64,000 nucleotides of DNA, taken from assembly GCA_033762255.1 (NCBI GenBank), contig JANRLT010000014.1, forward strand, positions 62,001 to 126,000, written 5' to 3'. Below the pieces are notes generated by a model. The model ran no database searches and had not been told where the DNA came from. It worked only from the letters and a program-made list of their open reading frames with translations. A program made the position numbers and the translations under genes. The number at the start of each line of letters is the position of its first letter. Positions within the stretch are counted from its first letter, which is position 1. The stretch comes from Pirellulales bacterium. GTDB lineage: Bacteria; Planctomycetota; Planctomycetia; Pirellulales; JALHPA01. Below, piece by piece: positions 1 to 64,000 of this stretch.

Positions 1-325
1 AGGAATAAATGCAACACCGTTGGATGACAAGACGTTTGCCAATCCCACGTTTTCCGGCGGAATGCCCTTAAGCCGCGACTGGTTGGCGAGGTTCGCTAGT
101 TTTAGGCGTGGAACGCGCTCCGCCGTAGACAGAGCGTTGTTTCGCCGCCGTTCACAAGTTACTATTCACCGGCCAAGCACGGCGGTATTCAGGCATTGCA
201 AGGCTGAAATTCATGTTGCCGCGCGTCATGCCCAGGGCAACGCGCGCGGCGGATCGAGCGATCGTATGTCATCCGCGGGTTTCAGGGTGGGCGCTTGCGC
301 GCCCGCGGACCGGTTAGCAACCGGT
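1..325. other. Spacer with no supported gene
   Basis: GC-rich sequence with one short open frame (from position 20) that has no ribosome binding site or recognisable protein content and runs into the tRNA-like sequence that follows. I see no RNA gene in it. If the tRNA-like sequences belong to an array, the array may continue leftward past the window edge. Confidence 0.4.
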
Positions 326-396
326 TGTTGGTACGGGAGTCGAACCCGCGACACTCAGATTCTTAGTCTGATGCTCTGCCACTGAGCTAACCACGC
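326..396 (-). tRNA. tRNA-like gene, AAG anticodon, weak acceptor stem
   Basis: On the minus strand this folds as a class I tRNA: D arm GCTC/GAGC, anticodon stem TCAGA/TCTGA with loop CTAAGAA, a 5-nt variable loop, and T arm GCGGG-TTCGACT-CCCGT. The anticodon reads AAG (Leu, CUU), but bacterial tRNA-Leu has a long variable arm, which is absent. Only four of the seven acceptor positions pair (TGGT end with ACCA), and no encoded CCA follows. The body resembles tRNA-Lys. It may be a pseudo-tRNA, or a member of an accessory tRNA array with relaxed identity. Seen: fold and anticodon. Inferred: non-canonical status. Confidence 0.6.
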
Positions 397-499
397 TAGG
401 ATACCCCGTCGTTAAAACCCATGTACGGAACACGGTCAAGGAAATGGAAACCATCCAGACCGCGCCGCTGGCCGGGAGTATCATTGCTTGCCTCTAAAA

Positions 500-569
500 A
501 ACGCCCGTGGGAGTCGAACCCACGTAGCCCTGGTCGCAGCAAAGCGCCTTGCTGGCTGACTCTGGCGTT
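500..569 (-). ncRNA. tRNA-like RNA without a D arm
   Basis: The 3' half is a clear tRNA T arm (GTGGG-TTCGACT-CCCAC), followed by GGGCGTT, which pairs over six bases with AACGCC at the 5' end, so an acceptor stem exists. The 5' half is aberrant: no D stem or D-loop GG can be drawn. The anticodon-position hairpin is CAGCAA/TTGCTG with a six-base loop, and the variable region is enlarged. Total length is about 70 nt. It lies on the same strand as, and downstream of, the 270-residue protein gene ending at 796. It could be a decayed tRNA, a tRNA-mimic RNA, or the second unit of a tRNA array. Confidence 0.5.
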
Positions 570-795
570 AAACAGTTTCCTGCCAGGATTTTTCAAACCA
601 TGTCAGGCGGTTAAAGAGATTTCCAGCCCACCCGCCAGCGGACTGGTAAATTTCAAAAGAGAACGACTGTTTAGCGTTCCCATAGCTCCGCCGTGCCAGA
701 GCGCCGCCTGCCCGTCGGACGATCAACCCTTTATGTAGATAACCAAGCCCCGCGCCGCGGAAAGGATCAAACCTTTTCGCGACGCGCGCTTGGCT

Positions 796-1608
796 TTAAT
801 CGAGAAACGCCACGTGCCGCATGGCGGGCGCTTCGCTTTCTCGATTCATCAACACCTGGTGCCAATCGTGCAGGACGATCGTGGCGTGATCCGGATGGCG
901 AACCCGTCCCCGGGCATATAAACCAGGGTTGCGAACCATGATTCGCCACTCCTGGTTTTTCTGGCGGGGACCGCGATTCATCAATTCGCGATATTTTGCC
1001 TCGGTGATTCCCGTGGGATAACGGGCCGAAACATACACGCGCTCTCCGCCCGTGCGATACGCATACTCCAGCCAATGCGATTTTCCGCGTCCGCGGGAAA
1101 GGCGTTCGTTATTCAGCACCGTCCGCGGATCGATCCGCAAACCGTTGACTGGCACGAAAAACCATTCCCCTTGACGCAGAAACGCCGCGTTATGCCGGGT
1201 ATGCCCCTGCGCCTGCGACAACCGCAACTGCGACTGACGCTCTCGTACCTGCGCGGGTTTCAGAGCCTCCATCGCGTTGCGGACCGTCGATGTTGCGCCG
1301 TCCGGAACCGCCGCCACAAACCAATGCCGCTCGTCATGCCCGCACAGGAACTTGTGTTTTTCCCGGATCGTGGCATGCTCGCGGGTCATGAGCAATAAAT
1401 GGCGCAGCTTGGGCTCCAGGTTGAGGACCAGCATTTCGGGCCGCGAACCCGGGGTAATCCGCACGTCAAAGTATTCACCCCGACGGTCATGCGCAATGTC
1501 CAGAGTCACCATACCCGAATCTTGTCCCCAATTGGGACGCGTTCGCTCATGCACCCGCACGCGGGCTCCAATGCGCGAAAACTGCCGTTCTAAAATGGAA
1601 ATATCCAT
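796..1608 (-). CDS. Basic protein of unknown function next to tRNA-like genes
   Basis: A 270-residue protein, start taken at the ATG preceding DISILERQF because GGGA lies about 8 nt upstream; a longer frame reaches 1665. I do not recognise a named domain. It is rich in Arg and His. Striking patches are FLCGHDERHWFVAAVP near residue 90, a middle part ending in QGEWFFVPV, and RVRHPDHATIVLHDWHQV near the C-terminus, whose clustered His, Asp and Trp could be catalytic or metal-binding. There is no signal peptide or membrane segment, so it is probably cytoplasmic. The two tRNA-like sequences lie downstream on the same strand, suggesting a nucleic-acid-related role, which is inference only. Confidence 0.75.
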   Translation of the reverse strand: MDISILERQFSRIGARVRVHERTRPNWGQDSGMVTLDIAHDRRGEYFDVRITPGSRPEMLVLNLEPKLRHLLLMTREHATIREKHKFLCGHDERHWFVAAVPDGATSTVRNAMEALKPAQVRERQSQLRLSQAQGHTRHNAAFLRQGEWFFVPVNGLRIDPRTVLNNERLSRGRGKSHWLEYAYRTGGERVYVSARYPTGITEAKYRELMNRGPRQKNQEWRIMVRNPGLYARGRVRHPDHATIVLHDWHQVLMNRESEAPAMRHVAFLD

Positions 1609-2189
1609 AGAATTTTCCCGTGAAAAATTCGGATTAACCCTCTCGGACCATCCGAAAGGGAACAAAACAAAACCGTTGATACTTTTCCGCTAAACAACTT
1701 GGCATGAGTTCCCTCCTTTCACAAAAAAATGGGGATGAACGGCCGGATCGCTATTCTGTGTAACGCCTGGCCAACGAATGTGCCCGGGCCACTGGGCCGC
1801 GGGTTTTACCGTCAATTCTGGGAGAAAGGACAGTCGGGCGGGAACTCGGTTCGCGCAAGAAAAGACGAAATTTATTACAGACTCCCTGCGAATAGGCCGA
1901 TATTTTCACCGCTTGGGGGAAAACTTATTATCAGTACGCAATCCTAATTAACCGATCATAGTTGGATGGACCGGGAAACACGTTCCCGGTGAGGGTTTAG
2001 CCACGGTTAGTTGCAATCGGGCGGATCGTGTTCCGCCATCGTGCCTGATATAATGCGCCATATCGATGCGCTGTAATGCTGCGGGGGATCGTGTTCCGCC
2101 CTACGAACTACACTATGCGCTGCTGGCGCAATGTAACTAGGCGCGGCATAACCAAGCATCATCTGCCTCCTGGATTCACTCATACCATC
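1609..2189. other. Spacer with palindromic repeats
   Basis: No gene supported. It contains a hairpin CCGGGAA-ACACG-TTCCCGG (1971-1989) and two partial copies of the dispersed palindrome (GGATCGTGTTCC near 2026 and 2086) that recurs in other spacers of this window. An open frame beginning at 1729 has no ribosome binding site and no recognisable composition. Confidence 0.5.
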
Positions 2190-2603
2190 GTGAAATCAAT
2201 CTTCAGCCTGGCCGGGTTCATTTGGGCGTCGCCGAATACGCTTGTGGGGCTGGTTATCGGATCAATAGGACTTCTGTTTGGCGGTCGAGTGCGGGTCGCG
2301 GGACGGGCAATCGAGTTCTATGATGGCGGAATCAAGTGGTTCGTGCATCGCTTGCCTCACGGGCAGTTCACCCTGGCCCTGACGCTTGGCCATGTCGTTC
2401 TAGGCCAGACGGATGCGTCCTTGGTCATTTCCCGCAAACACGAGGCGGTCCACATTGCCCAATACGAACGGTGGGGGCCATTCATGATTCCCGCCTATTT
2501 CCTGGCTTCCCTCTCTGTTTATCTTGCGGGAAAACGATTCTATCGCGACAATCCCTTTGAACGCGAGGCCTATGACCGGGATGGGGGGGAACACGATCCG
2601 TGA
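2190..2603 (+). CDS. Small membrane protein with HEAVH motif
   Basis: A 137-residue protein read from the GTG before KSIFSL; the longer frame upstream is made of repeat sequence, so I reject its ATG at 2076. Residues about 2-30 form one or two hydrophobic segments. Near residue 92 is HEAVHIAQYERWGP, an HExxH-like pattern followed by a second hydrophobic stretch (FMIPAYFLASLSVYLAG), then NPFEREAY. Proteins with this HE-H-Q-WG plus NPFE-EAY layout occur as small membrane proteins, and the motif resembles a zinc-protease helix, but no third ligand is certain. Function unknown; it is probably an inner-membrane protein. The start is the weakest part of the call. Confidence 0.6.
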   Translation: MKSIFSLAGFIWASPNTLVGLVIGSIGLLFGGRVRVAGRAIEFYDGGIKWFVHRLPHGQFTLALTLGHVVLGQTDASLVISRKHEAVHIAQYERWGPFMIPAYFLASLSVYLAGKRFYRDNPFEREAYDRDGGEHDP

Positions 2604-2768
2604 CAACGCGGCCCGCGAATACTCATGGTATTCCAACTCAACAGGCCACACCGCAAACTTTGTTATAATAAAGCCAATCCAATCAACTCACCAAATAGCG
2701 CGTCCTGCCCAAAGCGTCCAGCGCGGCGGCCCGCTCCTCCACTCCTGTCGCCAAAGGAGAACAGTTCG

Positions 2769-3290
2769 ATGAAGAACGTTTTTTGCTTCGGATTCCTCTG
2801 CCTGAGCGTGTCGCTGGCCGCGTTATCCCATCCCCTGGCGGTAGGTCAATTGCCAGTTCCGTCCGGCGGCAATGCCACAAAGCCGGTCCAGCCCCGTCAA
2901 CCTGGTGGTAGGCTGGGCGATCAACTGGGCGTCTACTTAACCATCGAGGGTGTCAGGTCCGAGGGGGCCAAGGTCGAGACCGGGACGTTGTTGGTGGATA
3001 CCGTCGATGGAAAAAAACTTGAACAGCCGATACCGCTGGTCATCCGGGGGGCTATCGTTGCCGACCACAACCTGCAACCGGCCCACCTGAGTCTGCCCGC
3101 CCAGCGGCGTTGCATCCTCCGGGGATATGAGTCGGGGGAAATGATCGGTGTCCCGTCCGCTGTCTTGGCAGCCGCCAAAGAACAAGGCTGGGAGCAAGTC
3201 CCCCAAAGTCCCGTCGCATGGCAATGGCGTCCGTACTTTAACGCGCTGGTGGTGGTTGAACCGCAAGACTTGGAGCTGCGTCAATACTAG
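2769..3290 (+). CDS. Exported hypothetical protein
   Basis: A 173-residue protein preceded by a good ribosome binding site (AAAGGAGA, about 9 nt before the ATG). Residues 1-27 form a signal peptide (Lys, hydrophobic core FCFGFLCLSVSLAALSH, small residues before GQLP). The mature part has beta-rich composition, with no cysteine cluster and only one Cys (in RRCILRGYESG). No family is recognised. It probably acts outside the cytoplasmic membrane. It is flanked by unrelated genes, so context gives no clue. Confidence 0.75.
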   Translation: MKNVFCFGFLCLSVSLAALSHPLAVGQLPVPSGGNATKPVQPRQPGGRLGDQLGVYLTIEGVRSEGAKVETGTLLVDTVDGKKLEQPIPLVIRGAIVADHNLQPAHLSLPAQRRCILRGYESGEMIGVPSAVLAAAKEQGWEQVPQSPVAWQWRPYFNALVVVEPQDLELRQY

Positions 3291-3514
3291 TGCCGAATTA
3301 GCGTTAGCAGGGGATACGCGGGAATCGCGGAATTGCTTCTCAACTTTGCCGCGCAGCCACAAGGGGAGGCATTAGCAGCCCAGAGGGCAATACTAAGGAC
3401 CATGAAACTGGCTTGAGCAACGACCAGCACACAATCTTTGCTGGGCGCTGGTGTTATGGTCGGGTTAATGTGCGCTGTATCGACCAGGCGCTATCACTCA
3501 CCCGTAAAAACTTT

Positions 3515-4006
3515 ATGAAAATCATTTTACTCGGTAACGCGGGTTCGGGAAAAAGCACCCTGGCAAAGCTCCTTAGCGCGCGGCAGCCTACGGATGTGGC
3601 CAGATTGTCTTTGGACCAAATCGCCTGGGACAACGGCATAAACCGCAAACCCTTGGCTGAAAGTCAACAATTGCTGTTGGAATTTATCGCCACACACCAG
3701 CATTGGATTATCGAGGGGTGTTATTCCGATCTGCTCGTAACGGCAATCCCCTTTTGCGAGGAACTCCGCTTTTTAAATCCCGGCGTGGCGACTTGCATCC
3801 GTCATTGTCGTAGTCGACCCTGGGAACCGGAAAAATTTACAAGTCCGGAGGAACAAGCGGAAATGCTGGAACGTCTGATTGAATGGGTGGGAGAATACGA
3901 GACCCGGACGGATGAGTTTGGACTCGCTCGTCACCGCGCTATTTTTGAGGGATTTGCGGGAAAGAAAGTCGAATATCAACGTGTTGAGGATTACCAGGCC
4001 GACTAG
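3515..4006 (+). CDS. P-loop nucleotide kinase, adenylate/shikimate kinase-like
   Basis: A 163-residue cytoplasmic protein. MKIILLGNAGSGKSTLAKLL at the N-terminus is a Walker A motif. LSLDQIAWDNG near residue 36 matches the DxxxW region of small kinases often annotated as adenylate kinase-like or topology-modulation proteins, and WIIEGCYSDLL is the central strand. A C-terminal Arg-rich stretch (RHCRSRPWEPEKF) could be the lid. The substrate cannot be told from sequence. I chose the ATG at 3515 because the P-loop lies 7 residues in; a longer frame begins at 3413 with no better signal. It stands alone. Confidence 0.75.
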   Translation: MKIILLGNAGSGKSTLAKLLSARQPTDVARLSLDQIAWDNGINRKPLAESQQLLLEFIATHQHWIIEGCYSDLLVTAIPFCEELRFLNPGVATCIRHCRSRPWEPEKFTSPEEQAEMLERLIEWVGEYETRTDEFGLARHRAIFEGFAGKKVEYQRVEDYQAD

Positions 4007-4278
4007 GGGACGATGCCTTCGCTGTTAGCTGTAAATCATTTAAATATTCAACTTGCTAACTCATTCGGCGAGAGAATCGGCACGTACATTCTTTACAAAT
4101 CTCCCGTTTCTCCGTCTGCTACTTCTCGCCTCTGGGCTTTGCCTCTTGTTCCCTCTGCGCGCCGCGGTCCACGGGCACACGCCCCCTACGTATGCCTTAC
4201 CCCTGGTATAAAATTTGCTTAAGCTTTCCAAGCTTGTAATACCTTGGAATAGCCAAAAATTATATAAGGGGGTCTTTT
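4007..4278. other. Spacer, promoter region of the hydrolase gene
   Basis: No gene supported. Its end carries the ribosome binding site TAAGGGGG, 6 nt before the ATG at 4279. No convincing promoter hexamers or terminator hairpin were found. Confidence 0.4.
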
Positions 4279-5232
4279 ATGGATAGTCTGCAAGTTCCCG
4301 TCGATCCCGTCGCCGTGGCGCCTGACCAACGTGACGAAATTCCCCCACGACAGCAAAATCCTGCCGGGCAGCCCTCGCGGGAAGCTGACTCGCCGGACGA
4401 TGGCACACACCAAGTGGTGGCGGATCTGGCGTTTCAACGCCTGATGATCGCCAACGTTGTCTACTTTGGCCAGCCGGATGGCACTAACAGAGCTTGGGTT
4501 CTGGTAGACGCCGGCGTGCCCGGGAGCGCCAGCTCCATTTTGAGCGCCGCCGAAAACCGTTTTGGCAAAGGAAATCCCCCTGCGGCGATCATACTCACCC
4601 ATGGACACTTTGACCATGTGGGGGGATTGACCCAATTGGCGGAGCGTTGGAATGTGCCAGTCTACGCGCATTATCTGGAAATGCCGTATTTGGATGGGAG
4701 CGCTTCCTACCCCGCCCCGGACCCGACCGTGGGTGGGGGCCTGATGTCCGCATTATCCAGTTTTTACCCCCGCGGGCCAATCAACGTGGGCGAACGACTC
4801 CAACCTCTTCCGCGGGATAACAGCGTCCCCGGCATGCCGGGTTGGGAATGGATTCATGCCCCGGGCCACACTCCGGGTCAAATTGCCCTCTGGAGGGAAA
4901 CCGACCGGTTTTTGATCGCCGCCGATGCCTTTATAACGACCAGGCAAGAGTCGGCCTATGCCGTGCTGACCCAAACTCCGGAGTTGCACGGACCGCCGAT
5001 GTATTACACCCAGAACTGGGATCAAGCCCGGGAGACCGTCCGGCATTTGGCGACGCTCGAGCCAGAATTTATCGTCACTGGTCATGGGCCGGCGATGCGT
5101 GGGCCAGAAATGCGCCAGGCTCTGCACACCCTGGCGCGGGACTTTGACCGGGTGGCGGTCCCCACCCAAGGGGTTTATGTGGAGAATCCGGCCACCGCCG
5201 CCAGCGGCACGGCATATCAACCGGCGAATTAA
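4279..5232 (+). CDS. Metallo-beta-lactamase-fold hydrolase
   Basis: A 317-residue protein of the MBL superfamily. Residues 1-50 are polar and Pro/Gln-rich. THGHFDHVGG (near residue 110) is the HxHxDH metal motif. APGHTPGQIALW (near 195) gives the next His, FLIAADAF the bridging Asp, and VTGHGPAM (near 270) the last His, so both metal sites look complete. The family includes glyoxalase II-like thioesterases, lactonases and nucleases. The layout with a long insertion between motifs 2 and 3 (YLDGSASYP...YPRGPINVG) fits general MBL-fold hydrolases of unknown substrate. Cytoplasmic, monocistronic. Confidence 0.85.
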   Translation: MDSLQVPVDPVAVAPDQRDEIPPRQQNPAGQPSREADSPDDGTHQVVADLAFQRLMIANVVYFGQPDGTNRAWVLVDAGVPGSASSILSAAENRFGKGNPPAAIILTHGHFDHVGGLTQLAERWNVPVYAHYLEMPYLDGSASYPAPDPTVGGGLMSALSSFYPRGPINVGERLQPLPRDNSVPGMPGWEWIHAPGHTPGQIALWRETDRFLIAADAFITTRQESAYAVLTQTPELHGPPMYYTQNWDQARETVRHLATLEPEFIVTGHGPAMRGPEMRQALHTLARDFDRVAVPTQGVYVENPATAASGTAYQPAN

Positions 5233-5555
5233 CACAGGCGAATGGGTGAAGTGTCTCAGCCGTAAGGGAGGAGCGGGTACCGGCATGGTATCCTGATTGC
5301 GCCCCAGTGCAATAGAAAGGAACGTGTTCCGCCATTACCCGGTAACGATCTGCCGTAACGCTGCGGCGATGCAAAACGGCGGATCGTGATCCGCGCGACG
5401 AATCTAATTCCGCCGATGCCATCGGCGGCTTTGTACGCGTCGCGGCTAACCATCGCACGACTCCCCTACGCTTCTCGCTAAGCGGGCAAGCTGCGCATGT
5501 GCTCCAACGCGATGTAGACTATAAGGATTTCGTTGAATAAGATCTCAGGATATCT
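5233..5555. other. Repeat-rich spacer
   Basis: No gene supported. It holds two copies of the dispersed palindrome, GGAACGTGTTCC (5319-5330) and GGATCGTGATCC (5381-5392), within GC-rich sequence that recurs in other spacers. Confidence 0.5.
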
Positions 5556-5750
5556 CTATTCAGGTTTTTTTACCCGAAATGCAATTTCTAGGCTCAAACC
5601 AACCGCAAATACAATCAAACCTGTATTTCTGATAAAAGCAAATGCACAATCCGGCCCACACGGGGGTGCAAGGAGCGCGCCAGCCATTAAACCCAGCACC
5701 AAATATAGCAGGCAGCGTGACAGTCGCTCGAGCGAAAAGAATTTACCCAT
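5556..5750 (-). CDS. Possible small two-helix membrane protein
   Basis: A 64-residue frame: MGKFFSLERLSRC, then two hydrophobic stretches (LLYLVLGLMAGALLAPP and TGLIVFAVGLSLEIAF) separated by a CGPDC loop, ending in RVKKPE. The composition fits a small inner-membrane protein, but the ribosome binding site is weak and no family is recognised. It lies downstream of, and on the same strand as, the exopolyphosphatase gene. Confidence 0.4.
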   Translation of the reverse strand: MGKFFSLERLSRCLLYLVLGLMAGALLAPPCGPDCAFAFIRNTGLIVFAVGLSLEIAFRVKKPE

Positions 5751-5863
5751 CTGGAGTATTCCGGCGGTATCGCTGCCTCAACCACTGGCAAGGGGGCAAT
5801 CATCTCAGGGGGATAGTTTTTGCCTACTTGCCGCAAATCCTTCTAATGCAACTTCGCCTACAC

Positions 5864-5923
5864 TTCGGCGACAGAGTCGCCTCCTACAGCCTCTGCATTC
5901 GGCGACAGAGTCGCCTCCTACAG
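5864..5923. repeat. Two copies of a GGCGAC-AGA-GTCGCC hairpin repeat
   Basis: The unit TTCGGCGACAGAGTCGCC plus CTCCTACAG occurs at 5864-5889 and again at 5898-5923. Each forms a six-pair stem with a 3-nt loop. A related unit with loop GAAAC lies at about 35907-35932. The second copy contains the stop codon of the exopolyphosphatase gene (CTG TAG on the minus strand). Confidence 0.75.
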
Positions 5924-7552
5924 TTCAATTCTCTCCTCAAACTTCTCACTTCCCTCTGCACTCTTTCCATCCCCATTGTTCGAAAATCCCCGCGGTTCGC
6001 TTCCCGCCCAATCGATTTCCAGTTGGACGCCAAAGACCTCGTTAAACATCTCGGTCCGGCGACGCGCCCCCCACAGGTCGACTTCGGGCAGTTCTGGCGC
6101 CAGGGCCAACAGCTGGCATTCCTTTCCTTCGCAGAGCAGCCGGACGCCGCGCACGGTTTGGGTGCGGCTGCGGTCTAAGCCCCCCGCCACCCGCAAGATC
6201 GCCGCCAACTGCCGCACTTTTTCCTGGTCCGCTTTTTCCAGTTGATTAAAATTCTCGTGCTTGGGCTTGGGCTTGGCCCCGCGGTGATAGCGGGCGACAT
6301 TGGCAATAAGCTGCAATTCCCGCGGGCGAAAGCCGGGCAGATTGCTATTCATGATCAAGTGGTAACTATGTTTATGATGCTGATCGTAGTTAATCAGATA
6401 GCCCACGTCCTGTAGCCGCGCGGCGGCTTCCAGAATGGGCCGGTCGGTCACATCCAGGGCAAAGCGGGGAATCATTTGCTCAAAGAGCATCCCCGCCAGT
6501 TGGGCCACGTGGCGGCCATGTTCGGGCTCTCCGCTACAGGCCAGGGCAAACCGCTCGAGCGCGTCCTCCCGGCCGGCGGCATGCTGCTCGGCGGCGCCTT
6601 GTTGTTCCTCGAGCATGGTCAAGATCAGCCCATCGCGCAAACCCCGGTTATGGATTTGCAGCATGTTGATTTTAAAGCGGGCCATGATCCGGTCGATAAT
6701 GGCCAGCCCCGTTACCATAATGTCCGCCCGGTCGGGGGTCATGCCGGGCAAGTTGCGGCGCTGTTTGAGCGGAATCTTGCGCAGGCGATCGAGCAGGTGG
6801 CTCACTTCCGCCCGCGTGACCAGATAGCCGCGCACCGGCAGGCCGATCTGCCCCTTTTGGGCCATGATCATTTCGGCCAGGGTGGTAAACGTGCCGCCGG
6901 TCCCGATCAGCAGGTGCGGCATAAAGAGGGGCTTGCGGGTGTGCTTTTTTAAGAGGTCTTCCACATCGGCGATCAGTTTTTCGTATCCGCCGGGGATGGT
7001 CGAGGGTTCGCTGCCGTGAATTTCGGTCAGGCGGACGGTCCCCAGCGGCGTGGAGTAGATCGCCTCGATCGCGTTGCCGCTGGCCATGACAAATTCGGTG
7101 CTCCCCCCGCCAATGTCGACCACCACCACGTTTTTTCCCGTAAGGTCAAACGCCCGCTGCACGCTGGTAAAGGCCAGCCGCCCTTCCTGCTGGCCGCTGA
7201 TCACCTCGATGGAGAGGCCCAACTCTTCCTGGGCGCGGCGGACAAAGTCTTCGCGGTTGGCCGCTTCGCGGACGGCGCAAGTGGCGATGCAGCGCAGTTG
7301 GGCGACCTGAAAACCGGCGGCGATTTGCTTAAACCGGCGGAGCGCGGCTAGGGAATGTTCGATCGCCCCTTCGTCCAACATGCCCGAGGAATCGAGCGAG
7401 CGGCCCAGGCGGGTCGGTTCGCGGTCTTCGTCCAAGATGCGGTAATTACCCCCGCGCAGCGGTTCCGCCACGATGAGGCGGACGCTATTCGAGCCGATGT
7501 CGATGGCGGCCAACCGGGTGGCCAGTTCCGCAAAGACCTGTTGTTCTTCCAT
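5918..7552 (-). CDS. ppx: Exopolyphosphatase / pppGpp phosphatase (Ppx/GppA)
   Basis: A 544-residue cytoplasmic protein that by family splits inorganic polyphosphate and/or pppGpp. The N-terminal ASKHA ATPase-like half has AAIDIGSNSVRLIV (residues about 14-27) and DIGGGSTEFV (near 150), the two phosphate-binding loops. The C-terminal half (from about 330) is the HD-like helical domain, with HGRHVAQLA, LQDVGYLI and RYHRGAKPKPKHENF. Length is close to the family's usual 500. I start at the ATG of MEEQQVF; a TTG 12 nt upstream is possible. The extreme C-terminus comes from a repeat element. Ppx and GppA cannot be told apart by eye. Confidence 0.92.
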   Translation of the reverse strand: MEEQQVFAELATRLAAIDIGSNSVRLIVAEPLRGGNYRILDEDREPTRLGRSLDSSGMLDEGAIEHSLAALRRFKQIAAGFQVAQLRCIATCAVREAANREDFVRRAQEELGLSIEVISGQQEGRLAFTSVQRAFDLTGKNVVVVDIGGGSTEFVMASGNAIEAIYSTPLGTVRLTEIHGSEPSTIPGGYEKLIADVEDLLKKHTRKPLFMPHLLIGTGGTFTTLAEMIMAQKGQIGLPVRGYLVTRAEVSHLLDRLRKIPLKQRRNLPGMTPDRADIMVTGLAIIDRIMARFKINMLQIHNRGLRDGLILTMLEEQQGAAEQHAAGREDALERFALACSGEPEHGRHVAQLAGMLFEQMIPRFALDVTDRPILEAAARLQDVGYLINYDQHHKHSYHLIMNSNLPGFRPRELQLIANVARYHRGAKPKPKHENFNQLEKADQEKVRQLAAILRVAGGLDRSRTQTVRGVRLLCEGKECQLLALAPELPEVDLWGARRRTEMFNEVFGVQLEIDWAGSEPRGFSNNGDGKSAEGSEKFEERIEL

Positions 7553-7820
7553 AGAATTCCGCAAAAGATTCTAGCGCACGCCTCCCCGCGAAAAAGCGGT
7601 CGTGCGATACTTTTATCATAGCATGAAAGGGAAAAATTCGGCAGGCCGCGGCAAAATTGTCATTGCCCCTCGTTTTTAACCTGACCTTTCAAAAATTCCA
7701 AATTCACCATTGGGGTTAAATTTGTTACTATTACATATTGAAACAGAGCCATTTTTTTGATGGGGCCAAAAAATAATCTCCATCGTCCAGCCCGCTTAAC
7801 GTCTGTATTTCATTTGCCGC
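7553..7820. promoter_or_regulatory. Divergent intergenic region between ppx and ribF
   Basis: About 270 bases between two genes transcribed away from each other, so it should hold both promoters. It is AT-richer than its neighbours, with TTGTTACTATTACATATTG near 7728-7741, but I cannot assign hexamers with confidence. Confidence 0.3.
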
Positions 7821-8762
7821 ATGCTGGTTGCCCATACGCCTTTGCCCCCTCCGAATTTCTTTGGCCAGGGGGGCTGCGCGCTGGCTATTGGCAACTTTGA
7901 TGGCGTCCACGGCGGCCACGCGGTACTGCTCGAACAATTGGTCCAGTTGGCCAACTTGCAACAGTTGCCCGCCGTGGTCCTGACGTTTGAACCGCATCCC
8001 CTGGCCTTGCTCAAGCCCGAGCTGGCCCCCATCCCCTTAACCACGTTAAACCGCAAAATCGAACTCCTGGCCGCGCGGGGCATCGCGGGGGTCTGGGCAT
8101 ATCCCACCACGCCTGATTTTTTAAATCTTTCGGCGGCGGACTTTTTTCAGAGGTTGGTGGTCGAGCAACTAGCCGCGCGGGTGTTGGTGGAGGGACCCAA
8201 TTTTTATTTTGGCAAGGATCGGTTCGGGGATGTGCGCTTGCTGGGCCAATTGTGTGCGGCGGCAAACATTGAATTGTGCGTGGTTCCCCCCCAGGCGGTC
8301 GCGGGAGAGTTGATCTCGAGCACGGTTGTGCGAAATTTGCTTAGCAGGGGGGATGTCGCGGCCGCGCGGAGGCTGCTCACGGCCCCTTACCAAATTAGCG
8401 GCCAGGTCACGCTGGGGGCGCAGCGCGGGACGGGACTGGGCTTTCCCACGGCCAATCTGACGCGGATCGCCACGCTCATTCCGGCGGCCGGCGTGTACGC
8501 GGGCCTGGCAAAAATCGGCCCGCAAACGCTGGCTGCGGCGATCCATATCGGGCCTAATCCCACCTTTGGCGAAACCCGGCCCAAGTTTGAAGTGCATGTG
8601 CTGGATTGGTCGGGTAATCTGTATGATCAAGAATTGACGGTCACTTTTTTGTGCCAGTTGCGGGGCGTCCGGACATTTGCCAACGTGACAGAGTTGCGGC
8701 AACAGTTGCAAGTCGATATCGCGCGGACACGCGAGGCAGCGGCGACGGAGCTGCGGGGTTAG
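7821..8762 (+). CDS. ribF: Bifunctional riboflavin kinase / FAD synthetase
   Basis: A 313-residue cytoplasmic enzyme that phosphorylates riboflavin to FMN and adenylates FMN to FAD. The N-terminal nucleotidyltransferase domain shows ALAIGNFDGVHGGHAVLL (residues about 20-37, the GxFDGxHxGH motif), TFEPHP and EGPNFYFGKDRFGD. ISSTVVRNLLSRGDV is the conserved SSTxIR segment. The C-terminal riboflavin kinase domain (from about 190) has RGTGLGFPTANL and IHIGPNPTFGE, ending with the LYDQELTVTFL beta strand. Length is typical. By position it precedes the DHH phosphoesterase on the same strand, 240 nt away. Confidence 0.95.
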   Translation: MLVAHTPLPPPNFFGQGGCALAIGNFDGVHGGHAVLLEQLVQLANLQQLPAVVLTFEPHPLALLKPELAPIPLTTLNRKIELLAARGIAGVWAYPTTPDFLNLSAADFFQRLVVEQLAARVLVEGPNFYFGKDRFGDVRLLGQLCAAANIELCVVPPQAVAGELISSTVVRNLLSRGDVAAARRLLTAPYQISGQVTLGAQRGTGLGFPTANLTRIATLIPAAGVYAGLAKIGPQTLAAAIHIGPNPTFGETRPKFEVHVLDWSGNLYDQELTVTFLCQLRGVRTFANVTELRQQLQVDIARTREAAATELRG

Positions 8763-8929
8763 AATTATTCCTATTTCAGCAACAAAAGTCGGTCCCTTAT
8801 TTTTGGCCATGGAGGAACCTCCTGGGGGCAAATGTCTAAATTCCTCCAGAATTTCTCCGCCAGACTGGCTAGCTGGAATCGTCTGCATGAAGGATAATAC
8901 CAATGCCCCCCATGAAAGCAGATCATGCT

Positions 8930-8946
8930 CCGACAACTGTTGTCGG
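8930..8946. promoter_or_regulatory. Perfect 8+1+8 palindrome upstream of nrnA
   Basis: CCGACAAC-T-GTTGTCGG lies 57 nt before the nrnA start (9 pairs counting the flanking T/A). It could be an operator for a dimeric regulator or a hairpin in the leader. It sits between ribF and nrnA, and nothing else marks this spacer. Confidence 0.35.
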
Positions 8947-9002
8947 ATGCTCGGCCTTGTATTCTGCCCTGCTTCGCACTCCTTTTTGCCTGCATCGTTA
9001 TC

Positions 9003-10019
9003 ATGAGCCAAGTGGACTGGGTCCGTTTTTGCCAAGTCATTCGCCAGCATGACCGTTTTTTGCTGACCAGCCATATTCGGCCCGACTGCGACGCCCTCGG
9101 CAGCGAACTGGGCATGGCGGGCGTGCTGCGGGCGATGGGCAAGACAGTGAAAATTATCAATGGGCACGCCACCCCCCCCAATTTGCGGTTTATCGATCCT
9201 TTACACGAATTGCAGGCGATCGGGGTAGATGTCACGCTCGAGCAAGTCCTGGCGGATGACTTTCAAGTGCTTATCGTCCTGGATACCAGCGCTTGGGCCC
9301 AACTTGGCCCCATGGGGGATGTCTTGCGGCAAACCACCGCCAAGAAAATCATTCTGGATCACCACCTGAGCAGTGACGATCTGGGGGCGGAAGAATTCAA
9401 AAACACCACCGCCGAAGCGACCGGCCGATTGGTTGTCGAGGCCGCCCATCATTTGGGCGTGGCGTTGACTCCGGAAATGGCCGCTCCGTTGTTCGCGGCG
9501 GTGGCCACCGACACGGGGTGGTTTCGGTTTGGCTCGGCTGGCAGCGGAACGTACCGGACGGGGGCGGAATTGATCGACGCGGGGGCCAAACCGTCCGCCA
9601 TTTATAATGCGTTATACGAACAAGACACGCTCGCACGGGTCAAGCTGGTGGGGCGGATATTAGCCCGGGCCGAGACTCTGCTGGAAGGACGGCTAATCCA
9701 CACGGCGGCGTTGCTGGAGGACTTTCAAGCGACGGGAGCCCTTCCCCAAGATACCGAGGACGTCATCAACCTGACGTTGCAAGTGGGAGGGACACAGGTG
9801 GCGATAATCCTAGTCGAGCAGGCCAGCGGCGGGTTCAAAATCAGCTTTCGCAGCCGCTGCCATGTCGAATGCAACAAACTAGCCGAAAAGTTCAATGGCG
9901 GGGGGCACAAAGCCGCGGCCGGGGCGTTTATTAAAGAGCCATTCGCCGTGGCACAAAAAATGGTACTGGAGGCGGCGGTTCAGGCAATTACGAATGACGA
10001 ATTACAAATTACGAATTAA
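9003..10019 (+). CDS. nrnA: DHH/DHHA1 phosphoesterase, NrnA-like
   Basis: A 338-residue protein of the DHH family, whose NrnA members degrade nano-RNAs and dephosphorylate pAp; related members hydrolyse cyclic di-AMP products. HIRPDCDALGSELG (residues about 18-31) supplies the DxD site, VLDTSAW the next Asp, and LDHHLS (near 117) the signature DHH. The C-terminal DHHA1 domain ends with CNKLAEKFNGGGHKAAAGA, the GGGH substrate loop. I start at the ATG of MSQVDW; the longer frame from 8925 would add an unsupported Cys-rich segment that includes the palindrome. The exact substrate is not decided by sequence. Confidence 0.9.
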   Translation: MSQVDWVRFCQVIRQHDRFLLTSHIRPDCDALGSELGMAGVLRAMGKTVKIINGHATPPNLRFIDPLHELQAIGVDVTLEQVLADDFQVLIVLDTSAWAQLGPMGDVLRQTTAKKIILDHHLSSDDLGAEEFKNTTAEATGRLVVEAAHHLGVALTPEMAAPLFAAVATDTGWFRFGSAGSGTYRTGAELIDAGAKPSAIYNALYEQDTLARVKLVGRILARAETLLEGRLIHTAALLEDFQATGALPQDTEDVINLTLQVGGTQVAIILVEQASGGFKISFRSRCHVECNKLAEKFNGGGHKAAAGAFIKEPFAVAQKMVLEAAVQAITNDELQITN

Positions 10020-10081
10020 AGCCCTGCCTTGCCACCGTCCACTGCACACTATCCACTATCCACTATCCACTCCCCCCGCCC
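10020..10081. repeat. Short tandem TATCCAC repeats
   Basis: The spacer before the Rieske gene contains three to four tandem near-copies of ACTATCC (about 10047-10070). No clear ribosome binding site precedes the ATG at 10082. Confidence 0.45.
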
Positions 10082-10657
10082 ATGACTTCTGTTAAGCAAG
10101 AGACCCCGCCGCCACCGTCGTCCCCCCAGGCTCCGCGCCGTAGCTTTATGACAGCCGTGTTGGCGGGGACGATTGGGGCAATCGTGGGCCTGGTGCCGCT
10201 GGTGAGCGGGCTGATTATGTTTTTTGACCCGTTGCGGCGCAAGGGGGCCGCGGGTAATTTTCAGCGGGTGACCACGCTGGGGGCGCTTTCCAATCGTCCG
10301 CAGTTGTTTCCGATCTCGCAGGACCGAGTGGACGCCTGGAATTTTTACCCGGATGAACCGGTGGGAGCCGTCTATATCCGCCGCATCGGGGAGCAGCCAC
10401 CAAAGATCCAGGTATTGCACGCCACGTGTCCCCACCTGGGCTGCGCGGTGGCGTTTTCGGCCGAGGGGAATAAATTTCAGTGCCCGTGCCACAACAGCGC
10501 GTTTGAAATCGACGGGGCGATGATCCAACCGTGCGCCAGTCCGCGAGACTTGGATGAGCTAAACTGGAAGCTGGTTAACGCCAACGGCCAGGAAGAAGTT
10601 TGGGTGGAGTTTCAAAACTTTAAGACCGGCATCGCCGAAAAACAGGTCAAAGCATGA
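10082..10657 (+). CDS. qcrA: Rieske iron-sulfur protein of a cytochrome bc complex
   Basis: A 191-residue protein. After a polar start and RRSFMTAVLAGTIGAIVGLVPLVSGLIMFF (single N-terminal membrane anchor, residues about 20-50, twin Arg), the soluble Rieske domain carries CPHLGC (116-121) and CPCHNS (134-139), the two Cys and two His that bind the 2Fe-2S cluster. It should transfer electrons from quinol at the membrane to cytochrome c. Its stop overlaps the start of the cytochrome b gene by 4 nt (ATGA), so the two are translationally coupled parts of one complex. Confidence 0.93.
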   Translation: MTSVKQETPPPPSSPQAPRRSFMTAVLAGTIGAIVGLVPLVSGLIMFFDPLRRKGAAGNFQRVTTLGALSNRPQLFPISQDRVDAWNFYPDEPVGAVYIRRIGEQPPKIQVLHATCPHLGCAVAFSAEGNKFQCPCHNSAFEIDGAMIQPCASPRDLDELNWKLVNANGQEEVWVEFQNFKTGIAEKQVKA

Positions 10658-12978
10658 GCGGTTTTGTCGTCTGGCTCGATGAACGAACGGGAATCCGAGG
10701 ATTGATTCATGAGGCATTGTACGAGCGCATCCCCGGCGGCGCGCGATGGCGGTACGTCTGGGGGAGCACGCTGGTCTTTTGCTTTATGACCCAGGTCGTG
10801 ACCGGCTTGTTTTTATGGATGGCCTATAGCCCCAGCCGCACGACCGCCTGGGAAAGCGTGTATTACATTCAGCATGAATTGGCGGGAGGCTGGTTTTTAC
10901 GCGGTCTGCACCACTTTACCGCGCAGGCGATGGTAGTCCTGCTGGCGTTGCATCTGTTGCAGGTGGTGATCGATGGAGCGTACCGCGCCCCGCGGGAGGT
11001 CAACTTTTGGCTGGGGCTTGTTCTCATGCTGATCACGCTGGCCCTGGCCCTGACCGGCTATTTGCTACCGTGGGATCAAAAAGGGTATTGGGCGACCATT
11101 GTCGCGACAAACCTCAGCGGTCTTTCGCCGGGTGTCGGCCCGGAGGTGCAAACCCTAGTCGTTGGCGGTAGCGATTACGGCCAGTTCACGCTGACGCGGT
11201 TTTTTGCACTGCACGCGGGTGTATTGCCCGCGCTCTTGGTCGGTTTTTTGGTGCTGCACGTGGCCTTGTTTCGCAAGCATGGCATTCATGCGCCGGACCC
11301 CAAACGCGCCCCGGACGGCGTCTTTTGGCCGGATCAGGTGCTGATGGACGCGGTCGCCTGCCTGGCGGTGTTGCTGGTGGTTGTGTTTTTGATCTTGTGG
11401 CCGGGAATTAGCGGACGCGTCCCCTGGAGCGACACCGGCCACCTAGGGGCGGAGCTGGGCGCGCCGGCGGATGGTTCGACCACGTATTCCGCCGCCCGCC
11501 CAGAATGGTACTTTTTGTTTTTGTTTCAGTTTTTAAAACTCTTTGAGGGGCAGGGGGAGACCGGCGAGTTTTTGGGGGCGATCGTGGTGCCGGGGCTGTT
11601 GCTCTTGGTGTTGTTTCTCATGCCGATCCTAGGCCGCTGGCAACTGGGGCACCGCTTTAACGTGTTGTTTCTCGTAATTGTCCTTGCGGGCGCGGGGTGG
11701 TTGACCTACTCCGCCATTCATGAGGACACGCTGTCCCGCGGAATCGACCCCGCCCAGTTCGAGCAAATTTCGCGACAGGTCAAAGTTAAAAGCTATAACC
11801 CCGGGCACGCCTTTGCCGATGATCCCGACGGGAAACAGTACGCCGCGAACAAAAAGCGCTTTGATGAATACCTGAAATCGCGCGCGTACCTGGACGCCGT
11901 CGCCGCCGCCGAGCACGAGGCCCAGCGCGCGGTCGAATTGGCCGGCGGACCGACAAAAATTCCAATTACCGGAGCACTCAGCCTGTTGCGGCGGGACCCC
12001 GTCACCCAAGGACCGCGGCTGTTTAGCCAGCACTGCGCGGGTTGTCATGATTACGCCGCGCCGCATACCGCCAGCGCTAACGAAGCAGGTAAGGAGCATT
12101 CCAGCGCGCCGCGGATCACGCAGGATCGGCTGCTGCTTCCCGCGTATGACACCTTGGTCAAAAAAGATGCCGCTGGCAAAGACGTATCGTTTGCCCGGGT
12201 AAAACGGGATGAGAACGGCGAGGTGGTCTTTCCCCCCACGGGCGCGCCGAACTTGTATGGCTTTGCCACGGAACGCTGGATCGCGCGGCTGCTACAACGA
12301 GAGCCAGAAGTTGCCCAGCCGGTCGCGCCCCCTGCGAAAAATCCCCCGGAGATGAATCCCATGGGCAATAATCCGCAGCCAGCCCGCGCCCCCATCGCCC
12401 ATGCGGACGTGGTGGTGTTGTTGGAGCCGGGGAAAAATGATGATGCCGAGAACGCGCTGAATTACCTTCGCGAGGCGCGGCACGCGAATTACTTTGGCAA
12501 CACGGCCCACCGCGAAGGGGAAATGACCAGTTATGTGGAAAATGACATGAAGCTGGACGCCCAGCAAATCCAGGCGGTGAGCGCGGCCCTGGCGGCGGAG
12601 GCGAACTTTCCCGGTCAAGCAGAAGCGGACAAATCGCCCGACCGCCAAAAGCTGCTTGCCACGGGGCGGGGGATTTTGGTCAGTAAGCAGCACTGCGCGA
12701 ACTGCCACAATTACCGGTTGCCGGACAAGCGGACGGAGCAAGTCGATTGGTCGAGCAAGGACTACGAGGATGTCCCCGACCTGGAGGGGTACGGCTCGCG
12801 CGAGTGGTTGACGGCGTTCATTGCCAATCCCGCCCATCCCCGCTTTTACAATAATAATAACGATCGGATGCCAGCCTTTGCCGAAAAGCCAGCGGGCGAT
12901 CCGGGTAACAAGCTCACCCCGCGCGAGTTGGAATTGCTGGTCCGCTGGCTCCGCGGCGAGCGGGAATTGGTGAAGTAA
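10654..12978 (+). CDS. Cytochrome b fused to a diheme cytochrome c
   Basis: A 774-residue fusion. Residues about 1-360 are cytochrome b: HHFTAQAMVVLLALHLLQV and FFALHAGVLPALLVGFLVLH give the two pairs of haem-binding His, and PEWYFLFLFQFLKLFEG is the PEWY quinol-site motif. Membrane helices of the b6 and subunit IV parts are both present. From about 440 a periplasmic part has two haem c sites, CAGCH (461-465) and CANCH (681-685). A Pro- and Asn-rich linker (MNPMGNNPQPARAP) lies between them. With the Rieske protein it forms a complex III-like quinol oxidoreductase. Two c haems on the b subunit mean no separate cytochrome c1 gene is needed here, and none is seen. Confidence 0.93.
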   Translation: MSGFVVWLDERTGIRGLIHEALYERIPGGARWRYVWGSTLVFCFMTQVVTGLFLWMAYSPSRTTAWESVYYIQHELAGGWFLRGLHHFTAQAMVVLLALHLLQVVIDGAYRAPREVNFWLGLVLMLITLALALTGYLLPWDQKGYWATIVATNLSGLSPGVGPEVQTLVVGGSDYGQFTLTRFFALHAGVLPALLVGFLVLHVALFRKHGIHAPDPKRAPDGVFWPDQVLMDAVACLAVLLVVVFLILWPGISGRVPWSDTGHLGAELGAPADGSTTYSAARPEWYFLFLFQFLKLFEGQGETGEFLGAIVVPGLLLLVLFLMPILGRWQLGHRFNVLFLVIVLAGAGWLTYSAIHEDTLSRGIDPAQFEQISRQVKVKSYNPGHAFADDPDGKQYAANKKRFDEYLKSRAYLDAVAAAEHEAQRAVELAGGPTKIPITGALSLLRRDPVTQGPRLFSQHCAGCHDYAAPHTASANEAGKEHSSAPRITQDRLLLPAYDTLVKKDAAGKDVSFARVKRDENGEVVFPPTGAPNLYGFATERWIARLLQREPEVAQPVAPPAKNPPEMNPMGNNPQPARAPIAHADVVVLLEPGKNDDAENALNYLREARHANYFGNTAHREGEMTSYVENDMKLDAQQIQAVSAALAAEANFPGQAEADKSPDRQKLLATGRGILVSKQHCANCHNYRLPDKRTEQVDWSSKDYEDVPDLEGYGSREWLTAFIANPAHPRFYNNNNDRMPAFAEKPAGDPGNKLTPRELELLVRWLRGERELVK

Positions 12979-12984
12979 AGTAGT

Positions 12985-13003
12985 CATCACACTCCGTGTG
13001 ATG
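12985..13003. terminator. Hairpin after the bc-complex genes
   Basis: CATCACAC-TCC-GTGTGATG, an 8-bp stem with 3-nt loop, 7 nt past the stop codon, without a T tract. A close relative (CATCTCAC-GGA-GTGAGATG) lies at 18231-18249 just past the end of the thioredoxin-fold gene. It may act as a terminator or mRNA 3' stabiliser, or simply be a dispersed repeat. Confidence 0.45.
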
Positions 13004-13183
13004 AAACAAGAAATAAGTAGATTGGTACTAGCCGCCCAACGGCGTGGCAAATTTGTATGCGTAAGCGGCGCAGTCACTTCTTTAACCAATCCACTCATCC
13101 CCTGGTTTGATAGTAAGGGAAATATCTGATTATAAAAGAGTGTCATGGTGCCGCTTTTCCCACCCTACCGCGGCAAATTGGAA

Positions 13184-14758
13184 TTAGTGAAGTAGAGTGA
13201 GTGGGTGGTGGTTAGTGGAGAGTTCAATTCTTAATTCATAATTTTTAATTGCCTCACTCCCCGACCGCACCGCGCTTTCCATTGTCGCGGGCCAGCCGGT
13301 GGCGATCCAGTCACCCGCTAGGTTTAAACCAGGGATTTCCGTCCGCGCGGGGGGACGCAGAGCGTCGCAACCCGGCCGCGGGGCAAAGACCGCCCGTGGT
13401 TGACGGATTACCCGTGCTTGCAACAGCCTCGTTGTCGGCGGCACGGCAAATGCCCCTCGCAATTCGCCATCCACGGTGGCCCCCAGCCGTTCGTTTGACC
13501 AACTGAGCAGCTCATCCGCGGCGCTGATCACCACTTGGTAGAGGTACGCCAGCGACGGGGCAGGGGGGTTGGCGGATTCCGCCAAGGAAGTCTCATTTAC
13601 ATGTGGATAGCCCAATGGATTACTGTCGAATCTATCTGGGCTAGCGCCCATAAGCGACACCCCTCCCCGTGCAAAGACCCATTGGCTGACGCGCCCCGGC
13701 AACACCGCGTGCGGCAACTCGGTCAGTGGCTGGTCATACCCTAAATGCACGCTGATAATGGCCGTGGCTGGCAAAGTCGCCAACCCCGCTAGCCACGGCA
13801 ATTGCGCGTGCCACGCTGGTTCGAGCACGCCCGCCACCTTATGCCACGGTACCGCCAGAATGACTCGCCTTGAAATCAGGCTCCCGCCGTCCGCTAATTG
13901 CACGCGGAATCCGCCGGGCGCAGCGGTCGTATTGGTTTCATCCGTGTTACTCCCCCGTTCCCCCGTGATCAGTTTGACCGTGGTCCCCAGTTTTACCTCC
14001 ACGCCCTGTTCCCGCAGCCAAGGGAGCGCCCGCTCGTGTAGAATTTCCGCCAGGGGCCGCCGGGGGATTAGCATTTCGTACCCATCGCGACGGGATAAAA
14101 ACGCGTCATAAAAAACCTTATGCGCGGCGGCGTAACCCACCTGCTCCAGCGTGTCCGAAAGCGCGCTTTCCACCACGGGCGTCCAAAAAAGTTCGCATAA
14201 ACGGGGACTATTGCCACAGTCCCGCAAAAACCGGCCAAAAGTCAATTGCGGTGGCATTTTCCCCGGCGGGGACCGCCATAATCGCCAAAACGTCCAGCCG
14301 ATCCGACATTTTTCGGCCCAGGTTAAGAAGCTTAAATTCCTCATGCCGCCGGCCAGGTGCAACGGCGCGGGAAGGTAAGGATTGGCGGTAAAGCGGCAGA
14401 CGCGGCCGTCCGGGCCGATAAAATGCAGCGTCCGTTCGCGGATAAATTCATTTTCACAGCCCAGGCGTTGCATCAACCGCCAGAATTCGTCACAGCAACC
14501 CAGACTGACATGCTGACAGAGGTCCAGCCACTCGCCGGTTTCGGCATCGATAAAGGCTCCCGCGCGGCCCCCCAGGCTCGACCGGGCCTCGATAAGCGTG
14601 ATTGGCACTTTTGGCTTGTTAGATTCGTGCTTTGCGCTTTGCGCGGCCTGCTGTGCCAACCGGGCGGCCGCGGCCAGGCCAGCCAATCCTCCGCCAATGA
14701 TCACGACGGGGAAGGGGGCCCCTCCAAGCTGCTCCTTCGCATCTCTGTTGTCAGCCAT
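13184..14758 (-). CDS. hpnE: Hydroxysqualene dehydroxylase HpnE
   Basis: A 524-residue flavoprotein of the amine oxidase/phytoene desaturase family. VVIIGGGLAGLAAAARLAQ (residues about 17-36) is the FAD-binding GxGxxG fold, followed by LIEARSSLGGRAGAF. The C-terminal LNLAGDWIATGWPATMESAVRSG is the FAD-closing motif. In the three-gene bacterial route, HpnE reduces hydroxysqualene to squalene. Its ATG lies inside the end of hpnD (8-nt overlap), and the order hpnC-hpnD-hpnE fixes the assignment over carotenoid desaturases. The start at MADNRD avoids a longer frame that reads through hpnD. Confidence 0.92.
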   Translation of the reverse strand: MADNRDAKEQLGGAPFPVVIIGGGLAGLAAAARLAQQAAQSAKHESNKPKVPITLIEARSSLGGRAGAFIDAETGEWLDLCQHVSLGCCDEFWRLMQRLGCENEFIRERTLHFIGPDGRVCRFTANPYLPAPLHLAGGMRNLSFLTWAEKCRIGWTFWRLWRSPPGKMPPQLTFGRFLRDCGNSPRLCELFWTPVVESALSDTLEQVGYAAAHKVFYDAFLSRRDGYEMLIPRRPLAEILHERALPWLREQGVEVKLGTTVKLITGERGSNTDETNTTAAPGGFRVQLADGGSLISRRVILAVPWHKVAGVLEPAWHAQLPWLAGLATLPATAIISVHLGYDQPLTELPHAVLPGRVSQWVFARGGVSLMGASPDRFDSNPLGYPHVNETSLAESANPPAPSLAYLYQVVISAADELLSWSNERLGATVDGELRGAFAVPPTTRLLQARVIRQPRAVFAPRPGCDALRPPARTEIPGLNLAGDWIATGWPATMESAVRSGSEAIKNYELRIELSTNHHPLTLLH

Positions 14759-15797
14759 GCGGTTGATCCCACAGCCAACAGCGGGCCGCAATCCGCAGCT
14801 TGTCCCATCTGCTCAGCCGGACCGGTTCTGTCCGCAAGGTCGCGATTCCTTGCCGTACTTTGGTTAAAATCGCCGCGTAACTGCTGTGCATGGCGGAGTA
14901 CATCTTGCGCGCGGGTCGATCCAAATGTGTTAACAGCGACCGCGCCTCCGCAAATTCTTGCTCCGCCCGATCACAGCCCAATCGAAGCAAGGCGCGTAAC
15001 GCTGCGGCTTTTTCCGTGATGTTCCCCTGGAGGTCATAGCCAGCCTGGGTGAAAAATTCCAGCGGCAGATACAGCCGACCAAGCAGCGCGTCCTCGTGCC
15101 AGTCGCGCAGGATGTTGGTCAGTTGAAAGGCCCGCCCACAAGCCGCGGCGGAAGGAAGGGCGGCGGGGGCATGCGCCCGCCAGATGCAGAGGCACATCCA
15201 ACCGACCACCACCGCCACGCCGTGCAGATATTCGCAAAGTTCATCCCAGGTGGCGTATCGCCTGCCCGTCACATCCATCGCGGTGGCCCGCAGCACGGCC
15301 AGGAAGTATTCGACGGGAATCTGATAGCATTGCGCGGTATGGGCCAGGGCCCGGTGGACGGGATCGGGGTTTTCCCCGCGCAGCGCGCTTTCCAGCGCAT
15401 CCCTCGCCCCGGTCAGGTCCGCTAACCGTGGCGGCGTCAGGGGGGATTGTTCGGCCACAAGCCAAGAGAGGGTCGTCCCTCTCTTTGGGCAAAAATCCGG
15501 CAACTCTGGCAGGCGGTCCGCGGATTGGGTGGTACTTACCTGCCGATCCACGAGCCCGAGTTTGTCGATGGCGGAAGACGTCGCGCCGCGGGGTGGATCA
15601 TCAAACATATCGTCCACTTGCCGCAGCCACGCGTACAGCGCGTACATGGCCCGTCGCTGTTCCCGCGGCAACAGCGCAAATGAGTAGATAAAACTGCTCC
15701 CCGAACGCCGGGAAATACGCTGGCATACGGCGTAACATTCGTCCAGGGAAAGCCGGGGGGTAACGCGATGCGCGGTCGGAGAAAGCGGGAAATTCAT
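14751..15797 (-). CDS. hpnD: Presqualene diphosphate synthase HpnD
   Basis: A 348-residue squalene/phytoene synthase-family enzyme that joins two farnesyl diphosphates to presqualene diphosphate. The first Asp-rich motif is YAWLRQVDDMFDD (near residue 60) and the second is LTNILRDWHEDALLGRLYLP (near 230), the latter in the HpnD form. It begins within the stop of hpnC (ATGA overlap) and ends inside hpnE, so all three are probably made from one mRNA. It is longer than usual because of an insertion after the first motif (residues about 70-115). Confidence 0.92.
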   Translation of the reverse strand: MNFPLSPTAHRVTPRLSLDECYAVCQRISRRSGSSFIYSFALLPREQRRAMYALYAWLRQVDDMFDDPPRGATSSAIDKLGLVDRQVSTTQSADRLPELPDFCPKRGTTLSWLVAEQSPLTPPRLADLTGARDALESALRGENPDPVHRALAHTAQCYQIPVEYFLAVLRATAMDVTGRRYATWDELCEYLHGVAVVVGWMCLCIWRAHAPAALPSAAACGRAFQLTNILRDWHEDALLGRLYLPLEFFTQAGYDLQGNITEKAAALRALLRLGCDRAEQEFAEARSLLTHLDRPARKMYSAMHSSYAAILTKVRQGIATLRTEPVRLSRWDKLRIAARCWLWDQPHG

Positions 15798-16882
15798 CGG
15801 TCCCACTCCACGTCAATTTTTCGCTGAGCGGATTTTTTCCACTCTTCTCGCTCTGCGGCAGAATTAATCGCTTGCAATTCAAGGCTCATAGTATCCAAGC
15901 TCGCAAGCAATTCCCGGTCCAATGCCTCATAAGCGGAATCCTGGTTCCATCGGCCCGCATTCAACCAAGCTTGGCAGAGAATTGCCCCTTTGGTCCAGCG
16001 CGAGAGCCTGGGTCGCCTAACCAGGACATCGTACTTCTGCCTGGCAATCGCCTCGCAAATCGCCAGCCCCCCGCGCACAATTGCATCGATCACGCGGGCA
16101 TAGGGGCGGGGAAGCAACCCCACGAGCGGCCAGCCCCCATATAAAAAGGCTTTCGCGCGCGACGTTTCAAAATCGACTAATTCTCGCAAGTTGTAACTGG
16201 AGATCGTCGCGGAAAAATCCGCCTCTGTCACGTCGCACATTTTCCACGAATCCCGCGGCAGATATATTCGCCCCCGCTGGTGGTAATCCGACCCAACATC
16301 CTGGCAAAAGTTGGCCAGTTGCAAACCTGTGCAAATGTGGTCTGAAAGTTCCTCCCTTTCCGCATACTCTGCGCTTCCCGCATGATAACCAAATAGCCCC
16401 AATACCAACCTCCCCACCGGGTCGGCCGAACCACGGCAGTAGCTCTGCAACTGGTTAAAACTATCGTAACGTTTGCGGTTTTGGTCTTGTTGAAAGGCCG
16501 TCAGCAAATCCAGAAAGGGCCGCAGGGGAAGTTGGTGTCGGGAAATGACGGTTTGTAGGGCGACTAAGATGGGGTGCCCCGCTTTTTCCCCGGCATGGCA
16601 GCGAATCGTCTCCTGCCTCCACCAGTCCAATAACTCCTTGCTTTTACCAAAATTGCCCGTTTCATCCGCCAGATCGTCCGCCCAGCGGCAGTAGGCGTAC
16701 AAAGCGGCAAACGGTTCCCGGAGCTCCCGGGGCAGCAGCCAGGACAACACGGCGAAGTTTTCATAATGGCGACTGGCAAGCTGGCGACAATAGGTGAACG
16801 CCTGCGGCAGTCCGCCGGCAAAGGTTTCTTGCCGCGGCCCATGCCGGGCCAATTCGTCCATAAATTTTGCGCTGTCCGTCAC
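15794..16882 (-). CDS. hpnC: Hydroxysqualene synthase HpnC
   Basis: A 362-residue squalene synthase-like enzyme that converts presqualene diphosphate to hydroxysqualene. It has ALYAYCRWADDLADE (near residue 63) and LQLANFCQDVGSDYHQRGRIYLP (near 195), the two Asp-rich magnesium motifs. The C-terminus ends in a Lys/Glu-rich tail. The start is a GTG at 16882; an internal ATG 21 nt on is possible. It is the first gene of the hpnCDE operon, with its promoter presumably in the 230-nt spacer shared with the divergent ispH. Confidence 0.92.
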   Translation of the reverse strand: MTDSAKFMDELARHGPRQETFAGGLPQAFTYCRQLASRHYENFAVLSWLLPRELREPFAALYAYCRWADDLADETGNFGKSKELLDWWRQETIRCHAGEKAGHPILVALQTVISRHQLPLRPFLDLLTAFQQDQNRKRYDSFNQLQSYCRGSADPVGRLVLGLFGYHAGSAEYAEREELSDHICTGLQLANFCQDVGSDYHQRGRIYLPRDSWKMCDVTEADFSATISSYNLRELVDFETSRAKAFLYGGWPLVGLLPRPYARVIDAIVRGGLAICEAIARQKYDVLVRRPRLSRWTKGAILCQAWLNAGRWNQDSAYEALDRELLASLDTMSLELQAINSAAEREEWKKSAQRKIDVEWDR

Positions 16883-17115
16883 GGCAAGGTGTTCCCTGGG
16901 CAGAAGTTACGCCAAAGATTATGATATTTTTTGGGTTCTTTGTCGATGCGGATTGCCTAGTCCTCTGGAATTCGTTTTAGAAGGGATTGATTAACTTATC
17001 CATTTGCAGCCCGACACCCCCAACCGATCCGGCCAAACGCCCCCAATCATTTTCGCTGACCAACGGAATTATTGCCATACCCTTATGTGACGGGCTGAAG
17101 CCCGCGTTATGATTT

Positions 17116-18051
17116 ATGAAAATCCTGCTTGCCAGCCCCCGCGGCTTTTGCGCTGGTGTCAATATGGCGATCGAAACGCTCGATCTGTCGATCAAGCTGT
17201 TTGGCACGCCCATTTATGTCTATCACGAAATCGTGCATAACCGCTATGTGGTGGAGCGTTTTAAAAAGCTAGGCGCGGTGTTTGTCGATCATCTGCACGA
17301 GGTCCCCGTCGGCTCGCAATTGCTGTTTTCCGCGCATGGCGTGTCGCCAGAAATTCGCCAAATTGCCCAGGATCGCCAGCTTAAAACAATCGACGCCACT
17401 TGCCCCCTGGTGACCAAAGTCCACCTTGAGGCGATTAAGTTTGCCAAGGATGGCTACAAAATCGTGCTTATTGGCCACGAGGGGCATGATGAAGTCATTG
17501 GCACGATGGGTGAAGCGCCTGATGTCTTTGTGCTGGTCGAGGATACCGTGGATGTGGATGGGCTTCCCTTTGATCAAACGACCAAGCTGGCGTACCTTAC
17601 GCAAACCACGCTTTCGGTTGATGATGCCAATCGGATTATTGAACGGCTAAAGCTGCGTTTTCCGCAGATTATTGGCCCACCGAAGGAGGACATCTGCTAT
17701 GCGACGCAAAACCGGCAAGAGGCGGTCCGGCTGCTGGCGCCGGACTGTCAACTGGTTTTGGTGCTAGGGTCGCAAAATTCTAGCAATAGCCAGCGACTGG
17801 CGGAACTGGCCCGGGAGGTGGGTGTCCCCGCGCACCTCATTGATGGGCGGGCGGATATTCGGGACGAGTGGTTTACCGGGGTGGAAACCGTGTTAGTCAC
17901 CGCCGGGGCGAGCGCGCCGGAATCGGTCGTCAGCGAGACGTTGGATTACCTGCGGGAAAAATTTGCCGCAACGGTGGAAGAGCGGAGCATCCGCGAGGAG
18001 GAAGTGTATTTCCCGCTGCCACGGGAATTGCGGGTGTTAACAAAGGTGTGA
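17116..18051 (+). CDS. ispH: 4-hydroxy-3-methylbut-2-enyl diphosphate reductase
   Basis: A 311-residue iron-sulfur enzyme making IPP and DMAPP in the last step of the MEP pathway. Cluster-binding Cys lie in SPRGFCAGVNMA (residue 12), IDATCPLVTKVH (near 97) and DICYATQNRQE (near 195). LFSAHGVSP, IGHEGHDEVIGTMGE and GSQNSSNSQRL are substrate-site motifs. Length is typical. It diverges from hpnCDE, so the product of one transcript feeds, through farnesyl diphosphate, the other. Confidence 0.96.
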   Translation: MKILLASPRGFCAGVNMAIETLDLSIKLFGTPIYVYHEIVHNRYVVERFKKLGAVFVDHLHEVPVGSQLLFSAHGVSPEIRQIAQDRQLKTIDATCPLVTKVHLEAIKFAKDGYKIVLIGHEGHDEVIGTMGEAPDVFVLVEDTVDVDGLPFDQTTKLAYLTQTTLSVDDANRIIERLKLRFPQIIGPPKEDICYATQNRQEAVRLLAPDCQLVLVLGSQNSSNSQRLAELAREVGVPAHLIDGRADIRDEWFTGVETVLVTAGASAPESVVSETLDYLREKFAATVEERSIREEEVYFPLPRELRVLTKV

Positions 18052-18230
18052 TGGGATGGCTTACGGACGACTCAGGGTAAATTAGTTTTCCTATGCGAGT
18101 AGTTTTTGGTTTCCCTTAAACATAGCGGGCCAACGGCATTTGTAATTTTTTTTGCGGGCTTAAGGCCCGACCAATTCCAGCCCGGCGGCAAGTGCAGCGT
18201 CGCCCTAGTTTATAAACATTAATTCTGTTT

Positions 18231-18249
18231 CATCTCACGGAGTGAGATG
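18231..18249. terminator. Hairpin after the thioredoxin-fold gene
   Basis: CATCTCAC-GGA-GTGAGATG, an 8-bp stem with 3-nt loop, lying 7 nt past the stop codon at 18256 (minus-strand gene). It matches the hairpin at 12985-13003 in size, sequence pattern and position relative to a stop codon. Confidence 0.45.
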
Positions 18250-18255
18250 AGTACA

Positions 18256-20184
18256 CTACTTTCCCTTGGGTCGGGCGGCTTGGTCCAGGCGGAGTTTTTT
18301 GCGTAGTTCGGTCTCTAGCTCGGTGATGTGGATTCCCCGGTTGGCCACTTTGCCCGTTTCGTCCACCAGCAGCATGAGCGGCAAATTGAGCACGCCGATT
18401 TCGTTGGCCAGGCGGCTATCCAGGCCCCCCTGTTCGTGTAGTTGCACCCAGGGAAGGCGGTTGGCGGTAAGAAATTCCACCGCTGTCTCGGCGTTTTCGT
18501 CCAGGTTGACCCCGATTAGCTCAAATCCCTGCTTGCCGTACTTGGCCTGCAGTTCCTTCAATTGCGCCAGATCCACTTTGCACGGTTCGGACCAGGTCGC
18601 CCAATAGTGGATGAGGACCACTTTTCCCTTATATTTGGCCAGATCGACCGCCGCACCGTTCCCCAGGGCCTTTCCAGCCAGGTTGAATTGTCGGCCCACA
18701 CAGTCGAGACGGGTAATGGCCCCCGCGGCTTTTTTGGCGGCGGCAGTCCCGGCAAAATTGGCAACTAACTTTTTGTACCATTCCTTGGCTGGTTCTTCCT
18801 GTCCGGCAAACTCCGCCGCGTTCCCCAGTTGCAACAGGGCGTCGGCGGCGTCGGGACTGGTGGGATATTTTTCGGCAAAAGCTGTCAACTTTTCGGTCCA
18901 ATTGGCTTGGATTTTGGCGTAGTCGGGGTTTGCGCCTTGGAGGGCGGAATTGTACTCGGCCTGCAAAAAGCGGTATTTCACAAAGGCCGCGGTTTCGGCA
19001 TCGGTGCCCGCCGTTTCCAATTCGTTGGCCAGTTTTTCGAGCCGCGCCAGGCCGGTGCTATAGTTTCCCGCCTGAATCGCGGCACTCAGCACGTCTGCCA
19101 TTTGGCGGGTCCACATTCCCCGTTCGCGCGGTTCGGCCATCTCGGCCACTTGCGCCAGCAAGTCGGCCCGTCGGTCATTTAGCTGAATTAACTCCGCGGG
19201 AGCGGCGGTTTGATTGATTTGCGCGTCAATTTTTTGCACTTCCTCGATCAGCTTGGCCATCGCCTCATTGGGTGCGCTAGCGGCCGCGGCGTCTGTTCCG
19301 GTCAAGCCACTCTGGGATCCATGAAAGAACGTCCCCGCCGTGCTTTCGCTGGTGGGGGCTTCGATCAAACGCCACACCGGACCCGCCTGCACCAACGTTC
19401 CCACGGGCAATTGACCGCTTTTGCCGGCGGTCTCGATCATGGCGATCGCATGTTCATAGGCCGTCACATCCGCCGTGCTACCGTGTGTTCCGGCGGGAAC
19501 CATGCCCGGCGTGCCCGCGGCAAAATCCACCCAGGTGCTGTCGGGAGTAATCAGCTTTTGCGATTTGACAAACGCGGCAAACCCCGCCGGAGCAGCAGCC
19601 AGTTTGGCCGATAACTCCGCTTGCAGGGTATCGCCCAGACCGAGGGATTTGAGTTCCGCGGTGGTCAAAAGCAGCCGACCATAACGCTGGGCGTCGGCGG
19701 TGCGGATGGCCGCGACCAATTCGGCGGTGACTTCCTCCGGGGAAATGCTTTTCCAGGCGTCGATTTGTCCATCCTGGTTTTTATCGACCCCCCAGCGGGT
19801 TCCCGCGGTGTTAAGCCAGCGGTGCTGGTCGGCTTTGCCATCAAAGTTTTCATCAATATCGCGGTAAACCTCGATCCCGTCCTTGTAGTAACTCCAGCGA
19901 TCCACGACGTTGTCATTATTGGTGTCCACAAACTCCCGCAAAATCAGCCCGCGTGGATTGCGCACCACATAGCCGGACTGTACGCCGGTTTTTTCAGATT
20001 TGATCGTGCATTGGTCCAGTTCCGCTGCGGCGGGCTGGTCGATCACCACATCCCGCTGATGAATCGGGACCAGCTTTAACGCTTGGGTGGCGGTGGGATT
20101 TTGAGCGGCTAAATCATTTGTGGCAATTGCCCCCGCCACCACGACCGCGGAACCAGGAACCAACCAACGCCATGCGCGCGACAT
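18256..20184 (-). CDS. Exported TlpA-like thioredoxin-fold protein, one active-site Cys
   Basis: A 642-residue exported protein. The start is the ATG at 20184 (AAGG 9 nt upstream); residues about 5-27 are a signal peptide. Residues about 80-145 contain three Asp-rich loops, DTNNDNVVDRW, DENFDGKADQ and DKNQDGQIDAW, which look like EF-hand calcium loops. A helical, TPR-like middle part follows. Residues about 490-642 are a TlpA/AhpC-type thioredoxin fold with the cis-Pro loop LNLPLMLLVD. Its redox motif reads WSEPC: Ser532 stands where the first Cys of WCxPC should be, leaving Cys535, so ordinary disulfide exchange is unlikely. It probably acts in the periplasm. Confidence 0.85.
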   Translation of the reverse strand: MSRAWRWLVPGSAVVVAGAIATNDLAAQNPTATQALKLVPIHQRDVVIDQPAAAELDQCTIKSEKTGVQSGYVVRNPRGLILREFVDTNNDNVVDRWSYYKDGIEVYRDIDENFDGKADQHRWLNTAGTRWGVDKNQDGQIDAWKSISPEEVTAELVAAIRTADAQRYGRLLLTTAELKSLGLGDTLQAELSAKLAAAPAGFAAFVKSQKLITPDSTWVDFAAGTPGMVPAGTHGSTADVTAYEHAIAMIETAGKSGQLPVGTLVQAGPVWRLIEAPTSESTAGTFFHGSQSGLTGTDAAAASAPNEAMAKLIEEVQKIDAQINQTAAPAELIQLNDRRADLLAQVAEMAEPRERGMWTRQMADVLSAAIQAGNYSTGLARLEKLANELETAGTDAETAAFVKYRFLQAEYNSALQGANPDYAKIQANWTEKLTAFAEKYPTSPDAADALLQLGNAAEFAGQEEPAKEWYKKLVANFAGTAAAKKAAGAITRLDCVGRQFNLAGKALGNGAAVDLAKYKGKVVLIHYWATWSEPCKVDLAQLKELQAKYGKQGFELIGVNLDENAETAVEFLTANRLPWVQLHEQGGLDSRLANEIGVLNLPLMLLVDETGKVANRGIHITELETELRKKLRLDQAARPKGK

Positions 20185-20338
20185 AGATCGCATCCTTGCA
20201 AAATATGGATATCAGAACCACCCACTGGACATAGCCAGCTAGGGTGAGTATCGGCAATCGAGCGCGCGTATCATCAGCCCCGGCGGGAAAATGTAACGAT
20301 TGGGGGGCTTTTTCAAGCTGCTAGCGTGCGCAGTAGGT

Positions 20339-20391
20339 CCCGTCCGCCGGACGGGACTGGTGCAGCGGGAGACGGGAGACGGGAGACGGGA
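20339..20391. repeat. GC hairpin and GGGAGAC tandem repeat
   Basis: CCCGTCC-GCC-GGACGGG (20339-20355) is a 7-bp hairpin, followed by three tandem copies of the 7-mer GGGAGAC. It lies between the DUF3500 stop and the thioredoxin-fold gene. Confidence 0.5.
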
Positions 20392-20411
20392 CTCCACTAC
20401 TCCAAACTCCA

Positions 20412-21467
20412 CTACTCCATTCCTCCAACCTCCACCTTGCGCTCCAATCCAAAGTCCCCCCGCAAGTCCCGCCAAATGCTGTGGATGTGGTTGGCCATGT
20501 TCCCCTCGGCATCGGGTTGGGTGTTGTTCAGTTCGATGATAAATGTCGGCCCGGAAATGACATAATGGTGTCCCACACCCGGTTTTAACGCCCCTTGCCA
20601 GTTAAAACGAACATTTTCCCAGCCGCCGGTTTGGATTCTGGCCAGCCGTTCTTGCGCGACCAAAAAGGGCAAATTATCGGCGTAAACTTTGACCAGGGCC
20701 TGCAATTTTTGTTGTTGGGCCTGGTTCAGATCCGCAAATCCCACTCCTTGCGGCTCAAACGGCCCAAATTGGGCTTTTCCCGCGTCGCGGATATCCTTGG
20801 GCGCGGTCTCCGCCGTAACCGCGGCCTGTTTCTGTTTATCATCAAGGGAGTTGACCAACTCAAACGCCAGTTTTTCCTCATCGGCTAGTGCCCGCGTCCC
20901 CGTGGCTGGTCCACCGACAAAGGTGGTTTTGACCTCGGCGGGATTCGCTCCAAAAAACGTCGGCGTCGTTGCGGTCACGCGGCCATTTTCCACGGTAAAA
21001 TTCAGCGACAAATGATGCCCTTCGATGCTGATCCCCCAAGTTTTGTCCTTTCCCGGCTCGCCAAAAAGAGTCAAATAATAACGCTCGGGATCGCGAATAT
21101 TCGCCATCGTTCCTTTTTTAGACTCGATATCGCGCAGGATTTGCTCCAGCAGCATAATCGTGGTCGCCTTTTCGTAGCCTGTCTCGCTGGTCAACACCCG
21201 CAGTAAATCCCGCGATGCTTGGCGCTGCTCGGCGGACATCTCCTTGTACTGCAGTCCCTTGCGTTGGGCTTTGGGGATAAAATGCCAATCCACCCGTCGT
21301 TCGTCGGTATAGGGCAAGAGGGCCACGGTGCGTTGTTCGGGCGAAAGTAATTTTACAAAGGCCACCGCTGGAGAAACGAGTTCGTCTCCCGGCTTACGCA
21401 GGAACGCCCACGCGCTGGCCATGGTGATGGTAAAGGAAATCGCAAATAAACAGATGAGCGTGCGCAT
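20412..21467 (-). CDS. DUF3500 domain protein, exported
   Basis: A 351-residue protein with a signal peptide (MRTLICLFAISFTITMASAWAF). LSPEQRTVALLPYTDERRVDWHFIP, GYEKATTIMLLEQILRDIE, RDPERYYLTLFGEP and WGISIEGHHLSLNFTV are the conserved blocks of the DUF3500 family, and the C-terminal GHHYVISGPTFIIELNN is also characteristic. The biochemical role of the family is not known to me. Several conserved His and Glu suggest a binding or catalytic site in the periplasm. It is transcribed toward the thioredoxin-fold gene, 228 nt away on the same strand. Confidence 0.88.
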   Translation of the reverse strand: MRTLICLFAISFTITMASAWAFLRKPGDELVSPAVAFVKLLSPEQRTVALLPYTDERRVDWHFIPKAQRKGLQYKEMSAEQRQASRDLLRVLTSETGYEKATTIMLLEQILRDIESKKGTMANIRDPERYYLTLFGEPGKDKTWGISIEGHHLSLNFTVENGRVTATTPTFFGANPAEVKTTFVGGPATGTRALADEEKLAFELVNSLDDKQKQAAVTAETAPKDIRDAGKAQFGPFEPQGVGFADLNQAQQQKLQALVKVYADNLPFLVAQERLARIQTGGWENVRFNWQGALKPGVGHHYVISGPTFIIELNNTQPDAEGNMANHIHSIWRDLRGDFGLERKVEVGGME

Positions 21468-22287
21468 GGTAAAAAACGATCCAGCTAAAGGAACAGGCCG
21501 AGAGGGGGGATGGGTACCGTGTTCGGGCCGCGACAGGGGTCAGGTCAGTATTTGGGTCGTTACCGCCGAAATTTGCCGCTTTTTGCGGGAAGCAACACGG
21601 TTGGGACCCATTGGCGGGAAGGCGGGGGGTAAAATGATTTCAATCACAAGGGAAACCATCTACCGGGCTATAAGATAACCCCGTGGCGGCAAAATCTCCA
21701 CTCTTTTCCGGGAAAAATTGATTTAGCGAACGAGCGGGGCCGCGGGATACCCGCAGCCGGTCCTGGCACGTGGCTTTCCACAGGAGATCAACATTCGGCG
21801 GAGGAGTGAGCGCCGGACCTGGGGGAAAGATCGCCGGGGGAGGCATTTGACAGGCCTAATTTGCAACTTACACTGCGCGAATTTCAATTCGCGGCCCCGT
21901 AGTCGGCGGCGCGGCGGCCATTTATCCGCTTTATCACGTTTAACGTGGTTCAACCTGCTCATTTTGCGGCTTTTTCTGGCGGGTAAAGGACTGTCTAGAG
22001 TGCCACTTGTGCCGGGGCTGACGATTAAGCCTGGATGATTGTTAAATATTTTTAGGACGGGCATGGATTCCTGGGATGCTTTTGCCCGGGCCAGTCGATC
22101 TGTAATCTTGGCCACAGCTAGAAAGACATAGTTCCCTTGTCTGTGGCCATGGAAACGGACTTCCATACGTGAACGGGACAAGGCGTCCCACCCCCAACTT
22201 AGGAATTACCGGACGACTCTCCCCCAGCCAGTAGGATGGCGCGATCAACGGAGAGTGAACGGAGTTTCCCATCTCACAGGAGTCACG
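21468..22287. other. Long spacer before the BBP7 gene
   Basis: About 820 bases with no supported gene; a minus-strand frame at 21723-22181 has no recognisable content. It contains a palindrome CACGTT-T-AACGTG (21935-21947) and a possible leader hairpin with arms TGGCCACAG (22109-22117) and CTGTGGCCA (22141-22149). AGGAG stands 5 nt before the BBP7 start. Confidence 0.45.
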
Positions 22288-23739
22288 ATGATGAAGTCCG
22301 TCCGTAGAATGAGCGCGCTGGTGGTGTTGAGCGGTTTATTGACCGCCCCCGCCTATGCGCAAGATTTGGGCGCCGCGTCTTACCAGACCGGCCGCTATGC
22401 CCAACCGAGCCTGTTGCCGGAATATCAACCGGCTCCCGCGGTCATGCAAACCGCTGGGCAGCAACCTTATGGCAGCTACACCGTGGCCGCCCGCCGCGGT
22501 ACCGAAGGGTTGGAAGCCGCCCCCGCCCCGGTGAATCCCCCCTCGGTGGTTTCCGGCAGTCCTTCCGATGAAACAGTGACCGCCCAACCACTGCCGCCGA
22601 CTGGCGATTGCGGCGCGGGTTGTAATGGCGGAACGCCGATCTTTAGCGCTCCGGGTTATGGCTGCAGCAGCGCGAACCCCTGGACCGACGCCGTTTCCGG
22701 CAATTGCGCGAGCGGCGCTTGCGATGTGTGCCTGCCCACTTGCTGCCCCAACTGGAGCGTGTATGTCGGCGGCGTGGTGATGAGCAGGGATTCGTCAAAT
22801 AAGAAATGGTTGACGTACGAAACCGGCAACAACGCCAACCAACTGATGTACCCGCCCGATGCCGACTGGGGTGGCGGACCCGAAGTCCGGATCATGAAAG
22901 CCATCGGGTGTAACCCCTGTGGCGGCTGCCCGGCCAACTATATCGAAGGCGTTTACTACGGTGTTTATGGGATGGACGGCTATGATAGCCGATATAGCCC
23001 CACTAACCAGTTGAGCACGCCTTTGGATGTCGGTTTTGTGAACTATGTGAGCGCCGGGTTTCCCGCCGTGGGCTTTTTTGACAACGCCCGGGAACACCGC
23101 GTTTGGCGCGAAGACGAATTCCACAATGTCGAAGTCAACTGGGTGCATTACTTTTGCGGCGGTTCGCCTGGCTGCAACGGCCAACCCTTTTCGATCGCGG
23201 GCGTGGCTGGTTTTCGCTTTATCAAATTCCAGGACGAATTGCTGTTCGGATCGGTCTCGAGCGGTAACGAATTCGGCAGCAACGGCGGCGTGAACGAGGC
23301 GTACTTTACCAGCGATGTCGATAACAACCTGTATGGGTTTCAAATCGGGGCGCTGATGTCGCATCGGATCGGCTGCAATTGGAATCTGTTTGCCGCACCC
23401 AAAATTGGTATCTTTGGAAACCATATCGAATTTTCCACCCACGGTTATCGGGGAGACGGCGCCACCGCGACCTTCTCGACGACTGGCAACGCCTTTAACC
23501 TGTCCAACCAAAAAGACGACTTTGCGGTGATGGGCCAATTGGACCTGGGCGTGGATTATTGCATCAATAGCAACTGGAAGATCACCGGTGGCTATCGCGT
23601 GTTGGGGATTGCGGGCGTGGCCCTGGCGGATGATCAAATTCCGGCGTATTTGGCGGCGGAAAATGATTGGACGGACATTGAGTCCAATGGCACGCTGATC
23701 ATGCACGGGGCGTTTGCGGGAGTGACTTATAGCTGGTAA
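22288..23739 (+). CDS. BBP7-type outer membrane beta-barrel protein
   Basis: A 483-residue exported protein. The start is the ATG after CACAGGAGTCACG. Residues 1-25 are a signal peptide ending AYAQD. A low-complexity region, then a Cys-rich section with paired Cys (CGAGCNGG, CASGACDVCLPTCCPN, CNPCGGCPANY) lead into beta-strand-rich sequence typical of the planctomycete BBP7 barrels, e.g. HYFCGGSPGCNGQPFSIAGVAGFRFIKFQDELLFG. It ends GAFAGVTYSW with a terminal aromatic residue, as outer-membrane barrels do. It is probably an abundant surface protein, and is followed by two strong hairpins. Confidence 0.85.
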   Translation: MMKSVRRMSALVVLSGLLTAPAYAQDLGAASYQTGRYAQPSLLPEYQPAPAVMQTAGQQPYGSYTVAARRGTEGLEAAPAPVNPPSVVSGSPSDETVTAQPLPPTGDCGAGCNGGTPIFSAPGYGCSSANPWTDAVSGNCASGACDVCLPTCCPNWSVYVGGVVMSRDSSNKKWLTYETGNNANQLMYPPDADWGGGPEVRIMKAIGCNPCGGCPANYIEGVYYGVYGMDGYDSRYSPTNQLSTPLDVGFVNYVSAGFPAVGFFDNAREHRVWREDEFHNVEVNWVHYFCGGSPGCNGQPFSIAGVAGFRFIKFQDELLFGSVSSGNEFGSNGGVNEAYFTSDVDNNLYGFQIGALMSHRIGCNWNLFAAPKIGIFGNHIEFSTHGYRGDGATATFSTTGNAFNLSNQKDDFAVMGQLDLGVDYCINSNWKITGGYRVLGIAGVALADDQIPAYLAAENDWTDIESNGTLIMHGAFAGVTYSW

Positions 23740-23837
23740 GGAATGGGGCAGTTGGCCGGGATGTGCAGCAGTGAGTGACAGCAAGACGGAGTTTCTGCGA
23801 GAGAAAATAGCTGGAACGTGTGTGTGGTGCCGAGGGT

Positions 23838-23864
23838 GGTGTGCCAGAGACGTCCTGGCACACC
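23838..23864. terminator. Perfect 10-bp hairpin downstream of BBP7
   Basis: GGTGTGCCAG, 7-nt loop AGACGTC, CTGGCACACC. It has no T tract. It stands before the clear terminator at 23925 and could protect the mRNA 3' end. Confidence 0.6.
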
Positions 23865-23924
23865 GCACGGCGGTAAAAAACAGCAATTAGGCCGGATTTA
23901 TCCGCCCCGGTTGCGAAACAACGA

Positions 23925-23953
23925 CCCGGTTGCCCCTGGCAGCCGGGTTTTTT
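23925..23953 (+). terminator. Intrinsic terminator of the BBP7 gene
   Basis: CCCGGTTGCC, loop CCT, GGCAGCCGGG followed by six T. The stem has ten pairs (one G-T). This is the strongest terminator in the window. Confidence 0.85.
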
Positions 23954-24220
23954 GTTTTTACGGTGGTTTGTGATGTTCCAACGGGTGACGCGACGGGAAA
24001 TGCTTGGGCAAAATTGCAGAAGCGCGGGGCGAATTTTTCTCCAGGATTTTCAGGGGAAAAGACGATAGTAGTTGCTCTGTGGAACAACCCCAGGGAATTT
24101 CAAGGGCTGCGAAGGAGGAGGCAACGAGGGGAATCGTGACAAATTATCCACAGAACAACTACGGAAATTGGCCGTAAAAATAGGGTCAAGAGGTTTTAAC
24201 CCGGTAATCAATCGAGGCCC

Positions 24221-24248
24221 TTGTGGGTCGGGCTGATACCGATATAAT
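24221..24248 (+). promoter_or_regulatory. Possible rRNA operon promoter
   Basis: TTGTGG (24221-24226), 16-nt spacer, TATAAT (24243-24248), about 700 nt before the mature 23S 5' end and upstream of the processing stem. The -10 is perfect and the -35 matches in four positions. No experimental support. Confidence 0.35.
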
Positions 24249-24645
24249 AAATTTCTTGCTGCGGTAGAACCAAATTCTAGCGTGGTCGTAGAAAGAGTTC
24301 CGGGTTATTCGAGACCTAAAAAATCAATAATGCCAGCGTCGAGAGTTGGCAAAAATATTTTTTAGACCCCCCTTTACTCGGTAACAAGATTTGAATAGAT
24401 TTGTACTTCTGTCACTTAACTGACCCCAGTTGAATTGACAGGTGAAAATGGCACGCGGCCAAGTTCATTTGTGGAATGCCGATTTTTTTCTAACATTATG
24501 TTAGGCAATCACTTGTGGCCTGCTTGTTGAGTCCGGGTGGTTGTGGGATTGGCATTTTGGCACATGGTTTTGGCCCTGCGTTATTTTTAGCAGGATGAAG
24601 GTTGGTTTCGTGAGAAATCGATTTTCAGTAGTTCTTTGACAATTT

Positions 24646-24661
24646 GATTGTGGAAGATTGG
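24646..24661 (+). other. 5' arm of the 23S rRNA processing stem
   Basis: GATTGTGGAAGATTGG pairs perfectly over 16 bases with CCAATCTTCCACAATC at 27934-27949, closing a loop that contains the whole 23S gene. Such stems are RNase III substrates in bacterial rRNA operons. Confidence 0.8.
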
Positions 24662-24950
24662 CATCTTCGAAGAAGCACGACTGGTGTGAACCTGTTTTGC
24701 CCGTGAGGGTATTTCGGGGGAAACACCGGAAATGTTCTTCCAAAGCACTTAGCTCCAGGGGATGTAACAATACTTTTTGGTATTGCTTATCCGCTGGATT
24801 TCGGATGAATCGTTTTTTACGGATTGCCGTCAGCCTGTCGCGCTTGACAGGTGGCAATTCGCGATCAGTCTGAATCAGCCCACTTTATGCTATCGCCTTT
24901 AATTCTGGCAACGGAATTTTTGGGGATTTGATAGAGTCTTTGATTCAGGT

Positions 24951-27816
<2,866 letters not shown>

Positions 27817-27933
27817 TTGTATCAAAAACTCTAACTGATTCAAGGATTGTTTGTGAAAACAGTCCTCCGAATTCAGCTAAGTGCTGACAAGTGACACAAT
27901 CCCACGTGTTTTTTCGCGTGCGGAATGTGGCCA

Positions 27934-27949
27934 CCAATCTTCCACAATC
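27934..27949 (+). other. 3' arm of the 23S rRNA processing stem
   Basis: CCAATCTTCCACAATC, the exact reverse complement of 24646-24661, in the 23S-5S spacer. Confidence 0.8.
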
Positions 27950-27992
27950 GTAATTTGCGTGGCCGATCGAGACATCGGTCGGTCACGTCTTT

Positions 27993-28101
27993 TTCCGGTG
28001 ATCACATCTGAAAGGTCACACCTGTTCCCATCTCGAACACAGCAGTTAAGCTTTCAGAGCCGATGATAGTTCCAAAAGAGCGAAAGTAGGTCTCGCCGGA
28101 A
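27993..28101 (+). rRNA. rrf: 5S ribosomal RNA
   Basis: About 109 nt. The ends TTCCGGTGA and TCGCCGGAA pair (helix I). The core CACACCTGTTCCCATCTCGA and AACACAGCAGTTAAGC, the GCCGATGATAGT loop E region and AGTAGGTC are conserved 5S features. It lies about 180 nt after 23S, in the same transcript. Confidence 0.95.
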
Positions 28102-28111
28102 ATAATTCAAA

Positions 28112-28149
28112 ATCCCCAACCAGGCACAGCCCGGTTGGGGATTTTTTTT
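28112..28149 (+). terminator. Terminator of the 23S-5S operon
   Basis: ATCCCCAACC, 11-nt loop, GGTTGGGGAT and then a run of T (eight from 28142). Perfect 10-bp stem directly after 5S. Confidence 0.9.
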
Positions 28150-28246
28150 ATTTTCCATTCCTTTCTGATATACTAAAAATCGCTGGGTGGTACTGTCGCA
28201 ATTAATCCATATCAGCTTTTCTTAGCATTACATTAGCGGGTGAAAA

Positions 28247-28927
28247 ATGGCCACCGCGGAAATTCCCTTACCCCTGTCGACACTAGACCCGTTACCCGCA
28301 GCCCCCACGGGGAGCGGCATTCCGCCTTCAGGCACGTGGGATTTCGGGGAAATTACGCTCTCCTTGGCACCCTTGTTTTCTTGCAATGAGGAGCAATTCT
28401 GCGATCTCGCCGCGCAAAACCCAGAACTCCGCTTGGAGCTTTCACCCACGGGAACTCTAATTATCATGGCACCCTCTTTTAGTCTTACGGGTAGTTACAA
28501 TGCAGATGCATTAACACAATTAATGGCTTGGGCACGCCAGTTTGGCGGCAAAGTCTTTGATTCCAGTGCCGGATTTAGGCTCCCTCTCGGCGGTGTGCGC
28601 GCGCCGGACGCTAGTTGGATCGCACAGGAGCAATGGGACCAGCTCTCCCCCGAAAAGCGCGAAAAATATGCCCATATATGCCCCGATTTTGTTTTGGAAT
28701 TGCGCAGCCCCACCGACCGGTTGGCCACACTGCAAGCAAAAATGGTCGAATATCTGGCCAACGGTGCCCGCCTGGGCTGGCTAGTCGATCCGGTGGAAAA
28801 GAAGGTTCACGTCTATTTTCCGGGCAAGGAACCGGAAATACTGCAAAACCCCGCCACGGTCAGCGGGGATCCGGTGTTGCCGGGATTTGTGCTAGCGTTG
28901 GCAACGATTTTTACGGATCAAACCTAA
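28247..28927 (+). CDS. Uma2-family (DUF820) putative endonuclease
   Basis: A 226-residue protein. The C-terminal 180 residues follow the Uma2 pattern: LRLELSPTGTLIIMAPSFSLTGSYN, then GVRAPDASWIAQEQWDQLSPEKR and CPDFVLELRSPTDRLATLQAKMVEYLANGARLGWLVDP. PDASW, ELRS and the following K-EY form the restriction-endonuclease-like (PDDEXK) core. The family is widespread in planctomycetes and cyanobacteria, and its cellular role is unsettled. The first 40 residues are Pro-rich and variable. It follows the rRNA terminator with its own start; no partner gene is adjacent. Confidence 0.9.
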   Translation: MATAEIPLPLSTLDPLPAAPTGSGIPPSGTWDFGEITLSLAPLFSCNEEQFCDLAAQNPELRLELSPTGTLIIMAPSFSLTGSYNADALTQLMAWARQFGGKVFDSSAGFRLPLGGVRAPDASWIAQEQWDQLSPEKREKYAHICPDFVLELRSPTDRLATLQAKMVEYLANGARLGWLVDPVEKKVHVYFPGKEPEILQNPATVSGDPVLPGFVLALATIFTDQT

Positions 28928-29073
28928 GCCTTATCTTCAGGTGATTGCCCATGTACCCCAAAATTCCCAATCAATTTAACCGGAAAATTTAGTTAAACTT
29001 CTATAGTCGCGTTAACCGATACATTGTGCGCCACAGACTCTGTGGATTTTTTACCAATGTGTGGGTGAAACTG

Positions 29074-32000
29074 ATGAATGCGCGCATCTTGGCATTTGGC
29101 CTGGTAATCTGCCTGGGATTGAATTGGCTGGGGACCGCCGCGGCTCAATCCAGCACGGGCCTGGGTGGGTGGTTTTCGTCGGGATCAACGGCCAAAACCG
29201 GGGAAAATGGGAACATCAGCGACGCGATGCCTCCCCGCCCCAAACCCGCCAACGCGAAAAAGCCCGGCTCGCCTGCCAAGCCTAGCCACATGGTCCCGCC
29301 GCAATCCGGGCGGATGGCGACAGAGGCTCCCCGCTTTACCCCCAATGCCGCCACTTCCCAGGGAAAATATGTGGCGGCGGATCAATCCGGCGGGCCGATC
29401 AATCCTCACTCGATCGTGCCCGAGGAAGTGCCGACCATCCCGCGTCGCTCGGGAACTCCGACTCCCTATCAGCCAAAAAGCTCAACTCAATTCTCGGGTA
29501 TGGACGGGTTTGACACTTCCGCCGCGCCCACAGGCGGTGCTTCCCCGCAGCCAGGCATCAGTTCCCAGGTTCAGACCCAGCGTCAATCCGCCAATTGGGG
29601 TGGGGCAAATCCTGGCACCACCAGCCCAGGCATGGTCAATCCCGGCCGCAACCCCAAGGCCAATATCCCCCCCCAAGTTGTCAATTCCCAAGTGGGAAGC
29701 AGGGCGAAATCCGCGGGGACGACTGTAACCCCGGACGTTCCGCCAGCTTCAGCCAGTGGCAATGGGCTGGGAACATTAAAGGAACGATTAGCCGCCGCGC
29801 GGCGCAATTCGCGCAATACGGCGCCCGTGCACGGCGAAAATGTCGCGGCGGACAATATTGTGATCGAATCCAACATGCCTAGCGATGCCATTGATAATAA
29901 TAACGCCATATCGGGATCACTACCGGAAAATTCGGCCCCCACCCCGTTTGGGACGGCAAATCGGTTTAACCCAAATTCCTCCATCAATCGCCAAGCCATC
30001 CCCGCGGAGGTGGAGAATCCCCTGGCCCAACCGGCGCCAGGCACTTCCCCCGTGAGTTCGCGAAACTCCAACATGGCCAGTTCGCGAAAAGTCGATCCCG
30101 CGCGTGGAGTTCTCAATCGGCCGTTGCCCACCCCCGCCGCGGGCCATCTTGGCGGCGAAGAACCAGGCGGCACGGACACGGATGAACAACATCTGGATAT
30201 CTCTAGCGGTAATCAGCCCTCCGCAACCTCCAGCGAGGAGGAATTGACCGGGCGTACCCTCCCGTCCAGCGCCAGAAAAGGGAATTCGCTAGAAAATTTT
30301 GCGCCTCGGACAGCCAGTCGAGACAACGCCTTGCCGTCCGTCGAGGCACCCGGCGCGACGCCGGCTCCTTTGTTTATTACCCGGCAATCCCCGCAAATCG
30401 CGATCGAAACCACCGGTCCCCGCACGATCACCGTGGGCAAGGAAGCGGTGTATGTGTTGACGATTCGCAATTCCGGCAGCCAGGCGGCCCAGGATGTAAC
30501 GGTGAAAGTCTCTGTGCCGGAGTTTGCCGAGGTTATCAGCGGCAAGACCACCAGTGGCGTGTATCAAGCGGCTCAACCGGCGGCGGTGTCGGCCACGACG
30601 GGGGGGATGGAACCCGCGCAGTGGAATTTACCGCGACTCGAAGCCAACGGTCAAGAGACGCTGACCCTGCGCTTGATCCCGCGCAAGAGCCGGCCGCTGG
30701 AAATTGGCGTGCAATGGACGGTATCGCCGGTCACCAGCCAGGCCGTGGTCGAAGTCCAAGAGCCAAAGTTGGCCATGACGCTTACCGGCGCCGAGGATGT
30801 CCTCTTTGGCCAAACCAAGATTTACAAGCTGACGCTAAGTAATCCGGGCAGCGGCGACGCCGAAAACGTGATGATTCATTTGTCTCCGTTGACGGATCAA
30901 GCGGCGGCAATGACCAAGCATGCCCTGGGTACGATTTCCGCGGGGGACAGCAAAGTGGTGGAAGTCGAAATGACCGCCCGGCAAGCGGGCAAAGTGGCGA
31001 TCAAGGCGATTGCCACCGCGGATGGCGGTTTGCAGGCCGACGCCATCCAAGAAGTCCTGGTCCGCCGTGCAGAATTGCAAGTGGCCGTCCAAGGGGCCAA
31101 GGCCAAATATGCCGGCACCGCCGCCAGTTATGCCATTCACATCACCAATCCCGGGAATGCCCCGGCGGAAAACGTGCAATTGGTCGGGCAGCTTCCCACG
31201 GGGGCTAAGCTGCTCTCCGCGACCGGCGGCCAGGCCGATAACGAAACCGGCAAGCTGACCTGGACACTCCCCACCTTGCGCGCGGGCGAAGAGCAAACCT
31301 TTGAGGTCAAATGCCTGTTGTCAAATCCCGGGCCAAATAAATTTGTCGCGACTGCCAGCGCGGGTTCGGAAATCAGCGTGAACCATGACTTCACCACGCA
31401 GGTCGAGGCCCTGGCTGATCTCAAGCTGGAAGTCATCGAGCCGAAAGGCCCGCTGCCAATTAATGAGGAAGTGGTCTACGAAATTCGCCTCAAAAATCAA
31501 GGAAGCAAAAGCGCCGAGCAGATCGTGATTAATGGCTACTTTAGCGAGGGGATCGAACCGACCGGAGCGATCGGCGGCGCGCATGAATTATCTCCGGGGA
31601 TGGTGCAGTTTCAACCCTTGGCCACGTTGGCTCCGGGGTCGGAGGCCAGCGTGCGGATCAAGGCCCGCGCCACGGCGGCGGGAAATTTGATCTTTCGCGC
31701 CGAAGCGGTTTGTGAACTCAATGGGACAAAGCTGGTCCAACAATCCACGCAGTTGTATTACGACGAGCAAGGCCCCGCCGCGGGACCAAAGCCGGTGGCC
31801 GGACCCAACGACGACATCAATGCTCCCGCCACGCTTCCCTCGCGCAGCGCGACCGATTCGGCCCGCAAACAACCGGCCCCCGTCGGGACCATAAATTCCG
31901 CGCCGCTGCTGGATTCCCCGGCCCCCGCAGCGGGAGCGCCCGCCACGGTTCCCGTGGTCATGCCGCCGTTATCCACCGGGGCCAGCGCCCCATCCCCCAC

Positions 32001-32205
32001 GGGCGTACCCCGTGGCCAGGAAATGACCTGGGGGAGCGCGGTCCCCAGCCCCCGCGCGGCCACCCCCGCCAGCATGTATGTGCCTGTGGATAGTGCCCCC
32101 GCGGCGACAACACCTAGGGTGGAATCCCCCTTAGCCGCTCTCCCCCCGGCACCGGCGGAAAAAAACAGCGCGGCCAATGCCCCCGCCCGCTTGCCGGTGA
32201 AGTAA
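29074..32205 (+). CDS. Large exported protein with DUF11-type repeats
   Basis: A 1043-residue protein with a signal peptide (MNARILAFGLVICLGLNWLGTAAAQ). Residues about 30-430 are low complexity, rich in Pro, Asn, Ser and Gly. From about 440 to 890 come four to five immunoglobulin-like repeats of the DUF11 type, each with the pattern YVLTIRNSGSQAAQDVTVKVSVP, YKLTLSNPGSGDAENVMIHL, YAIHITNPGNAPAENVQLVGQLP or YEIRLKNQGSKSAEQIVINGYF. The tail (about 900-1043) is again Pro/Ala-rich. It is probably a cell-surface or periplasmic structural protein. I start at the ATG before NARIL; a frame 48 nt longer has no support. Confidence 0.88.
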   Translation: MNARILAFGLVICLGLNWLGTAAAQSSTGLGGWFSSGSTAKTGENGNISDAMPPRPKPANAKKPGSPAKPSHMVPPQSGRMATEAPRFTPNAATSQGKYVAADQSGGPINPHSIVPEEVPTIPRRSGTPTPYQPKSSTQFSGMDGFDTSAAPTGGASPQPGISSQVQTQRQSANWGGANPGTTSPGMVNPGRNPKANIPPQVVNSQVGSRAKSAGTTVTPDVPPASASGNGLGTLKERLAAARRNSRNTAPVHGENVAADNIVIESNMPSDAIDNNNAISGSLPENSAPTPFGTANRFNPNSSINRQAIPAEVENPLAQPAPGTSPVSSRNSNMASSRKVDPARGVLNRPLPTPAAGHLGGEEPGGTDTDEQHLDISSGNQPSATSSEEELTGRTLPSSARKGNSLENFAPRTASRDNALPSVEAPGATPAPLFITRQSPQIAIETTGPRTITVGKEAVYVLTIRNSGSQAAQDVTVKVSVPEFAEVISGKTTSGVYQAAQPAAVSATTGGMEPAQWNLPRLEANGQETLTLRLIPRKSRPLEIGVQWTVSPVTSQAVVEVQEPKLAMTLTGAEDVLFGQTKIYKLTLSNPGSGDAENVMIHLSPLTDQAAAMTKHALGTISAGDSKVVEVEMTARQAGKVAIKAIATADGGLQADAIQEVLVRRAELQVAVQGAKAKYAGTAASYAIHITNPGNAPAENVQLVGQLPTGAKLLSATGGQADNETGKLTWTLPTLRAGEEQTFEVKCLLSNPGPNKFVATASAGSEISVNHDFTTQVEALADLKLEVIEPKGPLPINEEVVYEIRLKNQGSKSAEQIVINGYFSEGIEPTGAIGGAHELSPGMVQFQPLATLAPGSEASVRIKARATAAGNLIFRAEAVCELNGTKLVQQSTQLYYDEQGPAAGPKPVAGPNDDINAPATLPSRSATDSARKQPAPVGTINSAPLLDSPAPAAGAPATVPVVMPPLSTGASAPSPTGVPRGQEMTWGSAVPSPRAATPASMYVPVDSAPAATTPRVESPLAALPPAPAEKNSAANAPARLPVK

Positions 32206-32648
32206 TGTCGTAGGTCGGAACATGTTCCGCCGTTCTTGGCATTTAGAGGCGCTGATCTGGGTTAGGGCGTCAATCCTTTGAGTCTCGCTCTGGGGGCCAA
32301 CGGCCACACCTATCCCAGCCTAGGCCAACGGCCTAGGATAGTGAGCAGCCTTGCAATGAAGGGGCTGAAAGCCCGGTTCCTGGATTCCAAGGGCAATAAT
32401 GAAATTCTATAGCCTTCCCAATTCATGATCGGGTGGCACCGGAACTTGTTCCGGTGTGCAAAGCACAAGAGACACACTGCGTAGATAAAAAACCACACTA
32501 CCCAGTACGAGCGGCACACGACGCGGCATAAAAGGCACATCGGTTGGGGCGCAATTCCATGAAAGTTTGCTTCTTGCCGCTCCGCGGGCAACAAATAAGT
32601 TTCTTGGGTGGCCGATGAATGAGCTGGGGTACCCGCAGCATCGCTTAA
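32206..32648. other. Repeat-rich spacer at the cassette-array edge
   Basis: No gene supported. It holds GGAACATGTTCC (32217-32228) and a perfect hairpin CACCGGAAC-TT-GTTCCGGTG (32437-32456), both members of the dispersed palindrome family. I looked for an attC site downstream of the TIR-like gene here and did not find one. Confidence 0.5.
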
Positions 32649-33443
32649 TTAGGTTCTTATCTGGGGCAATGGAATACTATAGGCTTTCAGATCCGCGATC
32701 AGTCGTGGAAGAATTTTATCGAATACCTGCGGATGATTGCTTCGATTGAAAACAATGTACTCGTAGATGCTCTGAAGCTCGCCGACGTATTGCGTATCAA
32801 TTGAGTCCTCGACAAGGAGCAGTGGCTGTTTGCCGAAGGCGACGGCCACTCCGGTTTCTTGATAAAGCCAAACGCTCGACGCGAAAGTACCGCTTGACAA
32901 CTCAATTCGTTTCGTGACAAGGCAGATAAAAAACCGTGCGCGTTTGATCTTGGTGAGGATCGATGTCCGAAAGTCCTCAAGACCCTCAGCTCGTCCATCA
33001 ACCAATTCGAATCCGGCCGGCGTCAGCACGCGGTCACGAATGTAGGAAACCAGCGCGGTATCGTCGGCGTTGAATTGATGCGCGACAAATACTTGGTGTG
33101 GTTGCTGCTCTTGATACAAAAGTGATCGGTCGTCGTCAGGAAGTCCACCTGCATCTGCTGCATCGCGTCCTTTTTGCGTCAATTGTTTCCAGAACGGGCC
33201 ACGGATTGTCGCGCTGCTTTCACCGATGTAATGGCTGTATTGCAGCCAACAGATTGCGGCGTCGATCTCTGCCATCGGATAGCGAGTTAGCAAGTATCGA
33301 TAGAGGTCGGCATCCGTGAAGGCATCTTTGTGGCGGGAATTTTGTTCGCTCGGCGGATCAGACACGTGCATCGTCGTTGTCAGCGTGAGCGTTCTTCCTC
33401 GCGCGAATTGGAGAATATTGAGGCAGATGGATTCGGAGACCAT
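32649..33443 (-). CDS. TIR-like domain protein, probable defence effector
   Basis: A 264-residue protein; the start is the ATG of MVSESIC (AGAAG about 10 nt upstream). Residues about 1-110 are a helical region that may be a winged helix (FTDADLYRYLLTRYPMAEIDAAICWLQYSHYIG). From about 115 the sequence follows the TIR fold: strand HQVFVAHQF, helix, strand GFELVDGRA, then ILTKIKRARFFICLVTKR, and SSVWLYQETGVAVAFGKQPLLLVED, where the Glu of YQE matches the position of the catalytic Glu in NAD-cleaving TIR domains. It is probably an NADase-type or nucleotide-sensing effector. It is the last gene of the attC-separated array. Seen: motifs. Inferred: function. Confidence 0.75.
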   Translation of the reverse strand: MVSESICLNILQFARGRTLTLTTTMHVSDPPSEQNSRHKDAFTDADLYRYLLTRYPMAEIDAAICWLQYSHYIGESSATIRGPFWKQLTQKGRDAADAGGLPDDDRSLLYQEQQPHQVFVAHQFNADDTALVSYIRDRVLTPAGFELVDGRAEGLEDFRTSILTKIKRARFFICLVTKRIELSSGTFASSVWLYQETGVAVAFGKQPLLLVEDSIDTQYVGELQSIYEYIVFNRSNHPQVFDKILPRLIADLKAYSIPLPQIRT

Positions 33444-33488
33444 TTTGATGTGTCTTCTCTGCTGTGGACAGTCGCGCCTACTCAAAGA

Positions 33489-33578
33489 ACCTAACGCTAC
33501 ACGTCACCGAGCGACCAGTGACTAACATACCATTGGAAAACGCGACGCCGGTCGGTTTGGTGCACGTGTTTGTTATTC
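33489..33578 (-). other. attC site 3, after the membrane-protein cassette
   Basis: Read on the minus strand: GAATAAC at one end and GTTAGGT at the other, the latter preceded by GC as in classical GCGTTAGRY. Arms ACACGT-G-CACC and GGTGACGTGT pair over ten bases with a single extrahelical G. After an unpaired spacer, CGACC and GGTCG pair. The TAA in GAATAAC is the stop codon of the upstream gene. This is the clearest of the three sites. Confidence 0.8.
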
Positions 33579-33941
33579 CGGTTTGTCTTCTGCTGGGTCG
33601 GTGTCAAACACCATGATACGAGACGAATCAGCAAGAAGGCTAGAGATCTGTTCAGGTTTCAATTCCACATTGATTTGAGTTATGGAGTAATTGTTATGAG
33701 TGATAGAAGCGTTTCTGGATTTTCTCGAAGCGACCCATGCAGCAAGAACAGTGCCGATAGCCGTAATGAAGGTGGTAGCGATAGTGATAACATCTCCACC
33801 AGCCACAACGTTTCCAGGTGCGGGACGGTTACGGACATACGTAATGCCAGAACTGTCAAGAATAGCGATAAAGGCTGCACTGCCTTTGCCAGTCAAGCTG
33901 ACCCGGATGCCAGGTTCGACGTTTTCCGTTTTACTACTCAT
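33573..33941 (-). CDS. One-helix membrane protein in the cassette array
   Basis: A 122-residue protein with GAGG about 9 nt before its ATG. Residues about 1-42 are polar, with IRVSLTGKGSAAFIAILDSSGITYV resembling a beta hairpin. VITIATTFITAIGTVLAAWVA (about 50-70) is a single membrane helix followed by SRKSR, which predicts the C-terminal part in the cytoplasm. The tail contains LKPEQISSLLADSSRIMVFD. No family recognised. Its stop codon overlaps attC site 3, and the TIR-like gene begins 130 nt further on, so the two are adjacent cassettes and may or may not act together. Confidence 0.7.
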   Translation of the reverse strand: MSSKTENVEPGIRVSLTGKGSAAFIAILDSSGITYVRNRPAPGNVVAGGDVITIATTFITAIGTVLAAWVASRKSRNASITHNNYSITQINVELKPEQISSLLADSSRIMVFDTDPAEDKPE

Positions 33942-34063
33942 GGGTTGTTGCCTCGCTTGCGTGTGGCATGGTCATTGGTTCAGTCAGCGGATGGCGTTGC
34001 TATAACGGGGAAAGCTATTTGGGGTCGAAAGCCAGACGTTCGGGACGTGGTCAAAAATTGAAG

Positions 34064-34153
34064 GAATAACGACAGGATCACGCGGGCGGCGCGAGTGAAC
34101 CAACCATCGTCTACCGATGCGAACGCCGCCTCGCGTGCATCCGGTGGTTATGC
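34064..34153 (-). other. attC site 2, after the lipoprotein cassette
   Basis: Minus strand: starts GCATAAC, ends GTTATTC. Arms GGAT-G-CACGCG and CGCGTGATCC pair with one extrahelical G; inside them GGCGGCG pairs with CGCCGCC. It begins 4 nt after the lipoprotein stop codon. The right end deviates from GTTRRRY at one base. Confidence 0.75.
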
Positions 34154-34157
34154 CGTT

Positions 34158-34880
34158 TCATAATCCCTGCAATAGTGCTTGTTGGAACTCTGCAAAGCTG
34201 AGGGCGTTGCGTTGGATATCTGTGACGAATTCCGGACGCTGTTTGAGCGCTGAAAACAGGGTAAGCATTCTTGAAGCGTGTTTACGCGCTTTTGAACCCG
34301 GAGAGAACGTGGTAAATCCGCCGGCACCCTTGACCTCGACATTGTATGCTTTCGAATATCGAGTGACATCCAAGAACTGTCCGGCGGATGGCTCGACGTA
34401 CGGGAGCATGGTTGCGAATTCTATCGTTACTCCTTTGACCGTTTGCCGCGAAACCATATTGCTTGGAAAGCGATGAGTCGCGGACTTGTTGCCGGATGTT
34501 GCTGTTATTTGCTGAACCCCCAGAGGTGCGACTTGTGAGAAATGTACTAGCTTGAGCATCATGATTGGTTCATTCTCAGCGATTCTGATGCCGTAGACGA
34601 TCTGTGCCGACTTACCTTGCGCCGTGATTACGTCAACATTCGGTATCATGTCGCCGGGAAACACAATGTCATAAAGCTCGTCGTCTTGAGTTCTGCCGAC
34701 GATCATGCCTTCAGTAAGTGCTTTGAAGTCATAAGTAGTGGCGCTCTGAGTCTGCGACGAAGCGCCGTGACTGTGGGCAGGCGTCGAGTGCGGACGTGGT
34801 TTGCCGACGGGGGCGCGGCTGGGTGCTGTGTCGCCGCATCCCACGATGAAGACTGCGAGTATGATCGTCGCTCGGTTCAT
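34158..34880 (-). CDS. Lipoprotein of unknown function in the cassette array
   Basis: A 240-residue protein. MNRATIILAVFIVGCGD is a lipoprotein signal with lipobox IVGC. Residues about 20-45 are a His/Pro/Ser-rich linker (PHSTPAHSHGASSQTQ). The body starts YDFKALTEGMIVGRTQDDELYDIVFP and is beta-rich until about 195, then helical (SRMLTLFSALKQRPEFVTDIQRNALSFAEFQQALL). No family recognised. It should be anchored in a membrane facing the periplasm. It lies between attC sites 1 and 2. Confidence 0.75.
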   Translation of the reverse strand: MNRATIILAVFIVGCGDTAPSRAPVGKPRPHSTPAHSHGASSQTQSATTYDFKALTEGMIVGRTQDDELYDIVFPGDMIPNVDVITAQGKSAQIVYGIRIAENEPIMMLKLVHFSQVAPLGVQQITATSGNKSATHRFPSNMVSRQTVKGVTIEFATMLPYVEPSAGQFLDVTRYSKAYNVEVKGAGGFTTFSPGSKARKHASRMLTLFSALKQRPEFVTDIQRNALSFAEFQQALLQGL

Positions 34881-34898
34881 TGTTGTTCAACCTTAGTG

Positions 34899-34993
34899 CA
34901 TAACGACCCAAGCACAGCGACCCGGCCTACGAGGGCGTGCGATTGCAACCGCGACGCTCACGCCGGGTTCGCTGCAGAGTGCATGGTTAGGCA
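34899..34993 (-). other. attC site 1, after the Zn-ribbon cassette
   Basis: Minus strand: starts GCCTAAC (an exact RYYYAAC), ends GTTATGC. Arms CAGCGA-A-CCCGGC and GCCGGGTCGCTG pair with one extrahelical A, and an outer GCA/TGC pair encloses a 5-nt bulge. It begins 5 nt after the stop of the Zn-ribbon gene. Confidence 0.75.
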
Positions 34994-34998
34994 TCATG

Positions 34999-35232
34999 TC
35001 AATCTTCATGCTGACTCTTCGGCTGTGCCGTCTCGATCTCCGTGATATGATTACGAATGACGCTGCCGCATTTTCTGCAAAATCCTTCGACAACAATCTT
35101 CCCATCTTGCTCAAACTCGCGTGCATCTCGCATACCCAAATCTGCCGCCTCACAAACTTCACACCACGAATCTTCAGTGAGTATCTGCTGCTCTGCTGGA
35201 GAACGGGAGGAAAAATTGCGAGGTGTTTTCAT
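34999..35232 (-). CDS. Small Zn-ribbon protein in the cassette array
   Basis: A 77-residue protein, MKTPRNFSSRSPAEQQ onward. SWCEVCEAADLG and GFCRKCGSVIR give two CxxC pairs about 27 residues apart, a zinc-ribbon layout. No other domain, no signal peptide. The ribosome binding site is weak and a TTG 12 nt upstream is possible. It is the first recognisable cassette; I could not find an attC site or attI upstream of it. Confidence 0.6.
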   Translation of the reverse strand: MKTPRNFSSRSPAEQQILTEDSWCEVCEAADLGMRDAREFEQDGKIVVEGFCRKCGSVIRNHITEIETAQPKSQHED

Positions 35233-35771
35233 GATGCCGAACAATCAGTATTCAGAAATCTGCATATTACAAATCTGATCCCATTCTGCATAATTCATGT
35301 TTACCGTCAATACTTTTCAGTAATTTTCCGACTTGCCGTTCTATCTGTGGATTTCTGTAAATTTGTGTTATGCCCAATCACTCATATTCCCCCACGCTGG
35401 CTGCCGTACCTCTACTGACGCAGGTGCGGCAATTGATGCGTCCCAGTTAGCTCTCGATCCCCATCGAACCAGCGGGTTAGCATCGAGAATTACAGCCTGC
35501 CGGTGTCGCACAGACCAGCGGGTATGGCGAGCAGGTCGTGACCTGATCCTGCGGGGTCGGGAGTCGTGGGCGGTGCAAACGTGTTTGGCTAGGCAGCGCA
35601 ATTCGCCCAGGACTCCCGACCCCCTCACGCATGACATGCCCCAGGGGGACGGGAATCCTTGGCGACGATGCTGTGCAAATGACTGGCCCACTCGCGCCAA
35701 CGATTCCCGACCCCGGGGAGTGTTTCTAGGGCGGCTTACCCCGGGTAGTCGCTGCGCTAACCCGGGGCTAA

Positions 35772-35868
35772 GGGCTGTAACCGCGTTGCGGTTAGGCAGG
35801 CATTTAACCAAAAACCAAATACCAGTAACCAAAAACCAGCAGGCCCCGCGCTCCGCTGCGCGTCGCGG
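35772..35868. repeat. Long repeat A, copy 1
   Basis: About 97 nt beginning GGGCTGTAACCGCGTTGCGG and containing two near-copies of AACCAAAAACCA, nearly identical to 36098-36195. Confidence 0.85.
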
Positions 35869-36025
35869 GTGCGGTGGGATCGGCGAGCACAACTCGCCGC
35901 CACGAAGAATACGGCGACGAAACGTCGCCGCTACAGGAAGAACGGCGACCACGTCTGGATGTCTTCTCCGTGACCCTCGGTGACTTCTCCGTCACTCCGT
36001 GATAAATGTATTTTCGGGTCTGTCA

Positions 36026-36102
36026 TGCCGCGCTCCGCTGCGCGTCGCGGCTAAACAATTCCTAGAAAATGCAATGGCGGAACACGTTCTGTTCTACGGG
36101 GC
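36026..36102. repeat. Long repeat B, copy 1
   Basis: About 77 nt from GCCGCGCTCCGCTGCGCG through CAATTCCTAGAAAATG to a copy of the GGAACACGTTC palindrome. It overlaps the start of repeat A copy 2, and recurs at 36174-36248. Confidence 0.85.
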
Positions 36103-36195
36103 TGTAACCGCGTTGCGGTTAGGCAGGCATTTAACCAAAAACCAAATACCAGCAACCAAAAACCAGCAGCCCCCGCGCTCCGCTCCGCGTCGCGG
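36098..36195. repeat. Long repeat A, copy 2
   Basis: Second copy of 35772-35868 with a few substitutions (for example CCAGCAACC for CCAGTAACC). Confidence 0.85.
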
Positions 36196-36248
36196 CTAAA
36201 CAATTCCTAGAAAATGTAATGGCGGAACACGTTCCGTTCTACGGGGCT
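36174..36248. repeat. Long repeat B, copy 2
   Basis: Second copy of 36026-36102, including CGGAACACGTTCCG at 36223-36236. A and B thus alternate A-B-A-B with overlaps. Confidence 0.85.
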
Positions 36249-36565
36249 GGCGGTATACATTCCGCCCTGCCTATATCTTCGCTAATCGGAACCTTCACCC
36301 TTAACCGCTATAACCCCGATTCCATCCCAGACTGCTAGCATTCTTGCGACTGCTAAGCGAGGTAAACTCGGCAGTCCCGGCTAAGCCTCTGTAGAGTGAG
36401 GCCAATCGGCCAGTCGATGCTACTGTCGGGTCGCTAGCGGCAAAACGGCGTTTGTGACGTGTGCCGCCGATAGCCGGAATCGTGCCAGAAATGGCAATCA
36501 TGCGGATTATTTTTTGCCAGAACCGTGTCTGCCTCGCCAAAATCCCTTCCTTGCCGCCGTGCTCC

Positions 36566-38671
36566 ATGATTGATTCGGTTTGGCAAAACAGCCGCGCATC
36601 GCAGCCGGGAGGCAACCGCAAGGGGTTCGCGCAAACGAACTCTGTCGCGAAACGGTTTACGTGGCAAACGTATTTCATCGTCAGTATTATTACTGTTGCA
36701 ACCAGCATCTTTTGCATTGCAAAAACACTCGCTGAAGGGGGGACCCATCCCGCCGCTCCTCCCCCGGAATACCGTCCGCTGATCTTTCCCGAGCAACGCC
36801 GGATCGAAGTCCGAGCGCCGGAACAGTTTCGCCCGGCAAATTTGCCCCCCGTCCCCACGCCCCCCACTGTTTCCCAGCCCCTGCCCGAGAACGCCACCTG
36901 GACTCTCAGCTTGGACGAGGCGATCCGCATCGCCCTGGAAAACAGCGATATCGTGCGGGTGTTGGCGGGAAATACGGCGGTCCCTTCCGGGGCGACTATC
37001 TACGATCCCGCGATCTCCAACACCCAAATCGATCTGGAACGGGGGCGGTTTGATCCCCGCCTGCGGAATGACACGTTTTGGAATCAATCCGACCAGCCCC
37101 TAGGCCAGTTTAATCCCGCGCCCCCACCCACGAGTATTATTACCGGCAGTCGGGCGGAAGGATTTTCCAATTCCACCGGCATTAGCAAGCGTCTGCTGAC
37201 CGGAGCCACCGCCGAGGCCAATTTCAACGTCAATCGCAACGACAATCGGTTTGGCTTCTTTCCCCTGAATCCGCAAACAGCCAATAGCACCGAACTGGCG
37301 TTGACGCAGCCGCTATTACAGGGGGGAGGCTATCGGGCCAATATCGCCCCCATCATCATCGCCCGAATCAATACCGAGTTTAGCTTCTTTCAATACAAAG
37401 ACGCCGTCCAGAACCTCGTCTTTAGCGTGATTGAGGCGTACTGGAATTTGCAATTTGCCCAAATCGATGTCTGGGTGCGCGAGCAACAGGTCAATTCCGG
37501 ACTGGAAGCGCTCGAACGGGCCGAAGGGCGCGCGCTGGTCGGCCTGGCCAATGAAGGGGAAGCGGCCCAGGCCCGCGTCTCGTATGAAAACTTTCGCGCC
37601 AATCTGATTGCCGCGCAGGCTAATCTGTGGGCGAGTGAGGGAGTGCTGCGGAATTTGCTGGGAATCAGCCCTTCCGATGGGCGACGGATTGTGCCCGGGA
37701 CCCCTCTGTCCGTGGAGCAAATTCCCCTGGACTGGTACGGCCTGCGGGCCTTGGCCGAGACTTATCGTCCCAATCTGATTGAACTCAAGCTCATTTTGGA
37801 GGCCGACGAGCAACAATTAATCCTGGCCCAAAACCAGGCGTTGCCGCGCCTGGACGCCGTGGGGTTGTACCGCTGGAATGGGCTGGAGGGGAAAACGCCG
37901 GAGGGAGTGCGGATTGTCGGGGATTCCGCGGATTACCAGGAATGGCAGACCGGCGTGAATTTTTCAGTGCCGCTGGGCCTGCGCAGCGAGCGGGCCACCC
38001 TGCGGCAGCGGCAATTGTTATTGACGCGCGACCGGGCCAATCTGGACCAGGGGCTGCACCAGGCCGCGCATGAATTAGCTGCCAGCTACCGGGATTTGGC
38101 GAATACTTACGAGCAGTATTTGGCGTTTAAACGGACACGGGAAGCGGCGTTTATCAATATCGAACAGCAACTCGCGGCGTTTCAGGCGAACACGCGCATT
38201 TTGTATTTGAATGTGCTGTTGGCCATCACCGATTGGGGCAACTCCGTCCGCAACGAGAATCAAGCGTTGGTTTTATACAATACGGTCCTTGCGCGGTTGG
38301 AGGCCCAGACGGGGACGATTTTGGAAACCCACGGCATTCGATTTGCCGAAGAGCGTTATGGGTCCGTTGGTCCGTTGGGGAGGCATTTTCGACCGGTGTT
38401 GTATCCCCAGTCAATGCCCCCGACGCCCAATGTTGACTTGCCACGGGCCAGCGGCGAACAGGCCTACAAACTGCCGGAAAAAATCGTGTTGCCCGAGATT
38501 GAGGACATTCCCCCTCCCAATTCCGCCCCCCAGCCCGTCCCCCCCGCGCTGGAAGCCCAGCCGCAATCAACCCCGGCGGAGGAGCTTCCCCCTGTCCCGC
38601 CACTGCCAGATCCACCGCTATCAGGAGGATTAAACAAAGGAGCCATGCGGAATATAAACAAACCCAAGTAG
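36566..38671 (+). CDS. TolC-family outer membrane channel protein
   Basis: About 701 residues. After a 30-residue basic region comes the export signal FIVSIITVATSIFCIAKTLAEGG, then a Pro-rich segment. From about 110 the TolC pattern begins: WTLSLDEAIRIALENS, long amphipathic helices (YKDAVQNLVFSVIEAYWNLQFAQIDVWVREQQV), and the second repeat GLRALAETYRPNLIELKLILEADEQQLILAQNQALPRLDAVG. The tail is Pro-rich. TolC proteins form the outer-membrane duct of efflux or secretion systems. The adaptor gene ends 22 nt away on the other strand. The start is uncertain: ATGs at 36461 and 36500 are also in frame. Confidence 0.85.
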   Translation: MIDSVWQNSRASQPGGNRKGFAQTNSVAKRFTWQTYFIVSIITVATSIFCIAKTLAEGGTHPAAPPPEYRPLIFPEQRRIEVRAPEQFRPANLPPVPTPPTVSQPLPENATWTLSLDEAIRIALENSDIVRVLAGNTAVPSGATIYDPAISNTQIDLERGRFDPRLRNDTFWNQSDQPLGQFNPAPPPTSIITGSRAEGFSNSTGISKRLLTGATAEANFNVNRNDNRFGFFPLNPQTANSTELALTQPLLQGGGYRANIAPIIIARINTEFSFFQYKDAVQNLVFSVIEAYWNLQFAQIDVWVREQQVNSGLEALERAEGRALVGLANEGEAAQARVSYENFRANLIAAQANLWASEGVLRNLLGISPSDGRRIVPGTPLSVEQIPLDWYGLRALAETYRPNLIELKLILEADEQQLILAQNQALPRLDAVGLYRWNGLEGKTPEGVRIVGDSADYQEWQTGVNFSVPLGLRSERATLRQRQLLLTRDRANLDQGLHQAAHELAASYRDLANTYEQYLAFKRTREAAFINIEQQLAAFQANTRILYLNVLLAITDWGNSVRNENQALVLYNTVLARLEAQTGTILETHGIRFAEERYGSVGPLGRHFRPVLYPQSMPPTPNVDLPRASGEQAYKLPEKIVLPEIEDIPPPNSAPQPVPPALEAQPQSTPAEELPPVPPLPDPPLSGGLNKGAMRNINKPK

Positions 38672-38692
38672 CTATTCCGCAGTTGTTACTTG

Positions 38693-39970
38693 TTAGCCTC
38701 CGCCGGTCAGCGCGGATTTGATACCGGTGACGATTTGGTCGCCAGGTTTAAGCTTTCCCTCCAACAATTCGCTATGTTTGGCGTCGTTGATGCCGATGAT
38801 CACGGGGACGGCCCGCAATTTTCCGCCATCGATCACCCAGACGTGCCGTTTACCCCGTTCGCGCGAGGCTTTGGCCAGGTCCTCGGCGCTTTGGCGCACG
38901 ACGACCCCTCCGCCGCCGGTATTATTGCTGGCCTCGGCGGCTAAAATGGTCCCGTCCAAAATGCCCTGGTCTTCCGGGCGGACATCGGCCGCTTTGGGAT
39001 AAAACCGCAGTCCGGCATTTGGCAGGCGGATGGCGGGATCGCGAACCTCGATTTGAAAAGAGAGATTGGCCGTCATGCCGGGCAAGAGTTTGAGTTGTTC
39101 GTTGGCGGCGGCCACCACCACCGTGTAGGTCACGACACCCTGGTTGGTGGTGGGGCTTTTGCGAATTTGTTCGATTCGCCCTTCGAACAGATCATCAGGA
39201 TACGAATCCACCGTGAATTGAACCAGCTCATTGGCTTCTTCCGCCGCGCGAATCAGCCCGATATCCGCTTCATCGACGGCGGCATAGATGTGGATTTTTT
39301 TCTTTAAGTCCGGAGCCACCACAAACAGCGTGTCCGACTGAAAAGAGGCCACCACGGTTTGGCCTTCTTCCACCTTACGGTCGATGATGACGCCGCTGAC
39401 CGGCGCGGTGATTTCGGTATAGGCCAGATTTTGCCGCGAGATGGTCAGCGCCGCCTCCGCTTGTTGAATGCCGGCTTTGGCCAGTTCGACCTGCGCCTCG
39501 AGCGCGGCGCGGTCGGCGGTAAACTGGTCCAGCTCTTGATCGCTGATAAAAGTTTTCTTCGCCGCGCGCAGATTTTTGGCCCGCTGTTCGTTATTGCGGG
39601 CATTGGTTAATTGCGCGGTCACCCGCTGCAGATCGGCTTTGTTATTGGCCAGAATCGCCTCGTCCCGCGCGACCCCCGCCTTGAACAAGCGTTGATCGAT
39701 GAGGGCCAGCACATCCCCTTCCTTGACTTCGCTATTAAAGTCCACGAACACTTTTTCGACCGGGGCCGAGACAAACGCGCCAACCTGGACGCTTTTGACC
39801 GGTTGGACTGTCCCGCTGGAATTCACCACCTGCACGATACGGCCTTTATCCAGCTTTCCCAGACGAAAGCGTTTTGTCAGATCGGGAGTGCCCCAGGTGT
39901 AATACATGGCCCCCGCGGTCCCACCCAATAACACGATCGCCACGCCGACCCAAAGAATGTTGCGCCACAT
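38693..39970 (-). CDS. Membrane-fusion (HlyD/MacA-type) adaptor
   Basis: A 425-residue adaptor linking an inner-membrane ABC transporter to TolC. One N-terminal membrane segment (ILWVGVAIVLLGGTAGAMYYTWG), first half-lipoyl VNSSGTVQPVKSVQVGAFVSAPVEKVFVDFNSEVKEGDVLALID, a coiled-coil hairpin (about 90-190, Ala/Gln/Glu-rich), second half-lipoyl ITAPVSGVIIDRKVEEGQTV, and beta-barrel and membrane-proximal parts ending GKLKPGDQIVTGI. The ATG at 39970 is used; a TTG 9 nt upstream is also possible. It lies 109 nt downstream of the ABC ATPase gene on the same strand. Confidence 0.9.
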   Translation of the reverse strand: MWRNILWVGVAIVLLGGTAGAMYYTWGTPDLTKRFRLGKLDKGRIVQVVNSSGTVQPVKSVQVGAFVSAPVEKVFVDFNSEVKEGDVLALIDQRLFKAGVARDEAILANNKADLQRVTAQLTNARNNEQRAKNLRAAKKTFISDQELDQFTADRAALEAQVELAKAGIQQAEAALTISRQNLAYTEITAPVSGVIIDRKVEEGQTVVASFQSDTLFVVAPDLKKKIHIYAAVDEADIGLIRAAEEANELVQFTVDSYPDDLFEGRIEQIRKSPTTNQGVVTYTVVVAAANEQLKLLPGMTANLSFQIEVRDPAIRLPNAGLRFYPKAADVRPEDQGILDGTILAAEASNNTGGGGVVVRQSAEDLAKASRERGKRHVWVIDGGKLRAVPVIIGINDAKHSELLEGKLKPGDQIVTGIKSALTGGG

Positions 39971-40079
39971 GATGTTCAATTGCCGTCCAAAGTAGGCCCT
40001 GGTCCGCCGATCCGCCGCTGGTGGTAAAAGCTCTATTTTAGCATATATTGCCCAAATCCCAAGTTAATCCAAAGCTGGG

Positions 40080-40832
40080 TCAATCCGGGGTGGGGGCCAG
40101 TTCTTCGGCTGGTTGCTCGCCATGCAGCATTTCGATGGCCCGCTGAAAATCCGGCGTGTCGGCCACTATGTGCCCATCGCGCAGGACCACGGCCCGTTTG
40201 GCGTTTTTAGCCACGACCTGGTCGTGCGTCACCAGGATAATCGTGATCCCGTCCCGTTCGTTTAACTCGCGAAAGAGATCCATCACTTCGCGGCTGGTGC
40301 GGGTGTCCAGATTGCCCGTCGGTTCATCCGCCATCAAAATCGACGGGCGATTGACCAACGCCCGGGCGATCGCCACGCGCTGTTGCTGGCCCCCGGACAG
40401 TTGGCCCGGATGATGGTCCAGGCGATTCCCCAGACCCACTTTTTCCAGCATTTCGACCGCCCGCTCGGAGCGCTCGCGGCTGGAAATTTGCCGCGAGTAC
40501 AGCAGCGGCAATTCCACGTTTTCCTGGGCGCTGGTCCGGGCCAGCAGATTAAAATTTTGAAACACAAATCCAATCTTTAGATTGCGCAGCCGTGCCCGTT
40601 GATCGCGGTTCATGCTGACAACCTCCAACCCGTCCAACAGATAACTGCCGCTCGTGGGCCGGTCCAGGCAACCCAGCGTGTTCATCAAGGTCGACTTGCC
40701 GGAGCCGGACGGACCCAGGAGCGCCACATAATCCCCCGCCTCGATCCGCATGGTCACCCCGCGCAGGGCCGCGACCTCCACGGATTCCAGGTGGTAGATT
40801 TTACGGACATCCGTAAGTTGGATAAGGGCCAT
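40080..40832 (-). CDS. ABC transporter ATPase, MacB/LolD type
   Basis: A 250-residue ATPase. LLGPSGSGKSTLMNTLGCLDRPTSG is Walker A, LSGGQQQRVAIARAL the signature, ILMADEPTGNLD Walker B and VTHDQ the switch His. DRPTSGSYLLDG and FVFQNFNLL mark the MacB/LolD subgroup. It would drive export with a FtsX-like permease, but no permease gene is present beside it. Start at ATG MALIQL, 74 nt after the sialidase-like gene's stop. Confidence 0.93.
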   Translation of the reverse strand: MALIQLTDVRKIYHLESVEVAALRGVTMRIEAGDYVALLGPSGSGKSTLMNTLGCLDRPTSGSYLLDGLEVVSMNRDQRARLRNLKIGFVFQNFNLLARTSAQENVELPLLYSRQISSRERSERAVEMLEKVGLGNRLDHHPGQLSGGQQQRVAIARALVNRPSILMADEPTGNLDTRTSREVMDLFRELNERDGITIILVTHDQVVAKNAKRAVVLRDGHIVADTPDFQRAIEMLHGEQPAEELAPTPD

Positions 40833-40906
40833 AAGCAAGCGAACACGGGCGGCAGGCGGGATCCACGCGGCTATCTTGATTACCAGGATGCAAAATAACA
40901 ACCAAG

Positions 40907-42001
40907 TTAGCGCGGATTTTTGTCAGGAGCGGACATTTTTGCGGGATCCACCACCACATGGCGGACTTTTTTTCGTTTCCAGGTATAGCTGATATGCACG
41001 CGGCCATCGCTAGTTTGAATGATCGCCGGATAGCTAAATTCCCCTCCCGGTTCATTTTCTAGCATCCCGACTTCGGTCCAGGTTTGGCCATCCCCGCTGA
41101 TCGCCAAATTCAGGGGAGAACGGTCCCCCCAGCCATTTTCCTTTGGTTGAGGCGTAACACGATTATACACCAGCAAATGGCGACCTTCCGCCAGCGTGAC
41201 GGCGTCGATGCCGGAATTGGGGTTGGGCAGGGACGTGGCAGCCAGTTCACTCCAGGTTTTTCCCCCATCCGCCGACCAGGTTTCCACGATTTTACTGATT
41301 CTACTTCGGCAAAGGGCCTGGAGTTTCAATTGGCCGTGGCTCAAGATCGTGGGTTGGATAACCCCCGTCTTTTGCGGGTTGGGGACTGGCTCTTGCAGTT
41401 GCCAGTGCCATTTTCCATCTTTCCAGGTTCCTTTTTCAAAATGGATTCGCCACCCTTGGTCCTCGGTGCTGGTGGGGCACAGCAAGGTGCCGTCGGCCAA
41501 TTCCACCGGTTTATTCTTGATCGGTCCATAAATGCCCTGGGGCAACCGCTGGGGCTGGCTCCAGGTTTGACCGTTATCGTCGGATGTCAGCAACATGCCC
41601 CACCAAGTGTCGGGATCGGGCCCGACTTTGTAAAATAGCAGCAAGGGGCCTTGGCTGGGCTGAAATAACACTGGATTCCAGCAAGGATAGCGAACTGCGG
41701 CGGATTCAACTCCGTTGGCCACTTCCACCGGTTTGCTCCAGCCAGTTTCCGTCTTACGAGCTACCCAAATGCCGACATCGGGATTTTTTTCTTTGGTGCC
41801 GCCAAACCAGGCCGCCACCAACGTGCCATCCTTGCATTGGACCAAGGTGCTGGCGTGACATTCAGGAAAAGGAGCTTGTTCGTAAATAAACTCCCGCGAA
41901 ATCAATCCGGGAAAGCTTGGTTCCTGGGCGAGAGTACCCCGTGCTGAAAAAAACATAAACAGAACCAAGCAGAGAGCAGTGCTAAAGCGAAACTTGGGCA
42001 T
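40907..42001 (-). CDS. Exported sialidase-like (BNR repeat) protein
   Basis: A 364-residue protein with signal peptide (MPKFRFSTALCLVLFMFFSARGTLAQ). ECHASTLVQCKDGTLVAAWFGGTKE and Asp-box motifs SDDNGQTW (near 140), SADGGKTW (near 245) and SGDGQTW are those of six-bladed sialidase-type propellers. This group in planctomycetes is annotated as sialidase-family or exo-alpha-sialidase. Key arginines are not certain, so true neuraminidase activity is not established. It probably acts on external polysaccharides. It is followed closely by the ABC ATPase, perhaps by chance. Confidence 0.85.
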   Translation of the reverse strand: MPKFRFSTALCLVLFMFFSARGTLAQEPSFPGLISREFIYEQAPFPECHASTLVQCKDGTLVAAWFGGTKEKNPDVGIWVARKTETGWSKPVEVANGVESAAVRYPCWNPVLFQPSQGPLLLFYKVGPDPDTWWGMLLTSDDNGQTWSQPQRLPQGIYGPIKNKPVELADGTLLCPTSTEDQGWRIHFEKGTWKDGKWHWQLQEPVPNPQKTGVIQPTILSHGQLKLQALCRSRISKIVETWSADGGKTWSELAATSLPNPNSGIDAVTLAEGRHLLVYNRVTPQPKENGWGDRSPLNLAISGDGQTWTEVGMLENEPGGEFSYPAIIQTSDGRVHISYTWKRKKVRHVVVDPAKMSAPDKNPR

Positions 42002-42487
42002 GCCGAATTCCCCTGATTAATACCGGTTGACTCGTATCTATTGCGCTTAACATAGCATATTTGACGCTGCATACGCTACTAACCGTGAATAGCTAGTGCC
42101 TTGTATGCTCTTTTTTTACAAACGACTGTAATGCAGAAAAATCGTAAAAAAAGGCGCGTTTTGGTGAAGAAATTTGGGAACACTGATCCTCGCTAATCGA
42201 CACTAATCCAGAATGCTATTTTAACCGCGATCTAACTAAGCGATCCGCTTAGCTTGGAAATACCGTCTGGATTAGCGAAGATCAGCGCGGATTAGTGGTT
42301 CAGTTGTTTTTCCAGTTAAACCCAACGTGGTAAGAAATTTCAAACCTCACGAAATCACTTTGCTGCCTATTGAGCTTCAAAATACAGCCATAGCTACTGT
42401 TTGTTTTGGTACAGCGAATACCACGACGTCCTGATCCACGCCCAATTGCCAAAGACGATTGCACCGCGTCTGACTCCCGACTCGTGC
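42002..42487. other. Spacer with an inverted repeat
   Basis: No gene supported. It contains an imperfect inverted repeat with outer arms near 42181-42212 (CGCTAATCG, CACTAATCCAG) and 42270-42299 (CTGGATTAGCG, GGATTAGTGG), about 60 nt apart. Confidence 0.5.
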
Positions 42488-43213
42488 CTACCAATCGGGA
42501 TGCAAATCCGGCCGTTCATGTTGCAGTTGGATTTGGTATTCCTCGCGGAGGGGATTGCCGGCAAGGTAAAGCGATTCCAGTCGCGGCAGCTTTGCCAGTT
42601 CTAGCAATCCCACCCCGGTGATCCGCGCCCGGGTTAAAATCAAAAATCGCAAATTCCCGCATTTGGCCAAAGCCGCCAGCCCCGCGTCCTCCACGTCACT
42701 CATTCTCCAACAGAGCAATTCCAACCGGGGGTGCTCCGAGACAATCTGCAAGGCGCTATTTCCAGCCTGACAACTGGCCAGATTCAGTTGCGTTAACTCT
42801 GGCCAACATAATCCCGAGGATGATCGCAGTTTGGCAAAGTCGGCGTCGGTCAGGTTTGTTTCGCCCAAGCGCAGGATTTGCAACTGGGTAATCGACAAGA
42901 GTTTTTCCCAGGCGTCACTGTCACAGGCCGCGCGGGGTAGTTCGATTACCTTCAGTTCCGGCAGAGCACTTAACTGGGCCACCTGCGCGTTGGAAAGGGG
43001 CTGATCAAAGAATATGTGCGTATGGCCCGCGGCCCGGGTGGATTCCAGCAATTTGGACCAATCGGCAGCCGTCGCAGCCGGGTCCACGGTTGTAGTAGCA
43101 GGTGCGGATGGCGGGGAGGCCGCGGGGTGTTCTTGGCAACCAAGGAGCAAAGCGCAAATCAATCCCCCGATTCCTCCACGACAAATCCCTTGATTTACAA
43201 CAAAACGTGGCAT
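42488..43213 (-). CDS. Leucine-rich repeat lipoprotein
   Basis: A 241-residue protein. GGIGGLICALLLGCQEHP is a lipoprotein signal with Cys near residue 26, followed by a Pro/Ala/Thr linker. Residues about 75-235 are LRR units such as LKVIELPRAACDSDAWEKL, LQILRLGETNLTDADFAKL, LTQLNLASCQAGNSALQIV, LRFLILTRARITGVGLLEL and LESLYLAGNPL, the ribonuclease-inhibitor-like type. It is probably a surface or periplasmic interaction protein. No partner gene is evident. Confidence 0.85.
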   Translation of the reverse strand: MPRFVVNQGICRGGIGGLICALLLGCQEHPAASPPSAPATTTVDPAATAADWSKLLESTRAAGHTHIFFDQPLSNAQVAQLSALPELKVIELPRAACDSDAWEKLLSITQLQILRLGETNLTDADFAKLRSSSGLCWPELTQLNLASCQAGNSALQIVSEHPRLELLCWRMSDVEDAGLAALAKCGNLRFLILTRARITGVGLLELAKLPRLESLYLAGNPLREEYQIQLQHERPDLHPDW

Positions 43214-43445
43214 GCGTGGAACGGGTTAAAACCGGGCGGAGGTCTGGTCCTGGGCAATAGGGTCAAAATTCATTATATTTTAACAGGTTACTCCAGCGAA
43301 ATCCCCCGTTATAAGGGATTTGATCCGGCTGGTTCACCTAGCGGATAATTCGCCTAGCGCTCCCTTTGTCGTTCCCGCCATTATCGCACAAGGGGCTACC
43401 CAGCGCTCTTTCCCACCGCCCCCACAGTCCTTTTTGCTGGTTAGC

Positions 43446-45643
43446 ATGAACTTTATACCCGCGACAAAGCTATCGGACCGCTCGTATGTGGGATTGGTAT
43501 TGTCGCAATTTCTGGCGGCATTTAATGATCAGGCGATTCATATCGTGGCGATCTTTTTTGCCAGTGATTTGCTGCATGGGTATGTGCATCTGCCGGGCTT
43601 TGACCAAAAAACGATCGTGTCGATTGTAACGGCCTGCTTTATCGCGCCGTTCTTTTTGTTTTCTCCCTTGGCCGGTATTTTGGCGGACAAGTACAGCAAG
43701 CAAAGAACGATCGTGTTTTGGAAAATCGCGGAGGTCTTTATCACGGGGCTGGCCCTGGTCGGTTTTTTGCTGCCCCATACGGTCGGCTGGGGTTGGGCCG
43801 ACTCCAAAACCATCGCCACGATCAGCGCATTTTTGGTCATTGCGGCGGTCTTTTTGATGGGGACGCATAGCGCGTTTTTTGTGCCGGCAAAATACGGCAT
43901 CATGCCCGAAATCTTGCACACGAGCGTGCTCTCGCGCGGGAATGGCATTCTCGAGGGGACCAGCTTTGTCTCCAATATTTTAGGAACCTCGTTTGGAGGT
44001 TACCTGTACTTTTTTTTAAAGAACCGCGCCGACCCGCTGGCCGGGGGAGAATGGGTGATCGGACTGACGTTGTTTGCCCTGGCCTGGCTGGGAATGGCGT
44101 TTGCGTATTTGGTCGCCCCCATCCCCGCGGCTTCCCCCGATCGCCAGTTTACCCTTAATCCGCTGGTTCCCTTAGCCAAAAATTTTGGCGAATTGCGCCG
44201 CTCAAAACCCTTGGTGCTGGCGGTGGTCGGAATCGCCTTCTTTACATTTATGACACTTTTTGTGCGGCAGACGCTGCTCTTTCAGGGGGAATCCGCCAAG
44301 GAACTGCACGAAGCCCGCGCCCATCTGGCGGAAATGACTCCCCCCGCATCTTCCTCAAATAATCCCGTCCCTCCCGCCGGTGCGACGCCAGACGCCCCCG
44401 CCCAGACCTCCACGACGTTATTGCCCACTCCGCTCGTGCCTCCTTCCGCGCAGCCCTCGCAGCAGCTCGATGAACTCTGGATTGCCACGCTGGTCGCGCT
44501 GGTTGGCTTTGGCGTGGGGGGGGGTGTGCCCTGGCTGGCAGGTTGTCTGGTTCGCGGGTAGAGCTGGGCCTGGTGTTGTTTGGCACGCTGGCCCTGGCCC
44601 TCATGACCGCTTGCCTGGCGGTGGTGGCGGCTCCCCCCATCGCCCCGAGTGGATCGAGCGGCCTCTGGCAGACGCTGCTTCAAATGGCCCAATCCCAGGC
44701 CCCGACGATCATCTGTTTGGTGATTATTGGCCTGGTATCGGGTCTATATATCGTGCCTTTGTACACACTTTTGCAGCACCGGGCCCCCAAGGATAGCAAG
44801 GGAAACATGGTGGCCACCAGCAATTTCTTAAACGTGACCGGCGGCTTGATCGCCGTGGCCAGCTTTTATTGTGTGACCTTGTTGCTGCAATCTTGGACGG
44901 GCAATTCGTTGACCGCGGGAGCGGTGGAAGAATCCCACGACCCCGCGGTCTGGCGAGCTTTTGTCACACAACTGGAGGCCCAGCAATCCATCCCGCAGCG
45001 GTTGTTTCTGACCGCGAGCGGTTTTACGTTATTGATGTTCGCCCTGATGTCTTGGATGCGGCCCGACTTTTTATCCCGGACGCTGTCGTATTTGCTGATG
45101 CCGCTTCGCCGTCGGTTAGAGGTAGACCACGCCGATTTTGTCCCCTCCTATGGACCGCTCTTGGTGGTGAGTAACGCCTCCAGTCTGACGGAATGGCTTT
45201 GCATCGTCTCGGCCATCGATCGCAAGCTCTGTTTTATGTGGCAACCTACCGCCGCCGATCAGGGGATGCTGGCAACCTTGGTCCAAGCCACGGGAATTGG
45301 ACGGGCATTGCCCGCAACCAGCGACGATCTGCCGCAATTTCTGGAAAAATCGCTGGTCCTTGCTGATGAGCGCGAGTTGCTATGGGGTGTGACAGCACCC
45401 GGCGAGGCGGGCACACATTCCCCGGCGTCCGACTGGTCGCGGATTCTTTCCACCTTGCAAGATTCCCTGGTAAAAAATCAGTTGGCCGATCGCTGGCGCA
45501 TCTTGCCCGTGCTGGCTCGCAATTTTTCCCCGGCCCCTGACCGTCAATCGACGATCCCCGCCATCAGTGTGGGGCACCCGCTACCAGTGACCGCCACGGC
45601 GAGCGAAATTGCCGCTGTGCTGGGGCAATTGGCCACTCATTGA
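43446..45643 (+). pseudogene. MFS transporter with degenerate acyltransferase domain, frameshifted
   Basis: Frame one (43446-44561) is the N-terminal part of a transporter: SYVGLVLSQFLAAFNDQAIHIVAIFFASDLL, LAGILADKYSKQRTIVFWK, and helices to a Pro/Ala/Thr-rich cytoplasmic loop. Frame two (to 45643) continues with VELGLVLFGTLALALMTACL and further helices. The switch falls at nine G (44516-44524); with ten G the reading joins smoothly through LSGSRVELG. The last 200 residues align in layout with PlsC acyltransferases of Aas-type fusions, but the HxxxxD motif reads NASSLTE, lacking His and Asp. It would be about 730 residues. It may be a pseudogene, a sequencing error or slippage-controlled. Confidence 0.75.
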
Positions 45644-45845
45644 AAGAATACGCTCGATGCGGTAGGTTAAAGTTTGACTAGGAAGAGCTGCCACATGCAA
45701 GTTCCAATGGCGGAAGTGCTTTGCTGGCAGTAACTTAGGTTAACGGGGTGGCTTTGACGGCCGCCTCGCGCTTCTGGCTGTCGATTTTTTTGTCCGCTTT
45801 TGCCACGCCCCGCGCAATATCGTTTATTGGGGCAGGAGATTTGCC

Positions 45846-46700
45846 ATGTCCGCCAATTATGTCCACCCCGAGGTTCTGGTTAGCACCCAATGGGTGGCCG
45901 ACCACCTGCATGATCCCGCCGTGAGGATTGTGGAGAGTAGCGAGGATGTGCTGCTCTATACCCAGGGGCATATCGCCGGCGCGGTGATGATCGACTGGCA
46001 GTTGGACCTGCAGGATGCCATCGTGCGGGATTACATCGATAAAACCGCGTTTGAAAAACTCTGCTCCAGCAAGGGAATTTCCAACGACACCAACGTGGTC
46101 TTTTACGGGGATAAAAATAACTGGTGGGCCTGCTACGCTTTTTGGGTTTTTAAATTGTATGGCCACAAAAATTGCGTCTTGATGGATGGCGGACGCAAAA
46201 AATGGGAACTGGACCAGCGCCCCTGGACCAAAGAGCCCGAGCCAACCTATCCAGCGACCAGGTATCGGGCGAGCGACCCCGACCCGCGAATTCGGGCGTT
46301 TCGGGACGAAGTGTTGGCCCATTGCCGCGCGCGGCGGCCCCTTATTGACGTCCGTTCGACGGGGGAATACACGGGCGAGTTGCAGCACATGCCCGAATAT
46401 CCGCAAGAAGGCTCGTTGCGGACGGGACATATTCCCGGCGCGGTAAGCATTCCCTGGCCCAAGAATGTGCGCGAGGACGGGACGTTTAAACCGGCGGAGG
46501 AGTTGGCGGCGATTTACCAAGGCTATAATAAGGATGAGCACACGATCGCCTATTGCCGCATTGGCGAGCGTTCCAGCCTGACCTGGTTTGTGCTGACGTA
46601 TTTACTGGGCTTTCAAAGTGTCAAAAATTATGACGGCTCCTGGACCGAATGGGGAAACATCGTCGGTGTGCCGATCGTAAAGGGGAATGAGCCGGGGTGA
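45846..46700 (+). CDS. Rhodanese-type sulfurtransferase
   Basis: A 284-residue two-domain rhodanese. Domain one: [56 protein letters not shown], where the active position is inactive, as usual. Domain two: [27 protein letters not shown], and active-site loop CRIGERSS with Cys237. It transfers sulfane sulfur, by family from thiosulfate or 3-mercaptopyruvate, to a thiol acceptor. SufE follows 170 nt later on the same strand, suggesting use in sulfur handling for cluster assembly, but that is inference. Confidence 0.93.
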
Positions 46701-46869
46701 ATTCAATTAAGAATTATGAATGAAGAATGAATTATTGTTATGCGGGGTGTGTAACAGAAAAATCCGTATTACTGATTCACAAATTTGAAATTTCAAATTG
46801 AGATTTGCAATTAAATCTCCGTGGGCCTCGCATCTCTCCAAATATACTCCGTGCTAAATTACCGTTTTC

Positions 46870-47361
46870 ATGACTCTGGAATACATCATCAACGAGTTCG
46901 CCGACCTGGAGCCACGCGAGCGGCTGGAACTGCTCTTGGAATACTCCGAGGGTTTGCCTCCCCTGCCGTCAGAATATGAGGCCCAGCGCCTGGCGGGGGA
47001 GCACCGCGTGCACGAATGCCAAACCCCGGTCTTTCTGTGGGTAAATGTTCATCAGGAAACCACGGGGGTTGAAACACCGGATTCAGCGTCTAAAGATTCG
47101 CCGCCCGCCCAGGCCCAGGTTGAAATTCACGCCTGGGTCGCTCCCGAAGCCCCCACGGTCAAAGGTTTTGTGGCGATCCTGCGGGAGGCGTTTCATGGTC
47201 AAGCGGTGGAAACGGTCCTGGCCGCCCCGCTGGATTTGTTACAGCGGCTGGGCCTGGCGCAGGCCCTGGGCATGATGCGCACGCGGGGATTATCGGCGAT
47301 CTTGCACTACATCCGCCGACAAGTGGAGCGAGGCGGGAGCATCGATGGCTCATATACCTAA
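46870..47361 (+). CDS. sufE: SufE-family sulfur acceptor protein
   Basis: A 163-residue cytoplasmic protein. The SufE core is recognisable: IINEFADLEPRERLELLLEYSEGLPPLP, then HRVHECQTPVFLWV with the sulfur-accepting Cys50, and a C-terminal FVAILREAFHGQAVETVLAAPLDLLQRLGL. It takes persulfide from a SufS-type desulfurase. An insertion (about residues 62-80, Thr/Ser/Pro-rich) lengthens the usual 140 residues. No SufS or SufBCD gene is in the window. Confidence 0.92.
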   Translation: MTLEYIINEFADLEPRERLELLLEYSEGLPPLPSEYEAQRLAGEHRVHECQTPVFLWVNVHQETTGVETPDSASKDSPPAQAQVEIHAWVAPEAPTVKGFVAILREAFHGQAVETVLAAPLDLLQRLGLAQALGMMRTRGLSAILHYIRRQVERGGSIDGSYT

Positions 47362-47456
47362 AAGTAAATTTTCTGATGAAATCAATTTATGCTGCGGATG
47401 AGCGGACCTAGCCGTGGAGGCCGGCGCTTCGTTAAATAATATTGAGATAGGCCGAC

Positions 47457-48914
47457 TTATTTGGACTTATCGAACTTTTTGAGTAATTCACGTTTTTGCT
47501 TATCTTCATATCGTCGTTCTTCCTTCCCCCAAGTGTAAATTGTGCTAGGTATTTGACTCGCTTCGCGAAATTTGCGGGTCGCGGCCATGCTTACATCCGT
47601 ATTTTGGAGATAGAGGTGTTTAAGTTCCGGGATTTGTTCCAAGAGCCCAAAAATATCATCGGTCAACTTCGTGCTGCTTAAATTGAGATACGATAGATTT
47701 GGTAAGGGCAGGAATTTACGATAACCAGTTATTGTGAGTTTGGTTTGTTCCACGTCTAAGATTTCAAGATTGGCGAATTGTTTTAGATTCTGTGCATGGG
47801 TGTCTGTCAATTGAGTGCGAGCGAGGCTCAAGTGTCGCAAGGTATTGGAGGATTTCCAGTTATCAAATCCAGCGCCAGTCAAGGGATTACCAGAAATATC
47901 CAAGTGGCTCAACTCAGGTAAATCCGCGAGTGCGCGTAAGCCAACATCATTTATAATGTTGTACTGATACCTATTATCCTTGCCGCGCTTGAGTCCGAAT
48001 TCCAGTTTCTGCGTAATGTTCAAATTATCCGGTAAACCTGGCAACATTACATAATTGAGCTTCTTCAGTTTCGCAATGTAGGTTAATGATTCATTGCCTA
48101 GATTATTATCTTTTAGGTTGAGTTTACGCAAATTCGTCAATAGCTCTATCCCCCGTATTGTCTGGTCATTGAGCGCACATGACCGTAAATGTAATTCTTG
48201 TAGAGATGAAGCGGTAGCAAGTTGCTCCCAATGATTCAAGGTCATCGTTTCCGAAAATAACTCCAGGAATTTCAATTTGGATAATTTGGCGATTGTGCCC
48301 AAATGTTCCGGTGTAAGCGTGCTCCTTCCCAATGCAAGCGTCTCCAGATTGGGGCATGTTTCGACGACCGCACGCATTCCCTCAACTGTCAATGGATTGC
48401 CAGTTAAGGCAAGATAGTTGAGTTTCTCGAATCTAGAAAGCTTGGCAAACCCATGCCCCTGGATATCGTTATTTAGTAACACAAGAGATTCTAAATCTGG
48501 GTGCGCAGCTAACCAGGCCAAATCCTTGTCATCGGCATCGCCATCAATGGTAATTTTTTTAAAAGAGGGGAACTTCTGCAATTCCTCGGCTAATCTAATC
48601 AATTGCCCCTTGTTCAAGCCGAAGGAGATGTCCCTTAGATTGGGAAGAGTTTGAAGTTTGTCCCAAACATCCGGCGGAATTGCGACTGTGGCATTTTCGC
48701 TAATGTGTTGCCCTAACTGTAATTCTATTGTCTTAGGATCCTCTTGCGAAATTGCGTAACTAATTTCAACGCCAGCTACACGCTCTTTCAATCCCGCGAA
48801 AAACTCAACTAGATCAATCGATTCCTCTGTGGTTTGCGATAGTAATCTTGTGGTTGCAGCACAAAGACAGAAAGCAAGCAACCAACATTTGACCACACAA
48901 AGAAGATTAGACAT
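47457..48914 (-). CDS. Exported leucine-rich repeat protein
   Basis: A 485-residue protein with a signal peptide (MSNLLCVVKCWLLAFCLCAATTRLLSQ). I start at the ATG with GGAAAC upstream; another ATG lies 12 nt earlier. Residues about 90-460 are some fourteen LRR units, for example LESLVLLNNDIQGHGFAKL, LNYLALTGNPLTVEGMRAV and LSHLDISGNPLTGAGF. The C-terminus is charged (KEERRYEDKQKRELLKKFDKSK). AT-richer coding than most neighbours suggests a different history. Role unknown, probably periplasmic or surface. Confidence 0.85.
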   Translation of the reverse strand: MSNLLCVVKCWLLAFCLCAATTRLLSQTTEESIDLVEFFAGLKERVAGVEISYAISQEDPKTIELQLGQHISENATVAIPPDVWDKLQTLPNLRDISFGLNKGQLIRLAEELQKFPSFKKITIDGDADDKDLAWLAAHPDLESLVLLNNDIQGHGFAKLSRFEKLNYLALTGNPLTVEGMRAVVETCPNLETLALGRSTLTPEHLGTIAKLSKLKFLELFSETMTLNHWEQLATASSLQELHLRSCALNDQTIRGIELLTNLRKLNLKDNNLGNESLTYIAKLKKLNYVMLPGLPDNLNITQKLEFGLKRGKDNRYQYNIINDVGLRALADLPELSHLDISGNPLTGAGFDNWKSSNTLRHLSLARTQLTDTHAQNLKQFANLEILDVEQTKLTITGYRKFLPLPNLSYLNLSSTKLTDDIFGLLEQIPELKHLYLQNTDVSMAATRKFREASQIPSTIYTWGKEERRYEDKQKRELLKKFDKSK

Positions 48915-48973
48915 TGTGGTTTCCATCAAATGATATCTGATTTATCAAACCAACATTACGCGTAAACTTCCCC

Positions 48974-50344
48974 CTATAACACTTCCCGGATCGGCTCCAC
49001 GCCGCTATCCACCGGGTAGCGCGGCGTGCCCGAACCGTCAAACACCCGGTCGCGGTGCGCGTCGATCCCCAGGTTGTGATACAGCGTGGCGAACACCTCT
49101 TGAAACTTCACTGGACGATCCTTTGGCTCTTCGCCGTTCCGCGTGGTCGAGCCGATCACCTGCCCCGTCCGCATGCCACCCCCCGCCAAGATACACGCAT
49201 TCGCCTGCGGCCAGTGGTCCCGGCTGTTCATGGCGTTGATCTTGGGCGTGCGGCCAAATTCTCCCCACATCACCACCGACACATCTTTGTCCAGGCCCCG
49301 CTCGTGCAAGTCAGTGACCAACGCCCAGAGCGCTTGATCGAGCATGGGAAATTCCACCCGCGAACTGGGGAAGTTCATTCCGTCCCCGCCATGCCAATCC
49401 CAGCGGCTATAATTGAGCGCGACGTACCGCGCGCCCGCCTCGACCAGGCGCCGCGCCAGGCAAAAGTTTTCCACCATGCGGGGCGCGCCGTCGCGCTGAA
49501 ACTCGGTATCGGACTGGCCATAGCGGGCCAAAACTGCGGGGTCTTCCTTGCTCAGGTCCAGCGCGTCCCCCAGCTTGCTATCGGTCAATATGCCAAGCGC
49601 CTGCTCCATGTTGGCGTCCAGGCTTTCATATTGGGCCAGGGTGTCCGTGTCGCGGCGAAAAGTGTCCAGCGACTGGCGCAGTTGTTCGCGATCACGCAGC
49701 CGTTCCAGCGTGATTCCCCGCAGGACCATGTTGTCGGATTTTTCGCGGGCTTTTTTGCCCACGGCGTTAAAGGGGTTATGTTTCACGCCTAGGAATCCCG
49801 CCGGATAGGGGTCTCCCCAGGTTTTATTTCCCGTGGCGTACATGAGCGCCATATTGGCCGGGACGCCCGGATCGGCTTGCCCCGCCAGGCGCGACACCCA
49901 GGCTCCCGCCGTGGGCCAGCCGCCATTGGGGGCTCGTTCGTTCTTTTTGTGTCCCGTCAGGCACTGGTAGCCGTCATGGTCGCCGCTGGAATCGGACAGC
50001 GACCGGACAATGATCAGCTTGTCCATGATGCTGGCCAGCTTGGGGAATAACTCGCAAATTTCGATCCCTGGCACGTTGGTGCGAATGGGCTGAAACTCGC
50101 CCCGTATTTCGGCGGGGGCGGCAGGCTTCAAGTCAAACATATCCAAATGCGACGGTCCGCCGGGGAGATAAATATTGATGATGGCTTTGTGCGATTTACC
50201 GATGCCAGCGCGCGACTCCAATGCCAGCAAATTGGCCAGCGAGAGGCCGCCGATACCCGCTGCGCCAATGTGCAAAAACCCGCGGCGGCTGACACGGTCG
50301 CAAAAATTTGTCGCGCGATCAGGTTGACCCAGGATGGAGAGCAT
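48974..50344 (-). CDS. DUF1501 exported protein
   Basis: A 456-residue protein of the DUF1501 family, distantly sulfatase/phosphatase-like and very numerous in planctomycetes. SRRGFLHIGAAGIGGLSLANLLAL is a twin-arginine export signal. IINIYLPGGPSHLDMFDLKP, VRSLSDSSGDHDGYQCLTGHKKNE, GARYVALNYSRWDWHGG and VVMWGEFGRTPKINAMNSRDHWPQANACILAGGGMRTGQVIGST are the conserved blocks with His and Asp of the presumed metal site. It is usually paired with a DUF1549/DUF1553 cytochrome-containing gene; none is found within the window. Substrate unknown. Confidence 0.93.
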   Translation of the reverse strand: MLSILGQPDRATNFCDRVSRRGFLHIGAAGIGGLSLANLLALESRAGIGKSHKAIINIYLPGGPSHLDMFDLKPAAPAEIRGEFQPIRTNVPGIEICELFPKLASIMDKLIIVRSLSDSSGDHDGYQCLTGHKKNERAPNGGWPTAGAWVSRLAGQADPGVPANMALMYATGNKTWGDPYPAGFLGVKHNPFNAVGKKAREKSDNMVLRGITLERLRDREQLRQSLDTFRRDTDTLAQYESLDANMEQALGILTDSKLGDALDLSKEDPAVLARYGQSDTEFQRDGAPRMVENFCLARRLVEAGARYVALNYSRWDWHGGDGMNFPSSRVEFPMLDQALWALVTDLHERGLDKDVSVVMWGEFGRTPKINAMNSRDHWPQANACILAGGGMRTGQVIGSTTRNGEEPKDRPVKFQEVFATLYHNLGIDAHRDRVFDGSGTPRYPVDSGVEPIREVL

Positions 50345-50612
50345 GACGGTTACCTCGCTATTATGTCGTAATTATTGTCAAAAGTGCTTCAAGAAAGTAC
50401 GACGCGCGCAATGTTAGCTTGACGATCAACAGCCCCTCTGGGAGCGGGCCACGGATTTACACCCTTTATGGTAAGTTTATCGACCGGGCGAAGCAAGGAA
50501 AATGGCGATTTTCGGCCCAAGTGTGACGCGCGGCTCCCAAGGTGGCGAAAAAACCGTGCATTTATGCCAAAGAGAACCGTTGGCGGCGGGGTGGTAGTAA
50601 TTATTTTACATT

Positions 50613-50992
50613 TTAACTACTCGCCTGCCTCAAAAATTGAGCAATCTCTTGTTTTGTCGCCATGCTTTGGGCCGTCCGCAATACCAAGTCCACGAGCAAA
50701 TCATCCGTCGTGTTGACGCTGTGTCCGTTAAGTTCTAAAAATAGCAAAGCCGCTTCCAGACCGACCCGCTTATTCCCATCGAGGAAGGGATGATTTTTAC
50801 CAAGTGAAATAAGTAGGCGGCGGCCATTTCAAAAATGTCGGCATGCAAGAATTGTCCGCCGAACATTGCCGCTGGTTGGGCCAAGGCGGATTCTAGCAGA
50901 CCAAAATCGCGAATTCCCTCCCCACCGCCATAAGCGGCGAGCTGCGCGGCGTGGGACTCCAGGACCTCATCCAGGGATAAAAACTGAATCAT
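50613..50992 (-). pseudogene. doc: Doc/Fic-type toxin with a frameshift
   Basis: The first 63 codons (MIQFLSLDEVLESHAAQLAAYGGGEG, then LLESALAQPAAMFGG) match death-on-curing toxins, which modify EF-Tu in the known case. At a run of five A (minus strand; 50794-50798) the frame breaks. With six A the reading continues HPFLDGNKRVGLEAALLFLELNG, including the Fic motif HPFxDGNKR, to a stop at 50613. As written the protein ends with unrelated residues at 50735. This is either a decayed toxin or a homopolymer error. It overlaps or abuts the antitoxin gene. Confidence 0.85.
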
Positions 50993-50997
50993 GCCCA

Positions 50998-51225
50998 CTA
51001 CTCCGCCAGCTTTTTAAATGCTTTGTTATACTTGGCATTAATTTTACCGCGAGCCGCCCGCACCGCCGACTTACGATCAGTGGGTTGCACGGGGGCAATC
51101 CTGATGGACTCTCCATCGGTCGATAATTCAACTTGATCCGTGGGGCTAATCTTCAACAGCTCTAAAATCGGCTTATCAATCACCAGCGCGTAACTGTTGC
51201 CGTGTTTGACCAGTGTTTTGAGCAT
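50998..51225 (-). CDS. AbrB-type antitoxin partner of Doc
   Basis: A 75-residue protein with GAAGGAC before its ATG. MLKTLVKHGNSYALVIDKPILELLKISPTDQVELSTDGESIRIAPV is a SpoVT/AbrB swapped-hairpin DNA-binding domain. The basic C-terminus (RAARGKINAKYNKAFKKLAE) would bind the toxin. It lies directly upstream of the Doc gene, the usual antitoxin-first order, and probably represses its own operon. Confidence 0.9.
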   Translation of the reverse strand: MLKTLVKHGNSYALVIDKPILELLKISPTDQVELSTDGESIRIAPVQPTDRKSAVRAARGKINAKYNKAFKKLAE

Positions 51226-51301
51226 AAAAAAGTCCTTCAAGATAAGGTTGCACAATGTATCTACATTGTAGCACTTAAGTCACGCTTTGCAAAGTCAATC
51301 T

Positions 51302-51322
51302 TTTAGCAGCCGCGCTGCTAAA
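51302..51322 (-). terminator. Hairpin downstream of kbl
   Basis: TTTAGCAGC-CGC-GCTGCTAAA, a 9-bp stem with 3-nt loop, 30 nt past the kbl stop. Only a short T stretch follows, so termination is likely but not certain. Confidence 0.5.
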
Positions 51323-51351
51323 GAGTTGATAAAAGTCTTAAAATCGCGTTA

Positions 51352-52533
51352 TTACACGCCCAGGGTACGCTTCACCCGCGAAAACGCCGCCACCGCATAT
51401 TCCAAATCCTCCCTGGTATGGGCGGCGGAAAGTTGCGTGCGGATACGGGCCTTGCCTTGGGGAACAACGGGGTAACTAAACCCAATCACATAGACACCTT
51501 CGGCCAACAGCAGTTCGGCCATTTTGGCGGCGAGCGCGGCGTCCCCCAGCATGACCGGCACGATCGGGTGCTCGCCGGGGATAATGGTATAACCTGCGTC
51601 GGTCACTGCCTGGCGGAACCACTGCACATGGCCCATGAGGCGGTCGCGCAGTTCGGTGCTGGCCTCAATAATGTCGAGCGCGGCTAGCGACCCAGCGGTG
51701 ATAGGCGGGGCGACGGCGTTACTAAACAGATACGGCCGCGAGCGTTGCCGCAAATAGGCGATCACGGGCGCGCTCCCGCTAATGTAACCGCCGCTGGCCC
51801 CGCCGAGGGCCTTGCCGAGGGTGCCGGTTAGCAGGTCAATCCGTCCCAGACAGCCGTGATGTTCGTGAGTGCCGCGACCGGTCCTACCCAAAAAGCCGGT
51901 GGCGTGGCAATCGTCCATCATGACGAGCGCGTCGTATTTATCAGCCAGTTCGCAAATGCCGGGCAGGTTGGCAATCACGCCATCCATGCTAAAGACGCCG
52001 TCGGTGGCGATCATGCGAAAGCGCGCGCCAGCGGCTTCCTTAAGCTTGGCTTCCAGGTCGGACATGTCGTTGTTTTTGTAACGGAACCGCTGCGCCTTGC
52101 ACAGGCGGATGCCATCGATGATGCTGGCATGGTTCAGTTCATCGCTAATGATCGCATCCTCTGGGCCAAGGAGCGTCTCGAACAGGCCCCCATTGGCATC
52201 AAAGCAACTGGAATACAATATCGTGTCCTCGGTGCCGAGAAATCGGCTGAGGCGCGTTTCTAGTTCCTTGTGCGGGGACTGCGTGCCGCAAATAAAGCGG
52301 ACACTGGCCATGCCAAAGCCAAATTTGTCCAGTGCGGCGTGCGCGGCGGCGATCACCGCGGGGTGATCCGCCAGGCCCAGATAGTTGTTTGCGCACAGGT
52401 TGAGCACGTTGTCACGCCCACTGGCGGAAATATGCGCCCGCTGAGGAGAGGTAATCACCCGTTCGGGCTTTTCGAGACCGGCGGCAAGAAGTTCGTCAAG
52501 CCGGGATTGAATATGTGCCGTAAAATTTGACAT
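51352..52533 (-). CDS. kbl: Glycine C-acetyltransferase (2-amino-3-ketobutyrate CoA ligase)
   Basis: A 393-residue PLP enzyme. [45 protein letters not shown] and [14 protein letters not shown] are conserved blocks, followed by [18 protein letters not shown] and the PLP lysine in [16 protein letters not shown]. It cleaves 2-amino-3-ketobutyrate with CoA to glycine and acetyl-CoA. With tdh (53347-54375, same strand) it completes threonine breakdown. The start at MSNFTAH excludes an upstream frame that reads the purine-rich repeat. Confidence 0.95.
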
Positions 52534-52540
52534 GGCAAAG

Positions 52541-52625
52541 CTGCAAAAAAAGCAAGAAGAAGTGTAGCCGCAAGGAAAGCAAAAAAGGCAAAAAAGGGGG
52601 ATGGTTTGGGTAAAAGGAAATGACT
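52541..52625. repeat. Purine-rich GCAAGAA-type repeat, kbl side
   Basis: Low-complexity A/G sequence with GCAAAAAAAGCAAGAAGAA, a GCCGCAAGGA copy at 52567-52576 and AGCAAAAAAGGCAAAAAAGG. It matches in style the block at 53097-53222, on the other side of the GxxExxY gene. Confidence 0.7.
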
Positions 52626-52660
52626 GAGTTGTCGCAATCAATCTAGCACAGCTTGATAGC

Positions 52661-53056
52661 TTATTCGCCGGGGATTGCATCGGAACAGTAATATTTCTTT
52701 ACCGCAAAGGTCCGGCTGCCAAAGTTCACCAGCAGACCATGTTCCAAGCGCGTCGCCCGCAAATAGCCCAGTATCTGCGCGATATGATCGTTCAGGATTC
52801 CCGCGACCGCCTTGGCTTCCACGATCAAGGTCTGTTCGATGAGTAAATCGGCAAAAAACTCCCCCAGGATTGTGCCGTCCTCGTCATAGACTTGGCAGGG
52901 ATGCCGGGGTTGGACATGCAGGCCGCGCTTGCCCAGGCGATTAACCAGGGCGTTGACATAGACTTTTTCCAAGTGGCCCGGCCCCAAGTATTTATGGATG
53001 GCAAAACCCGTTTCCCGCACGATGTCGCACAGCTCAAAAATCGGATCCTTTTGCAT
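52661..53056 (-). CDS. GxxExxY protein, putative PDDEXK nuclease
   Basis: A 131-residue protein with GGAG 6 nt before its [16 protein letters not shown] is the GxxExxY signature, and [17 protein letters not shown] supplies the Asp and ExK of a PDDEXK nuclease core. [20 protein letters not shown] is the conserved C-terminal block. The biological role of this family is not established. It interrupts the tdh-kbl pair and is flanked on both sides by purine-rich repeats, which suggests that gene and repeats arrived as one unit. Confidence 0.92.
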
Positions 53057-53096
53057 GGGTAGCTCCAAAAAGGTGGCCAGAAAAAAATTAGATTAT

Positions 53097-53306
53097 GCCG
53101 CAAGAAGAACAAGAAAGGCAAGAAATAGGGGAAGAATTAATTAGCCGCAAGAACAGCAAAATAATGCAAGAAAATGGAAAAAGAGTATATGCCGCAAAAA
53201 CAACAAAGAAAGCAAAAAAAGAGCCAAAAACTCAAGTATTGCGAAGATTCAACATCTGCCACCAGCTACTAAACAAACTCTTTGCTCTTCTTGCTATTCT
53301 TGCGGC
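53097..53306. repeat. Purine-rich repeat with inverted ends, tdh side
   Basis: GCCGCAAGAA occurs at 53097-53106 and 53144-53153, with GCCGCAAAAA at 53191-53200. The reverse complement TTCTTGCGGC is at 53297-53306, preceded by CTTCTTGCTATTC. The block could fold into a large hairpin and echoes the block at 52541-52625. Confidence 0.75.
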
Positions 53307-53346
53307 TGGCTTTCCCTGCTTGCTGTTCTTATGGCACTTTCGCGGC

Positions 53347-54375
53347 CTAGTCATGCCAGTGCAAGATCACCTTACCCGATTGTCCGCTCAGCATCACATC
53401 AAACCCCGCTTGAAAATCCACCACATCAAAATGGTGCGTAATCACCGGCGAAATATCCAACCCCGATTGCAGCATCACGGTCATTTTGTACCACGTCTCG
53501 TACATTTCCCGCCCATAAATTCCCTTGATGGTCAGCATATTAAAGACGACGGTGTTCCAGTCGATCGCCATCTCCCGCTCGGGTATTCCCAGCATGGCGA
53601 TCTTGCCTCCGTGGGCCATGTTGGCCAGCATATCCCGAAACGCGGCGGGGTTGCCCGACATCTCTAGCCCCACGTCAAAGCCTTCTTTCATGCCTAGCTG
53701 TTTTTGGGCGTCGGCCAGGGTTTGCGCGCGGACATCGACGGCCAGGTCGGCCCCCATGCGACGGGCCAGGTCCAGCCGATAGGGGTTAACATCGGTAATG
53801 ACCACATACCGCGCCCCCGCGTGTTTGGCGATGGCGACCCCCATAATGCCGATCGGCCCCGCGCCCGTAATCAGCACATCCTCGCCCAAGAGGTCAAACG
53901 ACAGCGCGGTGTGAACGGCATTGCCAAAGGGGTCAAAGATCGCCGCCGTACTGAGCGGTACGGCGGGGTCGTGGACCCACACGTTTGTCATCGGCAGCGA
54001 GATATAATCGGCAAAGGCCCCCGGCCGATTGACGCCGACCCCCTGGGTATCCTTACACAGGTGCCGCCGCCCGGCCAAGCAATTGCGGCAGCGGCCGCAA
54101 ACGACGTGCCCTTCGCCGCTAACCAGGTCACCCACGTGAAAGTCGTGCACATTCGCGCCGACTTCCACGATCCGACCAACAAATTCGTGCCCGACTGCCA
54201 TCGGGACGGGAATCGTTTTTTGGGCCCAGGCGTCCCATTTGTAAATGTGGATGTCGGTGCCACAGATGCCGGTTTGCAGCACTTGGATCAGGACATCGTT
54301 AATGCCGATCGTGGGCTGGGGAACATCCATGAGCCATAATCCGGGGGCGGCATGTTGTTTAACCAAGGCGCGCAT
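53347..54375 (-). CDS. tdh: L-threonine 3-dehydrogenase
   Basis: A 342-residue zinc alcohol dehydrogenase-family enzyme oxidising threonine to 2-amino-3-ketobutyrate with [16 protein letters not shown] (catalytic-zinc Cys), [32 protein letters not shown] (structural-zinc Cys), [12 protein letters not shown] and [22 protein letters not shown] (NAD-binding GxGxxG) are all present. [14 protein letters not shown] is a threonine dehydrogenase hallmark. First gene of the tdh-GxxExxY-kbl stretch. Confidence 0.96.
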
Positions 54376-54494
54376 GGTAACTGCTTTTTAAAGAAAGTTT
54401 TTGGAACAGGAAAAAATGCCCCGGCTAGTCTCGATGCGGTAAATGACCTAAAATGCCTTGACCGAGCGAATTATTATTGCAAAGGATAAAAAAG

Positions 54495-55598
54495 ATGCAA
54501 CACCGCGTGTTTCCAGTGTTTGGTGGATTTTTATTGGGGAATTTGTGTTGGTTGGCCACGATCTCCGCGCTCGCGGCGGATCCGGCCCCTCCCGCCACTG
54601 CGTCAGCTACGCCCAGTCCCTTGGAAAGTAATTTTCTTTCCAATGTGCGCCAACTGACCTTTGATAAGGATTTTACCAAGGCGGGGGAAGGGTACTTCTC
54701 TCCCGATGGCCAGGAGATCGTGTATCAAGCCGTTCCCCGGGATTACATCTTTTATCAAATATACCGTCAACCGCTGGTAGATGGGACGCCCCGGCGGGTT
54801 AGTCCGGGACGGGGGCGCACGACATGCAGTTATTTTAGTCGGGATGGCCGGGGATTGTTGTTTGCCAGCAGCCATTTGGATCCAGATTTATCCACCACCG
54901 AGGAATCCGCCCGCAAACAGGCGGCCGAAGATGCCAAAAGCGGCACGCGACGACGTTACCAGTGGGACTTTGACCCGCACATGGATATTTTTGCCGGCGA
55001 TGCCGAGGGGAAAAATCTGAAGCAACTGACCACGGAAAAAGGGTACGACGCCGAGGGAGCCTATTCGCCGGATGGCAAGCTCATCGCGTTTTGCAGCGAT
55101 CGCGACGGCGACCCGGATTTGTACATCATGAACGCCGACGGCACAAACGTGCGGCAACTGACCAATGAGCCAGGTTATGACGGCGGGCCGTTTATCTCTC
55201 CGGATGGCAAATGGGTGATCTATCGCAGCGACCGCAAGAAAGAGGGCTTTTTGCAAATCCACGCCATCGGCATCGACGGTGCGAATGATACCGCGCTCAC
55301 CGACAACGTGGGCGTAAACTGGGCCCCTTACTGGCATCCCACCCAGCCGTACATTATTTGGACCGGCGCGGACCATACCGATCCGGCGGCCCGGCCGAAT
55401 TATGATTTGTGGTTAATGAAATATGACCTGCGCGACGGGAAAATCAGTCCCGGTCCGATTACCCGGGTGACGGATCATCCCAGCGCCGATGTGCTGCCGG
55501 TCTTTTCGCCGGACGGGACCAAGCTGATGTGGACGAGCAACCGGACGGCGGATCGCCAAAGCCAGTTGTTCATTGCGAATTTTCAGTTGGGGGAGTAA
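54495..55598 (+). CDS. Exported TolB-like beta-propeller protein
   Basis: A 367-residue protein; start at the ATG with AAAGGA about 10 nt upstream. Signal peptide VFGGFLLGNLCWLATISALAADP. PD40 repeats follow: GYFSPDGQEIVYQAVP, CSYFSRDGRGLLFASS, GAYSPDGKLIAFCSDRDGDPDLYIMNADGTNVRQLTNEPGYDGGPFISPDGKWVIYRSDR and PVFSPDGTKLMWTSNR. This is the TolB propeller repeat without TolB's N-terminal domain. It probably binds or processes something in the periplasm; the partner is unknown. Divergent from tdh. Confidence 0.87.
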   Translation: MQHRVFPVFGGFLLGNLCWLATISALAADPAPPATASATPSPLESNFLSNVRQLTFDKDFTKAGEGYFSPDGQEIVYQAVPRDYIFYQIYRQPLVDGTPRRVSPGRGRTTCSYFSRDGRGLLFASSHLDPDLSTTEESARKQAAEDAKSGTRRRYQWDFDPHMDIFAGDAEGKNLKQLTTEKGYDAEGAYSPDGKLIAFCSDRDGDPDLYIMNADGTNVRQLTNEPGYDGGPFISPDGKWVIYRSDRKKEGFLQIHAIGIDGANDTALTDNVGVNWAPYWHPTQPYIIWTGADHTDPAARPNYDLWLMKYDLRDGKISPGPITRVTDHPSADVLPVFSPDGTKLMWTSNRTADRQSQLFIANFQLGE

Positions 55599-55662
55599 AA
55601 GGGAATCCTATTTCTGGCACGACTGAAGTACTTCAAAATTTCAATTGCCGTTACATTTAGTT

Positions 55663-55995
55663 ATGCCAATACCAAATGCTGAAAATGCGTTTGTTACGCG
55701 GGGAAAAATTATTGATTACCTTCTCAATTTTGAACATTCAGAAGGTGCCGCGAAGGCAGTTTGATTATATTCATTGGGGTACACAAGAGATAATTGGCAA
55801 GAATTGGCGATCGATCTCTTAGAGCTTTGCAAAAATAGCGAAACCTTCGATGTGGAAAACACGAAATTTGGTGTAAAATATAAAGTTGTGGGAGAAATTG
55901 CCAAAGAGGGATTTTATCCCGGTAAAGTGCTGACTGTGTGGATCGTAGAATCTGGTATGTTTCCCCGGCTCGTTACCGCAGTTCCTTATTCATGA
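55663..55995 (+). pseudogene. DUF6883 protein with in-frame UGA
   Basis: The frame from ATG 55663 reads MPIPNAENAFVTRGKIIDYLL then EHSEGAAKAV, meets TGA at 55762-55764 (codon 34), and continues in the same frame with LYSLGYTRDNWQELAIDLLEL to VWIVESGMFPRLVTAVPYS. Both halves match the DUF6883 layout (NAE at the start, DNW in the middle, RLVTA at the end) with no length change, so this is a single-base nonsense change rather than an indel. The stop overlaps the next gene's ATG (ATGA), as in a coupled pair. Confidence 0.75.
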
Positions 55996-56222
55996 CCATG
56001 ATTACAGAACATTCATTAGTCGCTTTAGATTGCGAAACGCCGAATGCGCGACTAAGTCGCGGCGATGTAGGAACTGTGGTGCATGTTTACGATTCGGGTC
56101 TAGCTTATGAAGTGGAGTTTGTGGATGGTGGTGGCAAAACCGTTGCGCTACTTACTTTGGAAGCGACCGCCGTGCGTAAAATACGAGCTGGTGAACTTTT
56201 GCACGCACGGCAAACAGGGTAG
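55992..56222 (+). CDS. DUF4926 protein
   Basis: A 76-residue protein. EHSLVALDCETPNARLSRGDVGTVVHVYDSGLAYEVEFVDGGGKTVALLTLEATAVRKI matches the whole of DUF4926, a small SH3-like beta barrel. It overlaps the DUF6883 gene by 4 nt. These two families are, to my knowledge, often neighbours, which suggests a toxin-antitoxin-like or other two-part module, but the function is not known. Confidence 0.88.
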   Translation: MTMITEHSLVALDCETPNARLSRGDVGTVVHVYDSGLAYEVEFVDGGGKTVALLTLEATAVRKIRAGELLHARQTG

Positions 56223-56340
56223 TTTTTCAAAGGAACTCTTTGAATCTTTCAATATACAAGTCAATTCCGAAGACGTTTTGAATTCTGCGCAATGGCGGAC
56301 CGTGGGCAGTGTAAATCAACCTACGGCGTAAACCATCCTA

Positions 56341-58737
56341 CTACTGACCCGCCGGTGGTGTTTTGGCCAGTTCTTTCTTGGCATGATCGCGCCAGCGTTT
56401 GGCCGCGGCCTGGCGGGTGGCGGCCGGGCTATCGGGAGAATAGCTAAACGTGGGAAACGACCCGGTCACCGGATCGGTAAATACGTCCCGCAAGGCGTGA
56501 TAGGCCAGCACCCGCGTGTCCAGGCTTTCGCTTTCCAGGTCATCGAGCAATCCTGCGAGCGCGCCATTCAACAGATCGGCTTTGGTGTAGCCTTTCAGAT
56601 GGCGGTAAAGCTTGGGTCCTTCGTTGCGGCGCAGTTGCTCAAAGGTTTCGCGAATTTTGGCCGCTGTTTCGGGACCGCGCGACAGGGCGGCCTGCAGGGC
56701 GGCGATCTCCCGCGACCAGACGGCCTTTTGGTCGGTATCGTTAAATGAGCCGATGAATAACTCAAAGTCGTCAATCAACGCCAAGCTGCGCGCGGCCAGG
56801 TAACGAATTTCCGCGCGGCGATGCGCGGCTAATTCGCGTAACACCAGCTTGACGGGCCGGTTGGGATCCAGCATTTGGCCAAAAGGCATGGTCGCCTGCT
56901 GCTCAAATCCGTTTAATTCGTTTCGTTCGATCCACTTTGGCAGGGGGGGCATGTTTCCGCTGGTCGCGGGAATGGCCGCGGGGGCCAGGGACAAATGAGC
57001 GGGGCTGGAAATGGACTGGGGGAGTTCATCCACGCCCGGGCCTTGCCACTGAAATTTTCCCTCGGCCCCATAAATGTCGATCGCCAGTTGCGGCGCGCTA
57101 GTCTCGGGGTCGGATCCGGAATCCAGATAACGCCGCACGCTAATTGCAACCTTGCTGACGGGGTCGTTTAGCACCAAGGTCCCGGCGCTCATTCCCGGCT
57201 CGATGCTTAGTCGGGTGTTTTGTTGACCATTATTACTGATCACTAACTGGCCAAACAATATGCGTATGCGGGTTGGTTGATCCTGGGGCACCGGTGGAAA
57301 TTCCACGAGTGTCTCTCCCACCAGTACCAAGCTGATTCCCGATTTGAGCGTGATGGTTGGTCGATACGTATGCAAACTCAGGATACGGCTGCCATCCACA
57401 ACGGGCTCCCCCGCTTGAATTCGTTGCCAACTGCTTTCAGTGTTGTTCCAGCGTAATACCGCTGGGCTAGAGTCCTGGGCCAGACGGCCTATCGCCACCC
57501 CTTCGGCGGCGCTGGCTGCGACCGCACTGGTTGCCGGTGCGTCGGTCCCCGGCGGGGGGGCTTGATCGACCACCGGGGCGTTGTTACCCGCCGCGGGTGT
57601 GCCGGGAGGCGTGGTTTCCGCGGGTAGCGGGGCAGGGGGGGCATTCGCATCCCCCACACTGTTGGGATCGACGGCCTTGGTCGCGTTATCCGGCGTGGCC
57701 GGAATATTGGCAACAGGGGGTAATGTTCCTTCGGGTAATAAGGCCTGCCCCGCGTTTGGTTGGACAAGCGGCGGGACAACCGTGGGATTTGGCGACGCGG
57801 CGGCATTGGGTAAGTTCACATCCGCTGCGGGATTGGCGTCTGTGGCCGGCGTCGAGATACTGGGAGGATTTTTACCGGCGGCCGTGACCCCCGGATCATT
57901 GGTGCCTGGGCTGGCGACATCGGCATCCGGAGCAGCGTTGGAGTTGGGCAAAGCATTTGCCGGAACAGCGGCGGCGTTACCTTGAGCGGGTAAAAGTGGA
58001 TTTTGCGGAGCTGCCGCAGGTAAAGATTTGCCATCGGCGGGTTGCGCGGGAGCGGCATCGACCAGCCCCGTCATGGCTATCCACGGATGCTGCCGGTCAA
58101 ATTCGCCATAGAGTCGGGCTATCCCTAACAAAGCCGCCCCCGCCACTAACAGCGTGGCCACTACCGGCCAAAATCGCCCTCGCTGGGGTTCGCGTAAATA
58201 TTCGGGTACTGCGGGGCGTTCGCGGGGGGCCAAAGTGACAGGGTGGGGGGAGACTGCCGCGACCGCGGAAGAATGATCTTTGGGCGGGTGGCCATTGGGC
58301 CGATGATCGGTTTGGGCGTCCGCCCCTGCGCGAGCCAGGTACTCCGCGGCTAAACCGGGAATTTGGTACATTTTGCGACGCAAATTTGGATCAATTTCCG
58401 CCGGCTGGCTGGTTACCAGGGCCAACACCTGATGGCAGGCGGCCACTTCCGCCATGTGCACATCGGATTGCAGCAGCATTTTGTCAAATTCTTGGACGAC
58501 ATCGGCGGGCATCACATTATCCAGATACGAAGCCACGCTATTGGCGTCCCCGCCCATCCCCTTGCCATGCACCTTGGGTGTTCCCAATCGTAAATGCTGG
58601 GTCACCTCGCGAATATGCTGCATTAAATTGCGGGCAAATTCAGTCTCTTCGATTTTGTGCGCGATTTCTTCCCGTTGGGTGGGATCCTTCAGGGATTCAT
58701 CCATATATGCCAGCAACGTGCGTAAAGTCAGACGCAT
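56341..58737 (-). CDS. Planctomycete membrane protein with FecR-like part
   Basis: A 798-residue protein. Residues 1-150 are cytoplasmic and helical (MRLTLRTLLAYMDESLKDPTQREEIAHKIEETEFARNLM, DNVMPADVVQEFDKMLLQSDVHMAEVAACHQVLALV). One membrane helix lies near 190 (WPVVATLLVAGAALLGIARLYG), then about 210 residues of Pro/Ala/Asn linker. From about 440, ESSWQRIQAGEPVVDGSRILSLHTYRPTITLKSGISLVLVGETLVEF resembles FecR, followed by a helical HEAT-like C-terminus. The layout suggests an anti-sigma or signalling protein sensing the periplasm; no sigma factor gene is adjacent. The start at MRLT follows the conserved N-terminus. Confidence 0.82.
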   Translation of the reverse strand: MRLTLRTLLAYMDESLKDPTQREEIAHKIEETEFARNLMQHIREVTQHLRLGTPKVHGKGMGGDANSVASYLDNVMPADVVQEFDKMLLQSDVHMAEVAACHQVLALVTSQPAEIDPNLRRKMYQIPGLAAEYLARAGADAQTDHRPNGHPPKDHSSAVAAVSPHPVTLAPRERPAVPEYLREPQRGRFWPVVATLLVAGAALLGIARLYGEFDRQHPWIAMTGLVDAAPAQPADGKSLPAAAPQNPLLPAQGNAAAVPANALPNSNAAPDADVASPGTNDPGVTAAGKNPPSISTPATDANPAADVNLPNAAASPNPTVVPPLVQPNAGQALLPEGTLPPVANIPATPDNATKAVDPNSVGDANAPPAPLPAETTPPGTPAAGNNAPVVDQAPPPGTDAPATSAVAASAAEGVAIGRLAQDSSPAVLRWNNTESSWQRIQAGEPVVDGSRILSLHTYRPTITLKSGISLVLVGETLVEFPPVPQDQPTRIRILFGQLVISNNGQQNTRLSIEPGMSAGTLVLNDPVSKVAISVRRYLDSGSDPETSAPQLAIDIYGAEGKFQWQGPGVDELPQSISSPAHLSLAPAAIPATSGNMPPLPKWIERNELNGFEQQATMPFGQMLDPNRPVKLVLRELAAHRRAEIRYLAARSLALIDDFELFIGSFNDTDQKAVWSREIAALQAALSRGPETAAKIRETFEQLRRNEGPKLYRHLKGYTKADLLNGALAGLLDDLESESLDTRVLAYHALRDVFTDPVTGSFPTFSYSPDSPAATRQAAAKRWRDHAKKELAKTPPAGQ

Positions 58738-59969
58738 AATGCACACCCATCAATATCAAAAGGAAGCCTGCATAGGAAATAAAATGGCAGGCAAGCTACA
58801 AGGCAGAGTATCCGCCATTATATAAGTGGGCTTTGGACGGCGATTCCGTGCAAAAAACTGCTACGAAATCAATTCTTAGTGAATTAAATAGGTCCGTTAT
58901 GAGGTTGATAACAATTTTTAATGCTAGGCCGTGTTTTGTATTAGCGGCTGTGTGTTTTGCGGGTTTAAGTGGAGGAACGGCTTGCTCGACATGTCAGCTC
59001 AGGCGGGCCAAAACTCTGCCACGCTCCCAAATAGCCAGCAAAAAAAATTTGCAGGACCGCCCAGATCCAGGGTGCGGGAGAGGGTCTGTGTGTATGCGAC
59101 CAGAGGGGACTGGCCAGCAAGGGGAAAAACTCTGTCGTGTCGGCCTGTTGTGGGCTGTGCTCTAAGAAGTGCTGATCAGTTGTTGCCGAGGGGGAAGAAT
59201 CGTAAGTACGGGTCGGGGACTTAGCCGTGGCGGGGACAGCCGCTGTCAGCGGGGGTCGCAGGGGAACACGGTAAGGGATGACCGTGGATTGCAATAATTG
59301 CGGCGCAATCTTGTTATTTTCTGCTTGTAACGTTGGCACCGGTGATAAGGGGAGATTACTACACAACCAGAAGTACATTACCAGATTAAGTGCCATAATT
59401 TTCGCCAAACAGGCATGGACGAATGATCACGCCCAGTACCGTTTCTTTGGCTAACGCCAGATCTAGAACAGCGATGAGCTTATGCAGAGGGGATGCAAGC
59501 GCTGTGCCAGCGGGGATTGGCGATTTTTATACTAAAATTTCCGGCAAATTTGTGGCATGGATTAGTCGTCATGCCGTCTTTTTGCAACACAAGGGGGTGG
59601 CAAAAAGGCAACCATCTAAACAAGTGTTTCCCCCCCAGTTGGTGTTAGATGGTTTATTGCGGTCCACCGCCAGTGCGGTATGTCGTGGCGTGCAAAATCG
59701 TATGTTGCGGTTGCCCGCGCGGGCTAAGATCCTTTGTCTGCGATTTTTCATAAACAGCAATTTTTCCCGCAAAACACGGGGAATTTAATAAAGTCCAGGA
59801 TTTTTATGCAATTTTATACGGGGATAAAAAAAGTCCTGGTTTTTATTTGCGATTGCCTGATTTTGGCCTAAGTTTTTGTAGCAATTCACTTGTCCCCACC
59901 AATGTGGGTTTGGGGATTCTACGCCGTTCAGCCCACATCTTTAGATCACCATATTTAGGTTCGAAAACT
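58738..59969. other. 1.2-kb stretch without a confident gene
   Basis: Two weak candidates overlap on opposite strands. The minus frame from ATG 59396 to 58965 has a signal-like start (MALNLVMYFWLCSNLPLS) and a Pro-rich body. A plus frame from about 58899 to 59165 reads MRLITIFNARPCFVLAAVCFAGLSGG, also signal-like. Neither has a good ribosome binding site or a recognisable family, so I list neither as a gene. Confidence 0.4.
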
Positions 59970-60893
59970 ATGAGTGCAGCCCCTACGACGACGCCCCCCA
60001 CGTTTCAACAATTATTGGCTAATGCCCAACTGCCGGCTTTGCCGCAAAGTGCGATTCGTTTGATGGAATTGTCGCGAGATCCGAATAAGGGTCCGGCGGA
60101 TTTTGCGGTTCCGATTGAGGCGGACGCTGGATTGACTGGCCAAATCTTGAAGTTTGTCAACTCCGCCTATTTTGGTTTTTCGCGTGAAATTTCCAACATC
60201 AAGATGGCAATCACGCTGGTCGGTATTCGCACGATCAAGAATTTTGCCCTGTGGAGCGCGGTTTTTAGCCTGATGCCCAATCCCAAATGCGGGCCGTTTG
60301 ACCTAAAGCGGTTGTGGCAGGATTCGTTGCGTCGGGCCTTATTTGCTCGGGCATTTGCCAAGCAAAAAGGGATGAAGGACGCGGAAGAGGTGTTTGCCGC
60401 GGCCTTGCTGCAAGATATGGCCGTGCCGCTCTTAGCAAAGGAAAAGTCCAAGGATTATCTGGAATTGTTAGAGACGCGGGCCGCCACCGGCAAGCGCCTG
60501 TCGGAATTGGAACAAGAGCGATTTGGCTTTCAGCATGCCGAAGTCGCGGGGGCGATGTCCCGCAGTTGGAAAATGCCCGAAAGCTTTGCCCTGATGCTGG
60601 ATAATCACGTCGATTTGCAAAAGCTGATGACCGAGTCCCATCCCGATGTGGGCAGCATATCGGTCGCTTTGTCGGCATATTTGCCGTCGTGTAGCGATAA
60701 TCAGTGGGGAGAGTGCGGGGTGTTTGATCAATTTTATCAACAGCTCAAGGATCCCCGCGGTCCCAGTGTGCCGGAATTCCTGGCCCTGGTGGACAAGGAA
60801 TATACCGATTTCGCGCCCGTTCTGAAATTGCCCGCCCCCAGCAAGACATTGCTTGCCAGTTACGAAGAATCATTGACCGAAGCGGCGCTCTAG
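59970..60893 (+). CDS. HDOD domain protein
   Basis: A 307-residue cytoplasmic protein. LPALPQSAIRLMELSRDPNKGPADFAVPIEADAGLTGQILKFVNSAYFGFSREISNIKMAITLVGIRTIKNFAL (residues about 20-95) is the HDOD signature: PxLP, AxxxxxDP, LxxxxLxxxNSA and AIxxLG. The metal ligands of true HD phosphohydrolases are missing, as is normal. HDOD proteins act in signalling, often near histidine kinases or diguanylate enzymes; none is adjacent. The ATG MSAAPT is used because the upstream frame (59847) has no start signal. A strong terminator follows. Confidence 0.92.
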   Translation: MSAAPTTTPPTFQQLLANAQLPALPQSAIRLMELSRDPNKGPADFAVPIEADAGLTGQILKFVNSAYFGFSREISNIKMAITLVGIRTIKNFALWSAVFSLMPNPKCGPFDLKRLWQDSLRRALFARAFAKQKGMKDAEEVFAAALLQDMAVPLLAKEKSKDYLELLETRAATGKRLSELEQERFGFQHAEVAGAMSRSWKMPESFALMLDNHVDLQKLMTESHPDVGSISVALSAYLPSCSDNQWGECGVFDQFYQQLKDPRGPSVPEFLALVDKEYTDFAPVLKLPAPSKTLLASYEESLTEAAL

Positions 60894-60932
60894 CCGCTGG
60901 TCGCGGCCAGACTCCCTCCCAAACACCAAAAG

Positions 60933-60962
60933 CGCCGTGATGCTAATCACGGCGTTTTTTTT
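60933..60962 (+). terminator. Terminator after the HDOD gene
   Basis: CGCCGTGAT-GCTA-ATCACGGCG, a perfect 9-bp stem with 4-nt loop, followed by eight T. Confidence 0.9.
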
Positions 60963-61168
60963 GTTAAAAAAATGGCGTGGCTGATTTTTGGGTGCCGGAA
61001 AATACATTGGAATTTTTCCCTCCGGGCCTGTTGCCAGCAAAAAACCACAGGAACTTTTTTACCGCACCACTTTGGCTTTTCAACGTATTTTGAATTGGCA
61101 AGTCACAGGAATCGATTAAAATGTAGTTAGTGGCTGTCATTTCACATTTGTTTCCCAAGTTTCACCCT

Positions 61169-61203
61169 GTGTCGTAAATCGAAACTGTGTCGCAAATCGA
61201 AAC
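61169..61203. repeat. Short direct repeat before the TPR gene
   Basis: GTGTCGTAAATCGAAAC and GTGTCGCAAATCGAAAC stand head to tail (17 nt each, one difference). The second begins with the GTG proposed as the TPR start, which makes that start less certain. Confidence 0.7.
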
Positions 61204-61750
61204 ATCCCGCCGCCGCATGATTCTTCGCGAAGTCGAGGGATACTTGGACTTGCTGCAGCTCTTTGGCGAGCAGTGGGTTCCCGTCCCCGCGCAACGGACC
61301 GCGCTGGCGGAGCGGGCCATAGGCACCCTGAATAAACTGAGCGAGGAAGAACGCCTCAGCCCCCCCGCCCAAAATTTGCTCGGACAGGCCTATCGCTCGC
61401 TGGAACGCTATGCCGAGGCGATTCCCCCCCTGCGGATAGCCGCCGACGCCGAACCAAAAAACATTCACATTTGGCTGGCATTGGGCTGGTGTTATAAACG
61501 AACATCCAGATTGGATCTGGCGATTGAGTCCTTGGAAGAAGCGCTCGAGGCCAAGCCCAACGTGGCGATCATTCATTATAATTTGGCCTGTTATTGGAGC
61601 CTGGCCCAGCATAAAGAGCACGCGTTAAAGTACCTGGCGAATGCTCTGCAGATCGACCCGGATTATCGCGACTTGGTGGCACAAGAGCGGGACTTTGACC
61701 CGCTGCGTAATGATCCTGACTTTCGGGCGTTGACCGCGGTGCTGGTGTAA
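61187..61750 (+). CDS. Tetratricopeptide repeat protein
   Basis: A 187-residue protein. Helical pairs with TPR spacing: PPAQNLLGQAYRSLERYAEAIPPLRIAADAEPKNIHIWLALGWCYKRTSRLDLAIESLEEALEAKPNVAIIHYNLACYWSLAQHKEHALKYLANALQIDPDY (about residues 58-160), three repeats. No signal peptide or membrane segment, so it is probably a cytoplasmic scaffold. The C-terminal FDPLRNDPDFRALT is common after TPR arrays. The start could be the GTG used here or the ATG 30 nt later (MILREVEG). It converges on fhcA, 29 nt away. Confidence 0.85.
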   Translation: MSQIETSRRRMILREVEGYLDLLQLFGEQWVPVPAQRTALAERAIGTLNKLSEEERLSPPAQNLLGQAYRSLERYAEAIPPLRIAADAEPKNIHIWLALGWCYKRTSRLDLAIESLEEALEAKPNVAIIHYNLACYWSLAQHKEHALKYLANALQIDPDYRDLVAQERDFDPLRNDPDFRALTAVLV

Positions 61751-61779
61751 AATAGCCGGTGTATCGCAAAAGATAATGG

Positions 61780-63474
61780 CTATTCTTCTCCAAAGGCAAA
61801 ATTAACCGTCGCCATCTCCAGGTTTTCCGCCATCCAGTCCGCTAAATCGATTCCTCCGGCGGAATGCAACAGTTCCGGCAAGACATTTGTCGCCTGCAAC
61901 CGCGTTCCCGTTGTTAGTTGCCTTAGCTCCCCGCGCTCCACGACAATCTCTCCCGCGTGAATCGTATACACCGGCACGCTAAACATCTCCTCGTAATTGT
62001 CGCTGGGGGCATAAATCGCCAGATCCGCCACGGCCCCCGGTCCCAGATGACCCCGGTCCGCCAGGCCGAGCAGGCGCGCGGGGGCAGCGCGCGTGAGAAT
62101 GCAAATCTCCGCCAGTGAATATTCCCGTTCCAGTTTGGCCACGGTCGAACGTTCCCGCACCCGCCGGGGGAGGGTTTGCCACACTTCCCGCCGGTACGCG
62201 CTGTCCATGAGCAGTCGGATCAGCGTGGGATACCGCCAAAACACGGCTCCGTTGGGGTGATCGGTGGTCAAAGCCAATCGCCACGGGTCCGCGGCGGTCA
62301 AATACCACTCCAGCCCAATCGCGAACTGCCAGGCGTGGATCAGGCTGTGTTGCTTGTACTCGACCGGGATCACGCCGCATCCGCCGCAGCCCGCCAGATC
62401 ATGGTTGAAGCGCCGTCCGCCGGTGATCCGGGCCAGATATTGCGCGGCCGCGCTGTCCCCCGTCATGCTGATGGTTGGGCCAAAGAGCGCCTGCCCCACG
62501 TCCACGCTTAATTCCGGGTGGCTGTTAAACCAGTCCACTAGCGGACCCACACCGCTGCCAAACGACCCTTCGTCCCCCACACCGCCGCTGTAACTGTGAA
62601 ACTGGATATGCGTCAGATGCGCGGGGAGACCCGCCAGCGTCCGCATTGTTTCCAGCGTTGTGCGATAATTTCCCGCATGGCCCAGATTGTTGCAATGGAT
62701 ATGGGCGGGATGGGGCAATTTGAGTTCGACGGCCAATTCGGCGATTTCCCGCAGGATACGCCGGGGCGTGAGGGGTAAATCCGGCAATTCCTGATCGAGA
62801 TCGGCAAAATCGCCACTGCGGCCCTGTTTCCAGCTCTCCACACCGCCGGGATTTACCACCTTGAGCGCATAGCCACGGGCCACGTTCAATAGCCAAGCCA
62901 AATAGCCTAAGGAGTCCTCCCGACGGTTTGACGCTAGTAACTCTAGCAACCGCCGGTCATTTCCCACCAGTAGATAGCAGCCAGTATCCAGATTGGGGAT
63001 TTCGTCTAGGTCGCGATGGGCCAAACGGGCCAAAAGCGGCGCGACCGCCGCATCAAAGACTGTCGTATAGCCCAATCCGCAGTAGCGGTATCCCGTGGCC
63101 AGCGTGGTGGGGACAATGCCGAGCGAACCGGGAGGAAGAAATTCGCTATTCTGGGAGATCGCGGCTTCGTAATGTTTACCGGTGCGCCGCGCTTCGGGCA
63201 GCATGGCCCGGCCGGTGTTGACCTTGCCGCCGGCCACGTGGGAATGCATGTCGATTCCGCCGGGAAAGACCACATAACCGGTCGCGTCGAGTGTGCGGTA
63301 GGGAACTTCTGGCGGCGCGGATTTGGTTGTGCCAAATGTTGCTGAATCTGTTTTTGCAACTTGGGGCGCGGCCACAATTCGCCCATCCCGGATCCATAAT
63401 TCGCGCACCTCCCCCGCGATGCCATTTGCCGGATCGTAAACCTTGCCACCGACAATGTTCCACAGTTCCGTCAT
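61780..63474 (-). CDS. fhcA: Formylmethanofuran dehydrogenase subunit A
   Basis: A 564-residue amidohydrolase-fold protein. GGIDMHSHVAGGKVNTGRAMLPEARR has the HxH metal site. GYALKVVNPGG gives the Lys that is carboxylated in the family, and HIHCNNLGHAGNYRTTLETM and THIQFHSYSGG the further His. LTTDHPNGAVFWRYP carries the last Asp. In the H4MPT-linked C1 pathway of planctomycetes and methylotrophs, the FhcABCD complex transfers and hydrolyses the formyl group, giving formate. Start ATG MTELWN. fhcB ends 120 nt upstream on the same strand. Confidence 0.94.
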   Translation of the reverse strand: MTELWNIVGGKVYDPANGIAGEVRELWIRDGRIVAAPQVAKTDSATFGTTKSAPPEVPYRTLDATGYVVFPGGIDMHSHVAGGKVNTGRAMLPEARRTGKHYEAAISQNSEFLPPGSLGIVPTTLATGYRYCGLGYTTVFDAAVAPLLARLAHRDLDEIPNLDTGCYLLVGNDRRLLELLASNRREDSLGYLAWLLNVARGYALKVVNPGGVESWKQGRSGDFADLDQELPDLPLTPRRILREIAELAVELKLPHPAHIHCNNLGHAGNYRTTLETMRTLAGLPAHLTHIQFHSYSGGVGDEGSFGSGVGPLVDWFNSHPELSVDVGQALFGPTISMTGDSAAAQYLARITGGRRFNHDLAGCGGCGVIPVEYKQHSLIHAWQFAIGLEWYLTAADPWRLALTTDHPNGAVFWRYPTLIRLLMDSAYRREVWQTLPRRVRERSTVAKLEREYSLAEICILTRAAPARLLGLADRGHLGPGAVADLAIYAPSDNYEEMFSVPVYTIHAGEIVVERGELRQLTTGTRLQATNVLPELLHSAGGIDLADWMAENLEMATVNFAFGEE

Positions 63475-63594
63475 GGGCGTGAATGAGTGTTGAAAGTTAA
63501 TACCGCAACGCGGTTGCGTAACTCAGCCCAGGGTTGCCGCGCAGCGAGTACCCTGGAAATACTTCAAAAACTGCTAACTCTGTTTTTTCGCGGA

Positions 63595-64000
63595 TCAATG
63601 ACCGGCCGTGTGTTTTTCGACCAGTTCCAACAGTAATTTCAGCACGTCTGTCAGGGGGGGCAAGGAGGTCTCTTTTGCGCCGTCCATATAAAACGGCACA
63701 CCATCCGCCTCCACCATTGTTCCCCGTTCCGCATTTAACACATCGCGGGTCTGTATTGAAAAATCCCCATGCCGGTCGGGCCACTGATCCACATCTTGAT
63801 AATTGTTCCAGAGATGCACCAGGGTGTATTTTCGTCCCGGATCGAGCCAATCCCACGGGATATCATCGGCCACGACCAGCGCCACATCCGTCATGCCCCG
63901 GGACATCACCGTGGCGGCATCGGTCACGCCGGGAAAGAACTCCGTATTGCCGCGTAAATAGCTAATCGCCGCCGGATAGCCGCTGCGCGCGGTCAGGACA
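63595..64000 (-). CDS. fhcB: Formylmethanofuran dehydrogenase subunit B, C-terminal part
   Basis: Runs off the right edge; the last 134 or so codons are present. SGYPAAISYLRGNTEFFPGVTDAATVMSRGMTDVALVVADD and LNAERGTMVEADGVPFYMDG match the C-terminal region of FhcB/FwdB, which descends from molybdopterin formate dehydrogenases. Its place directly before fhcA on the same strand supports the name. Its frame is open to the window end. Confidence 0.85.
   Translation of the reverse strand, partial: VLTARSGYPAAISYLRGNTEFFPGVTDAATVMSRGMTDVALVVADDIPWDWLDPGRKYTLVHLWNNYQDVDQWPDRHGDFSIQTRDVLNAERGTMVEADGVPFYMDGAKETSLPPLTDVLKLLLELVEKHTAGH

Follow-up and report, generated by a model that had tools for sequence, protein, structure and literature searches.

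Comparative analysis of the left end of a Pirellulales contig segment revealed that a tRNA-like sequence, RNA A, forms one domain of a conserved, predicted folded RNA of about 470 nt that has no listing in Rfam 15. Judged from its neighbours in related genomes, this RNA, here called the tail RNA, was shown to close the 3′ end of putative accessory tRNA arrays and to precede directly a gene for a slipin. The same comparisons showed the RNA and the slipin gene to behave as a two-part unit, which persists where the array and an array-associated 270-aa protein are lost.

The window, that is the whole stretch of DNA analysed, comprises 64,000 nucleotides (C14:62001-126000) of a genome in 72 contigs, and the relatives in the searches were mostly planctomycetes. 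In the window and the left flank fetched with it, the elements follow one another on the minus strand in the order P0001, RNA B, RNA A within the tail RNA, and slipin. P0001, the gene of the 270-aa protein, occupies 796–1608 with its start codon at 1608, and RNA B occupies 500–569. The first-pass annotation had placed both tRNA-like RNAs on the same strand as, and after, the protein gene; this order was confirmed and the frame is intact. The box drawn at that time, 326–1608, was too short, since the RNA that contains A (326–396) extends to about window position 16. Helix 1 of the tail RNA starts at about 483 and the closing 3′ helix runs to about 16, and a T-rich stretch can be read 3′ of it at positions 1–10. 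The slipin gene P0002 (L003:8824-9930, same strand) has its start codon at C14:61930, about 70 nt left of the window, and encodes an SPFH/Band 7 protein (PF01145 Band_7, E 1.2e-28). ARAGORN made zero tRNA calls in the window. No dense run of co-oriented tRNAs was found in the window and left flank, where only A and B are in place and the nearest further tRNA, a tRNA-Met, lies about 10 kb away. The rRNA operon at window 24951–28101 (23S and 5S genes, with no Rfam 16S match elsewhere in the window) is likely unlinked. A partial tRNA reduced to its anticodon and T arms, which may be the remnant of an integration site, was seen elsewhere in the same genome (C42:67441-67490, L004).

Direct reading of RNA A (396–326, minus strand) found D, anticodon and T arms, the loop CTAAGAA with the triplet AAG, and acceptor pairs 4–7 but not 1–3, in agreement with the earlier description of a tRNA-like RNA with AAG and four acceptor pairs. 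The Rfam tRNA model matched window 329–393 on the minus strand with 51.7 bits (E 3.3e-8 over the 64-kb window), over model positions 4–67 only. The domain was parsed in 51 of 53 tail-RNA copies, the other two being unparsable. Among the 51, acceptor pairing survives at positions 1 to 7 in 7, 9, 20, 27, 44, 46 and 49 copies, respectively, and CCA stands at the expected place in 4 of the 53. Twenty-two different triplets occupy the anticodon position in 47 seven-base loops, AAG being the commonest (7), and U33 is present in 31 of these loops. The D, anticodon and T arms are paired in 100% of cells of a 35-sequence alignment, in which they form helices 5, 6 and 7. Set beside a functional elongator tRNA, the domain has the three arms, and mostly lacks both the seven-pair acceptor stem with CCA and the constant anticodon with U33. 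Because pairs 1 and 2 are mostly lost, U33 is often absent and the 47 loops carry 22 triplets, we conclude from the sequences that the domain is not a decoding tRNA; its conservation is the pattern of a putative mimic that would need the tRNA elbow and neither charging nor decoding. Acceptor loss is not universal, as the tRNA-like part of some copies (L168, L169, L176 and L178) matches the whole tRNA model. ARAGORN-type calls at such sites (Ile, His, Leu, Lys, even "Stop") would mark tail-RNA domains, not tRNA genes. The reading of A as a separate aberrant tRNA was dropped, as A lies within a larger conserved fold.

Nucleotide comparison found close copies of A at the very end of intact arrays, directly before slipin, with the flanks of A also conserved; in seven loci the alignment extends from the Cys tRNA across A and over several hundred further bases. 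A model, R1, was built from seven sequences, with a core corresponding to window 272–468, and scored its own members at 142–202 bits and everything else in 92 loci at no more than 54 bits. In 296 genomes of the order, R1 reached at least 70 bits in 52, with full-length copies. A few matches fell at 62–70 bits, followed by a long tail from about 62 bits down that was of tRNA type as far as inspected. Absences of the tail RNA are soft, because only about 8 candidates per genome were scored in this search. Across 343 genomes of the phylum, 17 passed E 1e-18. This genome and one more belong to the same order, ten represent a different family within the class, and the other five, mostly with weaker matches, come from further groups of the phylum. 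L180, which is among these five, has an array upstream and a slipin downstream.

For the fold analysis, 35 of the 53 RNAs were aligned at full length, two at contig ends being skipped. The consensus fold of the core has a structure conservation index of 0.81, with z −12.6 against column shuffles (n=35). The structure that was counted has 105 pairs in 18 helices, with 86.9% of cells paired versus 77.1 after shuffling, 77 pairs changed on both sides versus 51.3 ± 3.1, and a covariation score of 0.352 versus 0.188 ± 0.006; none of 500 shuffles reached the observed paired cells, double-sided changes or covariation score, in a control that ignores relatedness. Slid structures scored 0.08–0.12, a lenient control since the structure was derived from the same alignment. 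From 5′ to 3′, the predicted layout is a long stem and a hairpin, the tRNA-like domain (helices 4–7), two hairpins, and a 3′ domain with a 16-pair closing helix.

Using ARAGORN at the 53 loci, 159 same-strand tRNAs were found upstream of the RNA, none on the opposite strand and none downstream. At least one upstream tRNA is present at 35 loci, and the nearest is tRNA-Cys(GCA) in 20 of these; the remaining 18 have no ARAGORN tRNA within the stretch of up to 1.5 kb examined upstream, so an array is not essential. As all upstream tRNAs are on the same strand with none downstream, and slipin follows, the RNA closes the array on one side and leads into slipin on the other. RNA B (569–500, minus strand) occupies the same place as the tRNA-Cys(GCA) of relatives' intact arrays in a column-by-column alignment. 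It carries the triplet GCG in the loop CTGCGAC by direct reading, and scores only 16.1 bits against the Rfam tRNA model. It has six acceptor pairs, a perfect T arm, an anticodon stem of 5 bp including two G-U pairs, a 3-bp D stem (GTC/GGC) and a D loop without GG. Thus the six-pair acceptor stem and T arm reported for B in the first-pass annotation are present, and its statement that B lacks a D arm is wrong, given the D stem and the alignment with array tRNA-Cys(GCA). Of the two separate tRNA-like RNAs that it had described, B is a variant tRNA-Cys at this place, and A turned out to be a domain of a larger RNA. Its suggestion that the locus is the edge of an accessory tRNA array held up: the order protein, Cys-type tRNA, A-type RNA and slipin recurs in intact arrays, and relatives of P0001 have 442 same-strand versus 2 opposite-strand ARAGORN tRNAs at 78 loci. 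By this comparison the window holds an eroded array tail, in which P0001 is retained and the putative variant tRNA-Cys is all that is left of the array. The largest array among the P0001 relatives holds 42 ARAGORN tRNAs (L060). Within it, a second acceptor-poor tRNA-like sequence (L060:3523-3587) lies between complementary CACGAGC and GCTCGTG, as if the predicted tRNA-like fold were closed by an outer stem.

A P0002-type slipin (56–72% identity, tblastn) was found downstream of the RNA at 47 of the 53 loci (26/30, 18/20 and 3/3), and two of the six loci without one are contig ends. Searched independently of the locus set, 52 of the 296 genomes of the order have a P0002-type slipin, and in 46 of them the RNA is likewise present with at least 70 bits. 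When weaker RNA matches are included, the RNA lies upstream on the same strand in 48 of the 52. Of these 48 pairs, 45 are within 600 nt, with a median gap of 414.5 nt from the model core, and in two genomes the distance grows to 1125 and 1550 nt. Among the remaining slipin genomes, two have RNA and slipin split over contigs and two have no RNA. Six RNA genomes gave no slipin match at E 1e-80. A conserved gene past slipin was sought and the idea dropped, as none was common to all 12 regions compared and three regions only share more. In L014-L017, L022, L079, L081 and L089, arrays with a P0001-type protein are followed by a different slipin, about 26–29% identical to P0002, and these loci have no R1 tail-RNA match.

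We propose, with a confidence that stands midway, that the tail RNA and slipin form a module of the tRNA-damage or translation-stress kind, with the array as its supply of spare tRNAs. The tail RNA would be produced either together with the array, as its final element, or from a promoter of its own, and its tRNA-like domain would present the tRNA elbow and anticodon arm to tRNA-binding, tRNA-processing or tRNA-cleaving proteins. Most members would be unchargeable, as a full acceptor and an encoded CCA are absent, and unable to decode, as neither the anticodon triplet nor U33 is kept. The most likely job of the RNA would then be to couple the state of the tRNA pool to slipin, that state being damage or shortage in translation stress, or attack by an anticodon nuclease. 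The coupling could run through a leader that controls slipin expression, or through RNA bound with slipin. The array would provide spare tRNAs, and P0001 would be an optional accessory of such arrays. The link to stress is drawn by analogy with the TrcR regulon of Anabaena and from the TROVE, RtcB, RlaP and RNA-ligase genes at loci of P0001 relatives. A bolder form of the proposal, which we regard as speculative and put forward tentatively, is that the tail RNA may represent a new class of large RNA in bacteria with a built-in tRNA decoy. This decoy, hypervariable in its anticodon loop, would serve as a bait or a gauge, either for anticodon nucleases or for a shortage of tRNAs; the RNA would act with its own slipin membrane scaffold while the array replaced tRNAs, the whole making up a planctomycete tRNA-damage response or phage-defence module.

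The close spacing of RNA and slipin also fits an action of the tail RNA in cis only, as a long 5′ leader of slipin in which refolding or cleavage would decide between termination and read-through. The RNA is immediately upstream on the same strand in the 48 of 52 slipin genomes described above, and in 17 of 35 relatives a run of at least four Ts comes right after the closing helix, versus 33 of 700 control stretches. However, half of the relatives have no such run (the longest in the window is 3), two gaps exceed 1 kb, and six genomes have the RNA with no slipin match. A leader with 18 helices would also be unusually large. A purely cis-acting leader is possible, though we consider it on the unlikely side.

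A third reading is that the tail RNA is a free-standing, putatively self-assembling RNA of the GOLLD/ROOL sort, with the tRNA-like part as cargo or tether and slipin as a mere neighbour in a stress island. The setting is the same, with tRNA arrays and a pseudo-tRNA within the RNA gene described in the parts of two papers at hand (PMC6582537, PMC12286853), and structured 5′ and 3′ regions flank the tRNA-like part on both sides. However, cmscan gave no GOLLD, ROOL or Y RNA match down to E 1 at 6 loci, E 3 at 10 loci and E 5 at 14 loci. In addition, the RNA measures about 470 nt versus more than 800 for many GOLLD members, and tight coupling to slipin is not described for GOLLD in the available portions of these two papers. 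We hold this reading to be rather improbable. Rfam 15 gave no match to the tail RNA except via the tRNA-like part; at the gathering threshold, the best 150 of 229 matches were all tRNA. Identity with a known Rfam RNA was dropped as a candidate, since besides the tRNA-type matches only weak sub-threshold ones were seen. A search of viral contigs with a sequence pattern gave 0 hits for the tail RNA, with a pattern that is insensitive, as it recovers only 12 of 171 known loci. In the openly licensed literature, subscription papers being mostly outside its scope, we recognised no paper describing the tail RNA or the 270-aa protein family.

For P0001 itself, the genome collection yielded 185 confirmed relatives, 80 of which were retained; they come from Planctomycetota, Acidobacteriota, Verrucomicrobiota, Deinococcota and Chloroflexota. 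An alignment of forty members has 48 invariant columns, including a CGHDER run and an RQGEWFF run. The protein has no Pfam match and no PDB-sequence match of note. Its AF2 model (pLDDT 92.2, pTM 0.87) gave nothing significant in PDB or BFVD by Foldseek at E 0.001 and a best Z of 2.6 by VIA-align, which does not show that the fold is new. P0001 was also considered as a mobile-element protein, an idea dropped when tblastn found no match in plasmids or phages. Shorter variants, several of about 220–230 aa, are found at L035-L039, with L035, L036 and L038 within tRNA arrays, and genome G006 has relatives at three separate chromosomal places.

Within 3 kb of P0001 homologues, 547 T-arm hairpins lie on the same strand versus 13 on the other (all 110 loci, duplicates included). 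At 78 loci, counted without the duplicates L012, L013, L018, L021, L023 and L029 and the start-codon-less L093 and L097, at least three same-strand tRNAs are present in 26, one or two in 8 and none in 44. Along the protein tree, 15 changes of the array label are counted versus 29.8 in shuffles. The protein is therefore array-associated and yet also found without an array; by homology it is a conserved family, frequently within such arrays and frequently not. Same-strand neighbour families include TROVE/Ro60 (17 loci), slipin (12), RtcB (7), HNH (6), the RlaP nucleotidyltransferase (4) and RNA ligase (3). RNA-repair islands, several with tRNA arrays, were seen for example at L080, L083, L096, L100, L086, L103 and L071. 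TROVE or RtcB adjoining the locus in the window was considered and dropped, since the genome has no TROVE match and its one RtcB match is on another contig.

The first-pass annotation had also suggested a protein acting on tRNA mimics, that is, P0001 as an effector that recognises the mimic and for which the RNA would be a decoy or sensor. The two are adjacent and co-oriented here and in L027, L028, L038, L041, L055 and L092. P0001 matches occur in 35 of the 296 genomes of the order, of which 30 are strong (the weak G029, G054, G086, G103 and G134 being omitted), and strong homologues are present in 12 of the 52 RNA genomes, where about 5 are expected (P 0.0018, a hypergeometric co-occurrence figure that ignores relatedness). 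However, 40 of the 52 RNA genomes have no strong homologue, 18 of the 30 protein genomes have no RNA, and 44 of 78 relatives have no nearby ARAGORN tRNA. We therefore consider a P0001 effector improbable. The constant partner of the putative mimic in these genomes is the slipin gene, not P0001. Homologues of the protein do lie mostly away from tRNAs, and the RNA folds, in contrast, are clearly conserved. The earlier observation was mostly right but marks a larger feature, and its reading of a protein on mimics is unsupported as stated. That A and B are decayed, functionless tRNA genes left by erosion of an array is most improbable, for although no array is recognisable in the window, B is degenerate and array tRNAs of relatives have divergent bodies, the domain of A, like the fold around it as a whole, is conserved and shows compensatory changes even where the array is gone; for B alone, decay may apply.

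The proposed tail RNA–slipin module can be set against several known systems. YrlA, a bacterial Y RNA and partner of Ro60/TROVE, has a tRNA-like domain and, as with the tail RNA, represents a tRNA-like module in a non-coding RNA linked to RNA-repair genes; it is much smaller. Unlike YrlA, the tail RNA has no Y RNA family match, and the genome of the window has no TROVE match. tRNAOther of Bacillus cereus is a tRNA-like RNA that is not functional in translation (PMC3399842); it differs as a pseudo-tRNA flanking a genomic island, with no larger RNA or slipin mentioned in the part of that paper available. In Anabaena, as described in the available text of PMC10272220, one repressor, TrcR, governs the trn tRNA operon together with rtcB and a slipin gene. 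The trn operon is a silent 26-tRNA array that is switched on under translation stress and is co-repressed with rtcB, slipin and an HNH gene (PMC10272220). By their gene names, the slipin alr0740 and the plasmid-borne array are unlinked, and that text makes no mention of a tail RNA.

ROOL is a large RNA near tRNA islands (PMC12286853); unlike ROOL, the tail RNA embeds a tRNA-like domain, a feature not described for ROOL in the available part of that source, and it has no Rfam ROOL match. GOLLD is a large ornate RNA found in phages and prophages and in the tRNA arrays of mycobacteria. It occurs within tRNA arrays, its gene containing a predicted pseudo-tRNA (PMC6582537, as far as available), or has tRNAs in its linker (PMC12286853, as far as available). 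Many of its members exceed 800 nt, and both GOLLD and ROOL are in Rfam with their function not known (PMC12286853, in the portion at hand). The tail RNA differs in being about 470 nt, lying at the 3′ end of the array, adjoining slipin and having no Rfam GOLLD match; its tight slipin coupling has no counterpart in the available parts of the GOLLD papers (PMC6582537, PMC12286853). It resembles GOLLD in its place at arrays (35 of 53 loci with same-strand tRNAs) and in its tRNA-like domain (51 of 53). GOLLD is hence the closest published parallel that we found, a likeness of kind by which descent is not implied. The tail RNA would thus be an Rfam-unlisted RNA of this general GOLLD/ROOL sort. It embeds a tRNA mimic whose elbow is conserved and whose anticodon is not, its position where accessory tRNA arrays end is fixed, and its strict pairing with one protein, slipin, would offer an experimental handle on an RNA of this sort.

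Follow-up and report, generated by a model that had tools for sequence, protein, structure and literature searches.

The 64-kb window (the whole stretch of DNA analysed here) contains three small genes on its minus strand, each followed by a hairpin-like site, and these units are arranged head to tail. The first unit in the direction of reading (34904..35241, 338 bp from TT to G) consists of a gene for a Zn-ribbon-like small protein (ORF 34999-35244, ATG start at about 35232) and the site that we number 3. It is followed by a unit of 834 bp (34070..34903), bounded by sites 3 and 2, with a gene for a predicted lipoprotein of 240 aa (ORF 34158-34880), and by one of 575 bp (33495..34069), bounded by sites 2 and 1, whose product of 122 aa (ORF 33573-33941) has a hydrophobic stretch and a match to the EACC1 profile that falls below threshold (E 0.0038; 17.6 bits against a cut-off of 23.6). 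Searches of these proteins with PADLOC, NCBIfam and PDB returned nothing useful. Beyond site 1, and also on the minus strand, lies a TIR-like gene (32649..33485) that encodes 264 aa from an ATG at 33443 or 278 aa from a TTG at 33485.

The first-pass annotation had described three sites of 90–95 nt with the architecture of integron attC sites, and these are present where it placed them, read on the minus strand: site 1 (33489..33578, 90 nt, GAATAAC...GTTAGGT), site 2 (34064..34153, 90 nt, GCATAAC...GTTATTC) and site 3 (34898..34992, 95 nt, GCCTAAC...GTTATGC). All three have RYYYAAC-like and GTTRRRY-like ends; GAATAAC, GCATAAC, GTTATTC and GTTATGC depart from the strict forms of these boxes, as do the ends of sites adjacent to integron integrase (IntI) genes in related genomes. 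All three sites fall in a span of 1.5 kb and share one orientation, that of the small genes preceding them; they are placed at stop codons as had been proposed, with the stop of the 122-aa gene falling inside GAATAAC and the other two stops a few bases before their sites. Their inner sequences differ, again as claimed, while the boxes and extrahelical bases are retained. The count of one extrahelical base per site has to be amended, as the consensus left arm has two, a top-strand G and a top-strand A, six pairs apart. A rule-based scan for RNNYAAC...GTTRNNY ends with anchored complementary arms ranked the three sites as the top three of the window (scores of 43, 36 and 36, against 27 for the next), with a maximum of 36 in shuffled windows that were each scored singly, in which comparable scores occurred sporadically. 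An Rfam search at the three sites returned nothing attC-like.

We relied on a covariance model, as the first-pass annotation had suggested, built from 25 attC sites in the neighbourhoods of IntI genes of other members of the order and holding no sequence from the genome under study, which has no full IntI itself; 49 of the 197 genomes of the order have one. The structure of this model is the classical one, with TAAC and GTTA ends, paired arms and two unpaired bases in the left arm. Imperfect L''/L' arms that fold as a hairpin are conserved by covariation in the training alignment, where 88% of cells were paired as compared with 68% after shuffling and no more than 41% when the partners were slid, and double-sided changes numbered 100 against 35. 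The invariance of four TGCA columns provides no evidence because the 25 training sites had been selected with this motif. Searched with this held-out model at E<=10, the 64-kb window gave exactly three matches, on the claimed strand and at 41.9–60.3 bits (E 1e-11 to 2e-7): 45.6 bits for site 1 (E 2.7e-8 in the window), 60.3 bits for site 2 (E 1.1e-11) and 41.9 bits for site 3 (E 1.9e-7). The reverse strand scored at most 15 bits at the same three places, against 42–60 bits, in keeping with the strand polarity that extrahelical bases give to attC sites. A broader model of 106 sites concurred, with 60.8, 47.4 and 43.0 bits for the three sites. The arms of site 3 are, in addition, very similar to those of two attC sites in the array of an IntI-bearing relative (G158; L056:12358-12450 and 13852-13942). 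The first-pass annotation would have taken low model scores at all three sites as a refutation; the scores obtained are high. At the level of sequence, the identification of the three sites as attC is confirmed.

Surveying the order with the model, we found at least one attC at E<=0.001 in 108 of the 197 genomes, our own included. Sites were present in 46 of the 49 genomes with IntI and in 62 of the 148 without a full-length IntI match (Fisher p 1.6e-11), which suggests that genomes of this order commonly have attC sites with no intact intI that can be detected, with the proviso that draft assemblies overstate IntI-less cases (PMC9024848). Among the 106 model-found attC sites near IntI genes of other members of the order, the first unpaired top-strand base is G in most, a share that is biased upward by the TGCA sites used for training. 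The pair next to the unpaired G covaries (TGCA/TGA, TGAA/TTA, TGGA/TCA), and the TGAA and TGGA variants were absent from the training set. With the second unpaired A, the top-strand G corresponds to a predicted bottom strand of the T-N6-C type in most sites.

The predicted borders of one cassette could be examined by comparison within the genome. A second Zn-ribbon cassette lies on another contig (C36) and shares 84% nucleotide and 80% protein identity with the cassette in the window. Homology begins exactly at GTT, which is part of the R' box of the preceding attC on C36 and of GTTCGGC (35242-35236) in the window, and runs through the gene into the attC, stopping at the right end GTTA; the flanks show no relation on either side. 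With the broader model, the C36 copy too is seen to be followed by an attC (24.1 bits). As the homology extends exactly from GTT to the right end of the attC, the predicted cassette boundaries hold for the Zn-ribbon unit, and the expectation that cassettes would break at G/TT is borne out within a single genome. Comparison of strains for the presence or absence of cassettes was less productive: no empty site was found for this locus, relatives show no synteny for the neighbouring genes, and a search through the neighbouring outer-membrane efflux gene led to four close relatives, all without the left neighbour. At the upstream end, GTTCGGC (35242-35236) belongs to no recognisable attC or attI. 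Directly upstream of the Zn-ribbon cassette, a stretch of 138 nt with the ends GCATAAC...GTTCGGC (35236-35373, minus strand) has a symmetric 8-bp stem and is perhaps a decayed site; it received no model score. Further out, at 35735-36240, there are dispersed repeats (of the GCTCCGCTGCGCGTCGCGG type and others) that recur near attC clusters on C36, C27 and other contigs; these may simply be genome-wide repeats.

No counterpart of the lipoprotein gene or the 122-aa gene was found in the 196 other genomes of the order, and among all 197 genomes the Zn-ribbon gene had no copy beyond those in the window and on C36. Conservation of the same gene order in related genomes would have spoken against captured genes; this did not occur, and the absence of the lipoprotein and 122-aa genes from the other 196 genomes shows that the gene order is not a conserved operon. 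The proposed division into three cassettes, for a Zn-ribbon protein, a lipoprotein and a 122-aa protein with a hydrophobic stretch, stands as delimited by the three attC sites.

No IntI-like stretch was detected in the 64 kb, in agreement with the first-pass annotation. The contig (C14, 164,925 bases) has more than 60 kb to each side of the cluster, which excludes a contig break as the reason for the missing IntI. Genome-wide, the TIGR02249 profile found nothing over its cut-off, and only an N-terminal remnant of IntI on contig C47. Two recombinases, on C7 and C72, were considered as IntI and rejected (TIGR02249 at most 78 bits, against a cut-off of 265). The truncated intI (L067:11445-11750, equal to C47:23444-23749, plus strand) encodes only the N-terminal part, which matches one relative at 64% identity over as many as 85 residues, and ends in a stop. 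As the contig runs on in both directions, the gene is truly broken and not cut off by a contig end; the gene that follows looks, by sequence, like a Y1-type transposase. Five attC sites lie upstream of the remnant on the minus strand (L067:8480-10692), in the classical divergent layout. A dead integron of this genome thus lies on C47. A complete integron, with an intact intI and adjoining attI, was not found in the assembly, although this draft, at 96.6% completeness, could lack an intact intI that the genome has.

The search of the whole genome that had been proposed yielded, besides this remnant, a total of 27 attC sites at E<=0.01 (30 matches at E<=0.1) on about a dozen contigs (C1, C11, C14, C27, C30, C36, C39, C47, C56, C60 and C71). 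Model matches form further small clusters at C27:62766-65782, C36:88768-92270 and C11:7211-8971, and C39, C1, C56, C60 and C71 have further small clusters or single attC sites. Cassettes of these other clusters encode DUF4279, DMP19-like and DUF6331 proteins and many proteins of unknown family. Taken with the C47 remnant, the scattered attC sites indicate that the genome formerly had an integron and that it contains several clusters, among them the one in the window.

Clusters of attC sites lacking an integron integrase are known as CALINs, following the definition used by IntegronFinder (PMC9024848, PMC8618304), which looks for at least two attC sites close together, here three in 1.5 kb, and no integrase gene nearby. 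We consider it highly probable (about 95%) that the cluster is a CALIN, comprising three cassettes of an ORF and an attC, head to tail and in one orientation, with no adjacent integrase gene. This call, made by the first-pass annotation, is supported by the identity of the attC sites, their single orientation, the borders of the Zn-ribbon cassette and the lack of IntI nearby. Ordinary palindromes, such as intrinsic terminators or dispersed repeats, might resemble attC by chance, and it is true that two of the hairpins follow closely after stop codons, that one overlaps its stop and that palindromic dispersed repeats occur in intergenic regions near the cluster. However, all three sites are recognized by a model whose training sites lie next to IntI genes in other genomes, their inner sequences vary while boxes and extrahelical bases remain constant, and cassette homology breaks at G/TT, which together make a chance resemblance very improbable.

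The extent of the CALIN is less clear at its downstream end. The TIR-like gene indeed comes last, after the final attC, as the first-pass annotation had it, but it is only a possible cassette and its family assignment is weak: no attC follows it, even with filters off, and the TIR_2 profile gave 12.5 bits against a cut-off of 28 (E 0.22), with a 54% identical relative also far below cut-off (E 0.038). Structure prediction for the TIR-like protein, for which relatives were lacking, gave a pLDDT of 36, too low to inform on the fold. The gene is either a flanking resident or a cassette minus its site. A cassette origin, with an attC that was lost or has decayed beyond recognition and an element of four cassettes, is possible, though we lean somewhat against it: the gene is co-oriented with the others and begins directly after site 1, and an attC-like hairpin is found at the stop codon of a 45% relative from a Chromatiales MAG, whereas the gene has no attC behind it and the 54% relative neighbours a tyrosine recombinase gene in G196, at a distance from the integron of that genome. 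The Chromatiales hairpin (L108:4695-4754, MUGK01000050.1; 21.8 bits, E 1.1e-4) overlaps the stop codon, has an imperfect right end and lies near a contig end; an interruption of this site by a group II intron was considered and dropped, there being no Rfam match. The G196 relative (L106:440-2355) is directly downstream of a gene for a 346-aa tyrosine recombinase and near a ParA-like gene.

Integron integrases recombine folded, single-stranded attC bottom strands at G/TT. The cluster in the window was probably assembled in trans by an IntI-type tyrosine recombinase, which would have joined circular cassettes at the G/TT of attC hairpins, and the most likely source of this enzyme would be the C47 integron, now reduced to a truncated intI and five attC sites. 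Off-target insertion and rearrangement are both recognized origins of CALINs (PMC8618304). The many small scattered clusters, together with the lack of any trace of intI in the window, favour the former, and with moderate confidence off-target insertion would fit the scatter better than the splitting of one large array. The alternative, that the cluster is a piece of the C47 integron displaced by rearrangement, or an array that lost its own intI, draws on the truncated intI with its five sites on C47 and on the proposal of such origins for CALINs generally (PMC8618304), but would require many rearrangements to account for separate clusters and singletons on about a dozen contigs, and is further weakened by the lack of an intI remnant in the window and by the fact that the window cluster has no more than one related cassette in common with the other clusters; we regard it as unlikely. 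Our tentative proposal, which could well prove wrong, is that a once-active integron also seeded cassettes at many secondary chromosomal sites and that, after intI broke, the approximately 27 attC sites on about a dozen contigs were left as fossil traces of cassettes inserted off target; their attC type, with an extrahelical C in place of the classical G on the recombining strand, would be shared by the whole lineage. With a broken intI on C47, the cassettes are now immobile, barring the arrival of an IntI from another source.

The analysis thus places the exact borders of three genes, of unknown function, that a planctomycete has captured. It also provides two diverged cassettes of a single genome between which homology breaks off at the point of recombination. 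In genomes such as this one, where a dead intI is accompanied by scattered cassettes, the formation of CALINs can be approached by direct comparison.

The locus resembles known CALINs in having three attC sites within 1.5 kb, in one orientation and associated with unrelated small genes, with IntI not nearby, and differs in nothing essential, although the genome here also has a truncated intI and many small clusters. Chromosomal attC sites of planctomycetes constitute one of 11 published taxon models (PMC8352920); the IntI-adjacent arrays of this order share their attC type with the present sites, and site 3 closely resembles one of theirs; our sites were scored with our own model, built from other members of the order. 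The top-strand G and A, six pairs apart in the left arm of most sites here, correspond to T-N6-C attC sites, which can be used by known integrases (IntI1, IntI2, IntI3 and SonIntIA were studied; PMC3053210), whereas VCR and class 1 attC sites are classically T-N6-G and C dominates here. As CALINs and planctomycete attC sites are already known (PMC9024848, PMC8352920), the locus is a well-supported new example of both.
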